NCBI GenBank assembly: GCA_032622095.1
Contig: CP136063.1
Location: 9,095,814-9,159,813 of the forward strand
DNA: 64,000 nucleotides
Origin: Siphonodentalium dalli
Taxonomy: Eukaryota; Mollusca; Scaphopoda; Gadilida; Siphonodentaliidae
Reading direction: 5' to 3'
The notes beneath the pieces were generated by a model. It made no database searches and had not been told where the DNA came from. It saw nothing but the letters and a program-made list of their open reading frames with translations. This document shows, one piece after another, positions 1 to 64,000 of the stretch. The translations under genes were made by a program, and so were the position numbers. Numbering within the stretch: the first letter of the stretch is position 1; each line of letters starts with the position of its first letter.

Positions 1-1500
1 GCTACAGGTCGTACCTTTGGTCAGATCATTATGAAATTTCACAAAGCTGTTGACATCAACATTTAGACCGGAACGATTCATTTGGATAAAAAAACATGGC
101 CACCAGTGGCCATCTTGGATTTCAATATTCAATCCATTAGAACGGTCTACAGGTCGTACTGTTCGTCTGATCATCATGAAATTTGTCATGGATGTTAATA
201 TTTTACTCTTTGCATGACTAAATTCTTTGGCACGCCATACAGGTTGTACCTTTGGTCGGATCATCATGAAATTTGTCATGGATGTTAATATTTACATGTA
301 GATGGGAAACGAGTACTTTTGGGGTCATTCGGCCAAAAAACATGGCCGCTGGCAGCTATCTCAACTGGCTATCTTGGATTTTACTCTTTGCGTGACTAAA
401 TCCTTTGGCACGGGCTACAGGTCGTACCTTTGGTCAGATCATCATAAAATTTGTCATGAATGTTGACAATGACATGTAGATGGGAACGAGTCATTTTGGG
501 GTCATTTGGCCAAAAAACATGGCCGCCAGCAGCCATCTTGGATTTTACTCTTTGGATGACTAAATCCTTTAGCACGGGCTACAAATCGTAGCTTTAGTCT
601 GATCATCATGAAATTTGTCATGGCTGTTTAAATTGGAATGTAGATGGGAATGAGTCATTTTGGGGTCATTCGGACAAAAAAACATGGCTGCCCGCGGCCA
701 TCTTTGATTTCAAAATTCAATCCATTAGCACAGGCTACTGTGAGTCTGGTCATCATTAAACTTGTCATGGGTGTTAATATTGACATGTAGATGGGAACGA
801 GTAATTTTGGGGTCGTTCGGCCAAAAAACATGGCCGCTGGCAGCCATCTTGGAGTTTACTCTTTGCATGACTAAATCCTTTCACACAGGCCACAAGTCTA
901 ACCTTTGGTCAGATCATCATGAAATTTGTCATGGTTGTTAAATATGACATGTAGATGGGGGGAACGAGTCATTGTCCAGTCATTCGACCAAAAAACATGG
1001 CCGCCAGCAGCCATCTTGGATTTTACAGTTTGCATGACTAAATCCTTTGGCACGTGCTACAGAACGCACCTTTTGTCAGATCATTGTGAAATTTGTCATG
1101 GATGTTGACATTGACATGTAGATGAGATCGAGTAATTTTTAGGTTATTCGGCCAAAATCATGGCCGCCAGCAGCCATCTTGGATTTTACTCTTTGCATGA
1201 CTAAATCCTTTGGCATGGGCTACAGGTCGTACCTTTAATCGGATCATCATGAAATTTGTCATGGCTGTTGACACAGGCATGTACAAGTCATTTTAGGTTC
1301 ATTTGGTCTTAAATGTGTCCACTGGCAGCCATCTTGGATTTTACTCTTTGCATGACAAAATCCTTTGGCACACCCTACAGTCCACTTCCCTCATCCGATC
1401 ATCTCCAGACTTCATATTAATCTTGATATTGATCTTACTAGATGGAAGCTATGAAATGTTTTTAAATTTTATTGGAAAACATAGCCACCTGGATTTTACA
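1..1500. repeat. Diverged ~165-bp tandem repeat, about nine copies
   Basis: A recurring block contains GCAGCCATCTTGGATTTTAC, then a TTTGCATGACTAAATCCTTT segment, a TACAGGTCGTACCTTTGGTC segment and CATCATGAAATTTGTCATGG, ending with a TAGATGGGAACGAGTCATTT segment. The block returns every 160-185 bases from the left edge to about 1500. Copies differ by many substitutions and small indels, so the array is old. The array runs off the left edge. Short open frames here are chance. Confidence 0.85.
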
Positions 1501-1529
1501 TCTGTAACCATCTTGGATTTTACTTTTTT

Positions 1530-2383
1530 ATATACCGGTGTGACAAATCAACTTCCCCCCCTGCGCATCTTCCCCCCGGGGGGGGGAGATAAACTGGTTT
1601 TACCTAGTTTATCTTCCCCCCCCCCGCCCTGATCATCTTCCCCCCCGCCTGAATTTTCCATTCCTTAACATCTATTGGCGTGATAGTCTCATTTTATCAT
1701 TCACTATGACTATGTGACTTAGAAAAACTATCATTGGTGGCAAGGAAGCATGTCTTTTCTTCGGCAGAGACATTATTGTTCAGATTTTTTTTTATTGAAA
1801 ATCACCCAGTTTATCTCCCCCCCCCCCCCCCCCCCCCCGCCTGAATTTTCCATTCCTTAACATCTATTGGCGAGTTAGTCTCATTTTATCGTTCACTATC
1901 ACTATGTGACTAAGAAAAACTATCACAGGTGACAAGGAAGCATGATTTTTCTGTAAAAGAGACAATAATTATAGTTTGGAGAATTTTCACTGGAATTTAC
2001 CTAGTTTATCTCCCCCCCCCCCCCCCCCCCGCCTGGATTTTCCATACCTTAACATCTATTGGCGAGATAGTCTCATTTTATCATTCACTATGACTATGTG
2101 ACGTAGAAAAACTATCATTGGTGGCAAGGAAGCATGTCTTTTCTTCGGCAGAGACATTATTGTTCAGATTTTTTTTTATTGAAAATCACCCAGTTTATCC
2201 CCCCCCCCCCGCCTGAATTTTCTATACCTTAACATCTATTGGCGAGATAGTCTCATTTTATCGTTCACTATCACTATGTGACTAAGAAAAACTATCACAG
2301 GTGACAAGGAAGCATGATTTTTCTGTAAAAGAGACAATAATTATAGTTCGGAGAATTTTCATTGGAATTTACCTAGTTTATCT

Positions 2384-2416
<33 letters not shown>

Positions 2417-2985
2417 CCTGGATTTTCCATACCTTAACATCTATTGGCGAGTTAGTCTCATTTTATCGTTCACTATCACTATGTGACTAAGAAAAACTAT
2501 CACAGGTGACAAGGAAGCATGATTTTTCTGTAAAAGAGACAATAATTATAGTTCGGAGAATTTTCATTGGAATTTACCTAGTTTATCTTCCCCCCCCCCC
2601 CCCCCCCCTGCCTGGATTTTCCATACCTTAACATCTATTGGCGAGATAGTCTCATTTAATCATTCACTATGACTATGTGACTTAGAAAAACTATCATTGG
2701 TGGCAAGGAAGCATGTCTTTTCTTCGGCAGAGACATTATTGTTCAGATTTTTTTTTGGGGGTGATTTTCAATAAAACAAAAATCTGAACAATAATGTCTC
2801 TGTTGAAGAAAAGACATGCTTCCTTGCCACCAATGATAGTTTTTCTACGTCACATAGTCATAGTGAATGATAAAATGAGACTATCACGCCAATAGATGTT
2901 AAGGTATGTAAAATTCAGGCGGGGGGGAAGATAACCTAGGTCAACTTCCCCCCCCCCCCGGGGGGGAAGTTGATCGGTATACATG
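1530..2985. repeat. Poly-C-linked ~190-bp repeat array ending in an inverted copy
   Basis: Two related unit types are each separated by runs of 8-30 C. Type A carries GTGGCAAGGAAGCATGTCTT and type B carries GTGACAAGGAAGCATGATTT. The order is A, B, A, B, B, A, then one A unit in reverse complement (about 2757-2935) so that the last two form a foldback. Outer flanks match as inverted repeats: TATACCGGTG...ATCAACTTCCCCCC near 1531-1560 and GGGGGGAAGTTGATCGGTATAC near 2960-2982. This could be a non-autonomous transposon with internal tandem copies. C-run lengths are unreliable in assemblies. Confidence 0.7.
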
Positions 2986-3130
2986 TTACATTGTACCGGT
3001 ATATGTATCTCTTCATGTTGATAATCTAGTATTACTTAGACATTTCAACTTTCCGCACCCCTAATCGCTCCACATTAAATTATTCCCTTTCCAAGTTGAG
3101 GTACAGTGTCATTGACACTTTCATTATATG

Positions 3131-4193
3131 AAGTACAGCTATGCTCTAATTAATCGACCCTCTTTAACGAGGTTGACATGCGGTATGACCACGGTGTAAT
3201 ACCGCGGTCGGGCGGTGTAATACCGCCTGACTGCGGTGTAATACCGCCTGACCGCGGTGTAATAACGCCTGACCGCGGTGTAATAACGTGGTCAGCCGCG
3301 GTATTGAAAACGCGGGCAACCGCGTGGTCGCGGTTGAGTTTTTGGTGCCACTACCACTGTGTAAGTTTAAACCACAGTAAAACCTAGCGTCAATATCGCA
3401 ACTGAGCATTGTAAATTATCTGACAATAGACTGACATATTGCGCATGGAAAATATTAATCTGAAATTGAAAATAAATCGGTTCTAATTTACCACAGTCCC
3501 CGATTTCCTTAAGCGTGCCAAATAAAGAGCGTCTGTTTATTCGTGATATGGTATATGGATAAGGCGTGCGCGATTAAGAATTAAAATGGCTTTTCGGTTC
3601 GAGCAAGATAATTATGCGATCGCCATGTGCACATTTCACCGACACAAAAATCATTTGGCTCAAGGAATTACGTGAGGACATCAACCATTGAAGACATCAG
3701 TACTCTAAAATAAATTAGTTTGGCGCGAGGAATGAATGTAAGGTCAGTTTCTTAATATATTGACGCAAATTATAGGCCAACCTGAACAAGACAGATCGAA
3801 ATTCTTACCTTGAGTCTTCCAAAAGAAAAAGCAGATTTTTATCGGCAGATTATTCGAACGCGGTTGACACCGGGAATGACCGCTCGCGGAAAATACTACC
3901 GCGGTGTATGCCGGTAACGGTCTAGATTACCGCGGTGGACATGACCGCGGTCAGATATCGCATGTCACCGTGCATTGCGGTGTATTTAATTTACCGTATG
4001 ACCGCGGTGTACTACCGCATGACCGCGGTGTACTACCGCATGGCCGCGGTGTACTACCGTATGACCGCGGTGTACTACCGCATGGCCGCGGTGTACTACC
4101 GCATGACCGCGGTGTAGTGGCGGTATGACCGCGGTCATGACCGGGCCCATAACCTCGTTAAATGGGTCGATTAATTAGAGCATAGCTGTACTT
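3131..4193. mobile_element. Non-autonomous TIR element with ACCGCGGTGT repeats
   Basis: The ends are inverted repeats of 43-44 bp (3131-3174 and 4151-4193) beginning AAGTACAGCTATGCTCTAAT and differing by one indel and one substitution. Inside each end lie several copies of a GC-rich self-complementary motif (CCGCGG core, ACCGCGGTGTA): about five after the left end (3185-3300) and about eight before the right end (3890-4130). The central ~550 bp is AT-rich and has no coding capacity that I recognise. No clear target-site duplication is visible. Small open frames in the motif arrays are by-products. The superfamily is not identified. Confidence 0.8.
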
Positions 4194-4864
4194 GACTTAA
4201 TTATTTTAAGTGATTATTGCTGGAAATGATAATCTGTAACTGCAAACTTAATACTAGTAATAGTATTAACTATTTTTGCGCATACACATATATATACTTA
4301 GAAATATTTTACTTGAGTTAATAAAACTGAATTGAAATGTATATATAACTAAAACAACAGGATAAGGAGAATTGCAGATGTGATGCTATTTTCTGCCAAC
4401 AAATTAGGCCTACAATAGTACGTGTATGGTACACTGAAATTTCCCGAGGCAGTATAATAATAAAATCTGGACTGACTGGTTGCTATTCATGTTGACATAG
4501 GCAGCCCGATTTTTTGTGGTAAATTGCCAATTTGTAGAGCCCTAATTGCACTCGAGATGTGTACTAATAATTTCCCCAGAAAAACTTATTCAAACAGACA
4601 AAGATGGATAACTCTAAAATCAAGTGTATTAATATTGCAATTTTGACTGAGACCATCCTTTTGACGGCGTGTTTCTGGGCCAGAACATACCGGGTATAGA
4701 AATAACATAACTTCAAAAATTGATATCTGATCGTGATCACTCTGAGCGTTGATAGGTTGGTTCCTCGACTCGAATGATCGAATCGATTATTTTTATCCCC
4801 GAAGCCAAAGAAATAGTAATTGATGAGGGCCTGATCGGATTGAGTACCTTTAATTAAATGTCCA
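4194..4864. other. Unique-looking sequence, nothing recognised
   Basis: About 670 bp of AT-rich sequence lies between the two TIR elements. I see no gene, RNA or repeat in it. A 104-codon minus-strand open frame (4564-4878) has no recognisable domain and runs into the next element, so I do not call it. Confidence 0.5.
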
Positions 4865-4866
4865 TA

Positions 4867-5234
4867 CCCGCTGGACAAAACAAGTGTCCATTGGCACCGC
4901 GGTGTATTTGCCGTTCGGCCTGCGGTGTCAGAGTTTGTAACTGCAGTTTAGCACCGCGGGCCGAACGGCAAGTACACTGTGGCCCAACAACAAGTACCCT
5001 GCGGCCGAAAGGCAACTACACTGTGCACCATGGTTAGATTTCCGGTTTGTATCGTCTTTTTTCAGTTTAATGAACGTACAGTGTACACCGCGGCAACTAC
5101 AACATGGCTGAAGTACATGTACACCGCGGCCCAACTGTAGTTAGCCGATGGAGCTGCGGTGTAGTTGCATTTCAGCCGCGGTGGCAACGCTAACTGCACA
5201 GCGGTTAGGTGGACACTTGTTTTGTCAAGCAGGG
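4867..5234. mobile_element. Small TIR element sharing the ACCGCGGTGT motif
   Basis: A 368-bp element is bounded by imperfect inverted repeats of about 25 bp (left CCCGCTGGACAAAACAAGTG, right complementary CCCTGCTTGACAAAACAAGT) and flanked on each side by TA, as for a TA target-site duplication. The interior has repeated CCGCGGTGTA/TACACCGCGG blocks in both orientations. The termini differ from those of the 3131-4193 element, although the internal motif is shared. TA flanks suggest a Tc1/mariner-type integrase, but the termini are not diagnostic. Confidence 0.7.
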
Positions 5235-5507
5235 TATGTATGCCATATACTAGAATATGTACATGCATAAAGTTATAAGCTCATCATTTTGATATCAGAA
5301 TCATATAGAAATCTTGACTTTGTGCTCTTTTCAATTTTCATAGCCTCAAAATTAATGATTGTGCAGACCCAAATAAGCACTGTGTGTGGGGGAAATTTCC
5401 CACAAAAATAATAAAGGTGCATGCATGTTTATTTGGAGCCCAAGCGTATGGGTTATGTCGTCAAAAACACTATATAACACCAGGTGCCTCGGTCGGGGGT
5501 GTCAGAC

Positions 5508-5845
5508 CGATTTTCCGAAGACCTATTACTATGAAGGCCCACAACTCCGAAGACCCGATTCTCCGACGGCCCATAACTCCGAAGTTCCGATTCTCCGACG
5601 GCCCATAACTCCGAAGATCCGATTCTCCGACGGCCCATAACTCCGAAGATCCGATTCTCCGACGGCCCATAACTCCGAAGATCCGATTCTCCGAAAGCCC
5701 ATAACTCCGAAGGGCCGATTTTCCGAAGACCTATAACTCCGAAGACCGATTCTCCGAAGATCTATAACTCCGAAGGCCCGATTCTCGGACGGCCCATAAC
5801 TCCGAAGGTCCGATTCTCCGAAGGTCCGATTCTCCGAAGATTTTG
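5508..5845. repeat. 32-bp tandem repeat, about ten copies
   Basis: Units carry CTCCGAAGATCCGATTCTCC followed by GACGGCCCATAA. Central copies are nearly identical and the outer ones diverge and change length. Open frames on both strands are artefacts of the repeat. Confidence 0.85.
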
Positions 5846-5885
5846 TTTTATCGGGGTATTATCGTTTACTAAATAGTGTACAGTC

Positions 5886-6083
5886 CAGTGGCGAAGCCAA
5901 GGGGTCCCAAATTTCTACTGCCCCTATTAAACCTCTACTTGCTATTTCAGACAATATGGGCCCCTACCAAAACATGTCCAATGTCATGTAAATGCCCGGA
6001 AATCGTTCATGGGGCATCAAAATATACAAAATTTTCCTACCCCCCCCCCCCCCCACCTAAATGGGAATCCTGGCCCGCCACTG
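5886..6083. mobile_element. Possible hAT-type miniature element
   Basis: The segment starts CAGTGGCGAAGCCAAGG and ends CCTGGCCCGCCACTG, so the outer 8 bp CAGTGGCG/CGCCACTG are perfect inverted repeats. CAGTGGCG ends are common in hAT miniature elements. Flanking bases (GTACAGTC and ACTATACA) do not form an 8-bp direct duplication but continue the inverted similarity. A C-run lies near 6040-6054. No coding sequence is seen. Confidence 0.5.
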
Positions 6084-6339
6084 ACTATACACCATATACT
6101 ATAACATTACGTTGGCCCATGAGATGCCAGAGTAAAATGTACAGGGGTGAACGGGGAAGAACTTGTACTTTTTCATATATAAAATGAACCTGATTGCATC
6201 AAATCACCCCAATGCAGTCAGATGTGCACAGTTTAATCATGTTAATTGTATTAAGACGTACATTGTGGCAAAATAATTGTATTTCTTTCATAAATTTAAG
6301 CATTCTGTGGAAAATTAAGGCTTGTCGCACACTACTGAT

Positions 6340-6439
6340 NNNNNNNNNNNNNNNNNNNNNNNNNNNNNNNNNNNNNNNNNNNNNNNNNNNNNNNNNNNNN
6401 NNNNNNNNNNNNNNNNNNNNNNNNNNNNNNNNNNNNNNN
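6340..6439. other. Assembly gap (100 N)
   Basis: One hundred consecutive N bases. The round number suggests a gap of unknown size, so adjacency across it should not be assumed. Confidence 0.99.
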
Positions 6440-6499
6440 ACGCTGGCTGTGCCAGTACGCTACTACGACACCTTCCCCGAAGGTCATGGCTGTGCATGC

Positions 6500-6780
6500 C
6501 ATTAAATTTACGGTTGTATAATTGTAGCACTTCCCTTCTATGGAGGGAATTATACCATCACTGATGGTATCGTGGAATGTGATATTGACTTCCACCAATT
6601 TTGGACCGTTAGTGAAATTAGAGTCACTGCTGACCAGAATGTGTTATTAACTGGCACATTGACTGTATTAAACATGGTAATGTCTTCCTTGAAAGCCATT
6701 TACTGTTGTACTGGTACGATAGTAGCACTTCCCTTCTATAAAGGAAATTATAGTGTCGCTTATGGTAGCACTCCTCCAGG
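6500..6780. repeat. Two diverged copies of a ~200-bp sequence
   Basis: The block GTAGCACTTCCCTTCTAT followed by a GGAATTATA segment occurs near 6524-6553 and again near 6721-6752, with weaker similarity around each. A short hairpin (ATACCATCACTGATGGTAT) lies at 6551-6569. No coding sense is evident. Confidence 0.45.
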
Positions 6781-6872
6781 ATCCTAGGGCCGTTTGCTGG
6801 ATTGTCCCCTACTAGTATGTGTTTTGCATCTTTCTGATGACAGCTTATCGGGGTTCACATTTGCTTTCATGA

Positions 6873-7684
6873 TCAATCCTTGGTCCTGCTCCTCCACTGG
6901 AAAAGATACAGAACTATATATGGGGTGCTAGTTCTCATGTATTCACTGCAGTGTTCTTCTATCCCACTGGTATTAGATGAAGCGACGATTGTTAATGAGG
7001 CCGGTGTGCAATGTCGGCTGAACAAGTTTTCAGAGGAGATGCTGAATGTGGCAGGAGTACTGTCGTTACTTTCAGTTTCGTCGGATTCAGTTTTTTTGAC
7101 TATTATTCCCGTGCTGTATTGAATTATGGAATTTTCACCAAGGTCATTCGTGGTCATTTAATCTTTGGAAGTTTCTGTATCACTGGGATGTCCTAGCTTA
7201 GCCAAGTGTTCCACCTGATCGACTGGGAGAGGCGGAATTTCGTCCCAAGTGTACAATTCTCGTGAGTGTTCACCGGATGGAGAGATATAGGTACTTTCGG
7301 AACTACCAGCAATCTGTCTTTACTAATAATGTCACCAATGAAGTCCGATTGACCATCAACCATGAATTTCATGAGTCTATATACATCACATGCCATTCGT
7401 TTGTGTTTATTGTTTTTGTCCACCACGTGATCACCTGTTTGACTTCTGATAACTCTTTGTTTCATACATGATGACTTCTCAAACGGAAAAGATTCTAGTT
7501 CCTTCACATGTGAAAATATATTGTCCCTGAGTGTGTCCAGAAGTTTTTCTTGGTTTGCAACGAATTCAACGATAGCCGCTACGAACATATCCTGCGTGGT
7601 AGAGTTTATAAATTTTAGGACATGGTTTAAATGTTCGGTTATTTGTATCATGTATTCTTTCCTGTTGCGATTCGATACTGTCAT
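6873..7684 (-). pseudogene. Decayed coding segment of unknown family
   Basis: Read on the minus strand, an open frame of 163 codons starts at 7684 and ends at a TAG at 7193-7195. Its last ~20 residues look frameshifted. The alternative frame from about 7255 reads TWDEIPPLPVDQVEHLAKLG and runs to a TAA near 7158, after which a 94-codon frame continues to 6873. Composition (mixed charged and hydrophobic residues, few low-complexity runs) is more protein-like than in other small open frames nearby. I recognise no domain. At least one frameshift and one stop would be needed to join the pieces, so this is either a relic or two unrelated open frames. Confidence 0.35.
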
Positions 7685-7689
7685 ACCAT

Positions 7690-9955
7690 GCTGATAAGCA
7701 TTAAATTAATGTGCGAGTGTCGTTACCGTTCTCGCTGGTATCGTGGTCAGTTACTCCCATTGTTATATATTCTTTTGGAACAGGTCAGTAATATAATTGC
7801 CAATCACCAGATGAATTCGGTACATGAGTGTCAGTGAGTAATACTATTTCCCGCACGGCATTTACAACTTCAGTGTTTATAGTATGAGCAGTGAAGCGTG
7901 ACATTTTCACACGGCGAAGACTCCAGTATACACTCGTTGATTTGTGAGTACAGTTCATCACGGTACACAAGGCACGTCAAACATGGCGTCGTTTACAAAA
8001 CAATAACGGAAAATCAGACGAATGGAGTATACATAGGAGAGTTTTCTCGGTCATGTTGAAACACTCGGTTGACGATCAAACGAATTAATAACATCATTGG
8101 AATCGGAATAACCTCCGCAAACACATCATACCATCAAAATCGAAGAAAACATCTGTTTATACCGACATATATGCAATAATTCGAAGAGACAAATTGTTTA
8201 CGACTTATCATCAGTGGAATACGTAGTGCGTAATATATCGGAGTGAATTCCACAGCTTGTAGATGCATGGCATTATTTGGCGTAATTGAAATTAATATGA
8301 CGATATCAGATGTATTCCACACCCACCGACGCGAGGCACATTTATCAACTTAACTCGTTGCGGACGGTGCGTATTTACTTTCAGTTTGAACTGCGATCTA
8401 GCGAAACATATGCTTGTGCCATCCGCAAATCATTCGATATAATATTATCGATTAAGATGCGCGCCGTGTTCTGCCCATGTATTCGATATGATGATATCCG
8501 ATGTAATCAGTTCAAAAATGATGGCCTGTTCCGATTTCCTATTGATAATTTAGTCCACGCTGGAATGTATTTACTTCAGACCACGCCTAATAGGAAGCCT
8601 TATTATGACCCCCATATAACCACCCAAACCAATCAGCAAAGTGTTTCACAGCAAAGTGGCCGAGTAGTTGATAATGGTACCCTTTCATTCCTAACTTAAT
8701 TAACATGTATACAACTCTATTTACATAACAAACGCGCTCATCTTCATATTGCAGGTCGTATCATGTCAAATATGTTAATTAGTACAGCAGTGGTGAATAG
8801 GGTTAGCTTATGGTCACATTATGTTAGGACAACGGTCGTTAATTACGTGCCGAGTATGGCCATAATATACTAGATACCTTTCGACAAATCGTCTTTACGA
8901 TTACGGATAGGATCGTTTGCCCTAGTACGGTTGACACCATCACAATTTATACCTACGATGGTTATTTGGTTAGGCGGCATATACCCCACTTTATTCAGCT
9001 ACACATATATTTGATATAAAAAATAACCTGTGTCTCTTTCATATCCCATGTTCTTATCCGTGAGTGTCCCAAGCAGGCGTATAATTGACACATATGCACG
9101 CAGTTAAACTGAGCGGGGTAAATTTCGTCTCACAAAAAAAAACCCGCGCGTAAAGATCGTATTTTGGCCGTATACTGAGAGGATAGTGTTGATATCCGTA
9201 TGCATATTCGTGATTTTGCGAAAGGTCTCTATTAGGACATCTGCCGTTATTTACTCTTAGCGCATGATAAGGACACACATCATCTGCAATGAATTTTCCA
9301 GCATGTGGGCTTTGCCATATAATTTATTCTGGTATTGATACAGCGTCTGCACGTAGCCTTATAAATCATTATAGTATTTGTACAGCATTAAGAACGCCAT
9401 CGCATGCCTAGTTCTAAATAATGAAGTATGTAACAGTCCCAAATCCGAAACAGAGCGAAGACACTAAGTTTAGCGATTTATACAATAACGAGCACCGTAT
9501 AAATGCGCGGGTGACCGCCCAACAATGGTACTCCAAATACAATGGCGTGGTTGGTTTCAATGCGACTCATTGTTGAGCGAATTTAAATCCGATGTGGTGG
9601 CGTTCTGATCTGCACGTAGAGTTGTTCATCACTGTTCGTGGTGTCAATCTTGATAAAGATGGGTCTTTAAAGATCAACCAGTTAACACAGTTAACGACCA
9701 CGAAGAGCATTGCAGCGTATGTCCACGACATTGACGACAATGTCAACGACCACCTACATGTAAGCTACGATTATACCACGAGTCTCATGTATGAAACACA
9801 CAAGCACATGCATATGGTAACGTACATATCCCTGTGAATCTGTTGGCAATGTATCCTGAATTATCATCTGAAATATTTATATATGATAGAAATTGATAAA
9901 ACGTTTGAAGTTAATATTAACCTTATCCCTCTTCGATCGTCACCGAACTTCATAT
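7690..9955. other. No gene or repeat recognised
   Basis: About 2.3 kb of AT-rich, apparently low-copy sequence. Small open frames (for example 8310-8699 plus strand, 129 codons) have random-looking composition with no motif. Nothing is annotated here. Confidence 0.5.
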
Positions 9956-9959
9956 GGAT

Positions 9960-10062
9960 CTCCGGGTGACCATCGAATTTTGTTAGAGAAAATGGCCACC
10001 AGCGGCCATCTTTGATTGTACTCTTTGCATGACTATAACCTTCTGGTATGAATGTAATTTTG
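9960..10062. repeat. Isolated copy of the 1-1500 repeat
   Basis: The stretch with AATGGCCACCAGCGGCCATC, then TTTGATT, then GTACTCTTTGCATGACTA matches the core of the ~165-bp units at the left edge. This shows that the repeat is dispersed as well as tandem. Confidence 0.7.
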
Positions 10063-10433
10063 AGCAATTAGCGATGAACCATACACAATGTACAATGGGA
10101 AACAATGTATGTCATAACCGAAATATCGGTGTGAGAATACAGTAGTACACAGAGCGAAAACAGTGGCGATAAGATAAAAACAAAAACATCACTTTGAGAA
10201 AACGACATGACCATTGTTAAATTAATACAACAACAACCAGATTATCCAAACGAACTGTCGAACCTTTGTTTATTCAAATGTCAGCCTTTTCGAATGAAAT
10301 TTTCTAGATCAGCTATCTAGAACTGATTCTGTTGCTGTTGTTGTTATTTTTGCTGTTAATGTGTCACTCCGGCAAAGAAAAACAAACATGAGATCGGGAA
10401 AACAATTTGAAAGATTGCAAAATAACCGCAGCA

Positions 10434-11530
10434 GGCGAAATAAGGTATCGTTATAACTAAAAAGATTTCGATATATCGCAAAAATATTTCGCTATAACGA
10501 AATAAGATATCGTGTTAAAGAAATAATATTTCAATATAACGAAACAAATGCACACAATGTATTATATAACTATTATATATGAATCGAAGACCCCTATCCG
10601 GAAATGCTTCTATGGACTAATATCGATTATATATCGATTATATTTCGAATATTTTCCTGTTTACAGACGTATGGTTGTTTAGCTAGCGAACAATAGCGGT
10701 TACTGTTATCAGAAACCAAACATTGTATTGTGTATTTTTTTCACAAATAAACGTTAATTAAACTGATTATCTCTTATAACTATGTAATAAAACAATACAA
10801 ACAATCGATCTGGGACATTTGACATTCGTAGCATACATGTAGCTATTGGAACACCATAATGATCTATATCGCCAGATTGTATTGCCTGAATGATCTGTTC
10901 TAAAAACAGAATACTATAGTGTCCCATTTAATTATCTCTTTTTATAATAAAATTATTTCGAAATAAAATCAATATTAATTGATAGAAGCGTTTCTGGACA
11001 TGCGCCTTCAATTCATATATATTTTTTTATACCCACGAAACTAATTTTAAATTGTTATATAAATTGTTATATAGCTTCATAGATGGTTTCCATTTGGGAG
11101 AACGTTGTCCGACTTGGAATCCGGTCCCCTTGAACCCCGAAATTCCAACTGCCCGGCAGCTCAATTTGACTTCTTCCACGTGACATAACGCACATATCAA
11201 ACAATGATCCTGCCCCAATATAAGATTATTATCGGGTGGTGTCAATTTTGTTCTGGGGACCTGCAAGTGTGATGTAATGAGTCGGGTCAAGGCCTGCTCC
11301 AAGTCACCAACTCACCAACGATGAATTGCACTGTCATCTTATTTCGTTATATCGATATATTATCTGGTTATTACGAAATCTGATTTCGATATATCGAAAT
11401 CTTATTTCGTTCTAACGATATTTTATTTCGTTATAACTAAGTCTTAGTTCGTTATATCGATGTCTTATTTCGATATATCTGCTTTGGTTATAACGAAATA
11501 TTATAACGAAATAAAACGTCGTTCACCTGC
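10434..11530. mobile_element. Possible TIR element with inverted AT-rich ends
   Basis: Both ends (10434-10553 and 11335-11530) are built from CGATATATCGAAAT and TTATTTCGTTATAAC segments in opposite senses, and the outermost bases GCAGGCGAA and TTCACCTGC are approximately complementary. About 780 bp in between are unlike the ends and hold a 91-codon minus-strand open frame (11027-11302) without a recognised domain. The inverted arrangement suggests a non-autonomous DNA element. Exact termini and target duplication are not resolved. Confidence 0.45.
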
Positions 11531-13990
11531 CTCCTCCCTGGGAATTACACCAATTCGTTGATACTTACTAATTTATCAACAGCCATTATCAAAACCACAA
11601 CGTCTTGTTCGATTACTCTTTCACATGCCAATGCTATCTTCCTAGAGAGTATTGTACATATACCAATGTAGCTTCAGGTTGAAATGGGCAATCGAACACG
11701 GTTGTGTTTATACATGATTGTATCCATATATATTCAAATTATTTCCTCGGACTGTAAAATTTTTCAAATAATAATTTCAAATAATTACGTTGGACACAGT
11801 TACTGTTTACCACTAATGTTTACCAACTGATACCCTAAATGTGTATTAAAGATATATTATGGACTCTCTCGGGCGCATGAAACTGATAAGTTAGTGCCCA
11901 GGCGCTGTGCCAACTGGGGAATGTAGAAATATACTAACATCGCCGAAATCCTCATAGACAGCATCGCCTGAACAACGCGCAATTGTAAATATTTACATCT
12001 CAATTCGAGACTCAACAAACGGCGATAAACCAGCGCAAATGATTTCGTCATCAAGACTCATTGAATGTAATTGATATACAAGAATGACGATGTGTGATGT
12101 ATATTTGGATTTATATTCGTAAAAATAACTACTTTGAGCCAGAGTATTCTACATTTCTACTTCATCAACCAACCGGCGTGTTTCACAACACTTTAACTGA
12201 TGGTCATTTGAGTCCGAAACGTATTTGTAAAAAGTATGAAATTATTCGACTGTTTATATCTAGTAGTAATACATAATTACTAAATATTGGTTAGACAATG
12301 AAACTTTCCGATTAATTCGATTTCTGGTGGTCGAACATTTTCAAACTGTCGCTGTGACAAGCATATTCAAAAATGTTTATACAAATTCCCATGTCAATAC
12401 GTGCCTGACATAGCCAGCTATAGTACTCGACAACATACCACGTTTTATGAACATATTATGTATATATCAGATTGTGTATCACTCGCTCATATGAATGGCA
12501 AACTCTACACACTCGACAACAAAGGCAGTGCGCTTCTTCAGTTATAAAACATGTGCAAGTAATCAACATCTTCATTATGATAGAGCTCCGCGCGTTAAAT
12601 GGACATAACAGGCGAATTAGGGTTTAACCCCAAACTAATTGCAACACTAATGGCAAAGGTGCCATGTTATAGAGTAAGTCCGCTTATACAAGATAAATAA
12701 ATTTTAGAGAACAATATTTGGGACAAATAGCTAAATTTCTGTTTCCATGGCAACGAGGGATGATTTTAACTGATTGTGAAAACTGGGTGTTAAATTGCGT
12801 GTGTGGCTAGAATTATTTAAATTATCTCAAATATTATGTTGGTTTTTATGAACACTCATTGTTGCCTAACTTTTGAAACGATGTTCAACTTTTCAGAAAT
12901 TCAAGGTCATATGCAAAGGTCAAGCTCATTGCCAAACAAAATTGTTTTTTTCCGATGTTATAATATATCTTTGACCCACTTGATTGAAATTAAAGATGTG
13001 GAGAGACGATAATATATTTAAAATAATTTAGAAGACCGACGCTTTGTGCAGAATTATAGTTTTTACCAATAATATCAGCTCATTACTGAGATATGGACTC
13101 TCAAAGTTGCTGACACCCTTCCGTGATAAGTAAAATACTGCGGTATTTGACCAGACATGGCTACGGAACTCATTAATATTAACAATTATCCACATTTGCA
13201 ACCACATAGTTTTTCTGACTTTGATAGAACATAAAGCAGCGTGCTCAATACTGCTCATATTGAGCATTTGATTTAGTTTGAAGTTCCAAACCTTCCTCGT
13301 CATATGTATCACACATACTTATATCAACTGTCAGAAGATGTACTTAAAGCTGTCGGTATCTGAATGCAGAACGGTGTTGCTTTCATAAATACATATTATT
13401 TTGATACATTTTTACTATAGTTTTTGGAAGAAATCACGACAGATGGCTTCGCGTTGATACTTGAGAGTGTAAGTATTTATTTAAGTTTAATCATACATTA
13501 TGAACAGAGTTGCTAGCAGGTCCTAGTATCACATGGGGAACTATATGCCTTTGAAATGCATTAATGTATAGCAATACACATGCATGCAGTGTATACTTCT
13601 AGTATGACACATATATACAGTATACATATCGTGACGTAGACTAATGGTTGATGTCATCCGAAAAAATACCACTATTTTTACAAGTTACTGTCAAAACTTC
13701 CAGATTCATATCACCATATATATTGGTGATGTAATAATTACGTCGCCGACGTAATCACCACTAACTGAAATTGTTGAGAACTTAACCACAGCTCTACATT
13801 TGCAAGATAATTTACCTTTACATTTAATGCATATCGGATAAATGCAGATTGTGTTGTCTTCAAGTCGAATTATTATGCCGCACCGGTAATCAAGGTAAAT
13901 ACATATAATTAATATTGGGAGGGGCTTTATGGGGTACATTACGTTATTGTTGCATTTTTTGTGATTATTTGGAGCTCATATAGATGGCAA
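11531..13990. other. No gene recognised (holds one satellite-like locus)
   Basis: About 2.5 kb of AT-rich sequence. The only structure I can support is the single 67-bp-like unit at 12430-12560. Short open frames on both strands have no recognisable protein character. Confidence 0.5.
12430..12560 (+). repeat. Single diverged unit related to the 67-bp satellite
   Basis: Bases 12491-12555 begin ATGAATGGC, contain CTCGACAACAAAGG and end CAGTTATAAAACATGTGCA. This follows the 28718-33612 satellite (ATGAATGGCCACGTA...TTCGACAACAAAGGAGGTG...GAGTTGTAAA) in order and spacing. The left flank (CATACCACGTTTTATGAAC) also resembles CATATCACGTTTTATGAAT at 28299, upstream of the satellite, and the right flank resembles the satellite's exit. 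It may be an unamplified relative. Confidence 0.55.
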
Positions 13991-13994
13991 TGGT

Positions 13995-14540
13995 GACTGA
14001 TTTATTTTCTTTTGGTTAGAGAATGGGTGGGGCAAGTGCACTGGCCAGCGCATATGGGGGAGTGCTGCTCAAATTTTAAATTCGATATAGAGCCATTAGA
14101 GGACAGAGTGGTGACTGACTTAGTTTCTTTCGGTTAGAGAATATGTGGGGCAAGTGCACTGGCCAGTGTCTGGGGGGAGTGCTGTTCAAATTTTAAATAC
14201 CACGCAGAGAGCAGAGGCGACTGACTTATTTTCTTTCGGTTAGAGTACGGGTGGGGCAAGTGCACTGACTAGCGCCTCAGAATTTAAATCCATATAGAGG
14301 TCAGAGTGGTGACTAACTTATTTTCTTTCGGTTAGAGTATGGGTGGGGCAGGTTCACTGGCCAGCGCCTAGGGGGAGGAGTGCTGCTCAAATTTACATTC
14401 CATATAGAGGACAGAGTTGTGACTGACTTATTTTCTTTCGGTTAGAGAATGGGTGGGGCAAGGGCACTGGCCATCGCCTAGGGGGGGAGTGCTGCTCAAA
14501 TTTTAAATCCCATATAGAGGACAGAGTGGTGACTGAATAT
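13995..14540. repeat. ~105-bp tandem repeat, five copies
   Basis: Each unit has GACTTATTTTCTTTCGGTTA, then GGGTGGGGCAAGTGCACTGG, then GGGGGAGTGCTGCTCAAATT, then ATATAGAGG and CAGAGTGGTGA. Copies start near 13997, 14112, 14218, 14311 and 14414, with a partial sixth near 14530. The array lies just upstream of the first exon of the broken gene at 14657. Confidence 0.85.
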
Positions 14541-14656
14541 ATCGGTAATCAGAGAAATGCTAACAATGTCCAAGTTTAATTCAACGTGACTAGTGTTTGT
14601 TTACTCAATGTTATGAAAGACTAGATTATAATTAGCTCATATTCTTTTAATTTCAG

Positions 14657-14758
14657 GGGGAAAATATGGATGCGACAGGCGATGCTGCCAGTGTACACAC
14701 TGTTAAGCGTAAAAGGACAAGCACAAATGATTGTTTTTCTGCTGCCCAAGTAACACAG
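14657..14758 (+). CDS. Exon 1 of a broken gene of an uncharacterised repetitive family
   Basis: A polypyrimidine tract ending TTTAATTTCAG precedes 14657, so an untranslated exon may lie upstream. An ATG at 14666 opens 31 codons (MDATGDAASVHTVKRKRTST, then NDCFSAAQVTQ) ending at 14758 directly before a good donor, CAG|GTAGGT, in phase 0. The next acceptor in phase (TTTCGTTTCAG, ending 16846) leads into the Cys-rich segment at 16847. The short KRKR basic stretch could be a nuclear-localisation signal. The start is chosen because it is the only ATG between acceptor and donor. The downstream exon is disabled, so the locus as a whole is a pseudogene unless the breaks are assembly errors. Confidence 0.55.
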
Positions 14759-14907
14759 GTAGGTTTTTTTTTATAACATGCCAATCAGCCCTCGAACAAT
14801 GTATGTTATCCATTGAGGACCGGTGACCGACCTTTATTTACAATAAAGATCTTTTTGTCATCACATGTACTCTAAAGCGGTCATGTCCTGATTAAAATTG
14901 GCCGAAA

Positions 14908-15650
14908 GGTTGTATTCACGCCACACGTCTTGATTAAAGGTTGTATTCACGCCACACGTCTTGATTAAAGGTTGTATTCACGCCACACGTCTTGATTAAA
15001 GGTTGTATTCACGCCACACGTCTTGATTAAAGGTTGTATTCACGCCACACGTCTTGATTAAAGGTTGTATTCACGCCACACGTCTTGATTAAAGGTTGTA
15101 TTCACGCCACACGTCTTGATTAAAGGTTGTATTCACGCCACACGTCTTGATTAAAGGTTGTATTCACGCCACACGTCTTGATTAAAGGTTGTATTCACGC
15201 CACACGTCTTGATTAAAGGTTGTATTCACGCCACACGTCTTGATTAAAGGTTGTATTCACGCCACACGTCTTGATTAAAGGTTGTATTCACGCCACACGT
15301 CTTGATTAAAGGTTGTATTCACGCCACACGTCTTGATTAAAGGTTGTATTCACGCCACACGTCTTGATTAAAGGTTGTATTCACGCCACACGTCTTGATT
15401 AAAGGTTGTATTCACGCCACACGTCTTGATTAAAGGTTGTATTCACGCCACACGTCTTGATTAAAGGTTGTATTCACGCCACACGTCTTGATTAAAGGTT
15501 GTATTCACGCCACACGTCTTGATTAAAGGTTGTATTCACGCCACACGTCTTGATTAAAGGTTGTATTCACGCCACACGTCTTGATTAAAGGTTGTATTCA
15601 CGCCACACGTCTTGATTAAAGGTTGTATTCACGCCACGCGTCTTGATTGA
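14908..15650. repeat. 31-bp tandem repeat, 24 copies, inside an intron
   Basis: Units contain ATTAAAGGTTGTATTCACGC then CACACGTCTTG, repeated essentially without change for 743 bp. Only the last copy shows a substitution (CACGCGTCTTG). The array lies within the inferred intron 14759-16846, about 150 bp after the donor. Near identity implies recent expansion or homogenisation. Confidence 0.95.
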
Positions 15651-16846
15651 CCAATTGTGCACTCCCGATCATTCAATAAAAAGATTACTCAACCGGTGAG
15701 CGATACTGATATGGGCTGTGAAACCAAGTTAAATTCTTACAAAAAGCAAATGCAGGGACGTACAGTATAGCGACATGGAATGCTGGTAAAGATTGATGGA
15801 ATACAATTGGTTATAATCGGAAGAATTTGTAAATAAAAATTCGAAAAAATGTCAATCTTTTGACACTGTTTAGATAGATCAGACATGGGACAAATATGTC
15901 AGAGGGTTTCTGAAAAGTATGAGTTAAATTGGAATAATAATCCAAATATGGGGGGGGGGGGTGGGCATTCGGACGATAAAGACATTTCATGCATGAATGG
16001 GGCATGACCTAGTTCACAGTTGGGCATCAGATATTTCTGCGATACCCTGCAGCAACATTCCTGAACATTTGGTAGTTACCCCCACCCACAATACGAAAAT
16101 TAAATCACGACAGTCCGTTTTAAAGCGCAGGCAACGACTAAAATATATATAGGGTATATTCAGGTCTGTAACCGGGCCTCATTCGATAACTTTTGTTGAT
16201 CAAGAGCTGCTTGTGGTATTATAAATCCGACTTCGAATGCATAGAATAAATAAATCCGATAAGCAGGAATAGTGCACACAAGACATTTAGGCCAATAGTA
16301 ACAGAAAACTTCAGTTGGATCAGCCGCCGTTTGGTAATTTATATATGTTATTAGCTACATGTGAGTGGATTATTGCAAGTTTGATGGTAGAATCTGGACC
16401 ATGAATGTAACACATTTGACTTGATACTCCCTTGGTACAACCTTCTGCGTTTTCAGTCCGTTGACATCTTAAAAGCACTTTATTAGAGTATGTTGGTTAA
16501 CTAGCACAAAATGCAGATCAAATTCGAATTTGGGTTCCGCCCTCCAATTTTCACAAGAGTTATGGCCCATTTTGTTGGAATGTACACTAAATGTTCGTTT
16601 CCGGATGATAACTTTAGTAAGCGTAAACTGAAGGGAATTAAATTTGTTATGTGAGTATACTAGCTCAAAATACAGGTCAAGTTCGAATTTGGGTTTCGCC
16701 CGCCAATTTTCACAATATATCGCCCTTTGTTGGAATTACCACGGACGAAAAGTTTATCTTTGTAATCTGTAATTAATTTGTTTTCGGAGTAAGGTAATAC
16801 TTATGTCATTTCGCATCATTACCATTGTCGTACTCTTTCGTTTCAG
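15651..16846. other. Remainder of the inferred intron
   Basis: This is non-coding sequence between the 31-bp array and the acceptor at 16846. It includes two diverged ~165-bp copies (about 16498-16590 and 16665-16735) sharing CAAATTCGAATTTGGGTTCC-like and CCAATTTTCACAA segments, probably a dispersed repeat. No exon is seen. A G-run at 15951-15961 is low complexity. Confidence 0.5.
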
Positions 16847-17725
16847 GTCAAATTTGACAGGGTGCTCCGATGCGACTTTGCAAATTGTAATCTAAAGAAT
16901 GACTGTCTATTCTGCGGCAAGTCAATCACGACCAAACAAAGACGCGAGAAGGGTGTGTGTTTTCAGTTAGGATATTAAATTTCAAAGAAGAGATAACAAA
17001 ACATTGCGATAATAGGCGAGACCTGTGGTCAACACAAGTTCGGCACCGTCTATTGAGTATATCAGATCTTCTTCTGGCAGCTGACGCTTCATACCACCAG
17101 TTATGCAGTGTTAATTTCCGAACTGGAAAGAACACACCTCTTAAATTTCAAGATACAACTACAAAAGGACAGTCCAGCCAACCAGGTCGACAATTCGACA
17201 ATATCAGACATATAGCATACATCAAATTGTGCGAATGGATGAAAGCATCAAACAACGACACATACACTCTTAATGATTTGACTGTCAATATGCAGGAGAC
17301 ATTGCCAACTGGCGTAGAACCGTACTCTACAACCTATTTACAATTTAAACTTCACTCTTTCTTTGAAGACCAACTTATTGTAACCAAAAGAGAGGGACAC
17401 TCAAACATTATGACACTAACTAACAAAGCATCAACGATCATTCGGGATTTTCACCAAGATCGGGAATCAGTTGATAAAGAGATTCACGAAGCATGGATTG
17501 TGCGGAAAGCGGCTTTGTTGCTGAGAAATAAAATCCACGACCAACCAAACAATCTTAAAAAGTATCCAACGCCATCGGCTGTTGGATCTTTACTGGAAAA
17601 CACGGAATCTCTTCCGACATTGTTGCAGTGTTTTCTTGATACCATGATATCCGGATTTTCAATTGGTTTAGATATAAAGAGAGTTGCCGTTTGACAATCC
17701 TTGATGCAATTAACAAAACCTCTAG
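16847..17725 (+). pseudogene. Broken exon 2, N-terminal half, of an uncharacterised family
   Basis: The segment follows the acceptor TTTCGTTTCAG. The first 37 codons (to about 16957) hold four clustered cysteines (CDFANC, then CLFCGK), a likely zinc-binding element. A two-base excess in a GT run (16953-16960) shifts frame. The new frame runs 16957-17694 with the block AADASYHQLCSVNFRTGKNT, which I recognise from a widespread, unnamed repetitive protein family in invertebrates. TGA at 17692-17694 interrupts an otherwise continuous reading into QSLMQLTKP, where family members usually have GQ. A CT duplication lies beside a transposon inserted at 17726. Coding resumes at 20362. The function of this half is unknown. 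Confidence 0.75.
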
Positions 17726-20361
17726 GGGTGCTATTCACCAAGCGAGACTATTTTATAAACCAGGTAGTTTATATGGTAGCGGCTGAACGCAAAGGTATTT
17801 TAGCGCAAACGGCACACGCTGTCGATGGTGTGATTGATCCAATCTATCAGATTTGTCACCTGTCAATTGACGCCGTCTTACGACTAATTCATGAGCACTC
17901 ACCGGCCACAATCGGCATGTATAGCGGTATAATTTTTGGGTATAATTGTGTGGAGACTCATGCTTGCGTTTATATATCTGCAGAATGAGTTTCAATGATA
18001 TTAATGAGGTTTTTTAATTAGCACAGTGTGAAAATGAAGAGCCAAGAAGATAACGTCTCAGAAGAATTTTTTTCGTGTTTTGGTTCTGTTTGGATATTTC
18101 CCTGCTATTTCCAAAGAAATTTCTTTCCATACATCATTTTTCCGGCGCTGGTGAATGGTGCCGGTTTCTTTGTTCTTTATTATTTTGATTCTTCTCTCCA
18201 CAATGCCCAAAAAAGTGTTACGCTCGTCGGCAGTGGGGGGAGGGGGTCTGGAAAACAATTGCACATATAGGGCCCAAAAAGATTTTTTCAGACCCCGAGG
18301 GACCCACCACCCCATTTATGCAAATTTGTTCCTCCAAATGTTAGGGACCCACCCCCTTTCTCATGTTTTTATAAAAATTTCAGAGTTTTTTAGCCGTTCT
18401 TCAATAACTGTGTTAACTGCCTTTCAATCCCATTCCACTATCCTTTTTTGGTGCAAAGTGTGTAAAATTAAGACTCAAGCAATAACATCCTTAATCGGTA
18501 AAGCACAGGTCAGAAAAACGAAAAATAAACTGTATTTCCAGGTGTTTCCTGGTGTTTCCAGTATCTAACAATAATAATAAAGCATTGTGTAGGTACACTG
18601 TATGTCACAAATTGCCCTAGACCGCATTATAGCCTTAATATATAGAGCGTGTTTAGTCTGACAGAGAACACTGGCCAGTGTAAATAGTGGTAAACAGGTC
18701 AGGGGTTCTACAATTATTTGTGCATGATCAAAGAACTCTTTAGTCTTATCCACCGGGGTGGGTGAGGAGGGGAATTGTTTTGGTTATGTATACACATAGA
18801 TATATGGTTATTATACCCCCGATATTAGTCGACGGGTATATAGTTGACGTCTCGAGCCGTCCGTGCGTCCGTCCGTACAAACATTTTGCATCATAATTCA
18901 AGAGTCGATCGGTTGTCATATTTTGATGTTCTATGACATGTGACGGACCAGAAATGGGGAACGAATATGCATAATATCACGGTTTGTGAGTACCAATACC
19001 TACCAGAGTTATCCATGGGCCCTGTTTATGAAATTCAATCCGTACAAAGTTTTTGCCATATAAGTTGAAGTGTCGGTTGTCGAATTTTGAAGTGGTTTGG
19101 TATGGTGATAGACCTGAATGATACGCGAAGGATGTATGCAGATATTACTGCATATCACAGGTTTTGCCTGTCGATGCATACCAGAGCTACCAACTTGGTT
19201 CCATCCGTAAACACATTTTGCATTATTATAACTCAACCATTTGTATGTATATTTGTGCACTAGAGTCTGCAGTATAGTCTCAGTCAGATTTTATTCTTGA
19301 TTTTAGTTTGAACTTTGAAGACATTGAGGAATGTCATTTCTCAAAGTATCTGAATGCATCACATTATTTCAGTTCATCTATTTGTAAGCGATAACAGTAT
19401 ACAATTAGTATTGTAGTTTAGTCTTGTTGAGCAGTATTTAATTATATAAGCTTCAAGATGAAGTTCGTAAATTCAAGGAGAATAGCGTCACCTTCAGTTG
19501 GGATTGTCTGAACAATAAACAGTAACGGCCATTCATCATAACCAATTCAGTTTTATTTGGATAAGTGCTGCAAATTAACATTACTTGCAATCATTAAAAA
19601 GATGAGAAATAACCAGAAGGAATGAATTTGATTGCATGCCAGAACAAGACAGTATTTCAGACATTAGACATTTATGAGCTACCCTTTTCAATTTCATGTT
19701 ATGCAACAATCGGGTCAATGATATCTAGTCATCATTGAGTATTCACCATGTAGTATTTGTGATACAGTTTTTTTAATTTTATAACTATTATTCGGGTAAT
19801 ACAACTGGGTAATACATTAATTGTTTTACTAAATTACGGTTTTCCACTGAGAAGTGGGACGGGACCCTGTGAAATCCAGATTGTTGCTAAATCTTAGGCT
19901 AAATAGTCACTATAGCTGTCTATATAGCCATATGCCAACAAACATGATACTAACATGCTTACAGACAACATTACATGGTCTGTACTTGTAAATTGTTTGA
20001 AAAAAACCCATTTTGGAAAAAAAGATTACAAGCACGATTGTTTCGGCCTCTGGACCACCCACCCCGGCCCTATATACGGATTTTTTTTGTAGACCCCCTC
20101 ATGTCGTCGTTGGTATATTTTGCCCCACGTCCTTTTCCTCGGTTGCTCATTGTTGAAATGTGTACAAACGCGTACTGTTACACGCAGCATGTGTATGTGA
20201 CCGGTGGTCAATCTATGATTGACGCCAATCACCTTGATTGGATAATCCTGTATGGCTCGGCGATGTCTTCCCATCGATATGTCCACCGATAGCTTCGCAT
20301 TGAGCGTCGCCTCGTAAAACTACCTGGACTATATTATAAACCCAGCCGGTGAATAGCACCC
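17726..20361. mobile_element. 2.6-kb transposon inserted in the broken gene
   Basis: The ends are perfect 14-bp inverted repeats (GGGTGCTATTCACC at 17726-17739 and GGTGAATAGCACCC at 20348-20361) flanked by the 3-bp direct repeat TAG (17723-17725 and 20362-20364). The family reading of the host gene stops at one flank and resumes at the other, which independently fixes the boundaries. No transposase is recognisable inside, so it appears non-autonomous. A 3-bp duplication fits PIF/Harbinger-like integration, although TAG is not their usual target. The interior includes a dispersed repeat at 18825-19225. Confidence 0.75.
18825..19225. repeat. Dispersed repeat nested in the 2.6-kb element
   Basis: It begins GATATTAGTCGACGGGTATA and includes TAGTTGACGTCTCGAGCCG and CCGTGCGTCCGTCCGTAC. 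Two ~200-bp diverged sub-copies each have an ATTTTGCAT or TTTTTGCCATA segment followed by a TCGGTTGTC block. I recall similar blocks from bivalve genomes but cannot confirm this here. Confidence 0.4.
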
Positions 20362-23028
20362 TAGGGTTTTTGTCGCCAATAGTATTGGACTAGGCGTTCA
20401 GCTTCATCGAGATTATGGATCAAAGGATGTTAACTGAAGAACTCAATAAACTTGGCATGTGCGTGGCACGGGAAGAAGTTGTGAAGTATTTGCAAACATT
20501 GGTTTCAAACGAAAGCTTCAAACCTCAAATACTTGAAGGCCAGTTCGCGCAATGGGTGGCAGACAACGTCGATCATAATATTGTAACTATTGATGGACAC
20601 AACACGTTCCATGGAATGGGTATTATAATGTGTGCTTCTGGTCGTCCACAAAATTCCGTTGTGTCAAAAGATGTTATCATGAAACGGCTCAAAACAAGAA
20701 TTCCGAAAACGGAATTGTGTTCGCGCTCGAAGATTGATTTGAGTATTTTCAAATCCTCGCAAAAGACGAAACTAATGCAAGGATTAAAGTTCGAGAAAAT
20801 TGAATTCCCATCGATTAATCAAACCCCACTTGATGTGTTATGAACAGCGAGTAAACTGTTGAGCGAACCAAAGCCGAGTTGGAATGGCTTCATGCAAACT
20901 GTTTCTAAGGGAGACCATGTCGGCTTAGGTACTACCTCATTCCTGCCACTAATTGATCTGAATCCGACGTCACATACATGTGTTTATTCAACACTCATCT
21001 TCATCTGTAGGGAAGCACAACGACTTAATGTGGAGGTTCCAATAATAACATTCGATCAGTCATTGTGGATAAAAGCTATGGAAGTGATACATTCCAAGCC
21101 TGATGAGTTTCCAGATATTTTGATTCGACTCGGTGGTTTTCATACACTCATGTCATATTTGGGAACGATTGGTCATCTGATGGGCGGCACCGGTATAGAA
21201 GAAGCTATGCAGACCATATATGCTGAAAACACAATAGCACACATGTTAAGCGGTAAAGCTTACTCAAGATCACTTCGCTGCCACCTGATGATCTCGTCTG
21301 CGTTATCCGCTATGTTAATTGCTGATAGTTTGGAATATCGCATTCCACTTTCATTGGACAGTGCTACAGACGAGTCAGCTACATGCACACCAGATGGAAT
21401 TTCAAACATGGAACAAATGACTACTGGGTCCAATTCGGCCACTGCACTGCTGCAAGAAATCAATAATTTATTTGACGGGATGTTGAAAAGTGATGTTGAT
21501 GAAGAAAGTGCTGCTTCCTCAAAGCCGCTGCAATAAAGTATATCCGCCCTGGTATCAAAACTGGAAACACTGAGGACCCAGGACGGCGACAAAACCCAAA
21601 AATTATGGGCCATGTACATTCGAATGGTAGATATTGTGAAACAATTCATCCGAGCTGAACGAACTGGTAATCTGGAACTTCATCTGCAGGCATTTGAACA
21701 TATGCTCCCATTCTTTGCTAGTTCTTGCCATAACAATTATGCCAAATGTGGACGATTGTATTTACAACAGATGAGAGCGTTGTGTAAGACATACCCAAAT
21801 GTATATAGCACGTTGGCCGATGGTCACTTCACTATCAGAAGACACGACAGGAAATGGGCAGGTATTTGGCCAGACATGCATATCGAACAGTCAGTGATGC
21901 GATCCATTAAGAGCAGGGGTGGACTGACGCGGGTGGTGGAATGGCTGATGGACAGAGAGCCTTGTGGATTAGCACACATCAAGCAGCATGCTCCATGATA
22001 TCAGCGATGTCTCAACTGACATTACTTGCACGTGTTGGGGGAGAACAACATGTCGATCTGGGCGATTCTAGGATCAAAATGGACGGAAATAATTTCAAGA
22101 AAGTGTTCCACTACTTCATTGACCACAATCCATTCGACACCCAATGTCCCAAATTGATGAATATATATAACGGGTTTACAGATAGCGACAACAATGTGAA
22201 TGTATACAACTCTGAGGCAATTGGGCAGGAAATTCATGACAAAAATGACTGGTGAATCATTCAATGACGTGAAGATGACTAAACGTCAACAAGCGGTGAC
22301 AATGAATAGTTTACGTAAAGGTATTGTGATCAATGGGGAATGTAGGAAAGTCGACACACGCCTTCTGACAAAAAGAATGGTTGTTGCGCTCTCTGTTGAG
22401 AGAGACTCTCCTGATCTGGCCGATAATATGACATACGAACTTTCAGCTGTTCCCACATCCATTTTTGAACCTGGTACGGAAACTATGCGGAAATGTGATA
22501 AGGCATCCCTTGCCAGATGCCTCGATTCAAAAGTAACGGCAGTGGACAACAACCCCCCAACACATTTAAACAATGTACATTACGTGTTAGATGGAGGTGC
22601 CCTCTTGCAAATAGTTTATTGGCAAAAGGATACAACCATCCAGGATATAATTCAAGGATATGTTGACTATGTAAAAAGATATTACGGATGCTGCTCTATC
22701 GTATTTGACGGATATGCTATGTCCACAAATGATTGTGAAATGGAACGGCGCAATGGGAAGTCATCTGTGACAAGCAACTTTCATGAACGTTCACCAGTCA
22801 TCATTAATTAGTCAACATTTCTGTCAAATACACCCAATAAACAAACGATTTGTATATATGCTGGGACAGCAGCTACAGAAATGTGGCCACAGAGTTGAAC
22901 ATGCAGAAGCAGATGCAGACACACTGATCGCACTCACCTTAGCTGAAGACAGACCGGTGGTTGTTGTGGCCGATGACACAGATGTCATGGTTATGCTCAT
23001 CAAACATTCAATTGATGGTAGATTATAA
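20362..23028 (+). pseudogene. Broken exon 2, C-terminal half, with PIN/FEN-like nuclease motifs
   Basis: After the transposon the reading resumes with IGLGVQLHRDYGSK. An extra G near 20426 shifts it into QWVADNVDHN and FHGMGII (20550-20640). TGA (20841) interrupts before PSWNGFMQ, and TAA (21534) follows the RLGGFHTLMSYLGTIGHLMG block. The frame then runs on through RAERTGNLELHLQAFEHMLP. A missing G near 21932 and an extra A in the A-run at 22241-22245 move between frames carrying EQHVDLGDSRIK and KRQQAVTMNS. TAG is at 22809 and an extra A near 22843. The end has VFDG with ERR downstream (about 22700-22750), EADAD (22900-22922) and ADDTD (about 22969-22983). These match the order of acidic motifs in XPG/FEN PIN-type nucleases. 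The usual C-terminal helix-hairpin-helix part is absent after 23028. Confidence 0.75.
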
Positions 23029-23166
23029 TTTAAAAATAAGTTAACAAATTATGAAAATTTCCTCAAGATATATATAGAAGATTATACTGATAGTATAGTA
23101 TAATGATAGTTTGAATGCGATGTTATCCACAAACCACTTTGCGTAAGCCGAGCGTTTGTTTATATA

Positions 23167-23306
23167 CAGAAAGTAAAGAGTGTGCGATAAGCAAAGCACT
23201 CAAAGCCGTGGTGATGTTTTATGGAGAGTGAGCCATGATCAAAGTCCAATTAGTGTGGTCTCCCCGGTGATGACTGTTTTGCTTATCGCACACCCTTTAC
23301 GTACTG
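23167..23306. mobile_element. 140-bp Tc1/mariner-like miniature element
   Basis: The termini are near-perfect inverted repeats: the left runs CAGAAAGTAAAGAGTGTGCG then ATAAGCAAA, and the right is its complement with CAGTACGTAAAGGGTGTGCG. TA lies at 23165-23166 and 23307-23308, as expected for a TA target duplication. There is no coding capacity. It lies just downstream of the broken gene and may have helped truncate it. Confidence 0.75.
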
Positions 23307-23308
23307 TA

Positions 23309-23818
23309 CTCAGTGTAACATAATTTGGATTTTGTTTACTAATGCAGCATACGATCTTGAAAATAACATGATATTTACGCGATTTATTTATGATTGCTAT
23401 AAGAACAAGATCTGTCTATATTTTAACATTCTTTCTGTTTATGGTGGTTTTAACGGATGTAACTATTTTAACAGCAATACCCGTCGCGAAGGCCATCCGT
23501 ACCTTTTAGTTCATTTAATTAACCATAAGATGGAGCTTTCCATTGCGGGCGAATGTTGGAAAGTCAGAAATAAGATTTGTTATTCCATTATACAGTACTT
23601 TTTAACCACATCAGTCGAAAATATCTTGGTTAAACGATAATTTTGTTTAATTACTTTGACATTTGAGTGAGACCTTGGCCTTGTAATTAGTGTGACATTG
23701 ACCTTCAAATGGCCCACAACATATGTGGTCATGTGGACCTATATTGGTTCTTTCATAACCCAGTGCTAATGAAATAGTTGTTCAATTGTTTACTGTAAGA
23801 AGAATTTAATATAAAATC
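23309..23818. other. No gene recognised
   Basis: AT-rich sequence between the miniature element and the 588-bp repeat. A 102-codon plus-strand open frame (23332-23640) has no recognised domain and no splice or start context that stands out. Confidence 0.45.
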
Positions 23819-25035
23819 TCCAAATAACCCATCATTAGCCATCGTTGCCATGGGAACTGAAATTTATCAAATTTGTCCGAATTGGATTTTCCTAAATAAA
23901 AGATATTCTAACGCAGTATACATTCAACTACCAGTGTACCAAAATATTAACTGACATTTTGCATATAACAAGTTATGTTGCGATTTATTGTTTCTACAAT
24001 CGACTATAAATATCACAATTTATGTCTCGTTGTACAGAAAATTGTTGTCGGTACATATTTCAAACTGCTATAGTTTCTAAAGCAGCTATCGATATCCATT
24101 CAAATTGACCTTCCCGTGGATCCTGAATTCCGAAGTTTATAAAGTATTGTTGGTGAACGCTATTGGTCATAGATCATAACTAGGTTGGTCGAAAATATGA
24201 CTTCTGAAGGATAAAAATCCTGATTTTTAACAATGACCTTGACCTTTATATGTGACCTTGACATTTCAAGGTTACCGTGGATATGTGGAAATGTCGGCCA
24301 ATATAAATGTTTCCATAAACCAATGTAAAGTTTTAGGTAGTTCAATTATTCACGATAGGCACAATTTAAAATGTAAATTCCAAATATCTGATTATTAGCC
24401 ATCGTTGCCATGGAAACTCAAATTTATCAAATTTGACCCAATGGGATTTTCCTAAATAAAAGATATTTTAACGCAGTATACATTCAACTAACAGTGTACC
24501 AAACGACGTCTGTGTTGCAACCAGTTCATATTAACTGACATTTTGCATATAACAAGTTATGTTGCGATTTTTTGTTTCTACAATCGACTATATAAATATC
24601 ACAATTTATGTATCGTTGTACATAAAATTGTTGTCGGTACATATTTCAAACTGCTGTAGTTTCTAAAGCAGATATCGATATCCATTCAAATTGACCTTCC
24701 CGTGAAGTCTGAATTCCGAAGTTTATAAAATATTGTTGGTGATCGCTATTGGATATAGATTATAACCAGGTTGGTCGAAAATATGACTGCTAAAGGATAA
24801 AAATCTTGATTTTTAACAATGACCTTGACCTTTATAAGTGACCTTGACATTTCAAGGTCACCTTGGATATGTGGAAATGTCGGCCAATATAAGTGTTTCC
24901 ATAAACCAATGTAAAGTTTTAGGTAGTTGTTCAATTATTCACGATACGCACACTTTAGTATTAAATTCCAAATATCTGATTATTAGCCATCGTTGCCACG
25001 GAAACACAAATTTTTCAAATTTGTCCCAATAGGCG
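23819..25035. repeat. Tandem duplication of a ~588-bp unit plus a partial third copy
   Basis: Units start near 23819, 24377 and 24965 with the shared block ATTAGCCATCGTTGCCATGG, followed by ATTTATCAAATTTG and CAGTATACATTCAACTA. Each full copy later carries TGACCTTGACATTTCAAGGT. Copy 2 has about 27 extra bases (CGACGTCTGTGTTGCAACCA and on) relative to copy 1. The third copy stops at about 25035. The matching minus-strand open frames of 61-62 codons in the two units are repeat-derived. Confidence 0.85.
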
Positions 25036-25056
25036 TGTATTACAAAATTTATATAT

Positions 25057-25215
25057 GCAATCAACGTCGTTTTCGATGCATCTGTCGGCGTATAGAAGTG
25101 TCGGATGCCGAATTACATACTGTATAATTTCGCGAAGCGAAATTATACAAAGTATGTAGTTCGGCATCCGACACTTCTATACGCCGACAGATGCATCGAA
25201 AACGACGTTGATTGC
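25057..25215. repeat. 159-bp near-perfect palindrome
   Basis: The left arm 25057-25133 begins GCAATCAACGTCGTTTTCGA and its complement ends at 25215. The arms match over about 77 bp with one substitution and a 2-base indel, around a 3-base centre (GAA). The flanks are AT-rich. The structure would fold into a long hairpin and resembles a foldback-type miniature transposon. There is no clear target duplication. Confidence 0.9.
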
Positions 25216-26750
25216 TTATAATTACGACAATCCGCATATTAGTTGGTGATTAAACAAGTTCTTTTTAAAGAAACTATATTAAAAACACTAAAATGGTAAA
25301 ACTACCCAAGTGATATTTGTGTCTGGACTTAGCTGCTCTTTCAACCGAAATGAGAATTTGGGTCGAGAATAAATTGGGCGACCGACCGGATGTTCGAGAT
25401 GAACACACACAATTCGATCGCTGTTTCCGATATTCCAACTACACAAAAGCAAGAGACAACACCCGTAAACTATTAAACTGTACTTGCTGGTGTAAATTTC
25501 ACTTATTTTAAACGATTCTAGAACATGTATTGTCATAAAGGCAATCCGATTCGATAGCAATTCCGAAGCGGTGTTCCCAAACTTCGCCACTGAATTTGTG
25601 GTCTTCGGCGACTCGAAAAGTAAACAATCGCTACAAAGGTGCATTCTATGCTCTCATGACCACTGCCATGTCATATTAGTATTGGCACGAAGCTGGATAA
25701 ATGCTAATATTAATGGTGGAATAGTTATGTAATACATTCTTTTATCCCCAAATAAATTAATGTACTATTTTGCTGTTTAATCGGCGATCATTTTTCGCTG
25801 AGATTTGGCGTCTTGTGTTACCACTAGAAACGGAAGTGATTTCTTGCGATTTGATTGGTGGACAAAATAAAATTCCGGGTAAATTCGCCCAATGGATATT
25901 CGACTTGGTTTGCGAACTTTTTAAGGTATCACTACCCCCAGTGATGCGGGAAACGACACTTCCCTCCACTGATAGATATTGTCGCTACCAAGCGTATCTA
26001 AGGGCCTTGACCAATCAAATGCACGCATTTTAGTCAAATCGAAAGTAGTTGTAATTATATTCTAATGCAGTACATATTCAGCTGTCCAGTAAACCAAAAG
26101 GCATTAGTGTTGCAATTAGTTTTGGGTTGACCCCATTTTTCGGCTAGATCGCCTGTACTAATATTGACATCATTAGTAAGTTACAGCTAATTCTCCCAGA
26201 AAAACCGATTTTCTGCAGGTAAGTTAGTATACAAGTAAACATTTATACAGGTAAGTTAATATATAAGTGAACAGTTATCAGTGTCAAATGTGTCCAGAGT
26301 TCAAATAAAACATGAGGCCTGGCGTGTTCATGGTTACCACCCCCTGCTACAACAACATGTGACATCACCAATGGTTTTGTAGCCCTACATTAATATTTGA
26401 ATTTGACTCAAAATCGAACCTGTTATATATCAAGCGTTATCGTCGCGATGGATGTAGGGTATGTCGGTCATGACATGGCGTGTATTACCATTAGCGGGGT
26501 TCGCGCCGCCAGTTGCCCGCGCGAACCCTGACAAGTATCATGTGTCGATGGTTACAATGAGTGTCCTTCTTAATCGTTGGCAAGGTGTATATTAAATGTG
26601 TATACAATTAGCATGTGTCGATGGTTAAAGCTGTAAAATTTGTACGACCTTCCAATTATCTGACATATATTAATAATTATTTCAAATGCCCATATAGCAT
26701 ATTTATATGCCTTTAGTATAGAGATTGACGGAGGCAAGCCAGCAGGCACC
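25216..26750. other. No gene recognised
   Basis: Low-copy AT-rich sequence. Open frames of 60-118 codons exist on both strands (25288-25644 minus, 25770-26033 plus) without recognisable motifs. A short GC-rich inverted repeat (GGGTTCGCG at about 26497 and CGCGAACCC near 26528) could form a hairpin. A possible inverted pair (GATTTGATTGGTG near 25847 and GACCAATCAAATG near 26010) hints at another small element. Confidence 0.4.
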
Positions 26751-26757
26751 AAATTAA

Positions 26758-26855
26758 GGCAACAACACTCTTTATCTATACCTTATACGGAGGTTTTAGT
26801 AACGGGTACCATGAATTAACTCATTGAAAAACAAAGAATGCGTCAATTTGTTGCC
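26758..26855. mobile_element. Possible 98-bp element at a TTAA site
   Basis: TTAAGGCAACAA (26754-26765) and its complement TTGTTGCCTTAA (26848-26859) bound 98 bp, so an 8-bp inverted repeat GGCAACAA is flanked by TTAA on both sides. TTAA targets are used by piggyBac and Kolobok elements. The repeat is short, so confidence is limited. Confidence 0.45.
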
Positions 26856-26859
26856 TTAA

Positions 26860-27284
26860 CCCCTGCCGTGCCTTTGCGATGATTTGGGAGTGGATAAATG
26901 GTGCTCAGGGCTTCTCGAAAACCCGACTACGACGATACCCGTGGGTTTTTACATTTAGATGGGAACTTTGAACTCAATCGGTACACGCGTTTTGGATTCT
27001 ATGAAGTACACACATACACACATATATATATATATACGAAGTCTAAAATTATATAGTATAGACTAGCAGGTTAGCCCGCCACTAGCGTGCTTGGTCAGAA
27101 ACATGACAATTTTAAAATACATTTTTAAACGATTGATTCGTTAATTGAACTGAATGGTCAGAATACAGAATTGAAAACGTGAGGAGACAACCAATGAGTT
27201 AATTCTAACATGACAATTTTAAAGTTTTAATAATGTTTTTTAATAACCGGTGTCACTTATACGAAGCATATGTATGATATTGGG
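26860..27284. other. No gene recognised; short microsatellite
   Basis: The sequence includes an alternating purine-pyrimidine run (ACACATACACACATATATAT) near 27010-27035. It leads directly into the 39-bp array. No coding sense is seen. Confidence 0.5.
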
Positions 27285-28142
27285 AATATACGTTGTACTG
27301 TTATGGTAGCACCACCCAGTCAGAATATACGTTGTACTGTTATGGTAGCACCACCCAGTCAGAATATACGTTGTACTGTTATGGTAGCACCACCCAGTCA
27401 GAATATACGTTGTACTGTTATGGTAGCACCACCCAGTCAGAATATACGTTGTACTGTTATGGTAGCACCACCCAGTCAGAATATACGTTGTACTGTTATG
27501 GTAGCACCACCCAGTCAGAATATACGTTGTACTGTTATGGTAGCACCACCCAGTCAGAATATACGTTGTACTGTTATGGTAGCACCACCCAGTCAGAATA
27601 TACGTTGTACTGTTATGGTAGCACCACCCAGTCAGAATATACGTTGTACTGTTATGGTAGCACCACCCAGTCAGAATATACGTTGTACTGTTATGGTAGC
27701 ACCACCCAGTCAGAATATACGTTGTACTGTTATGGTAGCACCACCCAGTCAGAATATACGTTGTACTGTTATGGTAGCACCACCCAGTCAGAATATACGT
27801 TGTACTGTTATGGTAGCACCACCCAGTCAGAATATACGTTGTACTGTTATGGTAGCACCACCCAGTCAGAATATACGTTGTACTGTTATGGTAGCACCAC
27901 CCAGTCAGAATATACGTTGTACTGTTATGGTAGCACCACCCAGTCAGAATATACGTTGTACTGTTATGGTAGCACCACCCAGTCAGAATATACGTTGTAC
28001 TGTTATGGTAGCACCACCCAGTCAGAATATACGTTGTACTGTTATGGTAGCACCACCCAGTCAGAATATACGTTGTACTGTTATGGTAGCACCACCCAGT
28101 CAGAATATACGTTGTACTGTTATGGTAGCACCACCCAGTCAG
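27285..28142. repeat. 39-bp tandem repeat, 22 identical copies
   Basis: The unit has AATATACGTTGTACTGTTAT then GGTAGCACCACCCAGTCAG. It recurs 22 times in 858 bp with no variant that I can find. Because 39 is a multiple of three and lacks stops in several frames, long open frames (300-319 codons) appear on both strands, for example 13-residue units NIRCTVMVAPPSQ. These are almost certainly not genes: there is no variation, no codon constraint and the strands are equally open. Confidence 0.97.
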
Positions 28143-28717
28143 AATTGGAACTGGGAGTGGCGTCAAGATTAAAACAATATTGTAGCCACCGATTTCCACT
28201 TTATTGGGTATAAATTTGGCCCAAGCATCGATGAGACAACCACCCTGTCACCTTGATATAACTGTAAATGTTAAAATCGCCTCGTATTGGGAAACACCAT
28301 ATCACGTTTTATGAATACATATGACTCGTTCGTTCACTTACTGGCAAATTTGTCTGATAGGTATTGCAGGTATTTCGTCATACACAACCATCGTGTTACC
28401 AAATATAACGATATGAGAAGTGTGTAATCCCAAATGTTACGACCCTACTGACATTTATTTTCAAATACATGCATGCTATTTAGATGTATGCGAGATAATT
28501 TTACGCTATTTATATGAATATTTAGTTAGAATCGTTACAGGTGGGACTGCATGTATATCGCATTTATTTCCAACGTAGTCTTTTGGTACATATGCATTTG
28601 TCTATCGTGTTCTATAACGAAATGGCTGCAAAAATGCAAGTCAAATTTTAGAGTCTGTTAACGTACCATTAAATTTGATTATCGTCGACATTGTTAAGAG
28701 CACATTATAACTACAGT
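28143..28717. other. Flank between the 39-bp and 67-bp arrays
   Basis: Non-repetitive AT-rich sequence. Its portion near 28295-28320 resembles the flank of the single satellite-like locus at 12430-12490. No gene is seen. Confidence 0.45.
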
Positions 28718-31700
28718 GAAATGAATGGCCATGTCTACATCTTCAACAACAAAGGAGGTGTCATATATAAGTCTGGATGAGTTATAAATGAATGGCCACG
28801 TATATACCTTCAACAACAAAGGAGGTGCCCTATATGATTCGGGATGAGTTGTAAATGAATGGCCACGTATATACCTTCAACAACAAAGGAGGTGCCCTAT
28901 ATGATTCGGGATGAGTTGTAAATGAATGGCCACGTATATACCTTCGACAACAAAGGAGGTGCCCTATATGATTCGGGATGAGTTGTAAATGAATGGCCAC
29001 GTATATACCTTCAACAACAAAGGAGGTGTCATATATAAGTATGGATGAGTTGTAAATGAATGGCCACGTATATACCTTCAACAACAAAGGAGGTGCCCTA
29101 TATGATTCGGGATGAGTTGTAAATGAATGGCCACGTATATACCTTCAACAACAAAGGAGGTGCCCTATATGATTCGGGATGAGTTGTAAATGAATGGCCA
29201 CGTATATACCTTCGACAACAAAGGAGGTGCCCTATATGATTCGGGATGAGTTGTAAATGAATGGCCACGTATATACCTTCAACAACAAAGGAGGTGTCAT
29301 ATATAAGTATGGATGAGTTGTAAATGAATGGCCACGTATATACCTTCAACAACAAAGGAGGTGCCCTATATGATTCGGGATGAGTTGTAAATGAATGGCC
29401 ACGTATATACCTTCAACAACAAAGGAGGTGTCATATATAAGTATGGATGAGTTGTAAATGAATGGCCACGTATATACCTTCAACAACAAAGGAGGTGCCC
29501 TATATGATTCGGGATGAGTTGTAAATGAATGGCCACGTATATACCTTCAACAACAAAGGAGGTGCCCTATATGATTCGGGATGAGTTGTAAATGAATGGC
29601 CACGTATATACCTTCGACAACAAAGGAGGTGCCCTATATGATTCGGGATGAGTTGTAAATGAATGGCCACGTATATACCTTCGACAACAAAGGAGGTGCC
29701 CTATATGATTCGGGATGAGTTGTAAATGAATGGCCACGTATATACCTTCGACAACAAAGGAGGTGCCCTATATGATTCGGGATGAGTTGTAAATGAATGG
29801 CCACGTATATACCTTCGACAACAAAGGAGGTGCCCTATATGATTCGGGATGAGTTGTAAATGAATGGCCACGTATATACCGTCAACAACAAAGGAGGTGT
29901 CATATATAAGTATGGATGAGTTGTAAATGAATGGCCACGTATATACCTTCGACAACAAAGGAGGTGCCCTATATGATTCGGGATGAGTTGTAAATGAATG
30001 GCCACGTATATACCTTCAACAACAAAGGAGGTGCCCTATATGATTCGGGATGAGTTGTAAATGAATGGCCACGTATATACCTTCAACAACAAAGGAGGTG
30101 CCCTATATGATTCGGGATGAGTTGTAAATGAATGGCCACGTATATACCTTCAACAACAAAGGAGGTGCCCTATATGATTCGGGATGAGTTGTAAATGAAT
30201 GGCCACGTATATACCTTCGACAACAAAGGAGGTGCCCTATATGATTCGGGATGAGTTGTAAATGAATGGCCACGTATATACCTTCGACAACAAAGGATGT
30301 GCCCTATATGAGTCTGGATGAGTTGTAAATGAATGGCCACGTATATACCTTCGACAACAAAGGAGGTGCCCTATATGATTCGGGATGAGTTGTAAATGAA
30401 TGGCCACGTATATACCGTCGACAACAAAGGAGGTGCCCTATATGATTCGGGATGAGTTGTAAATGAATGGCCACGTATATACCGTCGACAACAAAGGAGG
30501 TGCCCTATATGAGTCTGGATGAGTTGTAAAAGAATGGCCACGTATATACCTTCGACAACAAAGGAGGTGCCCTATATGATTCGGGATGAGTTGTAAATGA
30601 ATGGCCACGTATATACCTTCGACAACAAAGGATGTGCCTTATATGATTCGGGATGAGTTGTAAATGAATGGCCACGTATATACCTTCGACAACAAAGGAT
30701 GTGCCCTATATGAGTCTGGATGAGTTGTAAATGAATGGCCACGTATATACCGTCGACAACAAAGGAGGTGCCCTATATGATTCGGGATGAGTTGTAAATG
30801 AATGGCCACGTATATACCGTCGACAACAAAGGAGGTGACCTATATGAGTCTGGATGAGTTGTAAAAGAATGGCCACGTATATACCGTCGACAACAAACGA
30901 GGTGCCCTATATGATTCGGGATGAGTTGTAAATGAATGGCCACGTATATACCTTCAACAACAAAGGAGGTGCCCTATATGAGTCTGGATGAGTTGTAAAT
31001 GAATGGCCACGTATATACCTTCAACAACAAAGGAGGTGCCCTATATGATTCGGGATGAGTTGTAAATGAATGGCCACGTATATACCTTCGACAACATAGG
31101 AGGTGCCCTATATGATTCTGGATGAGTTGTAAATGAATGGCCACGTATATACCTTCGACAACAAAGGATGTGCCCTATATGATTCGGGATGAGTTGTAAA
31201 TGAATGGCCACGTATATACCTTCAACAACAAAGGAGGTGCCCTATATGAGTCTGGATGAGTTGTAAATGAATGGCCACGTATATACCGTCGACAACAAAG
31301 GATGTGCCCTATATGATTCGGGATGAGTTGTAAATGAATGGCCACGTATATACCTTCGACAACAAAGGAGGTGCCCTATATGAGTCTGGATGAGTTGTAA
31401 ATGAATGGCCACGTATATACCTTCGACAACAAAGGAGGTGCCCTATATGATTCGGGATGAGTTGTAAATGAATGGCCACGTATATACCGTCGACAACAAA
31501 GGAGGTGCCCTATATGATTCGGGATGAGTTGTAAATGAATGGCCACGTATATACCTTCGACAACAAAGGAGGTGCCCTATATGAGTCTGGATGAGTTGTA
31601 AAAGAATGGCCACGTATATACCTTCAACAACAAAGGAGGTGCCCTATATGATTCGGGATGAGTTGTAAATGAATGGCCACGTATATACCTTCGACAACAA

Positions 31701-33612
31701 AGGAGGTGCCCTATATGATTCGGGATGAGTTGTAAATGAATGGCCACGTATATACCGTCGACAACAAAGGAGGTGCCCTATATGATTCGGGATGAGTTGT
31801 AAATGAATGGCCACGTATATACCGTCGACAACAAAGGAGGTGCCCTATATGAGTCTGGATGAGTTGTAAATGAATGGCCACGTATATACCGTCGACAACA
31901 AAGGAGGTGCCCTATATGATTCGGGATGAGTTGTAAATGAATGGCCACGTATATACCTTCAACAACAAAGGAGGTGCCCTATATGAGTCTGGATGAGTTG
32001 TAAATGAATGGCCACGTATATACCGTCAACAACAAAGGAGGTGCCCTATATGATTCGGGATGAGTTGTAAAAGAATGGCCACGTATATACCGTCGACAAC
32101 AAAGGATGTGCCTTATATGATTCGGGATGAGTTGTAAATGAATGGCCACGTATATACCTTCGACAACAAAGGAGGTGCCCTATATGATTCGGGATGAGTT
32201 GTAAATGAATGGCCACGTATATACCTTCAACAACAAAGGAGGTGCCCTATATGAGTCTGGATGAGTTGTAAAAGAATGGCCACGTATATACCTTCGACAA
32301 CAAAGGAGGTGCCCTATATGATTCGGGATGAGTTGTAAAAGAATGGCCACGTATATACCTTCGACAACAAAGGAGGTGCCCTATATGATTCGGGATGAGT
32401 TGTAAAAGAATGGCCACGTATATACCTTCGACAACAAAGGAGGTGCCCTATATGATTCGGGATGAGTTGTAAATGAATGGCCACGTATATACCTTCGACA
32501 ACAAAGGAGGTGCCCTATATGATTCGGGATGAGTTGTAAATGAATGGCCACGTATATACCTTCGACAACAAAGGAGGTGCCCTATATGATTCGGGATGAG
32601 TTGTAAATGAATGGCCACGTATATACCTTCAACAACAAAGGAGGTGCCCTATATGAGTCTGGATGAGTTGTAAATGAATGGCCACGTATATACCTTCGAC
32701 AACAAAGGAGGTGCCCTATATGATTCGGGATGAGTTGTAAATGAATGGCCACGTATATACCTTCAACAACAAAGGAGGTGCCCTATATGATTCTGGATGA
32801 GTTGTAAATGAATGGCCACGTATATACCTTCAACAACAAAGGAGGTGCCCTATATGATTCGGGATGAGTTGTAAATGAATGGCCACGTATATACCTTCAA
32901 CAACAAAGGAGGTGCCCTATATGATTCGGGATGAGTTGTAAATGAATGGCCACGTATATACCTTCGACAACAAAGGAGGTGCCCTATATGATTCGGGATG
33001 AGTTGTAAATGAATGGCCACGTATATACCTTCGACAACAAAGGAGGTGCCCTATATGAGTCTGGATGAGTTGTAAATGAATGGCCACGTATATACCGTCG
33101 ACAACAAAGGATGTGCCCTATATGATTCGGGATGAGTTGTAAATGAATGGCCACGTATATACCTTCAACAACAAAGGAGGTGCCCTATATGATTCGGGAT
33201 GAGTTGTAAATGAATGGCCACGTATATACCTTCAACAACAAAGGAGGTGCCCTATATGAATCTGGATGAGTTGTAAATGAATGGCCACGTATATACCTTC
33301 AACAACAAAGGAGGTGTCATATATAAGTATGGATGAGTTGTAAATGAATGGCCACGTATATACCTTCGACAACAAAGGAGGTGCCCTATATGAGTCTGGA
33401 TGAGTTGTAAATGAATGGCCACGTATATACCTTCGACAACAAAGGAGGTGCCCTATATGATTCGGGATGAGTTGTAAATGAATGGCCACGTATATACCTT
33501 CAACAACAAAGGAGGTGCCCTATATGATTCGGGATGAGTTGTAAATGAATGGCCACGTATATACCTTCAACAACAAAGGAGGTGCCCTATATGAGTCTGG
33601 ATGAGTTGTAAA
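28718..33612. repeat. 67-bp satellite array, about 73 copies
   Basis: Units begin ATGAATGGCCACGTATATAC and carry TTCAACAACAAAGGAGGTG (or TTCGAC, GTCGAC variants), then a variable segment, then GGATGAGTTGTAA. Three main variants of the variable segment occur: CCCTATATGATTCG, CCCTATATGAGTCT and TCATATATAAGTAT. The last is found mainly near the left side (to about 29900) and once near the right end (about 33315). Two identical blocks four units long (28830-29087 and 29098-29355, offset 268 bp) show local higher-order duplication. Open frames of 85 codons on the minus strand are repeat artefacts. Confidence 0.97.
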
Positions 33613-34505
33613 AGATGTGCATAAAGCGTGCAGGTTGTCAATCGTTAATCGTGTTAATTTGACCCCGTTAACATAATAGGATTACCCAGCTGCAGTAAAA
33701 TGAAGATACGACTGTCCATGTAGCAGTGTTGCGTGTAATTTATAATCGCCAATTTCTGTCAAACTTATAAAGTCTTATTGTGTAAGTTGAAATTAATACA
33801 TATAGCGCGCATGCCAGATCTAAATTTCGAAGAGTCACACAAGTCGATAAAAACGTTTTGTCGCCGATTTCCATCAAACTTATCTATAACAAATTAATCG
33901 GAATTATACAGGGATTGTATTGTGTGATTCAAATGTATCGAAGTTGCACCGTTGAATACAGTGATGGGTTTTGAACATCAGAATTGACAGTTATATCGGG
34001 ACTTTCTGTAAATCTTGTGTTCACAGAGTATTTGAGTGTAAGCAATTTGGATCGAGGAATTTCGGAATTATAACGAACCACGGGATTAATCGTGTTTATA
34101 TTTCAATTACTTAGTTACTATCGAAATTATGCAAAGTGAAGTTCATTCGCGGCGGAGGAACTCACACGTCAAAGCCCATAGTTATCAGATGTTGAGTTTT
34201 AAAATATGTTATATTTCACCACCTCAAATATTTGGCGGCCTAGCAAATATTCGACGAATGCCGACCGACATACTCTCGATACCAAATTGCGTTGAACAAA
34301 ATGTTGATATATAACATTATTGTTGTGCAATTTTCTAATGTAGTTGACAGTGGTTAATATTTTTTGGCAATTACTCGATTATGATAACTGAAGCGGCAGT
34401 GCAAATAATGCTGGTGTTGTTGCTGGTGGTGTTGTTGTTGTTGGAATCTGAATATATATGGATAATCGAATCGGATTGTAGACCTTTAAATCAAACGAGT
34501 TTCAG
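33613..34505. other. No gene recognised
   Basis: AT-rich sequence after the satellite. A GTTGTTGCTGGTGGTGTTGT low-complexity stretch lies near 34411-34443. Small open frames have no recognised motif. It leads to the first short SLC5-exon fragment. Confidence 0.45.
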
Positions 34506-34530
34506 GAACAATGGAGCTAATTACCAGAGA
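34506..34530 (+). pseudogene. Very short copy of the SLC5 exon start
   Basis: After a TTTCAG acceptor-like end, GAACAATGGAGCTAATTACC followed by AGAGA matches the start of the fuller exon at 35534 and encodes MELITR before similarity ends. It is too short to function and is listed because two longer copies lie within 1.1 kb. Confidence 0.45.
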
Positions 34531-35222
34531 TATGGTGAAATGTCGCACCGTGCTTTATTGGTAGTATTCCCGTAACCGATCATTTAAATTAATGCCATTT
34601 TAACAGAGTTATGTGTTATTATTAACGCCCATCAGGTGTATACTGATGGGCAAATTTTATATAGCTATGTGTCTGTGGACGTTTTATAAATAGATAATCG
34701 GTTTTTCCGATTTTTTTTTTGGAAATTCGCAGTAGGTCCCTATTTGCGGAAGACTATTTGCGGAGGTTCCCGAATTCTCGGAGTTCCCGTAAAATTGTCG
34801 TACTATCTTGATTGTAATGAGTGCGGGTGTGTATGTGTATTTTAAACAAATAACGACACGATACTCATAATAGTGGTTTGTTCGTACCACTGTTGAATAT
34901 TTTATAGCAGGAACACAATGACTCTGATTTTGTATCTGCATGCATTTAGAGACTTCTGGTCTGGTGAACTAGAAATTGCAGTAATAAGCCGTAGTTTTTT
35001 GTAATAATTTGAAGGATTAGTTGTTTTAACGGAATTTTGAGGCAGTGCATTCAAGTAACCAATATATTTTACATGTGTTTTATAATTTATATGTATGCGT
35101 AACAATATAATCTTGAGGGCGTTACCATTTCTGGCATTGGTTTTCTTGTTAAACAATGTATTACAATCATATAGATGATCATGTCGATTGGATGATTGAA
35201 GAAAGCGCGTCAAACTTTTCAG
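34531..35222. other. Spacer between SLC5 exon copies
   Basis: AT-rich sequence with no recognisable gene. Two minus-strand open frames (34684-34941 and 34902-35243) lack motifs. It includes short imperfect inverted GC-rich words near 34735-34795 (TTGCGGAGGTTCCCG, CTCGGAGTTCCCG). Confidence 0.4.
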
Positions 35223-35309
35223 GAACGTTGGATCTACTGACAAGAAACAACGGATTCCAGGCTGCGGACTATGCTGTATTTGTGTTGTCTATAATGGTTT
35301 CCCTTTCAT
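35223..35309 (+). pseudogene. Truncated copy of SLC5-type symporter exon 1
   Basis: After TTTTCAG the sequence parallels the exon at 35534: it encodes TRNNGFQAADYAVFVLSI with the initiator replaced (TTG at 35228 where the fuller copy has ATG). Similarity stops after about 28 codons, where the reading meets TGA near 35311. The divergence is mostly at synonymous positions, which suggests the copy comes from a once-constrained exon. It is separated from the fuller copy by a hairpin-bearing repeat. Confidence 0.7.
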
Positions 35310-35329
35310 GACGGGAGCTGCGCGGGGGC

Positions 35330-35533
35330 AACATTAAAGATCCTGTGCCAATTCAGTATCTTATATATGCGAGTCGAGCATACGTCGACTCGCATATATA
35401 AGATCTCATTTTTTCTCATTTATTTCTTACACTATATAGCAATTTTTATCATTTGTTCTAACATTCTTTAACAAATTTATCATTTGTTATAAATTGTTTC
35501 TTACATTCTGTATCGTTTTTTTTCTTACATTAG
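35330..35533. mobile_element. Partial hairpin-element copy between SLC5 exon copies
   Basis: The block CCTGTGCCAAT followed by a 20-bp-arm hairpin (35358-35404, arms ATCTTATATATGCGAGTCGA and complement, 7-base loop) matches the hairpins inside the piggyBac-like element at 35903-36348. The following TTTATCATTTGTT and TTTCTTACATT segments match, in complement, the spacer between that element's two hairpins. It is probably a truncated relative. Termini are not defined. Confidence 0.6.
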
Positions 35534-35888
35534 GAACAATGGAGCTAATAACGAGAAACAACGGCTTTCAGGCCGCGGACTACGCTGTATTTGTGTTGTC
35601 CATAGTGTTTTCTCTGGCTGTCGGCGGATTCTTCGCCTTCAGGGCGCGTAAGACGTACGACATGGCCGAGTATCTTATTGCTAACAGGAAGATGGGAGTG
35701 ATTCGGTCGCCATTTCTTTGGGAGTTACGTTTGAGTCGTCCATATTTATGCTGGGCGGCCCAGCTGAGATGTAATATTATGGGATACATGATTGCCTGCG
35801 TTCTATCGGGTGGTGCTTCACACTTGTAACGTCAGCATTTCTGTATGTGGGCGTGTTGCACCATCTTAATATCAGAAGCTCATTTGAG
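35534..35888 (+). pseudogene. First coding exon of an SLC5-type sodium/solute symporter, disabled
   Basis: ATG at 35539, just after an acceptor-like TTACATTAG, opens MELITRNNGFQAADYAVFVL, followed by a hydrophobic segment with SLAVGGFFAF and then YLIANRKMGV. This order (short N-terminus, first transmembrane helix, tyrosine/glycine/arginine-rich loop) is typical of SLC5 sodium-coupled transporters such as SMCT/SMVT. One missing base after the ATT at 35701-35703 shifts frame. In the corrected frame SLGVTFESSIFMLGGPAE and HHLNIRSSFE follow, the second helix and loop of the family. TAA at 35772-35774 sits where a tyrosine codon is expected. The exon ends GAG|GTTGGT at 35888 in phase 0. No further SLC5 exon is seen downstream. 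The corrected exon would be 117 codons. Confidence 0.75.
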
Positions 35889-35928
35889 GTTGGTATATTT
35901 AACCCTTTACCCAACAGAACGGCCCTGT

Positions 35929-35997
35929 GCCAATGCATTCTCTTATATATGCGAGTCGACCATATGTCGCCTCGCATATATAAGAGAATGCATTGGC
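35929..35997. repeat. 69-bp hairpin
   Basis: Arms start GCCAATGCATTCTCTTATAT and continue through ATGCGAGTCGAC. The complement ends GAATGCATTGGC at 35997. Arms pair over about 32 bp with one mismatch around the central CATATG region. It is one of a recurring hairpin family also at 35358, 36131 and, interrupted, 52693/53851. Confidence 0.85.
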
Positions 35998-36130
35998 TTA
36001 ACACATATTAAAAATGATAAAATTGTCAAAGAATGTAGAAAAATATTATAAAAATTATTAAAAAATGTAAGAAAAAATTATAAAATTGTTAAAGAATGTA
36101 AGAAAAAATGGTAAAAATTGTTTTTTTTAG

Positions 36131-36199
36131 GCCAATGCATTCTCTCATATATGCGAGGCGACCTATGGTCGACTCGCATATATAAGAGCATGCATTGGC
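36131..36199. repeat. 69-bp hairpin, second copy
   Basis: Same sequence as the hairpin at 35929 with a few changes: TCTCTCATATATGCGAGGCG on the left and AAGAGCATGCATTGGC on the right. Orientation is inverted relative to the first, judging by the GAGGCGACC/GGTCGACTC centre. The second lies about 130 bp downstream. Confidence 0.85.
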
Positions 36200-36596
36200 A
36201 CAGGGCACAACTGTAACCACCACAATGTGGTCAATGAACCGGTTCCAATGATATCCATATTTGTATAGTGTTATTGAGACAGACCGAAGATATTTTAGGC
36301 TGTTGAAGCTTTATTTGGGCGTTTTTGGCCGTTTTGTTGGGTAAAGGGTTAACGCATTCAGCATGTCCAATATATTAGGCTATTCCACTATAATTACAAT
36401 GTTCCACGTGAAAGCCGTATGACTCTGGTGGAAGGTGGAGCGAACAAGTCAGATTTTATTTGGCTTAATTAGTTCCTTTTTACCAGAGCGTCGGTACGAG
36501 TGAGTTGAGCGGTCTGTAACCTTTATTGGAAGCAACCGCCCTCGTGCCGATGCCGGCGAGTGAGACGGTTTTGGATTAGGCTTAGCGCGACGGACA

Positions 36597-37353
36597 ATGG
36601 AGCTAATCCCTGACGCCGCGTTGGCAGCAATAGAGAGATCTCAAATTGCGGACATTGTTAGATGGAATCTCCAGTCTAACAGGGGCTATTTGACTCTCTG
36701 TGTTGAATTCCGGACGGAGGATGCTGGTACCCAGAAATCTTCTACCCGGAGCAGGAAAGCCAAGACCAGCCGTACAATGAAAGAGGAGCCTCCTAAGAGA
36801 AAGACGCCAGCTCGAAGGAGAAGGGACGCAGCCAGACGGGCTAAATGGAAGAAGCAGAAGGGGGTGACTGTTGATCGGCCAGTCGCCCCTCCCCGTGTGG
36901 TTCAGCCATCCAGTGTCACGGTCGGTAGGCCGGAGTTGTCTGAGAGACGCCCAGACGACCCGGCCTGCATGGAGACAGGTGACATTAGACCAGCTAGCAG
37001 GGACTCCGTAGATCTGCCGGAGGTCCCTGCTGTCGGCACAGAGACGAGCGGAGACAGGGATGCGGATACCACCCCCTGATGTTCCTGCATCCAGTTTCGA
37101 CGTGGAGATGGAAACACCACCCAGCCATTCTCCACCAGGGGCGGAATCTACCATCACCGCCCCTCCGACGCCGAGGTATGAAGAGAAGCCGGCGACGTCC
37201 ATCACCAAAGAACAGATGGAAAAACAACGCGACAAAATCAAGATGGCCATTGTGACACACCACGTAACAGGAACGACGTACCATCTCACCAAATACGAAT
37301 TCTTCCTGCTGCGGGATCGCCAGGTCTACTGGCATCAAGAACCTCTGGCATAG
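36597..37353 (+). pseudogene. Basic ORF1/gag-like protein with one frameshift
   Basis: ATG at 36597 opens a frame to TGA at 37077-37079 (160 codons). A second frame (37060-37353) continues the same style of protein. One surplus C in the CCCCC run at about 37072-37076 explains the break: removing it joins DADTTP to DVPASSFD, for about 252 residues. The middle has a strongly basic stretch (PKRKTPARRRRDAARRAKWK, residues ~65-84), then Pro/Ser/Thr-rich acidic sequence, then a C-terminal ITKEQMEKQRDKIK coil and YHLTKYEFFLLRD ending. Basic blocks of this kind occur in ORF1/gag-like proteins of mollusc retroelements, but I cannot name the family. A polyadenylation signal AATAAA follows at about 37498. 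Host gene origin is possible. Confidence 0.5.
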
Positions 37354-38080
37354 TTAAAGCAATTCCAACACCGACATATGGCCAATACACACTAGAATAT
37401 TCAAAGCGTCCACGACCACCAGAAAAAAGAAAATGAACACCACCAAAGAATCTATAAATTGCTATCTTTTTTCATTTTTTTCCCCTCTTATTCTCTAATA
37501 AAATCAAAATCATGAGGCCAACACAAAGTCAATCAGTGATATCCGTCTTGTATAGAACGCCTCTGTTTCCTTCGCCCAAATTTGCCACTCGGTACCTTTT
37601 AAGAGAGAGTGGCAACATTTAAATGGGGAATTCAGTGTTAATTTTCAAGACAAGATTACTGAATAATTACAAACCGTATAATAATATCTAGTGACAACGC
37701 AAAGCAGATTATTCATTTTATTTTATGTGTTTTATAACATTTGATGTAAATATTATTAACAATGATAAACAATGGTGACCTACTTTTGTATAATGCCCAA
37801 TAATATCAAAACTGGGATGTGAATACAAATTCCGCTTCGAGTTGTCACTAGATAAGTCTTCAAACTTGCCAAAAAAGGTATGATATGGTCACCTGCTATG
37901 TGTAAGTTTTGATCCATCTTTTCTATAAAAAACCCGCTCTAAATTCCCATTCAAATGGTGCCACTTTATCTCCCTCTTAAACAACTCGGTATGCGGTATG
38001 GAACGGTCCATTTAGTTTCAGAATTTCAGTATGAATTATCGTTTATCAAACTGTAATTTTCTTTTCTGTTTTTTAGTATG
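37354..38080. other. Non-coding flank with a poly(A) signal
   Basis: It starts as the likely 3' untranslated part of the 36597 gene, with AATAAA near 37498-37503 after a pyrimidine-rich stretch. The rest is AT-rich with no recognisable gene. Confidence 0.4.
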
Positions 38081-39240
38081 CGGTACATATGCATATCTCT
38101 GCATGGCGGCCATTTAATTGTCCGCATGTCGGTATGCGAGTTAGAACGGTTCTTGTTTTAAACATCTAGCACGGTCCATATAGTTTCAGAATCTCATATT
38201 ATTTATCGAACGATAATATTCGTTCCAATATCTCGATATGCGGTTCAAAGCGGCCATTTCAGTTCATGTATCGCAGTATGGCGGCTATTTCCGTTTTAAG
38301 TATCTCGGTATGCAGTTTGGAATGGTATGGCGATAATTTTACATTGTGTATATCGGCATGGGGCCATTTTATATTATGCATATCGGTATAGTGGCCATTT
38401 TACATTATGTACATCGGCAAGGCGGCCATTTTGTATTACGTATATCGCTATGGCGGCCATTTTATATTATGTATATCGGCATGGCGGTCATTTTATATTC
38501 TGTATCTCGGTATGACGGCCATTATTATGTATATCGGCATGGCGGTCATTGTTTATTATTATATCGGCATGGTGGCCATTTTATATTATATATGTCGGCA
38601 TGGCGGCCATTTTACATTATGTATATCGGCATGGCGGCCATTTTATATGATGTATATCGGCATGGCGGTCATTTTTTATTCTGTATTTCGGCATGGCGGC
38701 CATTTTAAAGCATGTATATCGGCATGGCGGCCATTTTAAATTATGTATATCGGCACGGCAGCCATTTTGTATTATGTATATCGGCATGGCAGCCATTTAA
38801 TATTATATATATCGGCATGGCGGCCATTTTATATTATGTATATCGGCATGGCGGCCATTTTAAATTATGTATATCGGCATGGCAGAAATTTTCGTTTTCG
38901 TATCTCGGTGTGGAGTCTAGAACAGCCATGTTCGTTTCATTATATCGACCGACATGTCATGCAGTGAAGTCATGTTCGTTCACGAATATCTTCGTTGCAA
39001 TATAATATGTGTACACGTCTGAAGCGTGCTATAATACACTGCGATTCAGCATAAATCGTGCATGCGGTATAGTTCCGTGATTCTCGTGTCAGTATTTCGG
39101 CGTAGAACTTGAATTGCGGTATATATCGGCCATTTTATTTTTATATCCCAGTGTGCGGTTCAACATGCTCAATGAACATGTATGGTTTCTATAATAATGA
39201 ATGCTCATTTTCGTCCAGTATCTCGGAATGCGGTATGGAC
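38080..39240. repeat. 31-bp tandem repeat with diverged flanks
   Basis: Core copies (about 38330-38890) contain TATGTATATCGGCATGGCGG then CCATTTTATAT, about 18-20 copies with changes such as GTATCTCGGTATG. The outer region on both sides (38080-38330 and 38900-39240) has looser versions (CTCGGTATGCGG, CGGCCATTTT) spaced farther apart, the pattern of an old array with a younger core. Several-frame open reading (62-120 codons) is repeat-derived. Confidence 0.85.
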
Positions 39241-39304
39241 AGAAATATATGCAAGTTTTCGGTTCGATCTGTCAGATGATATATTACGTAATAATCTATT
39301 ACAC

Positions 39305-40616
39305 GACCCCTTCGGATCGCCACATCCACCATTTGTATACACATGGATAATTTCTTCATTCGGACCGCCACATCCACCATTTGTGTACACATGGATAATA
39401 TCTTCATCCGGATCGCCACATCCACCATTTGTGTACACATGGATAATTTATTCATTCGGATCGCCACATCCACCATTTGTATACACTTGGATAATGTCTT
39501 CATTCGCATCGCCACATCCACCATTTGTATACACATGGATAATTTCTTCATTCGGATCGCCACATCCACCATTTGTATACACTTGGATAATGTCTTCATC
39601 CGGATCGCCACATCCACCATTTGTATACACTTGGATAATGTCTTCATTCGCATCGCCACATCCACCATTTGTATACACTTGGATAATGTCTTCATTCGCA
39701 TCGCCACATCCACCATTTGTATACACTTGGATAATGTCTTCATCCGGATAGCCACATCCACCATTTGTATACATGTGCACTTGGATAATGTCTTCATTCG
39801 CATCGCCACATCCACCATTTGTGTACACATGGATAATTTCTTCATTCGGATCGCCACATCCACCATTTGTATACACATGGATAATTTCTTCATTCGGATT
39901 CCCTCATCCACCATTTGTATACACATGGATACTGTCTTCATTCGGATCGCCTCATCCACCATTTGTATACACATGGATACTGTCTTCATTCGGATCGCCA
40001 CATCCACCATTTGTATACACATGGATACTGTCTTCATTCGGATCGCCTCATCCACCATTTGTATACACATGGATAATTTCTTCATTAGGATCGCCTCATC
40101 CACCATTTGTATACACATGGATAATTTCTTCATTAGGATCGCCACATCCACCATTTGTATACACATGGATACTGTCTTCATTCGGATCGCCTCATCCACC
40201 ATTTGTATACACATGGATACTGTCTTCATTCGGATCGCCTCATCCACCATTTGTATACACATGGATAATTTCTTCATTAGGATCGCCACATCCACCATTT
40301 GTATACACATGGATACTGTCTTCATTCGGATCGCCTCATCCACCATTTGTATACACATGGATACTGTCTTCATTCGGATCGCCTCATCCACCATTTGTAT
40401 ACACATGGATACTGTCTTCATTCGGATCGCCTCATCCACCATTTGTATACACATGGATAATTTCTTCATTAGGATCGCCACATCCACCATTTGTATACAC
40501 ATGGATACTGTCTTCATTCGGATCGCCTCATCCACCATTTGTATACACATGGATACTGTCTTCATTCGGATCGCCACATCCACCATTAAGTTGTATACAC
40601 ATGGATAATTTCTTCT
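39305..40616. repeat. 48-bp tandem repeat, about 27 copies
   Basis: Units run GGATCGCCACATCCACCATT, TGTATACACATGGATAATTT and CTTCATTC, with variants CTTGGATAATGT (mainly 39480-39800) and ATGGATACTGT (mainly after 39900). The length is a multiple of three, so long open frames appear on both strands (for example 421 codons plus and 465 codons minus, 16-residue units such as FIRIASSTICIHMDTV). Strand symmetry and the lack of any exon context argue against real proteins. Confidence 0.95.
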
Positions 40617-41845
40617 AGCGTAACCGTCATGGGAGTCATCGGGTCAATCGCCAAATTGTCTACTATATAGATCTACCTTACAGTCATATTGTTGATACAT
40701 ATTTAGCCTTGAATTCTATATTTCACACCTTCCTTACATATCCCAATATATATATATAGATATGCATAGATTTATGCTCGTCCTAATTGGTAATCCATAG
40801 TCACATACGCTGGAAGGTGTTATTCGACATAATGCAAACTCAAATTGTTTTCTCACCATGTATGAACGTTTCAGTTACCGCCTTATTATCATTTTATGAA
40901 AATGTATTGTCAATTTTGTACTGGAGAGGGGTTACCTAAGTCGCAATAACTTGTGTCCGATCCCTTTTGTATAATTATATACGAACAAAATATGTAAAGT
41001 AAAGTACACGATACACGAGTTTGAATTGTAGAACCAGGGACGTGGCTCTCGGTGTGGATATCCGTTCTGACCACTACCTTTCATGGAAACTCAACTTACG
41101 AGCTACATGTATACGATTCATAGCTTTATGTGTATCGGTTCTTTTGATGGATTCGATTTCGACTCATTTCCCTTCAACTAATTCCCACAAAAGAAAACTA
41201 TGTCGGTAAATTATGTTAAGTCTATATGATTTCTGGGATTGCGTTCTTCTCCAATCAATGTAACCGGTCTTTTTGGGAATTCCACGAGAAGGAAGCGTTT
41301 TTCAATATGTTGACCATGAATTTGAATGAACCGGCATTTCAAGAGGTCGTGATAATATGTTGTCTTAAATTGGAATTGGTTCCACCCACAATAAGTTGAT
41401 TGCCGTGGTAATTTACAATGAGGAGAAAAGCAAGTTTGAGTATTTAAACACTTCACCAGAAGGTTAACATGTCATATGTTCATTTGATTTTAACACACAT
41501 CCATCATTTCAGATGTGTGCATCATGATTAAATTTCCACCCCAAAATCCAGACAGCGCACTCTACGCTACCACTGCGATATAGCACTGCCACAATGATGT
41601 TACTTTGCAAACGATAAATCCATTCACCTGAATTATGAATCTTCTTTGGTATTTCATCCACTACACTGCAAATCTTGTTGACTAAAATGCTACTAAACAA
41701 TTACTCAACTGTAACGTAGGTATACCACAAAACAACGTTGACTAAACTAGATTTATTCAACAAGTTGAGTACAGATTGTATTCAATATGTGCAGGTCCAG
41801 TTCCACGTATTTTTGATCTTCAACTCGCTGGTATACGCTCATATA
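40617..41845. other. Flank between arrays, one dispersed fragment
   Basis: No gene is recognised. Bases 41551-41623 (GACAGCGCACTCTACGCTAC, then CTGCCACAATG and CTTTGCAAACGATAAAT) match 51195-51262 beside the LINE tail, so this is a piece of a dispersed repeat. Open frames of 62-81 codons lack motifs. Confidence 0.5.
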
Positions 41846-44800
41846 GTTAAGATTAGACATAGCATCCCGGGATGACAGTTAACACACCATGTAGGGTTAA
41901 GATTAGACCTAGCATCCCGGGATGACAGTTAACACACCATGTAGGGTTAAGATTAGACCTAGCATCCCGGGATGACAGTAAACACACCATGTAGTGTTAA
42001 GATTAGACATAGCATCCCGGGATGACAGTAAACACACCATGTAGGGTTAAGATTAGACCTAGCATCCCGGGATGACAGTTAACACACCATGTAGGGTTAA
42101 GATTAGACCTAGCATCCCGGGCTGACAGTTAACACACCATGTAGGGTTAAGATTAGACCTAGCATCCCGGGATGACAGTTAACACACCATGTAGGGTTAG
42201 GATTAGACCTAGCATCCCGGGATGACAGTTAACACACCATGTAGTGTTAAGATTAGACATAGCATCCCGGGATGACAGTAAACACACCATGTAGGGTTAA
42301 GATTAGACCTAGCATCCCGGGATGACAGTTAACACACCATGTAGGGTTAAGATTAGACCTAGCATCCCGGGATGACAGTTAACACACCATGTAGGGTTAA
42401 GATTAGACCTAGCATCCCGGGATGACAGTTAACACACCATGTAGGGTTAAGATTAGACCTAGCATCCCGGGATGACAGTTAACACACCATGTAGTGTTAA
42501 GATTAGACCTAGCATCCCGGGATGACAGTTAACACACCATGTAGTGTTAAGATTAGACCTAGCATCCCGGGATGACAGTTAACACACCATGTAGTGTTAA
42601 GATTAGACCTAGCATCCCGGGATGACAGTTAACACACCATGTAGTGTTAAGATTAGACCTAGCATCCCGGGATGACAGTTAACACACCATGTAGTGTTAA
42701 GATTATACCTAGCATCCCGGGATGACAGTTAACACACCATGTAGTGTTAAGATTAGACCTAGCATCCCGGGATGACAGTTAACACACCATGTAGGGTAAA
42801 GATTAGACCTAGCATCCCGGGATGACAGTTAACACACCATGTAGGGTTAAGATTAGACCTAGCATCGCGGGATGACAGTTAACACACCACGTAGGGTTAA
42901 TATCACACCTGGCATCCCGGGATGACAGTTAACACAACATGTAGTGTTAAGATTAGACCTAGCATCCGGGATGACAGTAAACACACCATGTAGGGTTAAG
43001 ATTAGACCTAGCATCCCGGGATGACAGTAAACACACCATGTAGGGTTAAGATTAGACCTAGCATCCCGGGATGACAGTTAACACACCATGTAGGGTTAAG
43101 ATTAGACCTAGTATCCTGGGATGACAGTTAACACACCATGTAGGGTTAAGATTAGACCTAGCATCCCGGGATGACAGTTAACACACCATGTAGGGTTAAG
43201 ATTAGACCTAGCATCCCGGGATGACAGTTAACACACCATGTAGTGTTGAGATTAGACCTAGCATCCCGGGATGACAGTTAACACACCATGTAGTGTTAAG
43301 ATTAGACCTAGCATCCCGGGATGACAGTTAACAAACCATGTAGTGTTAAGATTAGACCTAGCATCCCGGGATGACAGTTAACACACCATGTAGTGTTAAT
43401 ATTAGACCTAGCATCCCGGGATGACAGTTAACACACCATGTAGTGTTAAGATTAGACCTAGCATCCCGGGATGACAGTTAACACACCATGTAGTGTTAAG
43501 ATTAGACCTAGCATCCCGGGATGACAGTTAACACACCATGTAGTGTTAAGATTAGACCTAGCATCCCGGGATGACAGTTAACACACCATGTAGTGTTAAG
43601 ATTATACCTAGCATCCCGGGATGACAGTTAACACACCATGTAGTGTTAAGATTAGACCTAGCATCCCGGGATGACAGTTAACACACCATGTAGGGTAAAG
43701 ATTAGACCTAGCATCCCGGGATGACAGTTAACACACCATGTAGGGTTAAGATTAGACCTAGCATCCGGGATGACAGTAAACACACCATGTAGGGTTAAGA
43801 TTAGACCTAGCATCCCGGGATGACAGTAAACACACCATGTAGTGTTAAGATTAGACATAGCATCCCGGGATGACAGTTAACACACCATGTAGGGTTAAGA
43901 TTAGACCTAGCATCCCGGGATGACAGTTAACACACCATGTAGTGTTAAGATTAGACCTAGCATCCCGGAATGACAGTAAACACACCATGTAGGGTTAAGA
44001 TTAGACCTAGCATCCCGGGATGACAGTAAACACACCATGTAGGGTTAAGATTAGACCTAGCATCCCGGGATGACAGTTAACACACCATGTAGGGTTACGA
44101 TTAGACCTAGCATCCCGGGATGACAGTTAACACACCATGTAGTGTTAAGATTAGACCTAGCATCCCGGGATAACAGTTAACACACCATGTAGGGTTAAGA
44201 TTAGACCTAGCATCCCGGGATGACAGTTAACACACCATGTAGTGTTAAGATTAGACCTAGCATCCCGGGATGACAGTTAACACACCATGTAGGGTTACGA
44301 TTAGACCTAGCATCCCGGGATGACAGTTAACACACCATGTAGTGTTAAGAATAGACCTAGCATCCCGGGATGACAGTAAACACACCATGTAGGGTTAAGA
44401 TTAGACCTAGCATCCCGGGATGACAGTTAACAAACCATGTAGTGTTAAGATTAGACCTAGCATCCCGGGATGACAGTTAACACACCATGTAGTGTTAAAA
44501 TTAGACCTAGCATCCCGGGATGACAGTTAACACACCATGTAGGGTTAAGATTAGACCTAGCATCCCGGGATGACAGTTAACACACCATGTAGTGTTAAGA
44601 TTAGACCTAGCATCCCGGGATGACAGTTAACACACCATGTAGTGTTAAGATTAGACCTAGCATCCGGTGATGACAGTAAACACGCCATGTAATGTTAAGA
44701 TTAGACCTAACATCCCGGGATGACAGTTAACACACCATGTAGGGTTAAGTTTAGACCTAGCATCCCGGGATGACAGTTAACACACCGTGTAGTGTTAAGA

Positions 44801-45232
44801 TTAGACCTAGTTTCCCGGGATGACAGTATACACACCATGTAGGGTTAAGATTAGACCTAGCATCCCGGGATGACAGTTAACACACCATGTAGTGTTAAGA
44901 TTAGACCTAACATCCCGGGATGACAGTTAACACACCATGTAGGGTTAAGATTAGACCTAGCATCCCGGGATGACAGTTAACACACCATGTAGTGTTAAGA
45001 TTAGACCTAGCACCCCGGGATGACAGTTAACACACCATGTAGGGTTAAGATTAGACCTAGCATCCCGGGATGACAGTTAACACACCATGTAGGGTTAAGA
45101 TTAGACCTAGCATCCCGGGATGACAGTTAACACACCATGTAGTGTTAAGATTAGACCTAGTTTCCCGGGATGACAGTTAACACACCATGTAGTGTTAAGA
45201 TTAGACCTAGTTTCCCGGGATGACAGTTAACA
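41846..45232. repeat. 50-bp satellite array, about 68 copies
   Basis: Units contain GTTAAGATTAGACCTAGCAT, then CCCGGGATGACAGTTAACAC, then ACCATGTAGG or ACCATGTAGT. The unit includes the palindrome ATCCCGGGAT. G/T at the ACCATGTAG(G/T)G position and GTTAAC/GTAAAC are the main variants, arranged in short runs. Single-base deletions (CATCCGGGATG) recur at about 42963 and 43763 in the same local context, pointing to a duplicated block of roughly 800 bp. Confidence 0.97.
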
Positions 45233-45663
45233 GCCATAATGTAATGCTGGCTGACGGCTCGAAAGCTTTCTGATTTGTCATATTAGGATAAACTGAAAGA
45301 AAACTGGCCTGAAACCAATTAGTCATATACATTTTATCACAAAGTGAAGTTGAAACCAACTGTATACATGTAGATGACAAGAGAAAGAAGAGTGAATCTA
45401 CAAAGCATATGTATATATGACAGATAAGGGAACAGTGACCCAATGTTGTGCAGATACATGTTTCATCGTTCACTTGTCATAAATATAGGCGGACAGCAGT
45501 GGCCCGGAGCGGTTTTGCAAAATTTGGAAAATAATTTCCGAACGTACGCACCAAAATATATGAATTATTATAACCCAAAAGTTAAAAATTATAATTAATA
45601 AATTAAATCACAAGAGAAGGAAAAGAGACAAAGCCAATAAGATCGTCATCAGTTGAAAGTTGC
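45233..45663. other. Spacer between two satellites
   Basis: About 430 bp of unique-looking AT-rich sequence with no recognisable gene. A minus-strand open frame (45207-45473, 88 codons) overlaps the array edge and has no motif. Confidence 0.45.
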
Positions 45664-48600
45664 TAACCCGTGCCATACTAAACGTATGGACACCAACTAA
45701 CCCTACCATACTAAACGTATGAACACCAACTAACCCTACCATACTAAACGTATGGACACCAACTTACCCGTGCCATACTAAACGTATGGACACCAACTTA
45801 CCCGTGTCATACCAAACGTATGGACACCAACTACCCCTACCATACTAAACGTATGGACACCAACTAACCATACCATACTAAACGTATGGACACCAACTAA
45901 CCATACCATACTAAACGTATGGACACCAACTACCCCTACCATACTAAACGTATGGACACCAACTAACCCGTGCCATACTAAACGTATGGACACCAACTAC
46001 CCCTACCATACTAAACGTATGGACACCAACTAACCCTACCATACTAAACGTATGGACACCAACTAACCCGTGCCATACTAAACGTATGGACACCAACTAA
46101 CCCCTACCATACTAAACGTATGAACACCAACTACCCCTACCATACTAAACGTATGGACACCAACTACCCCTAACATACTAAACGTATGAACACCAACTAA
46201 CCCGTGCCATACTAAACGTATGGACACCAACTAACCCGTGCCATACTAAACGTATGGACACCAACTAACCCGTGCCATACTAAACGTATGGACACCAACT
46301 AACCCGTGCCTTACTAAACGTATGGACACCAACTAACCCGTGCCATACTAAACGTATGAACACCAACTAACCCGTGCCATACTAAACGTATGGACACCAA
46401 CTACCCCTACCATACTAAACGTATGAACACCAACTAACCCGTGCCATACTAAACGTATGGACACCAACTAACCCGTGCCATACTAAACGTATGGACACCA
46501 ACTAACCCGTGCCATACTAAACGTATGGACACCAACTAACCCGTGCCATACTAAACGTATGGACACCAACTAACCCGTGCCATACTAAACGTATGGACAC
46601 CAATAACCCGTGCCATACTAAACGTATGGACACCAACTAACCCTACCATACTAAACGTATGGACACCAAGTAACCCGTGACATACTAAACGTATGGACAC
46701 CAACTAACCCGTGCCATACTAAACGTATGGACACCAACTAACCCGTGCCATACTAAACGTATGAACACCAACTAACCCGTGCCATACTAAACGTATGGAC
46801 ACCAACTAACCCGTGCCATACTAAACGTATGGACACCAACTAACCCGTGCCATACTAAACGTATGGACACCAACTAACCCTACCATACTAAACGTATGGA
46901 CACCAACTACCCCTACCATACTAAACGTATGGACACCAACTAACCCTACCATACTAAACGTATGAACACCAACTAACCCTACCATACTAAACGTATGAAC
47001 ACCAACTAACCCTACCATACTAAACGTATGGACACCAACTAACCCGTGCCATACTAAACGTATGGACACCAACTAACCCATGCCATACTAAACGTATGGA
47101 CACCAACTAACCCGTGCCATACTAACGTATGGACACCAACTAACCCGTGCCATACTAAACGTATGGACACCAACTTACCCGTGCCATACTAAACGTATGG
47201 ACACCAACTACCCCTACCATACTAAACGTATGGACACCAACTAACCCGTGCCATACTAAACGTATGGACACCAACTAACCCGTGCCATACTAAACGTATG
47301 GACACCAACTAACCCGTGCCATACTAAACGTATGGACACCAACTACCCCTACCATACTAAACGTATGGACACCAACTAACCCTACCATACTAAACGTATG
47401 AACACCAACTAACCCTACCATACTAAACGTATGAACACCAACTAACCCTACCATACTAAACGTATGGACACCAACTAACCCTACCATACTAAACGTATGG
47501 ACACCAACTAACCCGTGTCATACTGAACGTATGGACACCAACTAACCCTACCATACTAAACGTATGGACACCAACTAACCCGTGCCATACTAAACGTATG
47601 GACACCAACTAACCCGTGCCATACTAAACGTATGGACACCAACTAACCCGTGCCATACTAAACGTATGGACACCAACTAACCCGTGCCATACTAAACGTA
47701 TGGACACCAACTAACCCGTGCCATACTAAACGTATGGACACCAACTAACCCGTGCCATACTAAACGTATGGACACCAACTAACCCCTACCATACTAAACG
47801 TATGGACACCAACTAACCCGTGCCATACTAAACGTATGGACACCATACTAACGTATGGACACCAACTAACCCGTGCCATACTAAACGTATGGACACCAAC
47901 TAACCCGTGCCATACTAAACGTATGGACACCAACTAACCCCTACCATACTAAACGTATGGACACCAACTACCCGTGCCATACTAAACGTATGGACACCAA
48001 CTAACCCGTGCCATACTAAACGTATGGACACCAACTAACCCCTACCATACTAAACGTATGGACACCAACTAACCCGTGCAATACTAAACGTATGGACACC
48101 AACTAACCCGTGCCATACTAACGTATGGACACCAACTAACCCGTGCCATACTAAACGTATGGACACCAACTAACCCGTGCCATACTAAACGTATGGACAC
48201 CAACTAACCCCTACCATACTAAACGTATGGACACCAACTACCCCTACCATACTAAACGTATGGACACCAACTACCCCTACCATTCTAAACGTATGGACAC
48301 CAACTAACCCGTGCCATACTAAACGTATGGACACCAACTAACCCCTACCATACTAAACGTATGGACACCAACTAACCCTACCATACTAAACGTATGGACA
48401 CCTACTAACCCTACCATACTAAACGTATGGACACCAACTACCCCTACCATACTAAACGTATGGACACCAACTAACCCGTGCCATACTAATCGTATGGACA
48501 CCAACTAACCCCTACCACACTAAACGTATGGACACCAACTAACCCTACCATACTAAACGTATGGACACCAACTAACCCTACCATACTAAACGTATGGACA

Positions 48601-50257
48601 CCAACTAACCCCTACCATACTAAACGTATGGACACCAACTAACCCCTACCATACTAAACGTATGGACACCAACTAACCCTACCATACTAAACGTATGAAC
48701 ACCAACTAACCCCTACCATACTAAATGTATGGACACAAACTAACCCGTGCCATACTAAACGTATGAACACCAACTAACCCGTGCCATACTAAACGTATGG
48801 ACACCAACTAACCCGTGCCATACTAAACGTATGGACACCAACTAACCCGTGCCATACTAAACGTATGGACACCAACTAACCCGTGCCATACTAAACGTAT
48901 GGACACCAACTAACACTACCATACTAAACGTATGGACACCAACTAACCCGTGCCATACTAAACGTATGGACACCAACTAACCCGCGCCATACTAAACGTA
49001 TGGACACCAACTAACCCTACCATACTAAACGTATGGACACCAACTAACCCCTACCCTACTAAACGTATGGACACCAACTAACCCCTACCATACTAAACGT
49101 ATGGACACCAACTAACCCTACCATACTAAACATATGAACACCAACTAACCCCTACCATACTAAACGTATGGACACCAACTAACCCTACCATACTAAACGT
49201 ATGGACACCAACTAACCCTACCATACTAAACGTATGAACACCAACTAACCCCTACCATACTAAACGTATGGACACCAACTAACCCGTGCCATACTAAACG
49301 TATGGACACCAACTAACCCGTGCCATACTAAACATATGGACACCAACTAACCCCTACCATACTAAACGTATGGACACCAACTAACCCGTGCCATACTAAA
49401 CATATGGACACCAACTAACCCTACCATACTAAACGTATGGACACCAACTAACTCGTGCCATACTAAACGTATGGACACCAACTAACCCTACCATACTAAA
49501 CGTATGGACACCAACTAACCCGTGCCATACTAAACATATGGACACCAACTAACCCCTACCATACTAAACGTATGGACACCAACTAACCCCTACCATACTA
49601 AACGTATGGACACCAACTAACCCTACCATACTAAACATATGAACACCAACTAACCCCTACCATACTAAACATATGAACACCAACTAACCCCTACCATACT
49701 AAACGTATGGACACCAACTAACCCCTACCATACTAAACGTATGGACACCAACTAACCCGTGCCATACTAAACGTATGGACACCAACTAACCCCTACCATA
49801 CTAAACGTATGGACACCAACTAACCCGTGCCATACTAAACATATGGACACCAACTAACCCCTACCATACTAAACGTATGGACACCAACTAACCCGTGCCA
49901 TACTAAACGTATGACACCAACTAACCCGTGCCATACTAAACATATGGACACCAACTAACCCCTACCATACTAAACGTATGGACACCAACTAACCCGTGCC
50001 ATACTAAACATATGGACACCAACTAACCCTACCATACTAAACGTATGGACACCAACTAACCCGTGCCATACTAAACGTATGGACACCAACTAACCCCTAC
50101 CATACTAAACATATGGACACCAACTAACCCCTACCATACTAAACGTATGGACACCAACTAACCCTACCATACTAAAAGTATGGACACCAACTAACCCGTG
50201 CCATACTAAACATATGAACACCATCTAACCCGTGCCATACTAACGTATGGACACCAA
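45664..50257. repeat. 33-34-bp satellite array, about 136 copies
   Basis: Units are CCATACTAAACGTATGGACA then CCAACTAACCCGTG, or with ACCCTA/ACCCCTA replacing ACCCGTG (33-34 bp). Each unit has an inverted repeat, CCATAC-taaac-GTATGG. A CATATGG variant of the right arm appears only beyond about 49120 and then recurs. Tandem open frames such as MVGLVGVHTFSMVG on the minus strand are repeat artefacts. The array ends 80 bp before a splice acceptor (50337). Confidence 0.97.
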
Positions 50258-50337
50258 ATGTTCGAACTTAACTTGCAGTTGGAGGTGTTAAAGATCATTG
50301 CTCCTTATATACGATATCATCTTCCTGTAATTCACAG

Positions 50338-50450
50338 TGGAGCTGGACAGACGGCAGCCATTGTTGGAGGTGTTCTCGGCTCACTGTTGCTGATTGTGTT
50401 AGTGGTCGTCGCTGTCTTTGTTATTCGCAGATATCGAGGATCAAACAGGG
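50338..50450 (+). CDS. Transmembrane exon of an unidentified single-pass membrane protein
   Basis: It is bounded by an acceptor (CTTCCTGTAATTCACAG, ending 50337) and a donor (AGGG|GTGAGT at 50450/50451). Entry is at the third base of a codon and exit after the first. It encodes GAGQTAAIVGGVLGSLLLIV followed by LVVVAVFVIRRYRG: a ~24-residue hydrophobic helix with small-residue spacing, then Arg-rich stop-transfer residues. The phase fits the acceptor at 54625, giving a cytoplasmic tail. Upstream ectodomain exons are not in the window, or lie beyond the satellites. A 33-34-bp array ends 80 bp before this exon. The family is unknown. Confidence 0.65.
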
Positions 50451-50565
50451 GTGAGTTTTTGAGTATCTGATTTTATAAGCAGCCAGCAGCAAGTCGCATC
50501 ACGGGAATAACCGACGTCACGGAAGTATCCGGACAACCACGGGAATACCCGGCTGTCCCATTAAA

Positions 50566-50714
50566 CCCTTTACCCAACAAAACGGCCAAAAACTCCCAAA
50601 TAAAGCTTCAACAGCCTAAAATATCTTCGGTCTGTCTCAATAACACCATACAAATATGGATATCATTGGAACCGGTTCATCGACCACATTGTGATGGTTA
50701 CAGTTATGCCCTGT
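50566..50714. mobile_element. Partial piggyBac-like element in the membrane-protein intron
   Basis: Starting one base after a TTAA (50561-50564), CCCTTTACCCAACAAAACGG and the next ~130 bp match the complement of the right half of the element at 35903-36348 (including CAACAGCCTAAAATATCTTC and GGTTCATCGACCACATTGTG). The match ends at GCCCTGT near 50714, so the copy lacks the hairpins and the opposite end. A small hairpin (TTGGTTCTTC/GAAGAACCAA) follows at about 50741-50766. Confidence 0.8.
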
Positions 50715-50835
50715 AATAAATAGGTAAAGAACAAGAATTAATTGGTTCTTCGACTGTGAAGAACCAACTCTCTTGGTTCCGCCAGTGAGACAGTTTGTAG
50801 AACCAACTAAGTTTATCCGGTTCCCCACATTAGTT

Positions 50836-51262
50836 GCAGTGTACGGCTAGTTGTGTGTGGGTAAATATTGAAGATGTCGACGGGATGGAGTTCCATACAC
50901 TTGTTGCGGCGTATGTGAACATACGACGTTCACTGTTCTTATATTTAGCCACGGGAACAGCCATAAGCTGTTTTTTCCTTGGAAAGTAGAGGTTATCACG
51001 GCCTGGTACATACGACGTAAGAAGGTCCGAGATGTATGCTGGAGCAGAGAAGTGAAAGTAACGAGAGCAGAACGTTGCTAACTTAAATTCAATTCGTGCG
51101 CGCACTGGGATCCAATGTAGGTTTTTCAAAATTTGAGAAGTATGGGTGCATTTCGGAACACGCGCTAATATCCTCGCGACTGAGTTCAAACTCCATACAG
51201 CGCCCTCTACGCTATCGCTGCGATATATCACTGCCACAATGAGTGTACTTTGCAGACGATAA
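50836..51262 (-). pseudogene. 5'-truncated LINE fragment (C-terminal region)
   Basis: Read on the minus strand from about 51180, the open frame carries LKNLHWIPVRARIEFKLATF, then YISDLLTSYVPGR, then VWNSIP. This order (LHW(L/I)PV, K-I/L-R core, SDLL..Y.P, W(N)S(I/L)P) is the C-terminal tail of CR1/L2-like non-LTR retrotransposon polyproteins. The catalytic domains are absent. Adjacent bases 51195-51262 are shared with 41551-41623. It lies in antisense within the inferred intron 50451-54625. Confidence 0.7.
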
Positions 51263-52560
51263 ATATATTTTTACATATCGTCGCGGAACTGTATTTACTA
51301 CTATTTAGTCACCTATTATCTTGTTTTGACCACCAAATTTGTTTTAAAGTTTTCAATAATGGTAATTCTTTCGGTATTGATAAGAACAATATGAACTGAG
51401 CCAGACATAGACAATTTTAATCCTAAAACATAAGAACTAAAAACACGTAAGAATTCCATACCAATTAATGTCATTATGGCAGTGGTATCTCAGATGAGCA
51501 ATGGGAGATAACTCTGCCTGGAGTTTGGACTGAGTTATATAGACGATGCAGACGACTTAGTTGTTCGTGCGAACTTCCCACGAACAGCGCATTAAAATAG
51601 TGCAATCTTGACAATATTACAATTAGCTAACGTTTTCGCCGCAGGGATTGTTAAGTCGAATGCGAATAAGGCGCATACGTTCAATTAATATGGTATGGGA
51701 AATGTGTTGTACTTGGGCGTCCACTGTTTAATCGTCTCTTCAAACGCGATCCTGGACTAGAAATGTTTACACCGTGATGTTTCGCACAAGTTTTGGGCTC
51801 AAATTCACATCCACCGATGTTCGAACTTCTAATTTCGAATGGTTCATGCTTACAAGCTGTGAGACATCAGACGTCAGAGACACAAGGTTCCACTGTTCTT
51901 ATTAAAGACGACCGGCCATTATGGGGGGACAAAAACGGAAATTTGCGTGTCACCCGCGTACGTTTCCACGTTGAGTCCATTTTCGCGACAGTATATTCAG
52001 GTATATCTGGAAAAAACATAGCTAATTTATTTCGATGGACAAAAATAGTCATTTCATGGTGGGTATTGCCTAAATTATAATAAACTAGCTGGGTTCCCGG
52101 TGGTGCTCGGGTCACTTATTACGTGACACTATCCAGATAAAGTTACAACTGTCGTTTAAGTTGACAGACACGATCTGTATTGATACCTATCAGTGCATCT
52201 TCTTATATGTTTAAAATTCCCTGCTCCATGTTGTATGCATTAAATCCTGCTTGCAAACGCAGAAATCAGAGTGTTTGCTATTAAGCAAAGCTAAATGAGG
52301 AAATTCTGAAGAGCGTTTGTTCTCCAATTGCAATTGTAAATCCTTAATAAACTACATTTCCCGAATATCTACATCAACATATATGCATTGTAGATGCATC
52401 ACCTATGGGCAATTTTCACTGCAAATAACCCCGTATCGTCTACAGTCAGTAGAACTAAGTTTGACTTAAGTAAATATCGGAGCCTTTATCACGAATACGG
52501 GAGTTGCCGGATTCAGCAAAGTACAAAATCACTAGTAAAATACAGAGCCCCAGATAAACA
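51263..52560. other. Intronic sequence, nothing recognised
   Basis: About 1.3 kb of AT-rich sequence inside the inferred intron of the membrane-protein gene. Open frames at 51793-52080 (plus) and 51867-52115 (minus) have no recognisable motif. Confidence 0.45.
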
Positions 52561-52723
52561 TAAGCAGACGACACTCTTATATATGCTTCTATATATGTGT
52601 GGGGCTCCCTGCAGGGTAATGGTTGTTTTTTTTATTTTATGTCCTAAAAATTGTAAGAAACATTTATTTAAAAAAAATGATAAAAAATTGTTAGGCCAAT
52701 GCATTCTCTTATATATGCGAGGG
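52561..52723. mobile_element. Left part of a hairpin-element copy, interrupted
   Basis: A-rich spacer (52625-52690, with TTGTAAGAAAC and AATGATAAAAAATTG) followed by GGCCAATGCATTCTCTTATA, then TATGCGAG matches the spacer plus left hairpin arm of the element at 35903-36348. A degenerate hairpin with CTTATATATGC lies at 52573-52610. The missing right arm is found at 53851-53905, on the far side of a hAT-like insertion. Confidence 0.65.
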
Positions 52724-53135
52724 CCTCGTAGATATCTCGATGCTTTCGCTATAAAATTAAAATAAGTTTTTTAGTAATTAATTAATTATTATTATTAATG
52801 AAATAAGACTGTCTCAGTCAGTCAGGCCACTGTGAAGGACAATGAGATAATCCACACACTAATTGTTAATTAGAGTCATAAACATCTGTGCCCATAGTTT
52901 TGCAGTAAGAATGTAATTAATATAACACCTTGTAAAATAATTAGCCATTGTGGCCAGTAGATTACTGGTGACACAATGCCTCCACTAGACACTGCTAATT
53001 GGGGGATTATTGAGCCTATTGTTCATTTACAAATTAGAAGGGACAAAACACAATGCATACAGCTATACCACCATATGACTGAAGTAATATGCCAATGGAA
53101 ATAAACAATACCAGTACAAAGAAATGGAAACTTAC

Positions 53136-53282
53136 CTTCAGATGTGTCACAAAATTGGAGGTAACTTTTTTGGAACCGGAGATAGTAGTGGGGCAAAGCT
53201 TGCACTTTGCTTTCATAGGACCCGATGTGTCTTTTGGCAAATCAAAATGCTGCCAGATTAACGAAGAACTTTTTGTAGACAT
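53136..53282 (-). CDS. BED zinc-finger exon of a hAT-type transposase
   Basis: The ATG at 53282 opens 49 codons ending at an excellent donor (CTGAAG|GTAAGT) in phase 0. The reading has SLIWQHFDLPKD, then a CKLC pair (C27 and C30), then TSNFVTHLK (H47). This is the W-x-H/F and C-x2-C...TSN-HL pattern of BED fingers that bind DNA in hAT transposases; the last ligand would lie in the next exon. No catalytic exon is visible downstream on the minus strand. The plus-strand 80-codon frame over the same bases is a shadow. Confidence 0.75.
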
Positions 53283-53528
53283 GTTGATAGCATTAGCAGT
53301 GGTTGGTATGAATTTCTCAATGCTACCATAGCTTATATACCATATAAAAACATGACCATAAGAGTGACTATTAGTGATCTATTGTCAATTATCTGAAGTT
53401 GGTTTCTCATTGTATTTATCAAAACAAGCCTTCTACATCAAAGACTACCAATGCTTAAGAAAACAAATGCAGGTGGTGTAAAAAAAATCACCATTGACAC
53501 ACAGTGAATAGAAACTCAGTGTTGTGAC

Positions 53529-53599
53529 AAACTTCAAAGTGTGACTGGCTATCACTATGTTGTCACAACATAGTGATAGCCAGTCACACTTTAAAGTTT
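53529..53599. repeat. 71-bp near-perfect palindrome
   Basis: Arms of 35 bp (left AAACTTCAAAGTGTGACTGG, then CTATCACTATGTTGT, and the complement on the right) flank a single central C at 53564 with one mismatch. It lies in the leader region of the hAT-like remnant, upstream of the BED exon on the minus strand. It could be a cis element of the transposon or an inverted-duplication scar. Confidence 0.9.
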
Positions 53600-53850
53600 G
53601 GCTGAAACCATTTGAAGAAACCATTGGATGAATTATGAAAGAGAACTTTGAGAGAGAAAAAACAAGTACCTGTGATTTTGAAGTAATTGAAATAAAACCC
53701 TAATTACAATTACAATTACACCCTAACCAATTACAATTGCAATTACATGTAATTGAGAATAAACTCAATTACCAATTACATGCAATTACTTGAAAAAATG
53801 TAATTAATTACAGTCAATTACAATTACAAATTACAATTACCCCATCCCTG

Positions 53851-53905
53851 TGCGAGGCGACCTATGGTCGACTCGCATATATAAGAGAATGCATTGGCAC
53901 AGGGT
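53851..53905. mobile_element. Right part of the interrupted hairpin element
   Basis: TGCGAGGCGACCTATGGTCG, then ACTCGCATATATAAGAG and AATGCATTGGCACAGGG match the right arm of the hairpin at 36131-36199 and its continuation. Together with 52561-52723 it forms one hairpin split by the hAT-like insertion. Confidence 0.75.
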
Positions 53906-54625
53906 AAAAAAAATCCCGACTTACGACTGGATTTGATATGGCGGGTCACGTATATATTTTACCGTCTTATGTGGCTATATACGTTATGATATCTAGATAA
54001 TAGGATATCTCAACCAATTTGGAAAATATATTTTGTTTGTAAAGGCATCTATCCCGCGACACTCATCTCCAAATTACTGATGTGTGCCAATTAAAAACAA
54101 AGGTATATACACTTGTTTGTTAAAACTAAATCAGCAAAACTAACTCTACGATGTAAACAAAGAGACTCGCTTTGGTTTGCCCACCAGCTAAATAAATTGT
54201 TCTGTGACGTCATCGAATGTTCTCCTATGTATTTGACTGAAACCTAAACGCCACGTTTATTTCCACACAAACAATCGGTGTTTTAATGTTATATCGCCTC
54301 ATGAAATATTGAGATTATATATGTGTGTTATATATACTTCACAAAACCCAGTCTGGCTGACATACTTGTATATTAAACTATAAACATGTGATCCGCCCTG
54401 ATACATTGCAATATAAGCACCATATTCTTAAACGTATTGCAATAAACATCACACAAAACCTAAACGATATGTTTACTATCTATACGCGGTGTATAGACAA
54501 TAAACACTTACACTCAAAGTTAAACATGCCAATCCGAATCTGTTTTTTCAGTGTATACAGTCCGTTTACTTTCAAAAACTACAGGGCATTGCGACGTATA
54601 ACGTTACACATGTGTATCATTTCAG
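53906..54625. other. 3' part of the inferred intron
   Basis: AT-rich sequence without a recognisable gene or repeat, ending at the acceptor ATCATTTCAG (54625). The open frame that includes the last exon extends upstream to 54388, but that part is not protein-like and has no start context, so it is treated as intron. Confidence 0.45.
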
Positions 54626-55308
54626 AAACTGCAGGTAGTCGCAATGTTGAGTATAGATGTCCAGACAGCACACACCATCCTGGCAATGAACACAAGTCGC
54701 AGCGAAATCGACAATCGCCAGACGAAACTGAGCGCATGAATACGGAGCGACAAAATAACAATCCATCTGATTTCCATAATACACCTGATCGACTACAAGT
54801 TAGAGTGCCACCGGAAGAGGCGAACCAGCCCTTATTACGTCCGCATTCTGAGAGGCGAACGGCTGACGTCGATCCGCCGCGATCTCAGCGTGACCAACCT
54901 CAACCATCACGTGACCACCCACAACCATCAGGTGACCAGCCACAAACATCACGCACCAGTCTTCATGCACGATCGCGTGACCAGCCAGAGTCATCGCGTG
55001 ACCAGTCACAACGATCGCGTGACCATCCACAACCATCACGTGACCAGCCACAACGATCGCGTGACCAGCCACAACGATCGCGTGACCAGCCACAACGATC
55101 GCGTGACAATCCACAACCATCACGTGACAATCCACAACGATCGCGTGACCAGCCACAACCGCCGCGCAACCAGAGACAACCGTCGCGTGTAAATAATCGA
55201 AGTACCTCTCGGCGGGCGGATGATTTAGATTCTATTCCTTCATACCCTCCTCCACCCTATCCGGGAACGGAGTCAGCCGGTGGAAATCACCATGCAACTA
55301 CCGTCTGA
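54626..55308 (+). CDS. Last exon: repetitive cytoplasmic tail with PPxY motif
   Basis: The acceptor TGTGTATCATTTCAG precedes 54626 (an alternative CTGCAG is at 54634). Entry after two bases complements the phase-1 donor of the transmembrane exon at 50450, which supports splicing. The exon encodes about 226 residues: a Ser/Asn/Glu/Arg-rich region, then about 14 heptad units of SRDQPQR/SRDHPQP type (54890-55185; the DNA is a degenerate 21-bp repeat), and a C-terminus with SIPSYPPPPYPGTES. PPPPY fits the PPxY ligand of WW domains such as those in Nedd4-type ubiquitin ligases (inference). There are no cysteines to speak of, as expected for a cytoplasmic tail. Stop TGA at 55306-55308. AATAAA at 55741 lies in the array downstream. 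Confidence 0.65.
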
Positions 55309-55534
55309 ATGCTATCCATGTGTGTTGTGAATTAATGGTGTGTGGATCGTATCCATGGATCGTATCCATAATCGAGAATCACGTGACATATAGCAGGTAG
55401 ATACATCGCTGACAGAGCTCGATCATAATATAGTCGAACGCTCGAGTTATTTGAATTATACTGCGATGAAGCAGAATCACACTGGTATCAACATACGGAT
55501 AGCGAGTCATAATGGGATAGTCGTGATTGTGGAA

Positions 55535-56185
55535 GCATGCAGACTGCGTATCAAGACGGGATAGTCATGTAACAGACAGCGAATTTCGATGGGATAGTCA
55601 TGTAGCGGCAAACGACTGCGGATTACGATGTGGTAGTCATGTAGCAGCAAGCGGACTGCGAATTACGATGGGATAGTCATGTAGCGGCAAACGAACTGCA
55701 AGTTACGATGAGGTAGTCATGTAGCAGCATGCGGACTGAGAATAAAGATGGGATAGTCAAGTAGCAGCAAACGGACTGAGAATAAAGATGGGATAGTCAT
55801 GTAGCGGCAAACGGACTGCGGATTACGATGTGATAGTCATGTAGCAGCATGCGGACTGCGAATTACGATGGGATAGTCATGTATCGGCAAACGGACTGCA
55901 AATTACGATGCGGTAGTCATGTAGCAGCATGCGGACTGTAAATCACGATGGGATAGTCATGTAGCGGCAAACGGACTGCAAATTACGATGAGGTAGTCAT
56001 GTAGCATCATGCGGACTGCGACTCACGATGAGGTAGTCATGTAGCGGCAAACGGACTGCAAATTACGATGAGGTAGTCATGTAGCAGCCCTCGGACTGTA
56101 AATCACGATGGGATAGTCATGTGGCAGCAAACGTACTGCGAATTAAGATGGGATAGTCATGTAGCAGCATGCGGACTGGGAATCG
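55535..56185. repeat. 40-bp tandem repeat in the 3' flank
   Basis: Units alternate between GCAGCATGCGGACTGCGAAT and GCGGCAAACGGACTGCAAAT types, each followed by TACGATGGGATAGTCATGTA or TACGATGAGGTAGTCATGTA, giving an approximate 80-bp dimer period over about 16 units. The array begins about 230 bp after the stop at 55308 and may be transcribed in the 3' untranslated region. AATAAA occurs in one unit (55741). Confidence 0.9.
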
Positions 56186-56766
56186 GTGACATGTCGTCTG
56201 GATAGTGATCATTCGGCGTCGACTAGAATGATAATCTGGTGATGATGCTCGATGTTAGATATAATATAATTATGTCAAACTCTCAGATTGTCGCTTATAC
56301 GAGTTGAAGATGTTTAGGTATTACATCTACATTATTACAATCTTAAACGTAGGTAGAAGACGTACACTCAAAACAATATTACTACCAGTTACGCCAGAGA
56401 AAGATTGTGTGAGTTCAGGATCGCGTTTGAAGACGATTAAAAATCATTGAAATTGTTAGTGTGATGATAGTGATATAAGTCTGTGAATGTACGCGAGGGG
56501 ACACGTTGTGACATTGCTACATTGCGACATTGCGAAAGCCAAACTATTTCGGGCTTACATGACATGAGTATGACGGTTTCGTTATAATTAGTTGGTATGC
56601 AGCGCATGGACACAAAATACCTCATGTCAAATTGAAAACAATGTTGTTCCTCATCGAAACATTATTGGTACTGGCAATTGCATTACACAAAACAAAATGA
56701 TAGCATGTATGACCTGAATATGTTCTTGTTCAACTCAATAATATGCCAACAGAAGAGGAAATCTAA
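56186..56766. other. No gene recognised
   Basis: AT-rich flank between the 40-bp and 85-bp arrays. Small open frames (56437-56625 minus, 56678-56878 plus) lack motifs. Confidence 0.5.
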
Positions 56767-59700
56767 TGATCGGTTTGGGCCGATTTATATTAGACGTGTC
56801 AACACATGTGCACATTGTTTTAAAAACGAGGGTTGTTTACCAGTATATGTATATTGTGTTTGGGCCGATTTATATTAGTCGTGTCAACACATGTGCACAT
56901 TGTTTTACAAACGAGGGCTGTTTACCAGTATATGTATATTGTGTTTGGGCCGATTTATATTAGTCGTGTCAACACATGTGCACATTGTTTTACAAACGAG
57001 GGTTGTTTACCAGTATATGTATATTGTGTTTGGGCCGATTTATATTAGTCGTGTCAACACATGTGTACATTGTTTTACAAACGAGGGTTGTTTACCAGTA
57101 TATGTATATTGTGTTTGGGCCGATTTATATTAGACGTGTCAACACATGTGCACATTGTTTTACAAACGAGGGTTGTTTACCAGTATATGTATATTGTGTT
57201 TGGGCCGATTTATATTAGACGTGTCAACACATGTGCACATTGTTTTACACACGAGGGTTGTTTACCAGTATATGTATATTGTGTTTGGGCCGATTTATAT
57301 TAGACGTGTCAACACATGTGCACATTGTTTTACAAACGAGGGTTGTTTACCAGTATATGTATATTGTGTTTGGGCCGATTTATATTAGACGTGTCAACAC
57401 ATGTGCACATTGTTTTACAAACGAGGGTTGTTTACCAGTATATGTATATTGTGTTTGGGCCGATTTATATTAGACGTGTCAACACATGTGCACATTGTTT
57501 TACACACGAGGGTTGTTTACCAGTTTATGTATATTGTGTTTGGGCCGATTTATATTAGACGTGTCAACACATGTGCACATTGTTTTACAAACGAGGGTTG
57601 TTTACCAGTATATGTATATTGTGTTTGGGCCGATTTATATTAGACGTGTCAACACATGTGCACATTGTTTTACAAACGAGGGTTGTTGACCAGTATATGT
57701 ATATTGTGTTTGGGCCGATTTATATTAGACGTGTCAACACATGTGCACATTGTTTTACACACGAGGGTTGTTTACCAGTATATGTATATTGTGTTTGGGC
57801 CGATTTATATTAGACGTGTCAACACATGTGCACATTGTTTTACAAACGAGGGTTGTTTACCAGTATATGTATATTGTGTTTGGGCCGATTTATATTAGAC
57901 GTGTCAACACATGTGCACATTGTTTTACACACGAGGGTTGTTTACCAGTATATGTATATTGTGTTTGGACCGATTTATATTAGACGTGTCAACACATGTG
58001 CACATTGTTTTACACACGAGGGTTGTTTACCAGTTTATGTATATTGTGTTTGGGCCGATTTATATTAGACGTGTCAACACATGTGCACATTGTTTTACAA
58101 ACGAGGGTTGTTTACCAGTATATGTATATTGTGTTTGGGCCGATTTATATTAGACGTGTCAACACATGTGCACATTGTTTTACAAACGAGGGTTGTTTAC
58201 CAGTATATGTATATTGTGTTTGGGCCGATTTATATTAGACGTGTCAACACATGTGCACATTGTTTTACACACGAGGGTTGTTTACCAGTTTATGTATATT
58301 GTGTTTGGGCCGATTTATATTAGACGTGTCAACACATGTGCACATTGTTTTACACACGAGGGTTGTTTACCAGTATATGTATATTGTGTTTGGGCCGATT
58401 TATATTAGACGTGTCAACACATGTGCACATTGTTTTACACACGAGGGTTGTTTACCAGTATATGTATATTGTGTTTGGGCCGATTTATATTAGACGTGTC
58501 AACACATGTGCACATTGTTTTACAAACGAGGGTTGTTTACCAGTATATGTATATTGTGTTTGGGCCGATTTATATTAGACGTGTCAACACATGTGCACTT
58601 TGTTTTACACACGAGAGTTGTTTACCAGTATATGTATATTGTGTTTGGGCCGATTTATATTAGACGTGTCAACACATGTGCACATTGTTTTACAAACGAG
58701 GGTTGTTTACCAGTATATGTATTATGTGTTTGGGCCGATTTATATTAGACGTGTCAACACATGTGCACATTGTTTTACACACGAGGGTTGTTTACCAGTA
58801 TATGTATATTGTGTTTGGGCCGATTTATATTAGACGTGTCAACACATGTGCACATTGTTTTACACACGAGGGTTGTTTACCAGTATATGTATATTGTGTT
58901 TGGGCCGATTTATATTAGACGTGTCAACACATGTGCACATTGTTTTACACACGAGGGTTGTTTACCAGTATATGTATATTGTGTTGGGCCGATTTATATT
59001 AGACGTGTCAACACATGTGCACTTTGTTTTACACACGAGGGTTGTTTACCAGTATATGTATATTGTGTTTGGGCCGATTTATATTAGACGTGTCAACACA
59101 TGTGCACATTGTTTTACACACGAGGGTTGTTTACCAGTATATGTATATTGTGTTTGGGCCGATTTATATTAGACGTGTCAACACATGTGCACATTGTTTT
59201 ACACACGAGGGTTGTTTACCAGTATATGTATATTGTGTTTGGGCCGATTTATATTAGACGTGTCAACACATGTGCACATTGTTTTACACACGAGGGCTGT
59301 TTACCAGTTTATGTATATTGTGTTTGGGCCGATTTATATTAGACGTGTCAACACATGTGCACATTGTTTTACACACGAGGGTTGTTTACCAGTATATGTA
59401 TATTGTGTTTGGGCCGATTTATATTATACGTGTCAACACATGTGCACATTGTTTTACACACGAGGGTTGTTTACCAGTATATGTATATTGTGTTTGGGCC
59501 GATTTATATTAGACGTGTCAACACATGTGCACATTGTTTTACACACGAGGGTTGTTTACCAGTATATGTATATTGTGTTTGGGCCGATTTATATTAGACG
59601 TGTCAACACATGTGCACATTGTTTTACACACGAGTGTTGTTTACCAGTATATGTATATTGTGTTTGGGCCGATTTATATTAGCGTGTCAACACATGTGCA

Positions 59701-59820
59701 CATTGTTTTACACACGAGGGTTGTTTACCAGTATATGTATATTGTGTTTGGGCCGATTTATATTAGACGTGTCAACACATGTGCACATTGTTTTACAAAC
59801 GAGGGTTGTTTACCAGTATA
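56767..59820. repeat. 85-bp satellite array, about 36 copies
   Basis: Units run TTTGGGCCGATTTATATTAG, ACGTGTCAACACATGTGCAC, ATTGTTTTACACACGAGGGT and TGTTTACCAGTATATGTATA, with a short tail. Early copies have TTAGTCGTG and TTACAAACG; later copies have TTAGACGTG and, increasingly, TTACACACG, so variants are ordered along the array. Most units are exactly 85 bp; one is 84 (about 58983) and one 83 (about 59680). Since 85 is not a multiple of three, the frame rotates from unit to unit, giving dozens of overlapping 80-codon open frames that are not genes. The array ends at CCAGTATA, directly against a LINE tail. Confidence 0.97.
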
Positions 59821-59841
59821 AGATAAGATAAGATAAGATAG
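59821..59841. repeat. AGATA microsatellite, LINE 3' tail
   Basis: About four AGATA units in a row. Short simple-repeat tails are common at 3' ends of several non-LTR retrotransposon clades, in place of poly(A). Confidence 0.85.
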
Positions 59842-59993
59842 TTTATTACAATACACCAGTGCAGGCAGTTGCAAATAACATAAAGTACAAGTAAATTAAA
59901 CATTATACATAATATATGTGCATATAACAGTAAACAAACCTATAACTACATCATACATACGATTCTTAATGAAATATAAATTTCCCATAATTT

Positions 59994-62900
59994 TCATTTC
60001 CCCATATTTATATTTGTTCTCCTTTGGAAGAATAACCGGATAATGTTGCACACGGAATTCATAATTACTTCGTCTTCATTTTTCATTATAAAAATGAATT
60101 TATCATCATCGTTCATGTTTGTAAAGTGTATGTTATTAGTGTTAGCAACATCAAATAATTCTTTCCTGAGGTCAGTGTACGCACTGCATTCCATTATGAA
60201 ATGTTTTTCAGTTTCAACCTTTTTCCCATCACACATGAGACAAATTCTGTCTTTTAATAACGTCTTTGGTTGTGTGTGTCGGCCTTTTTCTATAGCTAAT
60301 ATATGATTGCTAACACGCAGTCGGGTGAACATTTCTCTTGCCGTTGGTGATCGGACGTGTTTGAGGTATGGTTCTATTTCATATTTGTCTTTGAACGTTC
60401 TATATGTTCGTAGTTTATTAGCACCATTCTTTTTGTCGTCATCGAATATATCTTTTTTGAAATTATTTACATGTTCTGATTTTAGTCTCTCAATTATAAG
60501 TTTGTCGGTGAATCCTATCGTTTTATTAGACTGTGATATATTGATACCTCTTTTTGCAAGATGTGTGTCCCACGTTGGAAGATTACATAATAGAGATTCT
60601 GTGAACGAATCATGTATTATATTTCCCGGTTGTGCAAAACGAAGTTTATTTAGATATTTGAACATATTCCCGATGGCATTAACTGCTATGGGGTATCGAC
60701 CTAGTTCAGCCCTCGAAGCATGATTTGACGCTTTTCTATTGAGTTGTAGTATATTTTTACAGAACTTTAAATGTGTCTGCTCAAGAGGGTAGTTATCAAC
60801 AAACGGAAATTTCAATTCAGCAGCCCATATTTCGCAACCATACAACAGAATAGGCATTATTAATTTGTCAAACAATTTACATTTAGTACTGAGAGACAAT
60901 TCTGTCTGTGAATTCAATGAATTCGTCATGAAATACATAGCCTTTGAAGCTCGCCCGCTCAAGTTTTCACAAGCTCTCTCCATTTTACCGTCAAAACTGA
61001 AAATGAGACCCAAGTATTTATATTCTTCAACTACTTCTAACGACTCACCATTTATATAAAACTTATTATCCATATGCAACTTCCGTTTATTTGGCTTAAA
61101 TATCATGCATTTTGTTTTGTCTAAATTAACCGTTAGATTATTATTATAAGTATATTTTTGCAATTCATTCAAAGAATTTTGCAAACCCTCGGCTGTTTCA
61201 GACAGTAAAACGAGATCATCAGCAAAAAGTAAGTGACTAATCGGGCGATTGTTTATGTAGCACGGATGGCCCATGTTATTGAATTGTCTGCCAATATCGT
61301 CAATGAATATTTTGAAAAGGGTGGGCGACAACGAATATCCTTGCCGTACTCCTATTTTCGATAGCAAAGGGGGACCAAATCCTGCTGACGTTTTAACGGA
61401 ATAAAAACTCGACTTATAAATGGACTGTAGAATCGAGAATACCGACCCATTAACACCAATACCTTGAAGTTTTGTAAATAAAATAGATCTATCAACGGAA
61501 TCGAATGCTTTCTTGAAGTCTACAAAAGCAGTATTTAGAGGTCGTTTCTGCTCCTTTTTCTTATTCACTAACGTACGCAAGACGAACGCACTGTCGATTG
61601 TACTGCGATTTTTTCTAAATCCGAATTGATTATCGCTTATAAGTTTGTTTGTTTCTAAAAAGTTGTCGATTCTAGAGTTAATAATTTTATTGAACAGTTT
61701 TCCAACATTACTACTCAGGGCAATTGGCCTGTAATTGTTTGGATCATGTCTGTTTCCTTTCTTATACAATGTTTTGATGAATGAATGACTCCAGCATAAT
61801 GGATAATGTCCTGACTTCAAGACATGGTTGAAAAGTCTTGTCACGTCATCTATTACCAACGGAATTATTGTCTTTAGTAACTCATTCGGAATATTATCTA
61901 AGCCTGTCGCTTTCCTGTTTTTCAATTGCCTTAATGCCTCAAGTACTTCCGTGGCAGTTATGTCACTATTATTAAGATCTATCAGTAATTCACTCTGACG
62001 TTCGGCGAGATATTGAAAATTTGTGTCAGGTGTATCGCGACAGAGTAATTGGTCGAAAAAATCAACAGCTTCATCAGGGTGAAGGTCAACAGATTTTTCT
62101 TGTGCTTTGTTCATTCGCAAGCTTTTGATTATATCCCAATACACCGATGGGTCGCTACTTTCTAGCCTATCTATTTTTTCAGACATTTGTAACCGAAATA
62201 ATTTAGATTTCAGTTTCGTTTCTCTTTTGTATAATTTCTTTGCATTGAAAAACTTTAATTGTAGAGTTTTATCCAGGGGATTCTTTTTCATTTGACTAAC
62301 CACATTTCCCATACTTGTTTTCAAATCTTTACAACGTTGATCAAACCAGATACTTTTTCGTTGCTGTCGTTTCCTATGTGTTATTTTAACAACTTTTGTC
62401 GAAGCTTGATTAATGCATTTGAATATTTCGCTTAGGTGACGAGTTGCGCTTTCTGTGCCTTCAGGATTTTCCCGATAGGTAGTCAGTCTGAAATTCATCA
62501 GACTTTTTTGAATATGTGGCTCGTATAAAAAACCTTTCGCTTTATCGGAACTATCATCGCACCATTTCACCTTGACACTTCGATGGGTGTATTTATATTT
62601 AAGTTTTTGTGTTTCAAATTTACATACTTTGAAGTTTAGATGCACCGAGAGCTGACTGTGGTCTGAGAATTCTGTTGGCGGTTTTACACAAAAGTACGTA
62701 ACATCGTATAAATACTTTTCATTTGTTATTACATAATCAACTATGCTGGCTCCATTGTATTGGTAGCTGGTTAAATTACCTAGAGAATCGCCAATTTTTC
62801 TGCCGTTGACTATTCTTAGGCCACTTGATTTACAAATACTGAGGAGCTGTTTCCCAAAATCATTGCAGACTTTATCGAGACTAGCCCTTTCTTTTACGGA

Positions 62901-63466
62901 ATCAAGCATATAGTTGTCATGCACTAAAATGTGTCTGTCGTCATCGTGTGCAACAAAATCCGGTTTGCCTCCGGTTCTAGCATTGAAATCCCCCCCAAGA
63001 ATAATCAACTGGTCCGATTTCAACTTCGCAAGATCATTCGCGAGATCACTAAAAATGTTCTCACGTTTGTCGCCTGTTTTCCAAATACTTGAATTGATTG
63101 GAGGTATATACACAGAAATGAACACGATGTTTGTTTCTAATCCGAACATTTTACCTTCAAATTCAACCCACAAGTTGTGCCATGCATACGCTTAACTTTC
63201 TTGATATATTTTTTATATACGGAACGACAATAAAACGCAACCCCCCCTCTCGCATTCTTTTCTTTTCTGCAAAAGTCTAAACAATGATATTCTGGAATTT
63301 GGATGTTCGCGATATCGTTATGCCAGGTTTCTGTTAAAGTAATAAAATCATAACGATTTATGAGCTTAATAAAATCATGTTCATTCACCTTCTTTGTGAG
63401 TCCCTGAATATTCCAAACAGTATAGCAAATATTTTTCGAATCGTGTAGTTCGCTTTCTAAATTCAT
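59994..63466 (-). pseudogene. LINE ORF2 (endonuclease and reverse transcriptase), one frameshift
   Basis: The reading begins at 63466 with an APE-type endonuclease N-terminus (WNIQGL at residues 18-23 and LTETW at 44-48). A one-step frameshift near 63175 moves it to the 1059-codon frame ending at 59994. That frame has GGDFNARTG (residues 60-68) and SDHSQLSVH (170-178), completing the endonuclease. The reverse transcriptase follows: KNRKATGLDNIP (419-430), NYRPIALSS (480-488), VDFKKAFD (551-558), GVRQGYSLSP (608-617), FADD (650-653), EYKYLGLIF. All catalytic aspartates are present. The C-terminus has C978-x2-C981...H991...C996, a zinc-knuckle-like element seen in I/CR1-group elements. The clade is not resolved. 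Apart from the frameshift the reading is open throughout. Confidence 0.9.
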
Positions 63467-63480
63467 TTTGTTTTAAATAT

Positions 63481-64000
63481 AGGATCGGAGGTCATCGGAT
63501 ACAAATCCAGGAACACGTAGTACCGGTACATGCGCAAAGAGCCGAGAACAATGGAGTATGTTCTCGCAAACTCGAGAACATATATCTATATATAGCCTTA
63601 TAGGCATACATGCATCATTATATATCTTTCTATTAAACCCAGAATAATTAATATACAATCCCGGATATACAAAATGATGTATCTGATCAATATGACAAAT
63701 TGAAACCGCTGGATTCTATTAGCTAGAATTTACACAAAAACTACTTTGAAATTAAAGAAATATTTTTGTGTGCAAATACAGTAGCACCATGTCTAGGCCT
63801 AGTTAAAGACAACATTAAAAGTAGCTCAATGGTCATTAGTATTATATTTAAATATCTCAGCGTTGATCGCTTATATAGCATTTTCATTACATATCTGAAA
63901 TTGTTCTACTAATAACACCTGAAAATTGCAAGAGATGCTCACTTAACATAATCAAACCACTACGTAAAGAACTTGTGTCCTGTGAGTTTCTGCATATCTT
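63481..64000. other. Flank, nothing recognised
   Basis: AT-rich sequence upstream (5') of the LINE ORF, possibly partly its 5' untranslated region. No gene or repeat is recognised. Continues beyond the window. Confidence 0.45.

Follow-up and report, generated by a model that had tools for sequence, protein, structure and literature searches.

In the window, by which we mean the whole stretch of 64,000 nucleotides analysed (Siphonodentalium dalli, contig CP136063.1, positions 9,095,814 to 9,159,813), we identified a degraded transposon copy on the + strand. Its extent follows from alignment with its closest relative, a sister copy on C4, which comprises pieces over 12608-25054 and 26053-26160 together with the inverted ends at 12620-12652 and 26102-26134. 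The features, in window coordinates, are:

12605-12607: left target-site duplication, ATA; probable, read from the sequence, the adjoining terminal bases being lost
12608-26160, +: the whole transposon copy, 13.5 kb
12608: left terminus, starting ACAGGCGAATTAGG; TAGT, the outermost four bases, is lost here and kept in the C4 sister
14666-14758, +: likely first exon of the coding sequence (MDATGDAA...), with GT after it; splice site identified by visual inspection
14905-15648: 31-bp minisatellite, 24 copies, inside a presumed intron of the transposon
16847-17720, +: N-terminal part with a Cys/His cluster (CDFANC, CLFC ... YHQLC), preceded by AG; frame broken
16871-16888, +: CDFANC
16904-16921, +: CLFCGK
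17077-17136, +: AADASYHQLCSVNFRTGKNT
17727-20360: unrelated high-copy repeat, 2.6 kb, a later insertion within the transposon
20394-21995, +: DDE-type transposase core, from motifs and a DUF6589 match with E = 0.0069 (below the cut-off); frame broken
20550-20579, +: QWVADNVDHN (ADNVDHN at 20559-20579)
21045-21062, +: ITFDQS
21126-21185, +: RLGGFHTLMSYLGTIGHLMG (RLGGFH at 21126-21143)
21654-21671, +: AERTGN
21911-22583, +: linker from transposase core to nuclease domain; frame broken
22043-22078, +: EQHVDLGDSRIK, in the linker
22584-23011, +: truncated FEN/XPG-like domain (VLDGG, VFDG with CEMERR, EADAD, ADDTD)
22701-22712, +: VFDG
22734-22751, +: CEMERR
22906-22920, +: EADAD
22969-22983, +: ADDTD
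23011/23012: junction at which the window copy lacks ~2.5 kb that the C4 copy has
25055-26052: second foreign insertion, ~1.0 kb, with no counterpart in the C4 copy
26152-26160: right terminus, ...CCTGTACTA, complete, with ATA directly after
26161-26163: right target-site duplication, ATA, read from the sequence

The coding motifs of the window copy are spread over several frames, with stops and frameshifts between them. A preliminary description had placed a broken gene at 14657-23028, and all the motifs that it named there are present, on the + strand and in several broken frames; the feature is thus real, but its coordinates were too narrow, since the element covers 12608-26160 and includes the unrelated repeat. 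The long conserved blocks listed in that description are likewise present, but the middle ones (ADNVDHN, TFDQ, RLGGFH and ERTG) belong to a transposase core that it had missed.

The inverted ends of the window element read TAGTACAGG..., and a search of the window with the terminal-inverted-repeat words of other families gave no match above chance. The coding pieces are 96.5-96.8% identical to those of the C4 copy, and over the final 108 bases the two sequences do not differ at all. The N-terminal Cys/His block is also found in the C4 copy (L005). The ~2.5 kb lost at 23011/23012 includes the end of the nuclease domain, whose GCDTTS...GKG segment is present in the C4 copy and missing from the window copy, and the C-terminal Cys cluster. 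The repeat at 17727-20360 has 13-bp perfect inverted ends (GGTGCTATTCACC) with CTAGG at both sides, and its 173-bp edge has 44 matches in the genome, including itself (1093 candidates, 40 scored). The start of the second insertion is overlapped by a near-perfect palindrome of ~170 bp at 25052-25220. Because the C4 sister has only a single variant unit where the window copy has 24, the 31-bp minisatellite probably expanded after the two copies separated. With its frames broken, two foreign insertions and part of the nuclease domain lost, the window copy is dead.

We searched the window's own genome (2.23 Gb, 9 contigs) with a 230-aa middle piece of the protein (window 20844-21533). Of 1762 first-look candidates, 150 were scored as matches, including the piece itself, all with E <= 3e-39, so the family resemblance is beyond chance and the locus is, as first described, one broken member of a family with many copies. 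Two young families with recent copies are among the matches: L008 and L009 are 99.97% identical over 5.85 kb, with a stop-free frame of 1575 aa, and L006 and L007 are 99.8% identical over 7.1 kb, with a stop-free frame of 1286 aa and separate upstream 5' frames that contain Cys motifs. Other long stop-free frames (all lengths being from stop to stop) occur in L010 (1494 aa), L035 (1532 aa) and L036 (1510 aa). The domain order in intact relatives is an N-terminal Cys/His cluster, a DUF6589-related core, a FEN/XPG-like domain and a C-terminal Cys cluster; the N-terminal Cys motif reported earlier corresponds to a cluster found in the window copy and in its intact relatives alike. In 12 further loci (L035-L046), picked from the matches of the 230-aa piece, most of them for their long frames, and fetched at 5.5 kb each, the motifs VFDG, DAD and DTD are present in 10, of which 9 also have GCDT, and the nuclease motifs are absent from the 5.5 kb of the other two (L043 and L044). 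L004, a fragment that runs into other sequence, does not contain the VFDG, DAD and DTD motifs. As an observation apart, L004 (C7:204217180) has its Academ-type core in frame with this other sequence, which is SGNH-hydrolase-like by eye, giving a chimeric frame of 678 aa.

Pfam scans gave, besides DUF6589, only sub-threshold matches for the window pieces, and, besides DUF6589 and the helicase models in L052, only sub-threshold matches for the intact frames; across both sets these included LacAB_rpiB, DUF3545, DUF1441, Cobalamin_bind and SurA_N_2. PDB searches with the whole of L008 and with profiles of the nuclease and of the core returned nothing relevant, and tblastn of viral and prokaryotic contigs confirmed no relative. 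Nearly identical segments lie 1.9 Mb apart at C4:151.38 Mb and C4:153.28 Mb, one of them running rightward into a 100-base run of N; since they have their left flank in common, the paired C4 copies are one insertion that was recently duplicated, or an assembly duplicate.

The preliminary description had recommended inspecting the flanks of copies for terminal repeats and target duplications, and both were found. Both ends were examined in 14 copies (8 of the L006 family, 5 of the L009 family and the C4 sister), and 12 of these have an exact 3-bp target-site duplication (TSD). The elements terminate in 5'-TAG in both families. In the L006 family (ends TAGTACAAG...), for which we took all 8 left ends found, each with its right end, exact duplications are present in 7 of 8 copies (TAT, AAT, TAT, CAT, ACA, TAA and CAG), and copy E has GTT/TTT and no exact duplication. 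In the L009 family (ends TAGTCTGG...), represented by 5 of 40 scored copies from 570 candidates, they are present in 4 of 5 (TAG, TTA, TAG and ATG), L009 itself having an exact duplication only if its left end is taken two bases longer. The C4 sister has TTT/TTT. The count leaves out L008 (3' end missing), C3:69346619 (an L006-family right end without a left end), the second C4 copy, so that the C4 pair is counted once, and L010, a single copy with no exact duplication under either reading of its end.

The C-terminal part of the protein had been suggested to be a PIN/FEN-like nuclease, from motifs that mark the catalytic acids in XPG/FEN nucleases. An alignment of 12 copies, representing 7 families less than 65% identical, contains the motifs V.DGG, VFDGY with a basic stretch ending in RR, DAD, DTD and GCD(T/S)TS..GxGK. 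In the intact relatives, seven acidic positions stand in the order known from FEN nucleases and are accompanied by the G(C/S/T)D...GxG segment of FEN/XPG proteins; the window copy is without this last segment. The acids are conserved, the first aspartate being kept in 10 of the 10 rows that cover it and the next five acids (VFD-, D-x-D, D-x-D) in 12 of 12, including one row with VSDG instead of VFDG in which the aspartate is kept. The GCD aspartate is also present in 12 of 12 rows, which is uninformative, since the rows were picked for GCD(T/S)TS and the constancy of this motif is by selection of rows. The corresponding order in FEN1/EXO1, taken from sequences of PDB matches and from human FEN1, is AIDA, VFDG..R, EAEA or EADA, D.D and G.DY..GIG. 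The likeness to FEN1, EXO1 and XPG extends to the first D, VFDG with its basic stretch, the acid pair, D-x-D, and GCD with GxGK, whereas the first acid pair is D-x-D in the transposon family vs. E-x-E in FEN1 or E-x-D in EXO1, no full-length sequence match exists, and the transposon domain is fused to a transposase.

When hhalign was run on all 12 rows against six FEN1/EXO1 sequences, P was 0.0019 and the probability 14.6%; nine rows that include the distant L049 yielded a score of 37.6, P = 2.4e-4 and a probability of 43.3%. The score of 37.6 exceeds those of all 100 column shuffles (best 25.1), and the reversed alignment and the transposase core scored 19.9 and 17.7, respectively. The FEN alignment is collinear from the first aspartate through the GCDTTS..GxGK / GTDYNP..GIGxK segment. 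The order of the acids and a FEN1/EXO1 profile match above every shuffle thus argue for the suggested nuclease type; the domain would be a divergent FEN relative at best, because sequence searches with the intact frames and the nuclease profile matched neither a Pfam XPG model nor a PDB chain. In the FEN region, synonymous differences are saturated (pS 0.75-0.86) vs. pN of 0.24-0.47 in all 8 pairs computed, which share members; low pN beside saturated pS points to a nuclease domain maintained by selection.

The transposase core has invariant ADNVDHN, TFDQPLW, RLGG.H and AERTG blocks in 11 copies; these rows were picked for ADN(V/L)DHN and ERTG(N/D), and the constancy of TFDQPLW and RLGG.H is free of that selection. 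The catalytic residues of the core are putative. A match to Pfam DUF6589 at E <= 1 is found in only 2 of 8 members of the close family; the best score in this family is that of the C4 copy (E = 8.3e-5, 21.9 bits, under the cut-off of 27). L049 and L050, two copies of one family that is homologous to L008 (BLASTP, 2e-30), match DUF6589 at 29.4 bits, above the cut-off; this family has the FEN motifs and, in L050, the C-terminal Cys cluster, and it bridges to the close family, whose order of parts it shares. The core profile compared with four DUF6589 copies scored 25.4, against 24.6 for the best of 60 shuffles, with an hhalign probability of 1.1%, which is marginal. The name DUF6589 was not found in the literature searched, and the equation of DUF6589 with the Academ transposase is made here, not taken from any paper; this unnamed Pfam domain is thereby tentatively tied to Academ-type transposases.

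A genome search with DUF6589 gave 91 matches (197 candidates, 102 scored). From four near-identical DUF6589 matches listed, we examined two helicase elements, L053+L055 (C4:228.80 Mb) and L054+L056 (C6:169.53 Mb). Their inverted ends are CAGTCTGAGT...ACTCAGACTG, and both are flanked by 9-bp TSDs, GGTGACATG and TATATTTGT. L053+L055 is 14.2 kb long and matches DUF6589 at 51.6 bits; its opposite-strand frames match Helicase_C (1.8e-16), RecQ_Zn_bind (4.4e-6) and DEAD (6e-6), all over cut-off. AcademH elements are described in the accessible text of PMC10045372 as encoding a helicase and having 9- or 10-bp TSDs. Since helicase and 9-bp duplication match this description, the elements that combine DUF6589 with a RecQ-like helicase have AcademH traits. 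The window family is like AcademH in its apparently related DUF6589-type transposase and, by eye, its N-terminal Cys motif, but AcademH was rejected for it: it has a nuclease-like domain and 3-bp TSDs vs. a helicase and 9-10 bp, and elements of the latter kind are separate in the same genome. The co-occurrence of recent nuclease-lineage and helicase-lineage copies in one genome is useful for asking why their TSDs differ.

The nuclease of AcademX belongs to the XPG type. AcademX elements, according to the accessible text of PMC10045372, encode a nuclease and have TSDs of 3 or 4 bp, and the difference in TSD length seems to be related to whether a helicase or a nuclease is encoded. Our main reading, to which we give a probability of about 0.83, is that we see here the decayed remains of a cut-and-paste DNA transposon belonging to AcademX, a lineage of the Academ superfamily, with a FEN-like domain in the protein of its intact relatives. 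The lineage is assigned because nuclease and 3-bp TSD fit its published traits: the TSD is 3 bp long, that of the window copy reading ATA/ATA beside a left end shortened by four bases, and motif order, conservation and profile comparison of the FEN-like domain suggest an encoded nuclease. Terminal inverted repeats and a TSD, as expected for the Academ superfamily, are present. The likeness to AcademX, that is, a nuclease with a DDD/E transposase, a 3-bp TSD and terminal inverted repeats, is one of description only, and membership in Academ is likewise assigned by published traits and the DUF6589 bridge, compared by description and not by a reference protein. The C-terminal Cys cluster of the relatives is not mentioned for AcademX in the accessible part of PMC10045372. 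Our literature search for XPG or flap endonuclease domains with transposons found nothing on the question. The preliminary description of an unclassified mobile element was right as to mobility, given the inverted ends and TSDs, and is superseded as to class, since the traits fit AcademX; what was an unknown repetitive nuclease gene becomes an annotated transposon with ends, TSD and domain order. The feature is thus already known in kind, an ordinary dead member of a known transposon type.

Kolobok elements duplicate the target TTAA, and Kolobok was rejected, the TSDs found here being 3 bp long and of varied sequence, not TTAA. Kolobok lineages with accessory nucleases likewise join a DDD/E transposase to a nuclease, but these nucleases have other folds (lambda exonuclease-like, DEDDh and His-Me finger), according to the accessible text of PMC9587614. 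A separate, undescribed superfamily of DNA transposons, combining a DDE transposase with a FEN-like nuclease and only distantly akin to Academ, would account for the position of the close family under the Pfam DUF6589 cut-off and for the marginal profile match of the core with helicase-type DUF6589 copies, and Academ was compared by description only; we nevertheless consider it very unlikely, since the L049/L050 family bridges the gap with the same part order and a score over the cut-off, 3-bp TSD and nuclease are published AcademX traits (PMC10045372, accessible text), and elements with AcademH traits occur in the same genome. Bivalves, moreover, are rich in Academ, which has expanded in them; the 100 curated elements average 5565 bp in length (PMC10294476, accessible text), close to the size of a 5.9 kb family in this genome.

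Doubt about the nuclease itself takes the form of another PIN-like fold (e.g., an NYN/PIN-class RNase), or something else that is not of FEN type, at the C-terminus, as might be suspected from hhalign probabilities of at most 43% and from the missing sequence matches to XPG/FEN models or PDB chains. The collinear FEN alignment, which extends to the GCDTTS..GxGK / GTDYNP..GIGxK segment and scores above all shuffles, makes this improbable; other PIN classes are not known to have a final segment of this type. A host gene family or defence system turned repetitive, the latter having been proposed in the preliminary description, would fit a protein that is large, conserved and built of several domains, one of them nuclease-like, but we give it almost no weight, the ends and duplications of the families examined being those of a transposon: the ends are inverted, the TSDs lie at sites unrelated to each other, and different contigs carry near-identical copies.

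Under the preferred assignment to AcademX, the intact relatives would encode one large protein with a Cys/His cluster, a DUF6589-related DDE core, a FEN/XPG-like domain and a C-terminal Cys cluster. Binding to the inverted ends is probably the role of the N-terminal Cys/His cluster. The DDE core would cut these ends and join them to the target with a stagger of 3 bp, and trimming of flapped or branched ends, either during excision or once the element has inserted, may fall to the FEN-like domain. That the FEN-like domain acts in transposition itself and, replacing the helicase of AcademH, sets the TSD to 3 and not 9 bp is a tentative and rather doubtful suggestion; if it is true, one genome hosts both reaction types side by side.

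Outside the element, window positions 27284-59820 contain many long minisatellites of up to 4.9 kb, with units of 39, 67, 48, 50, 101, 40 and 85 bp among others.
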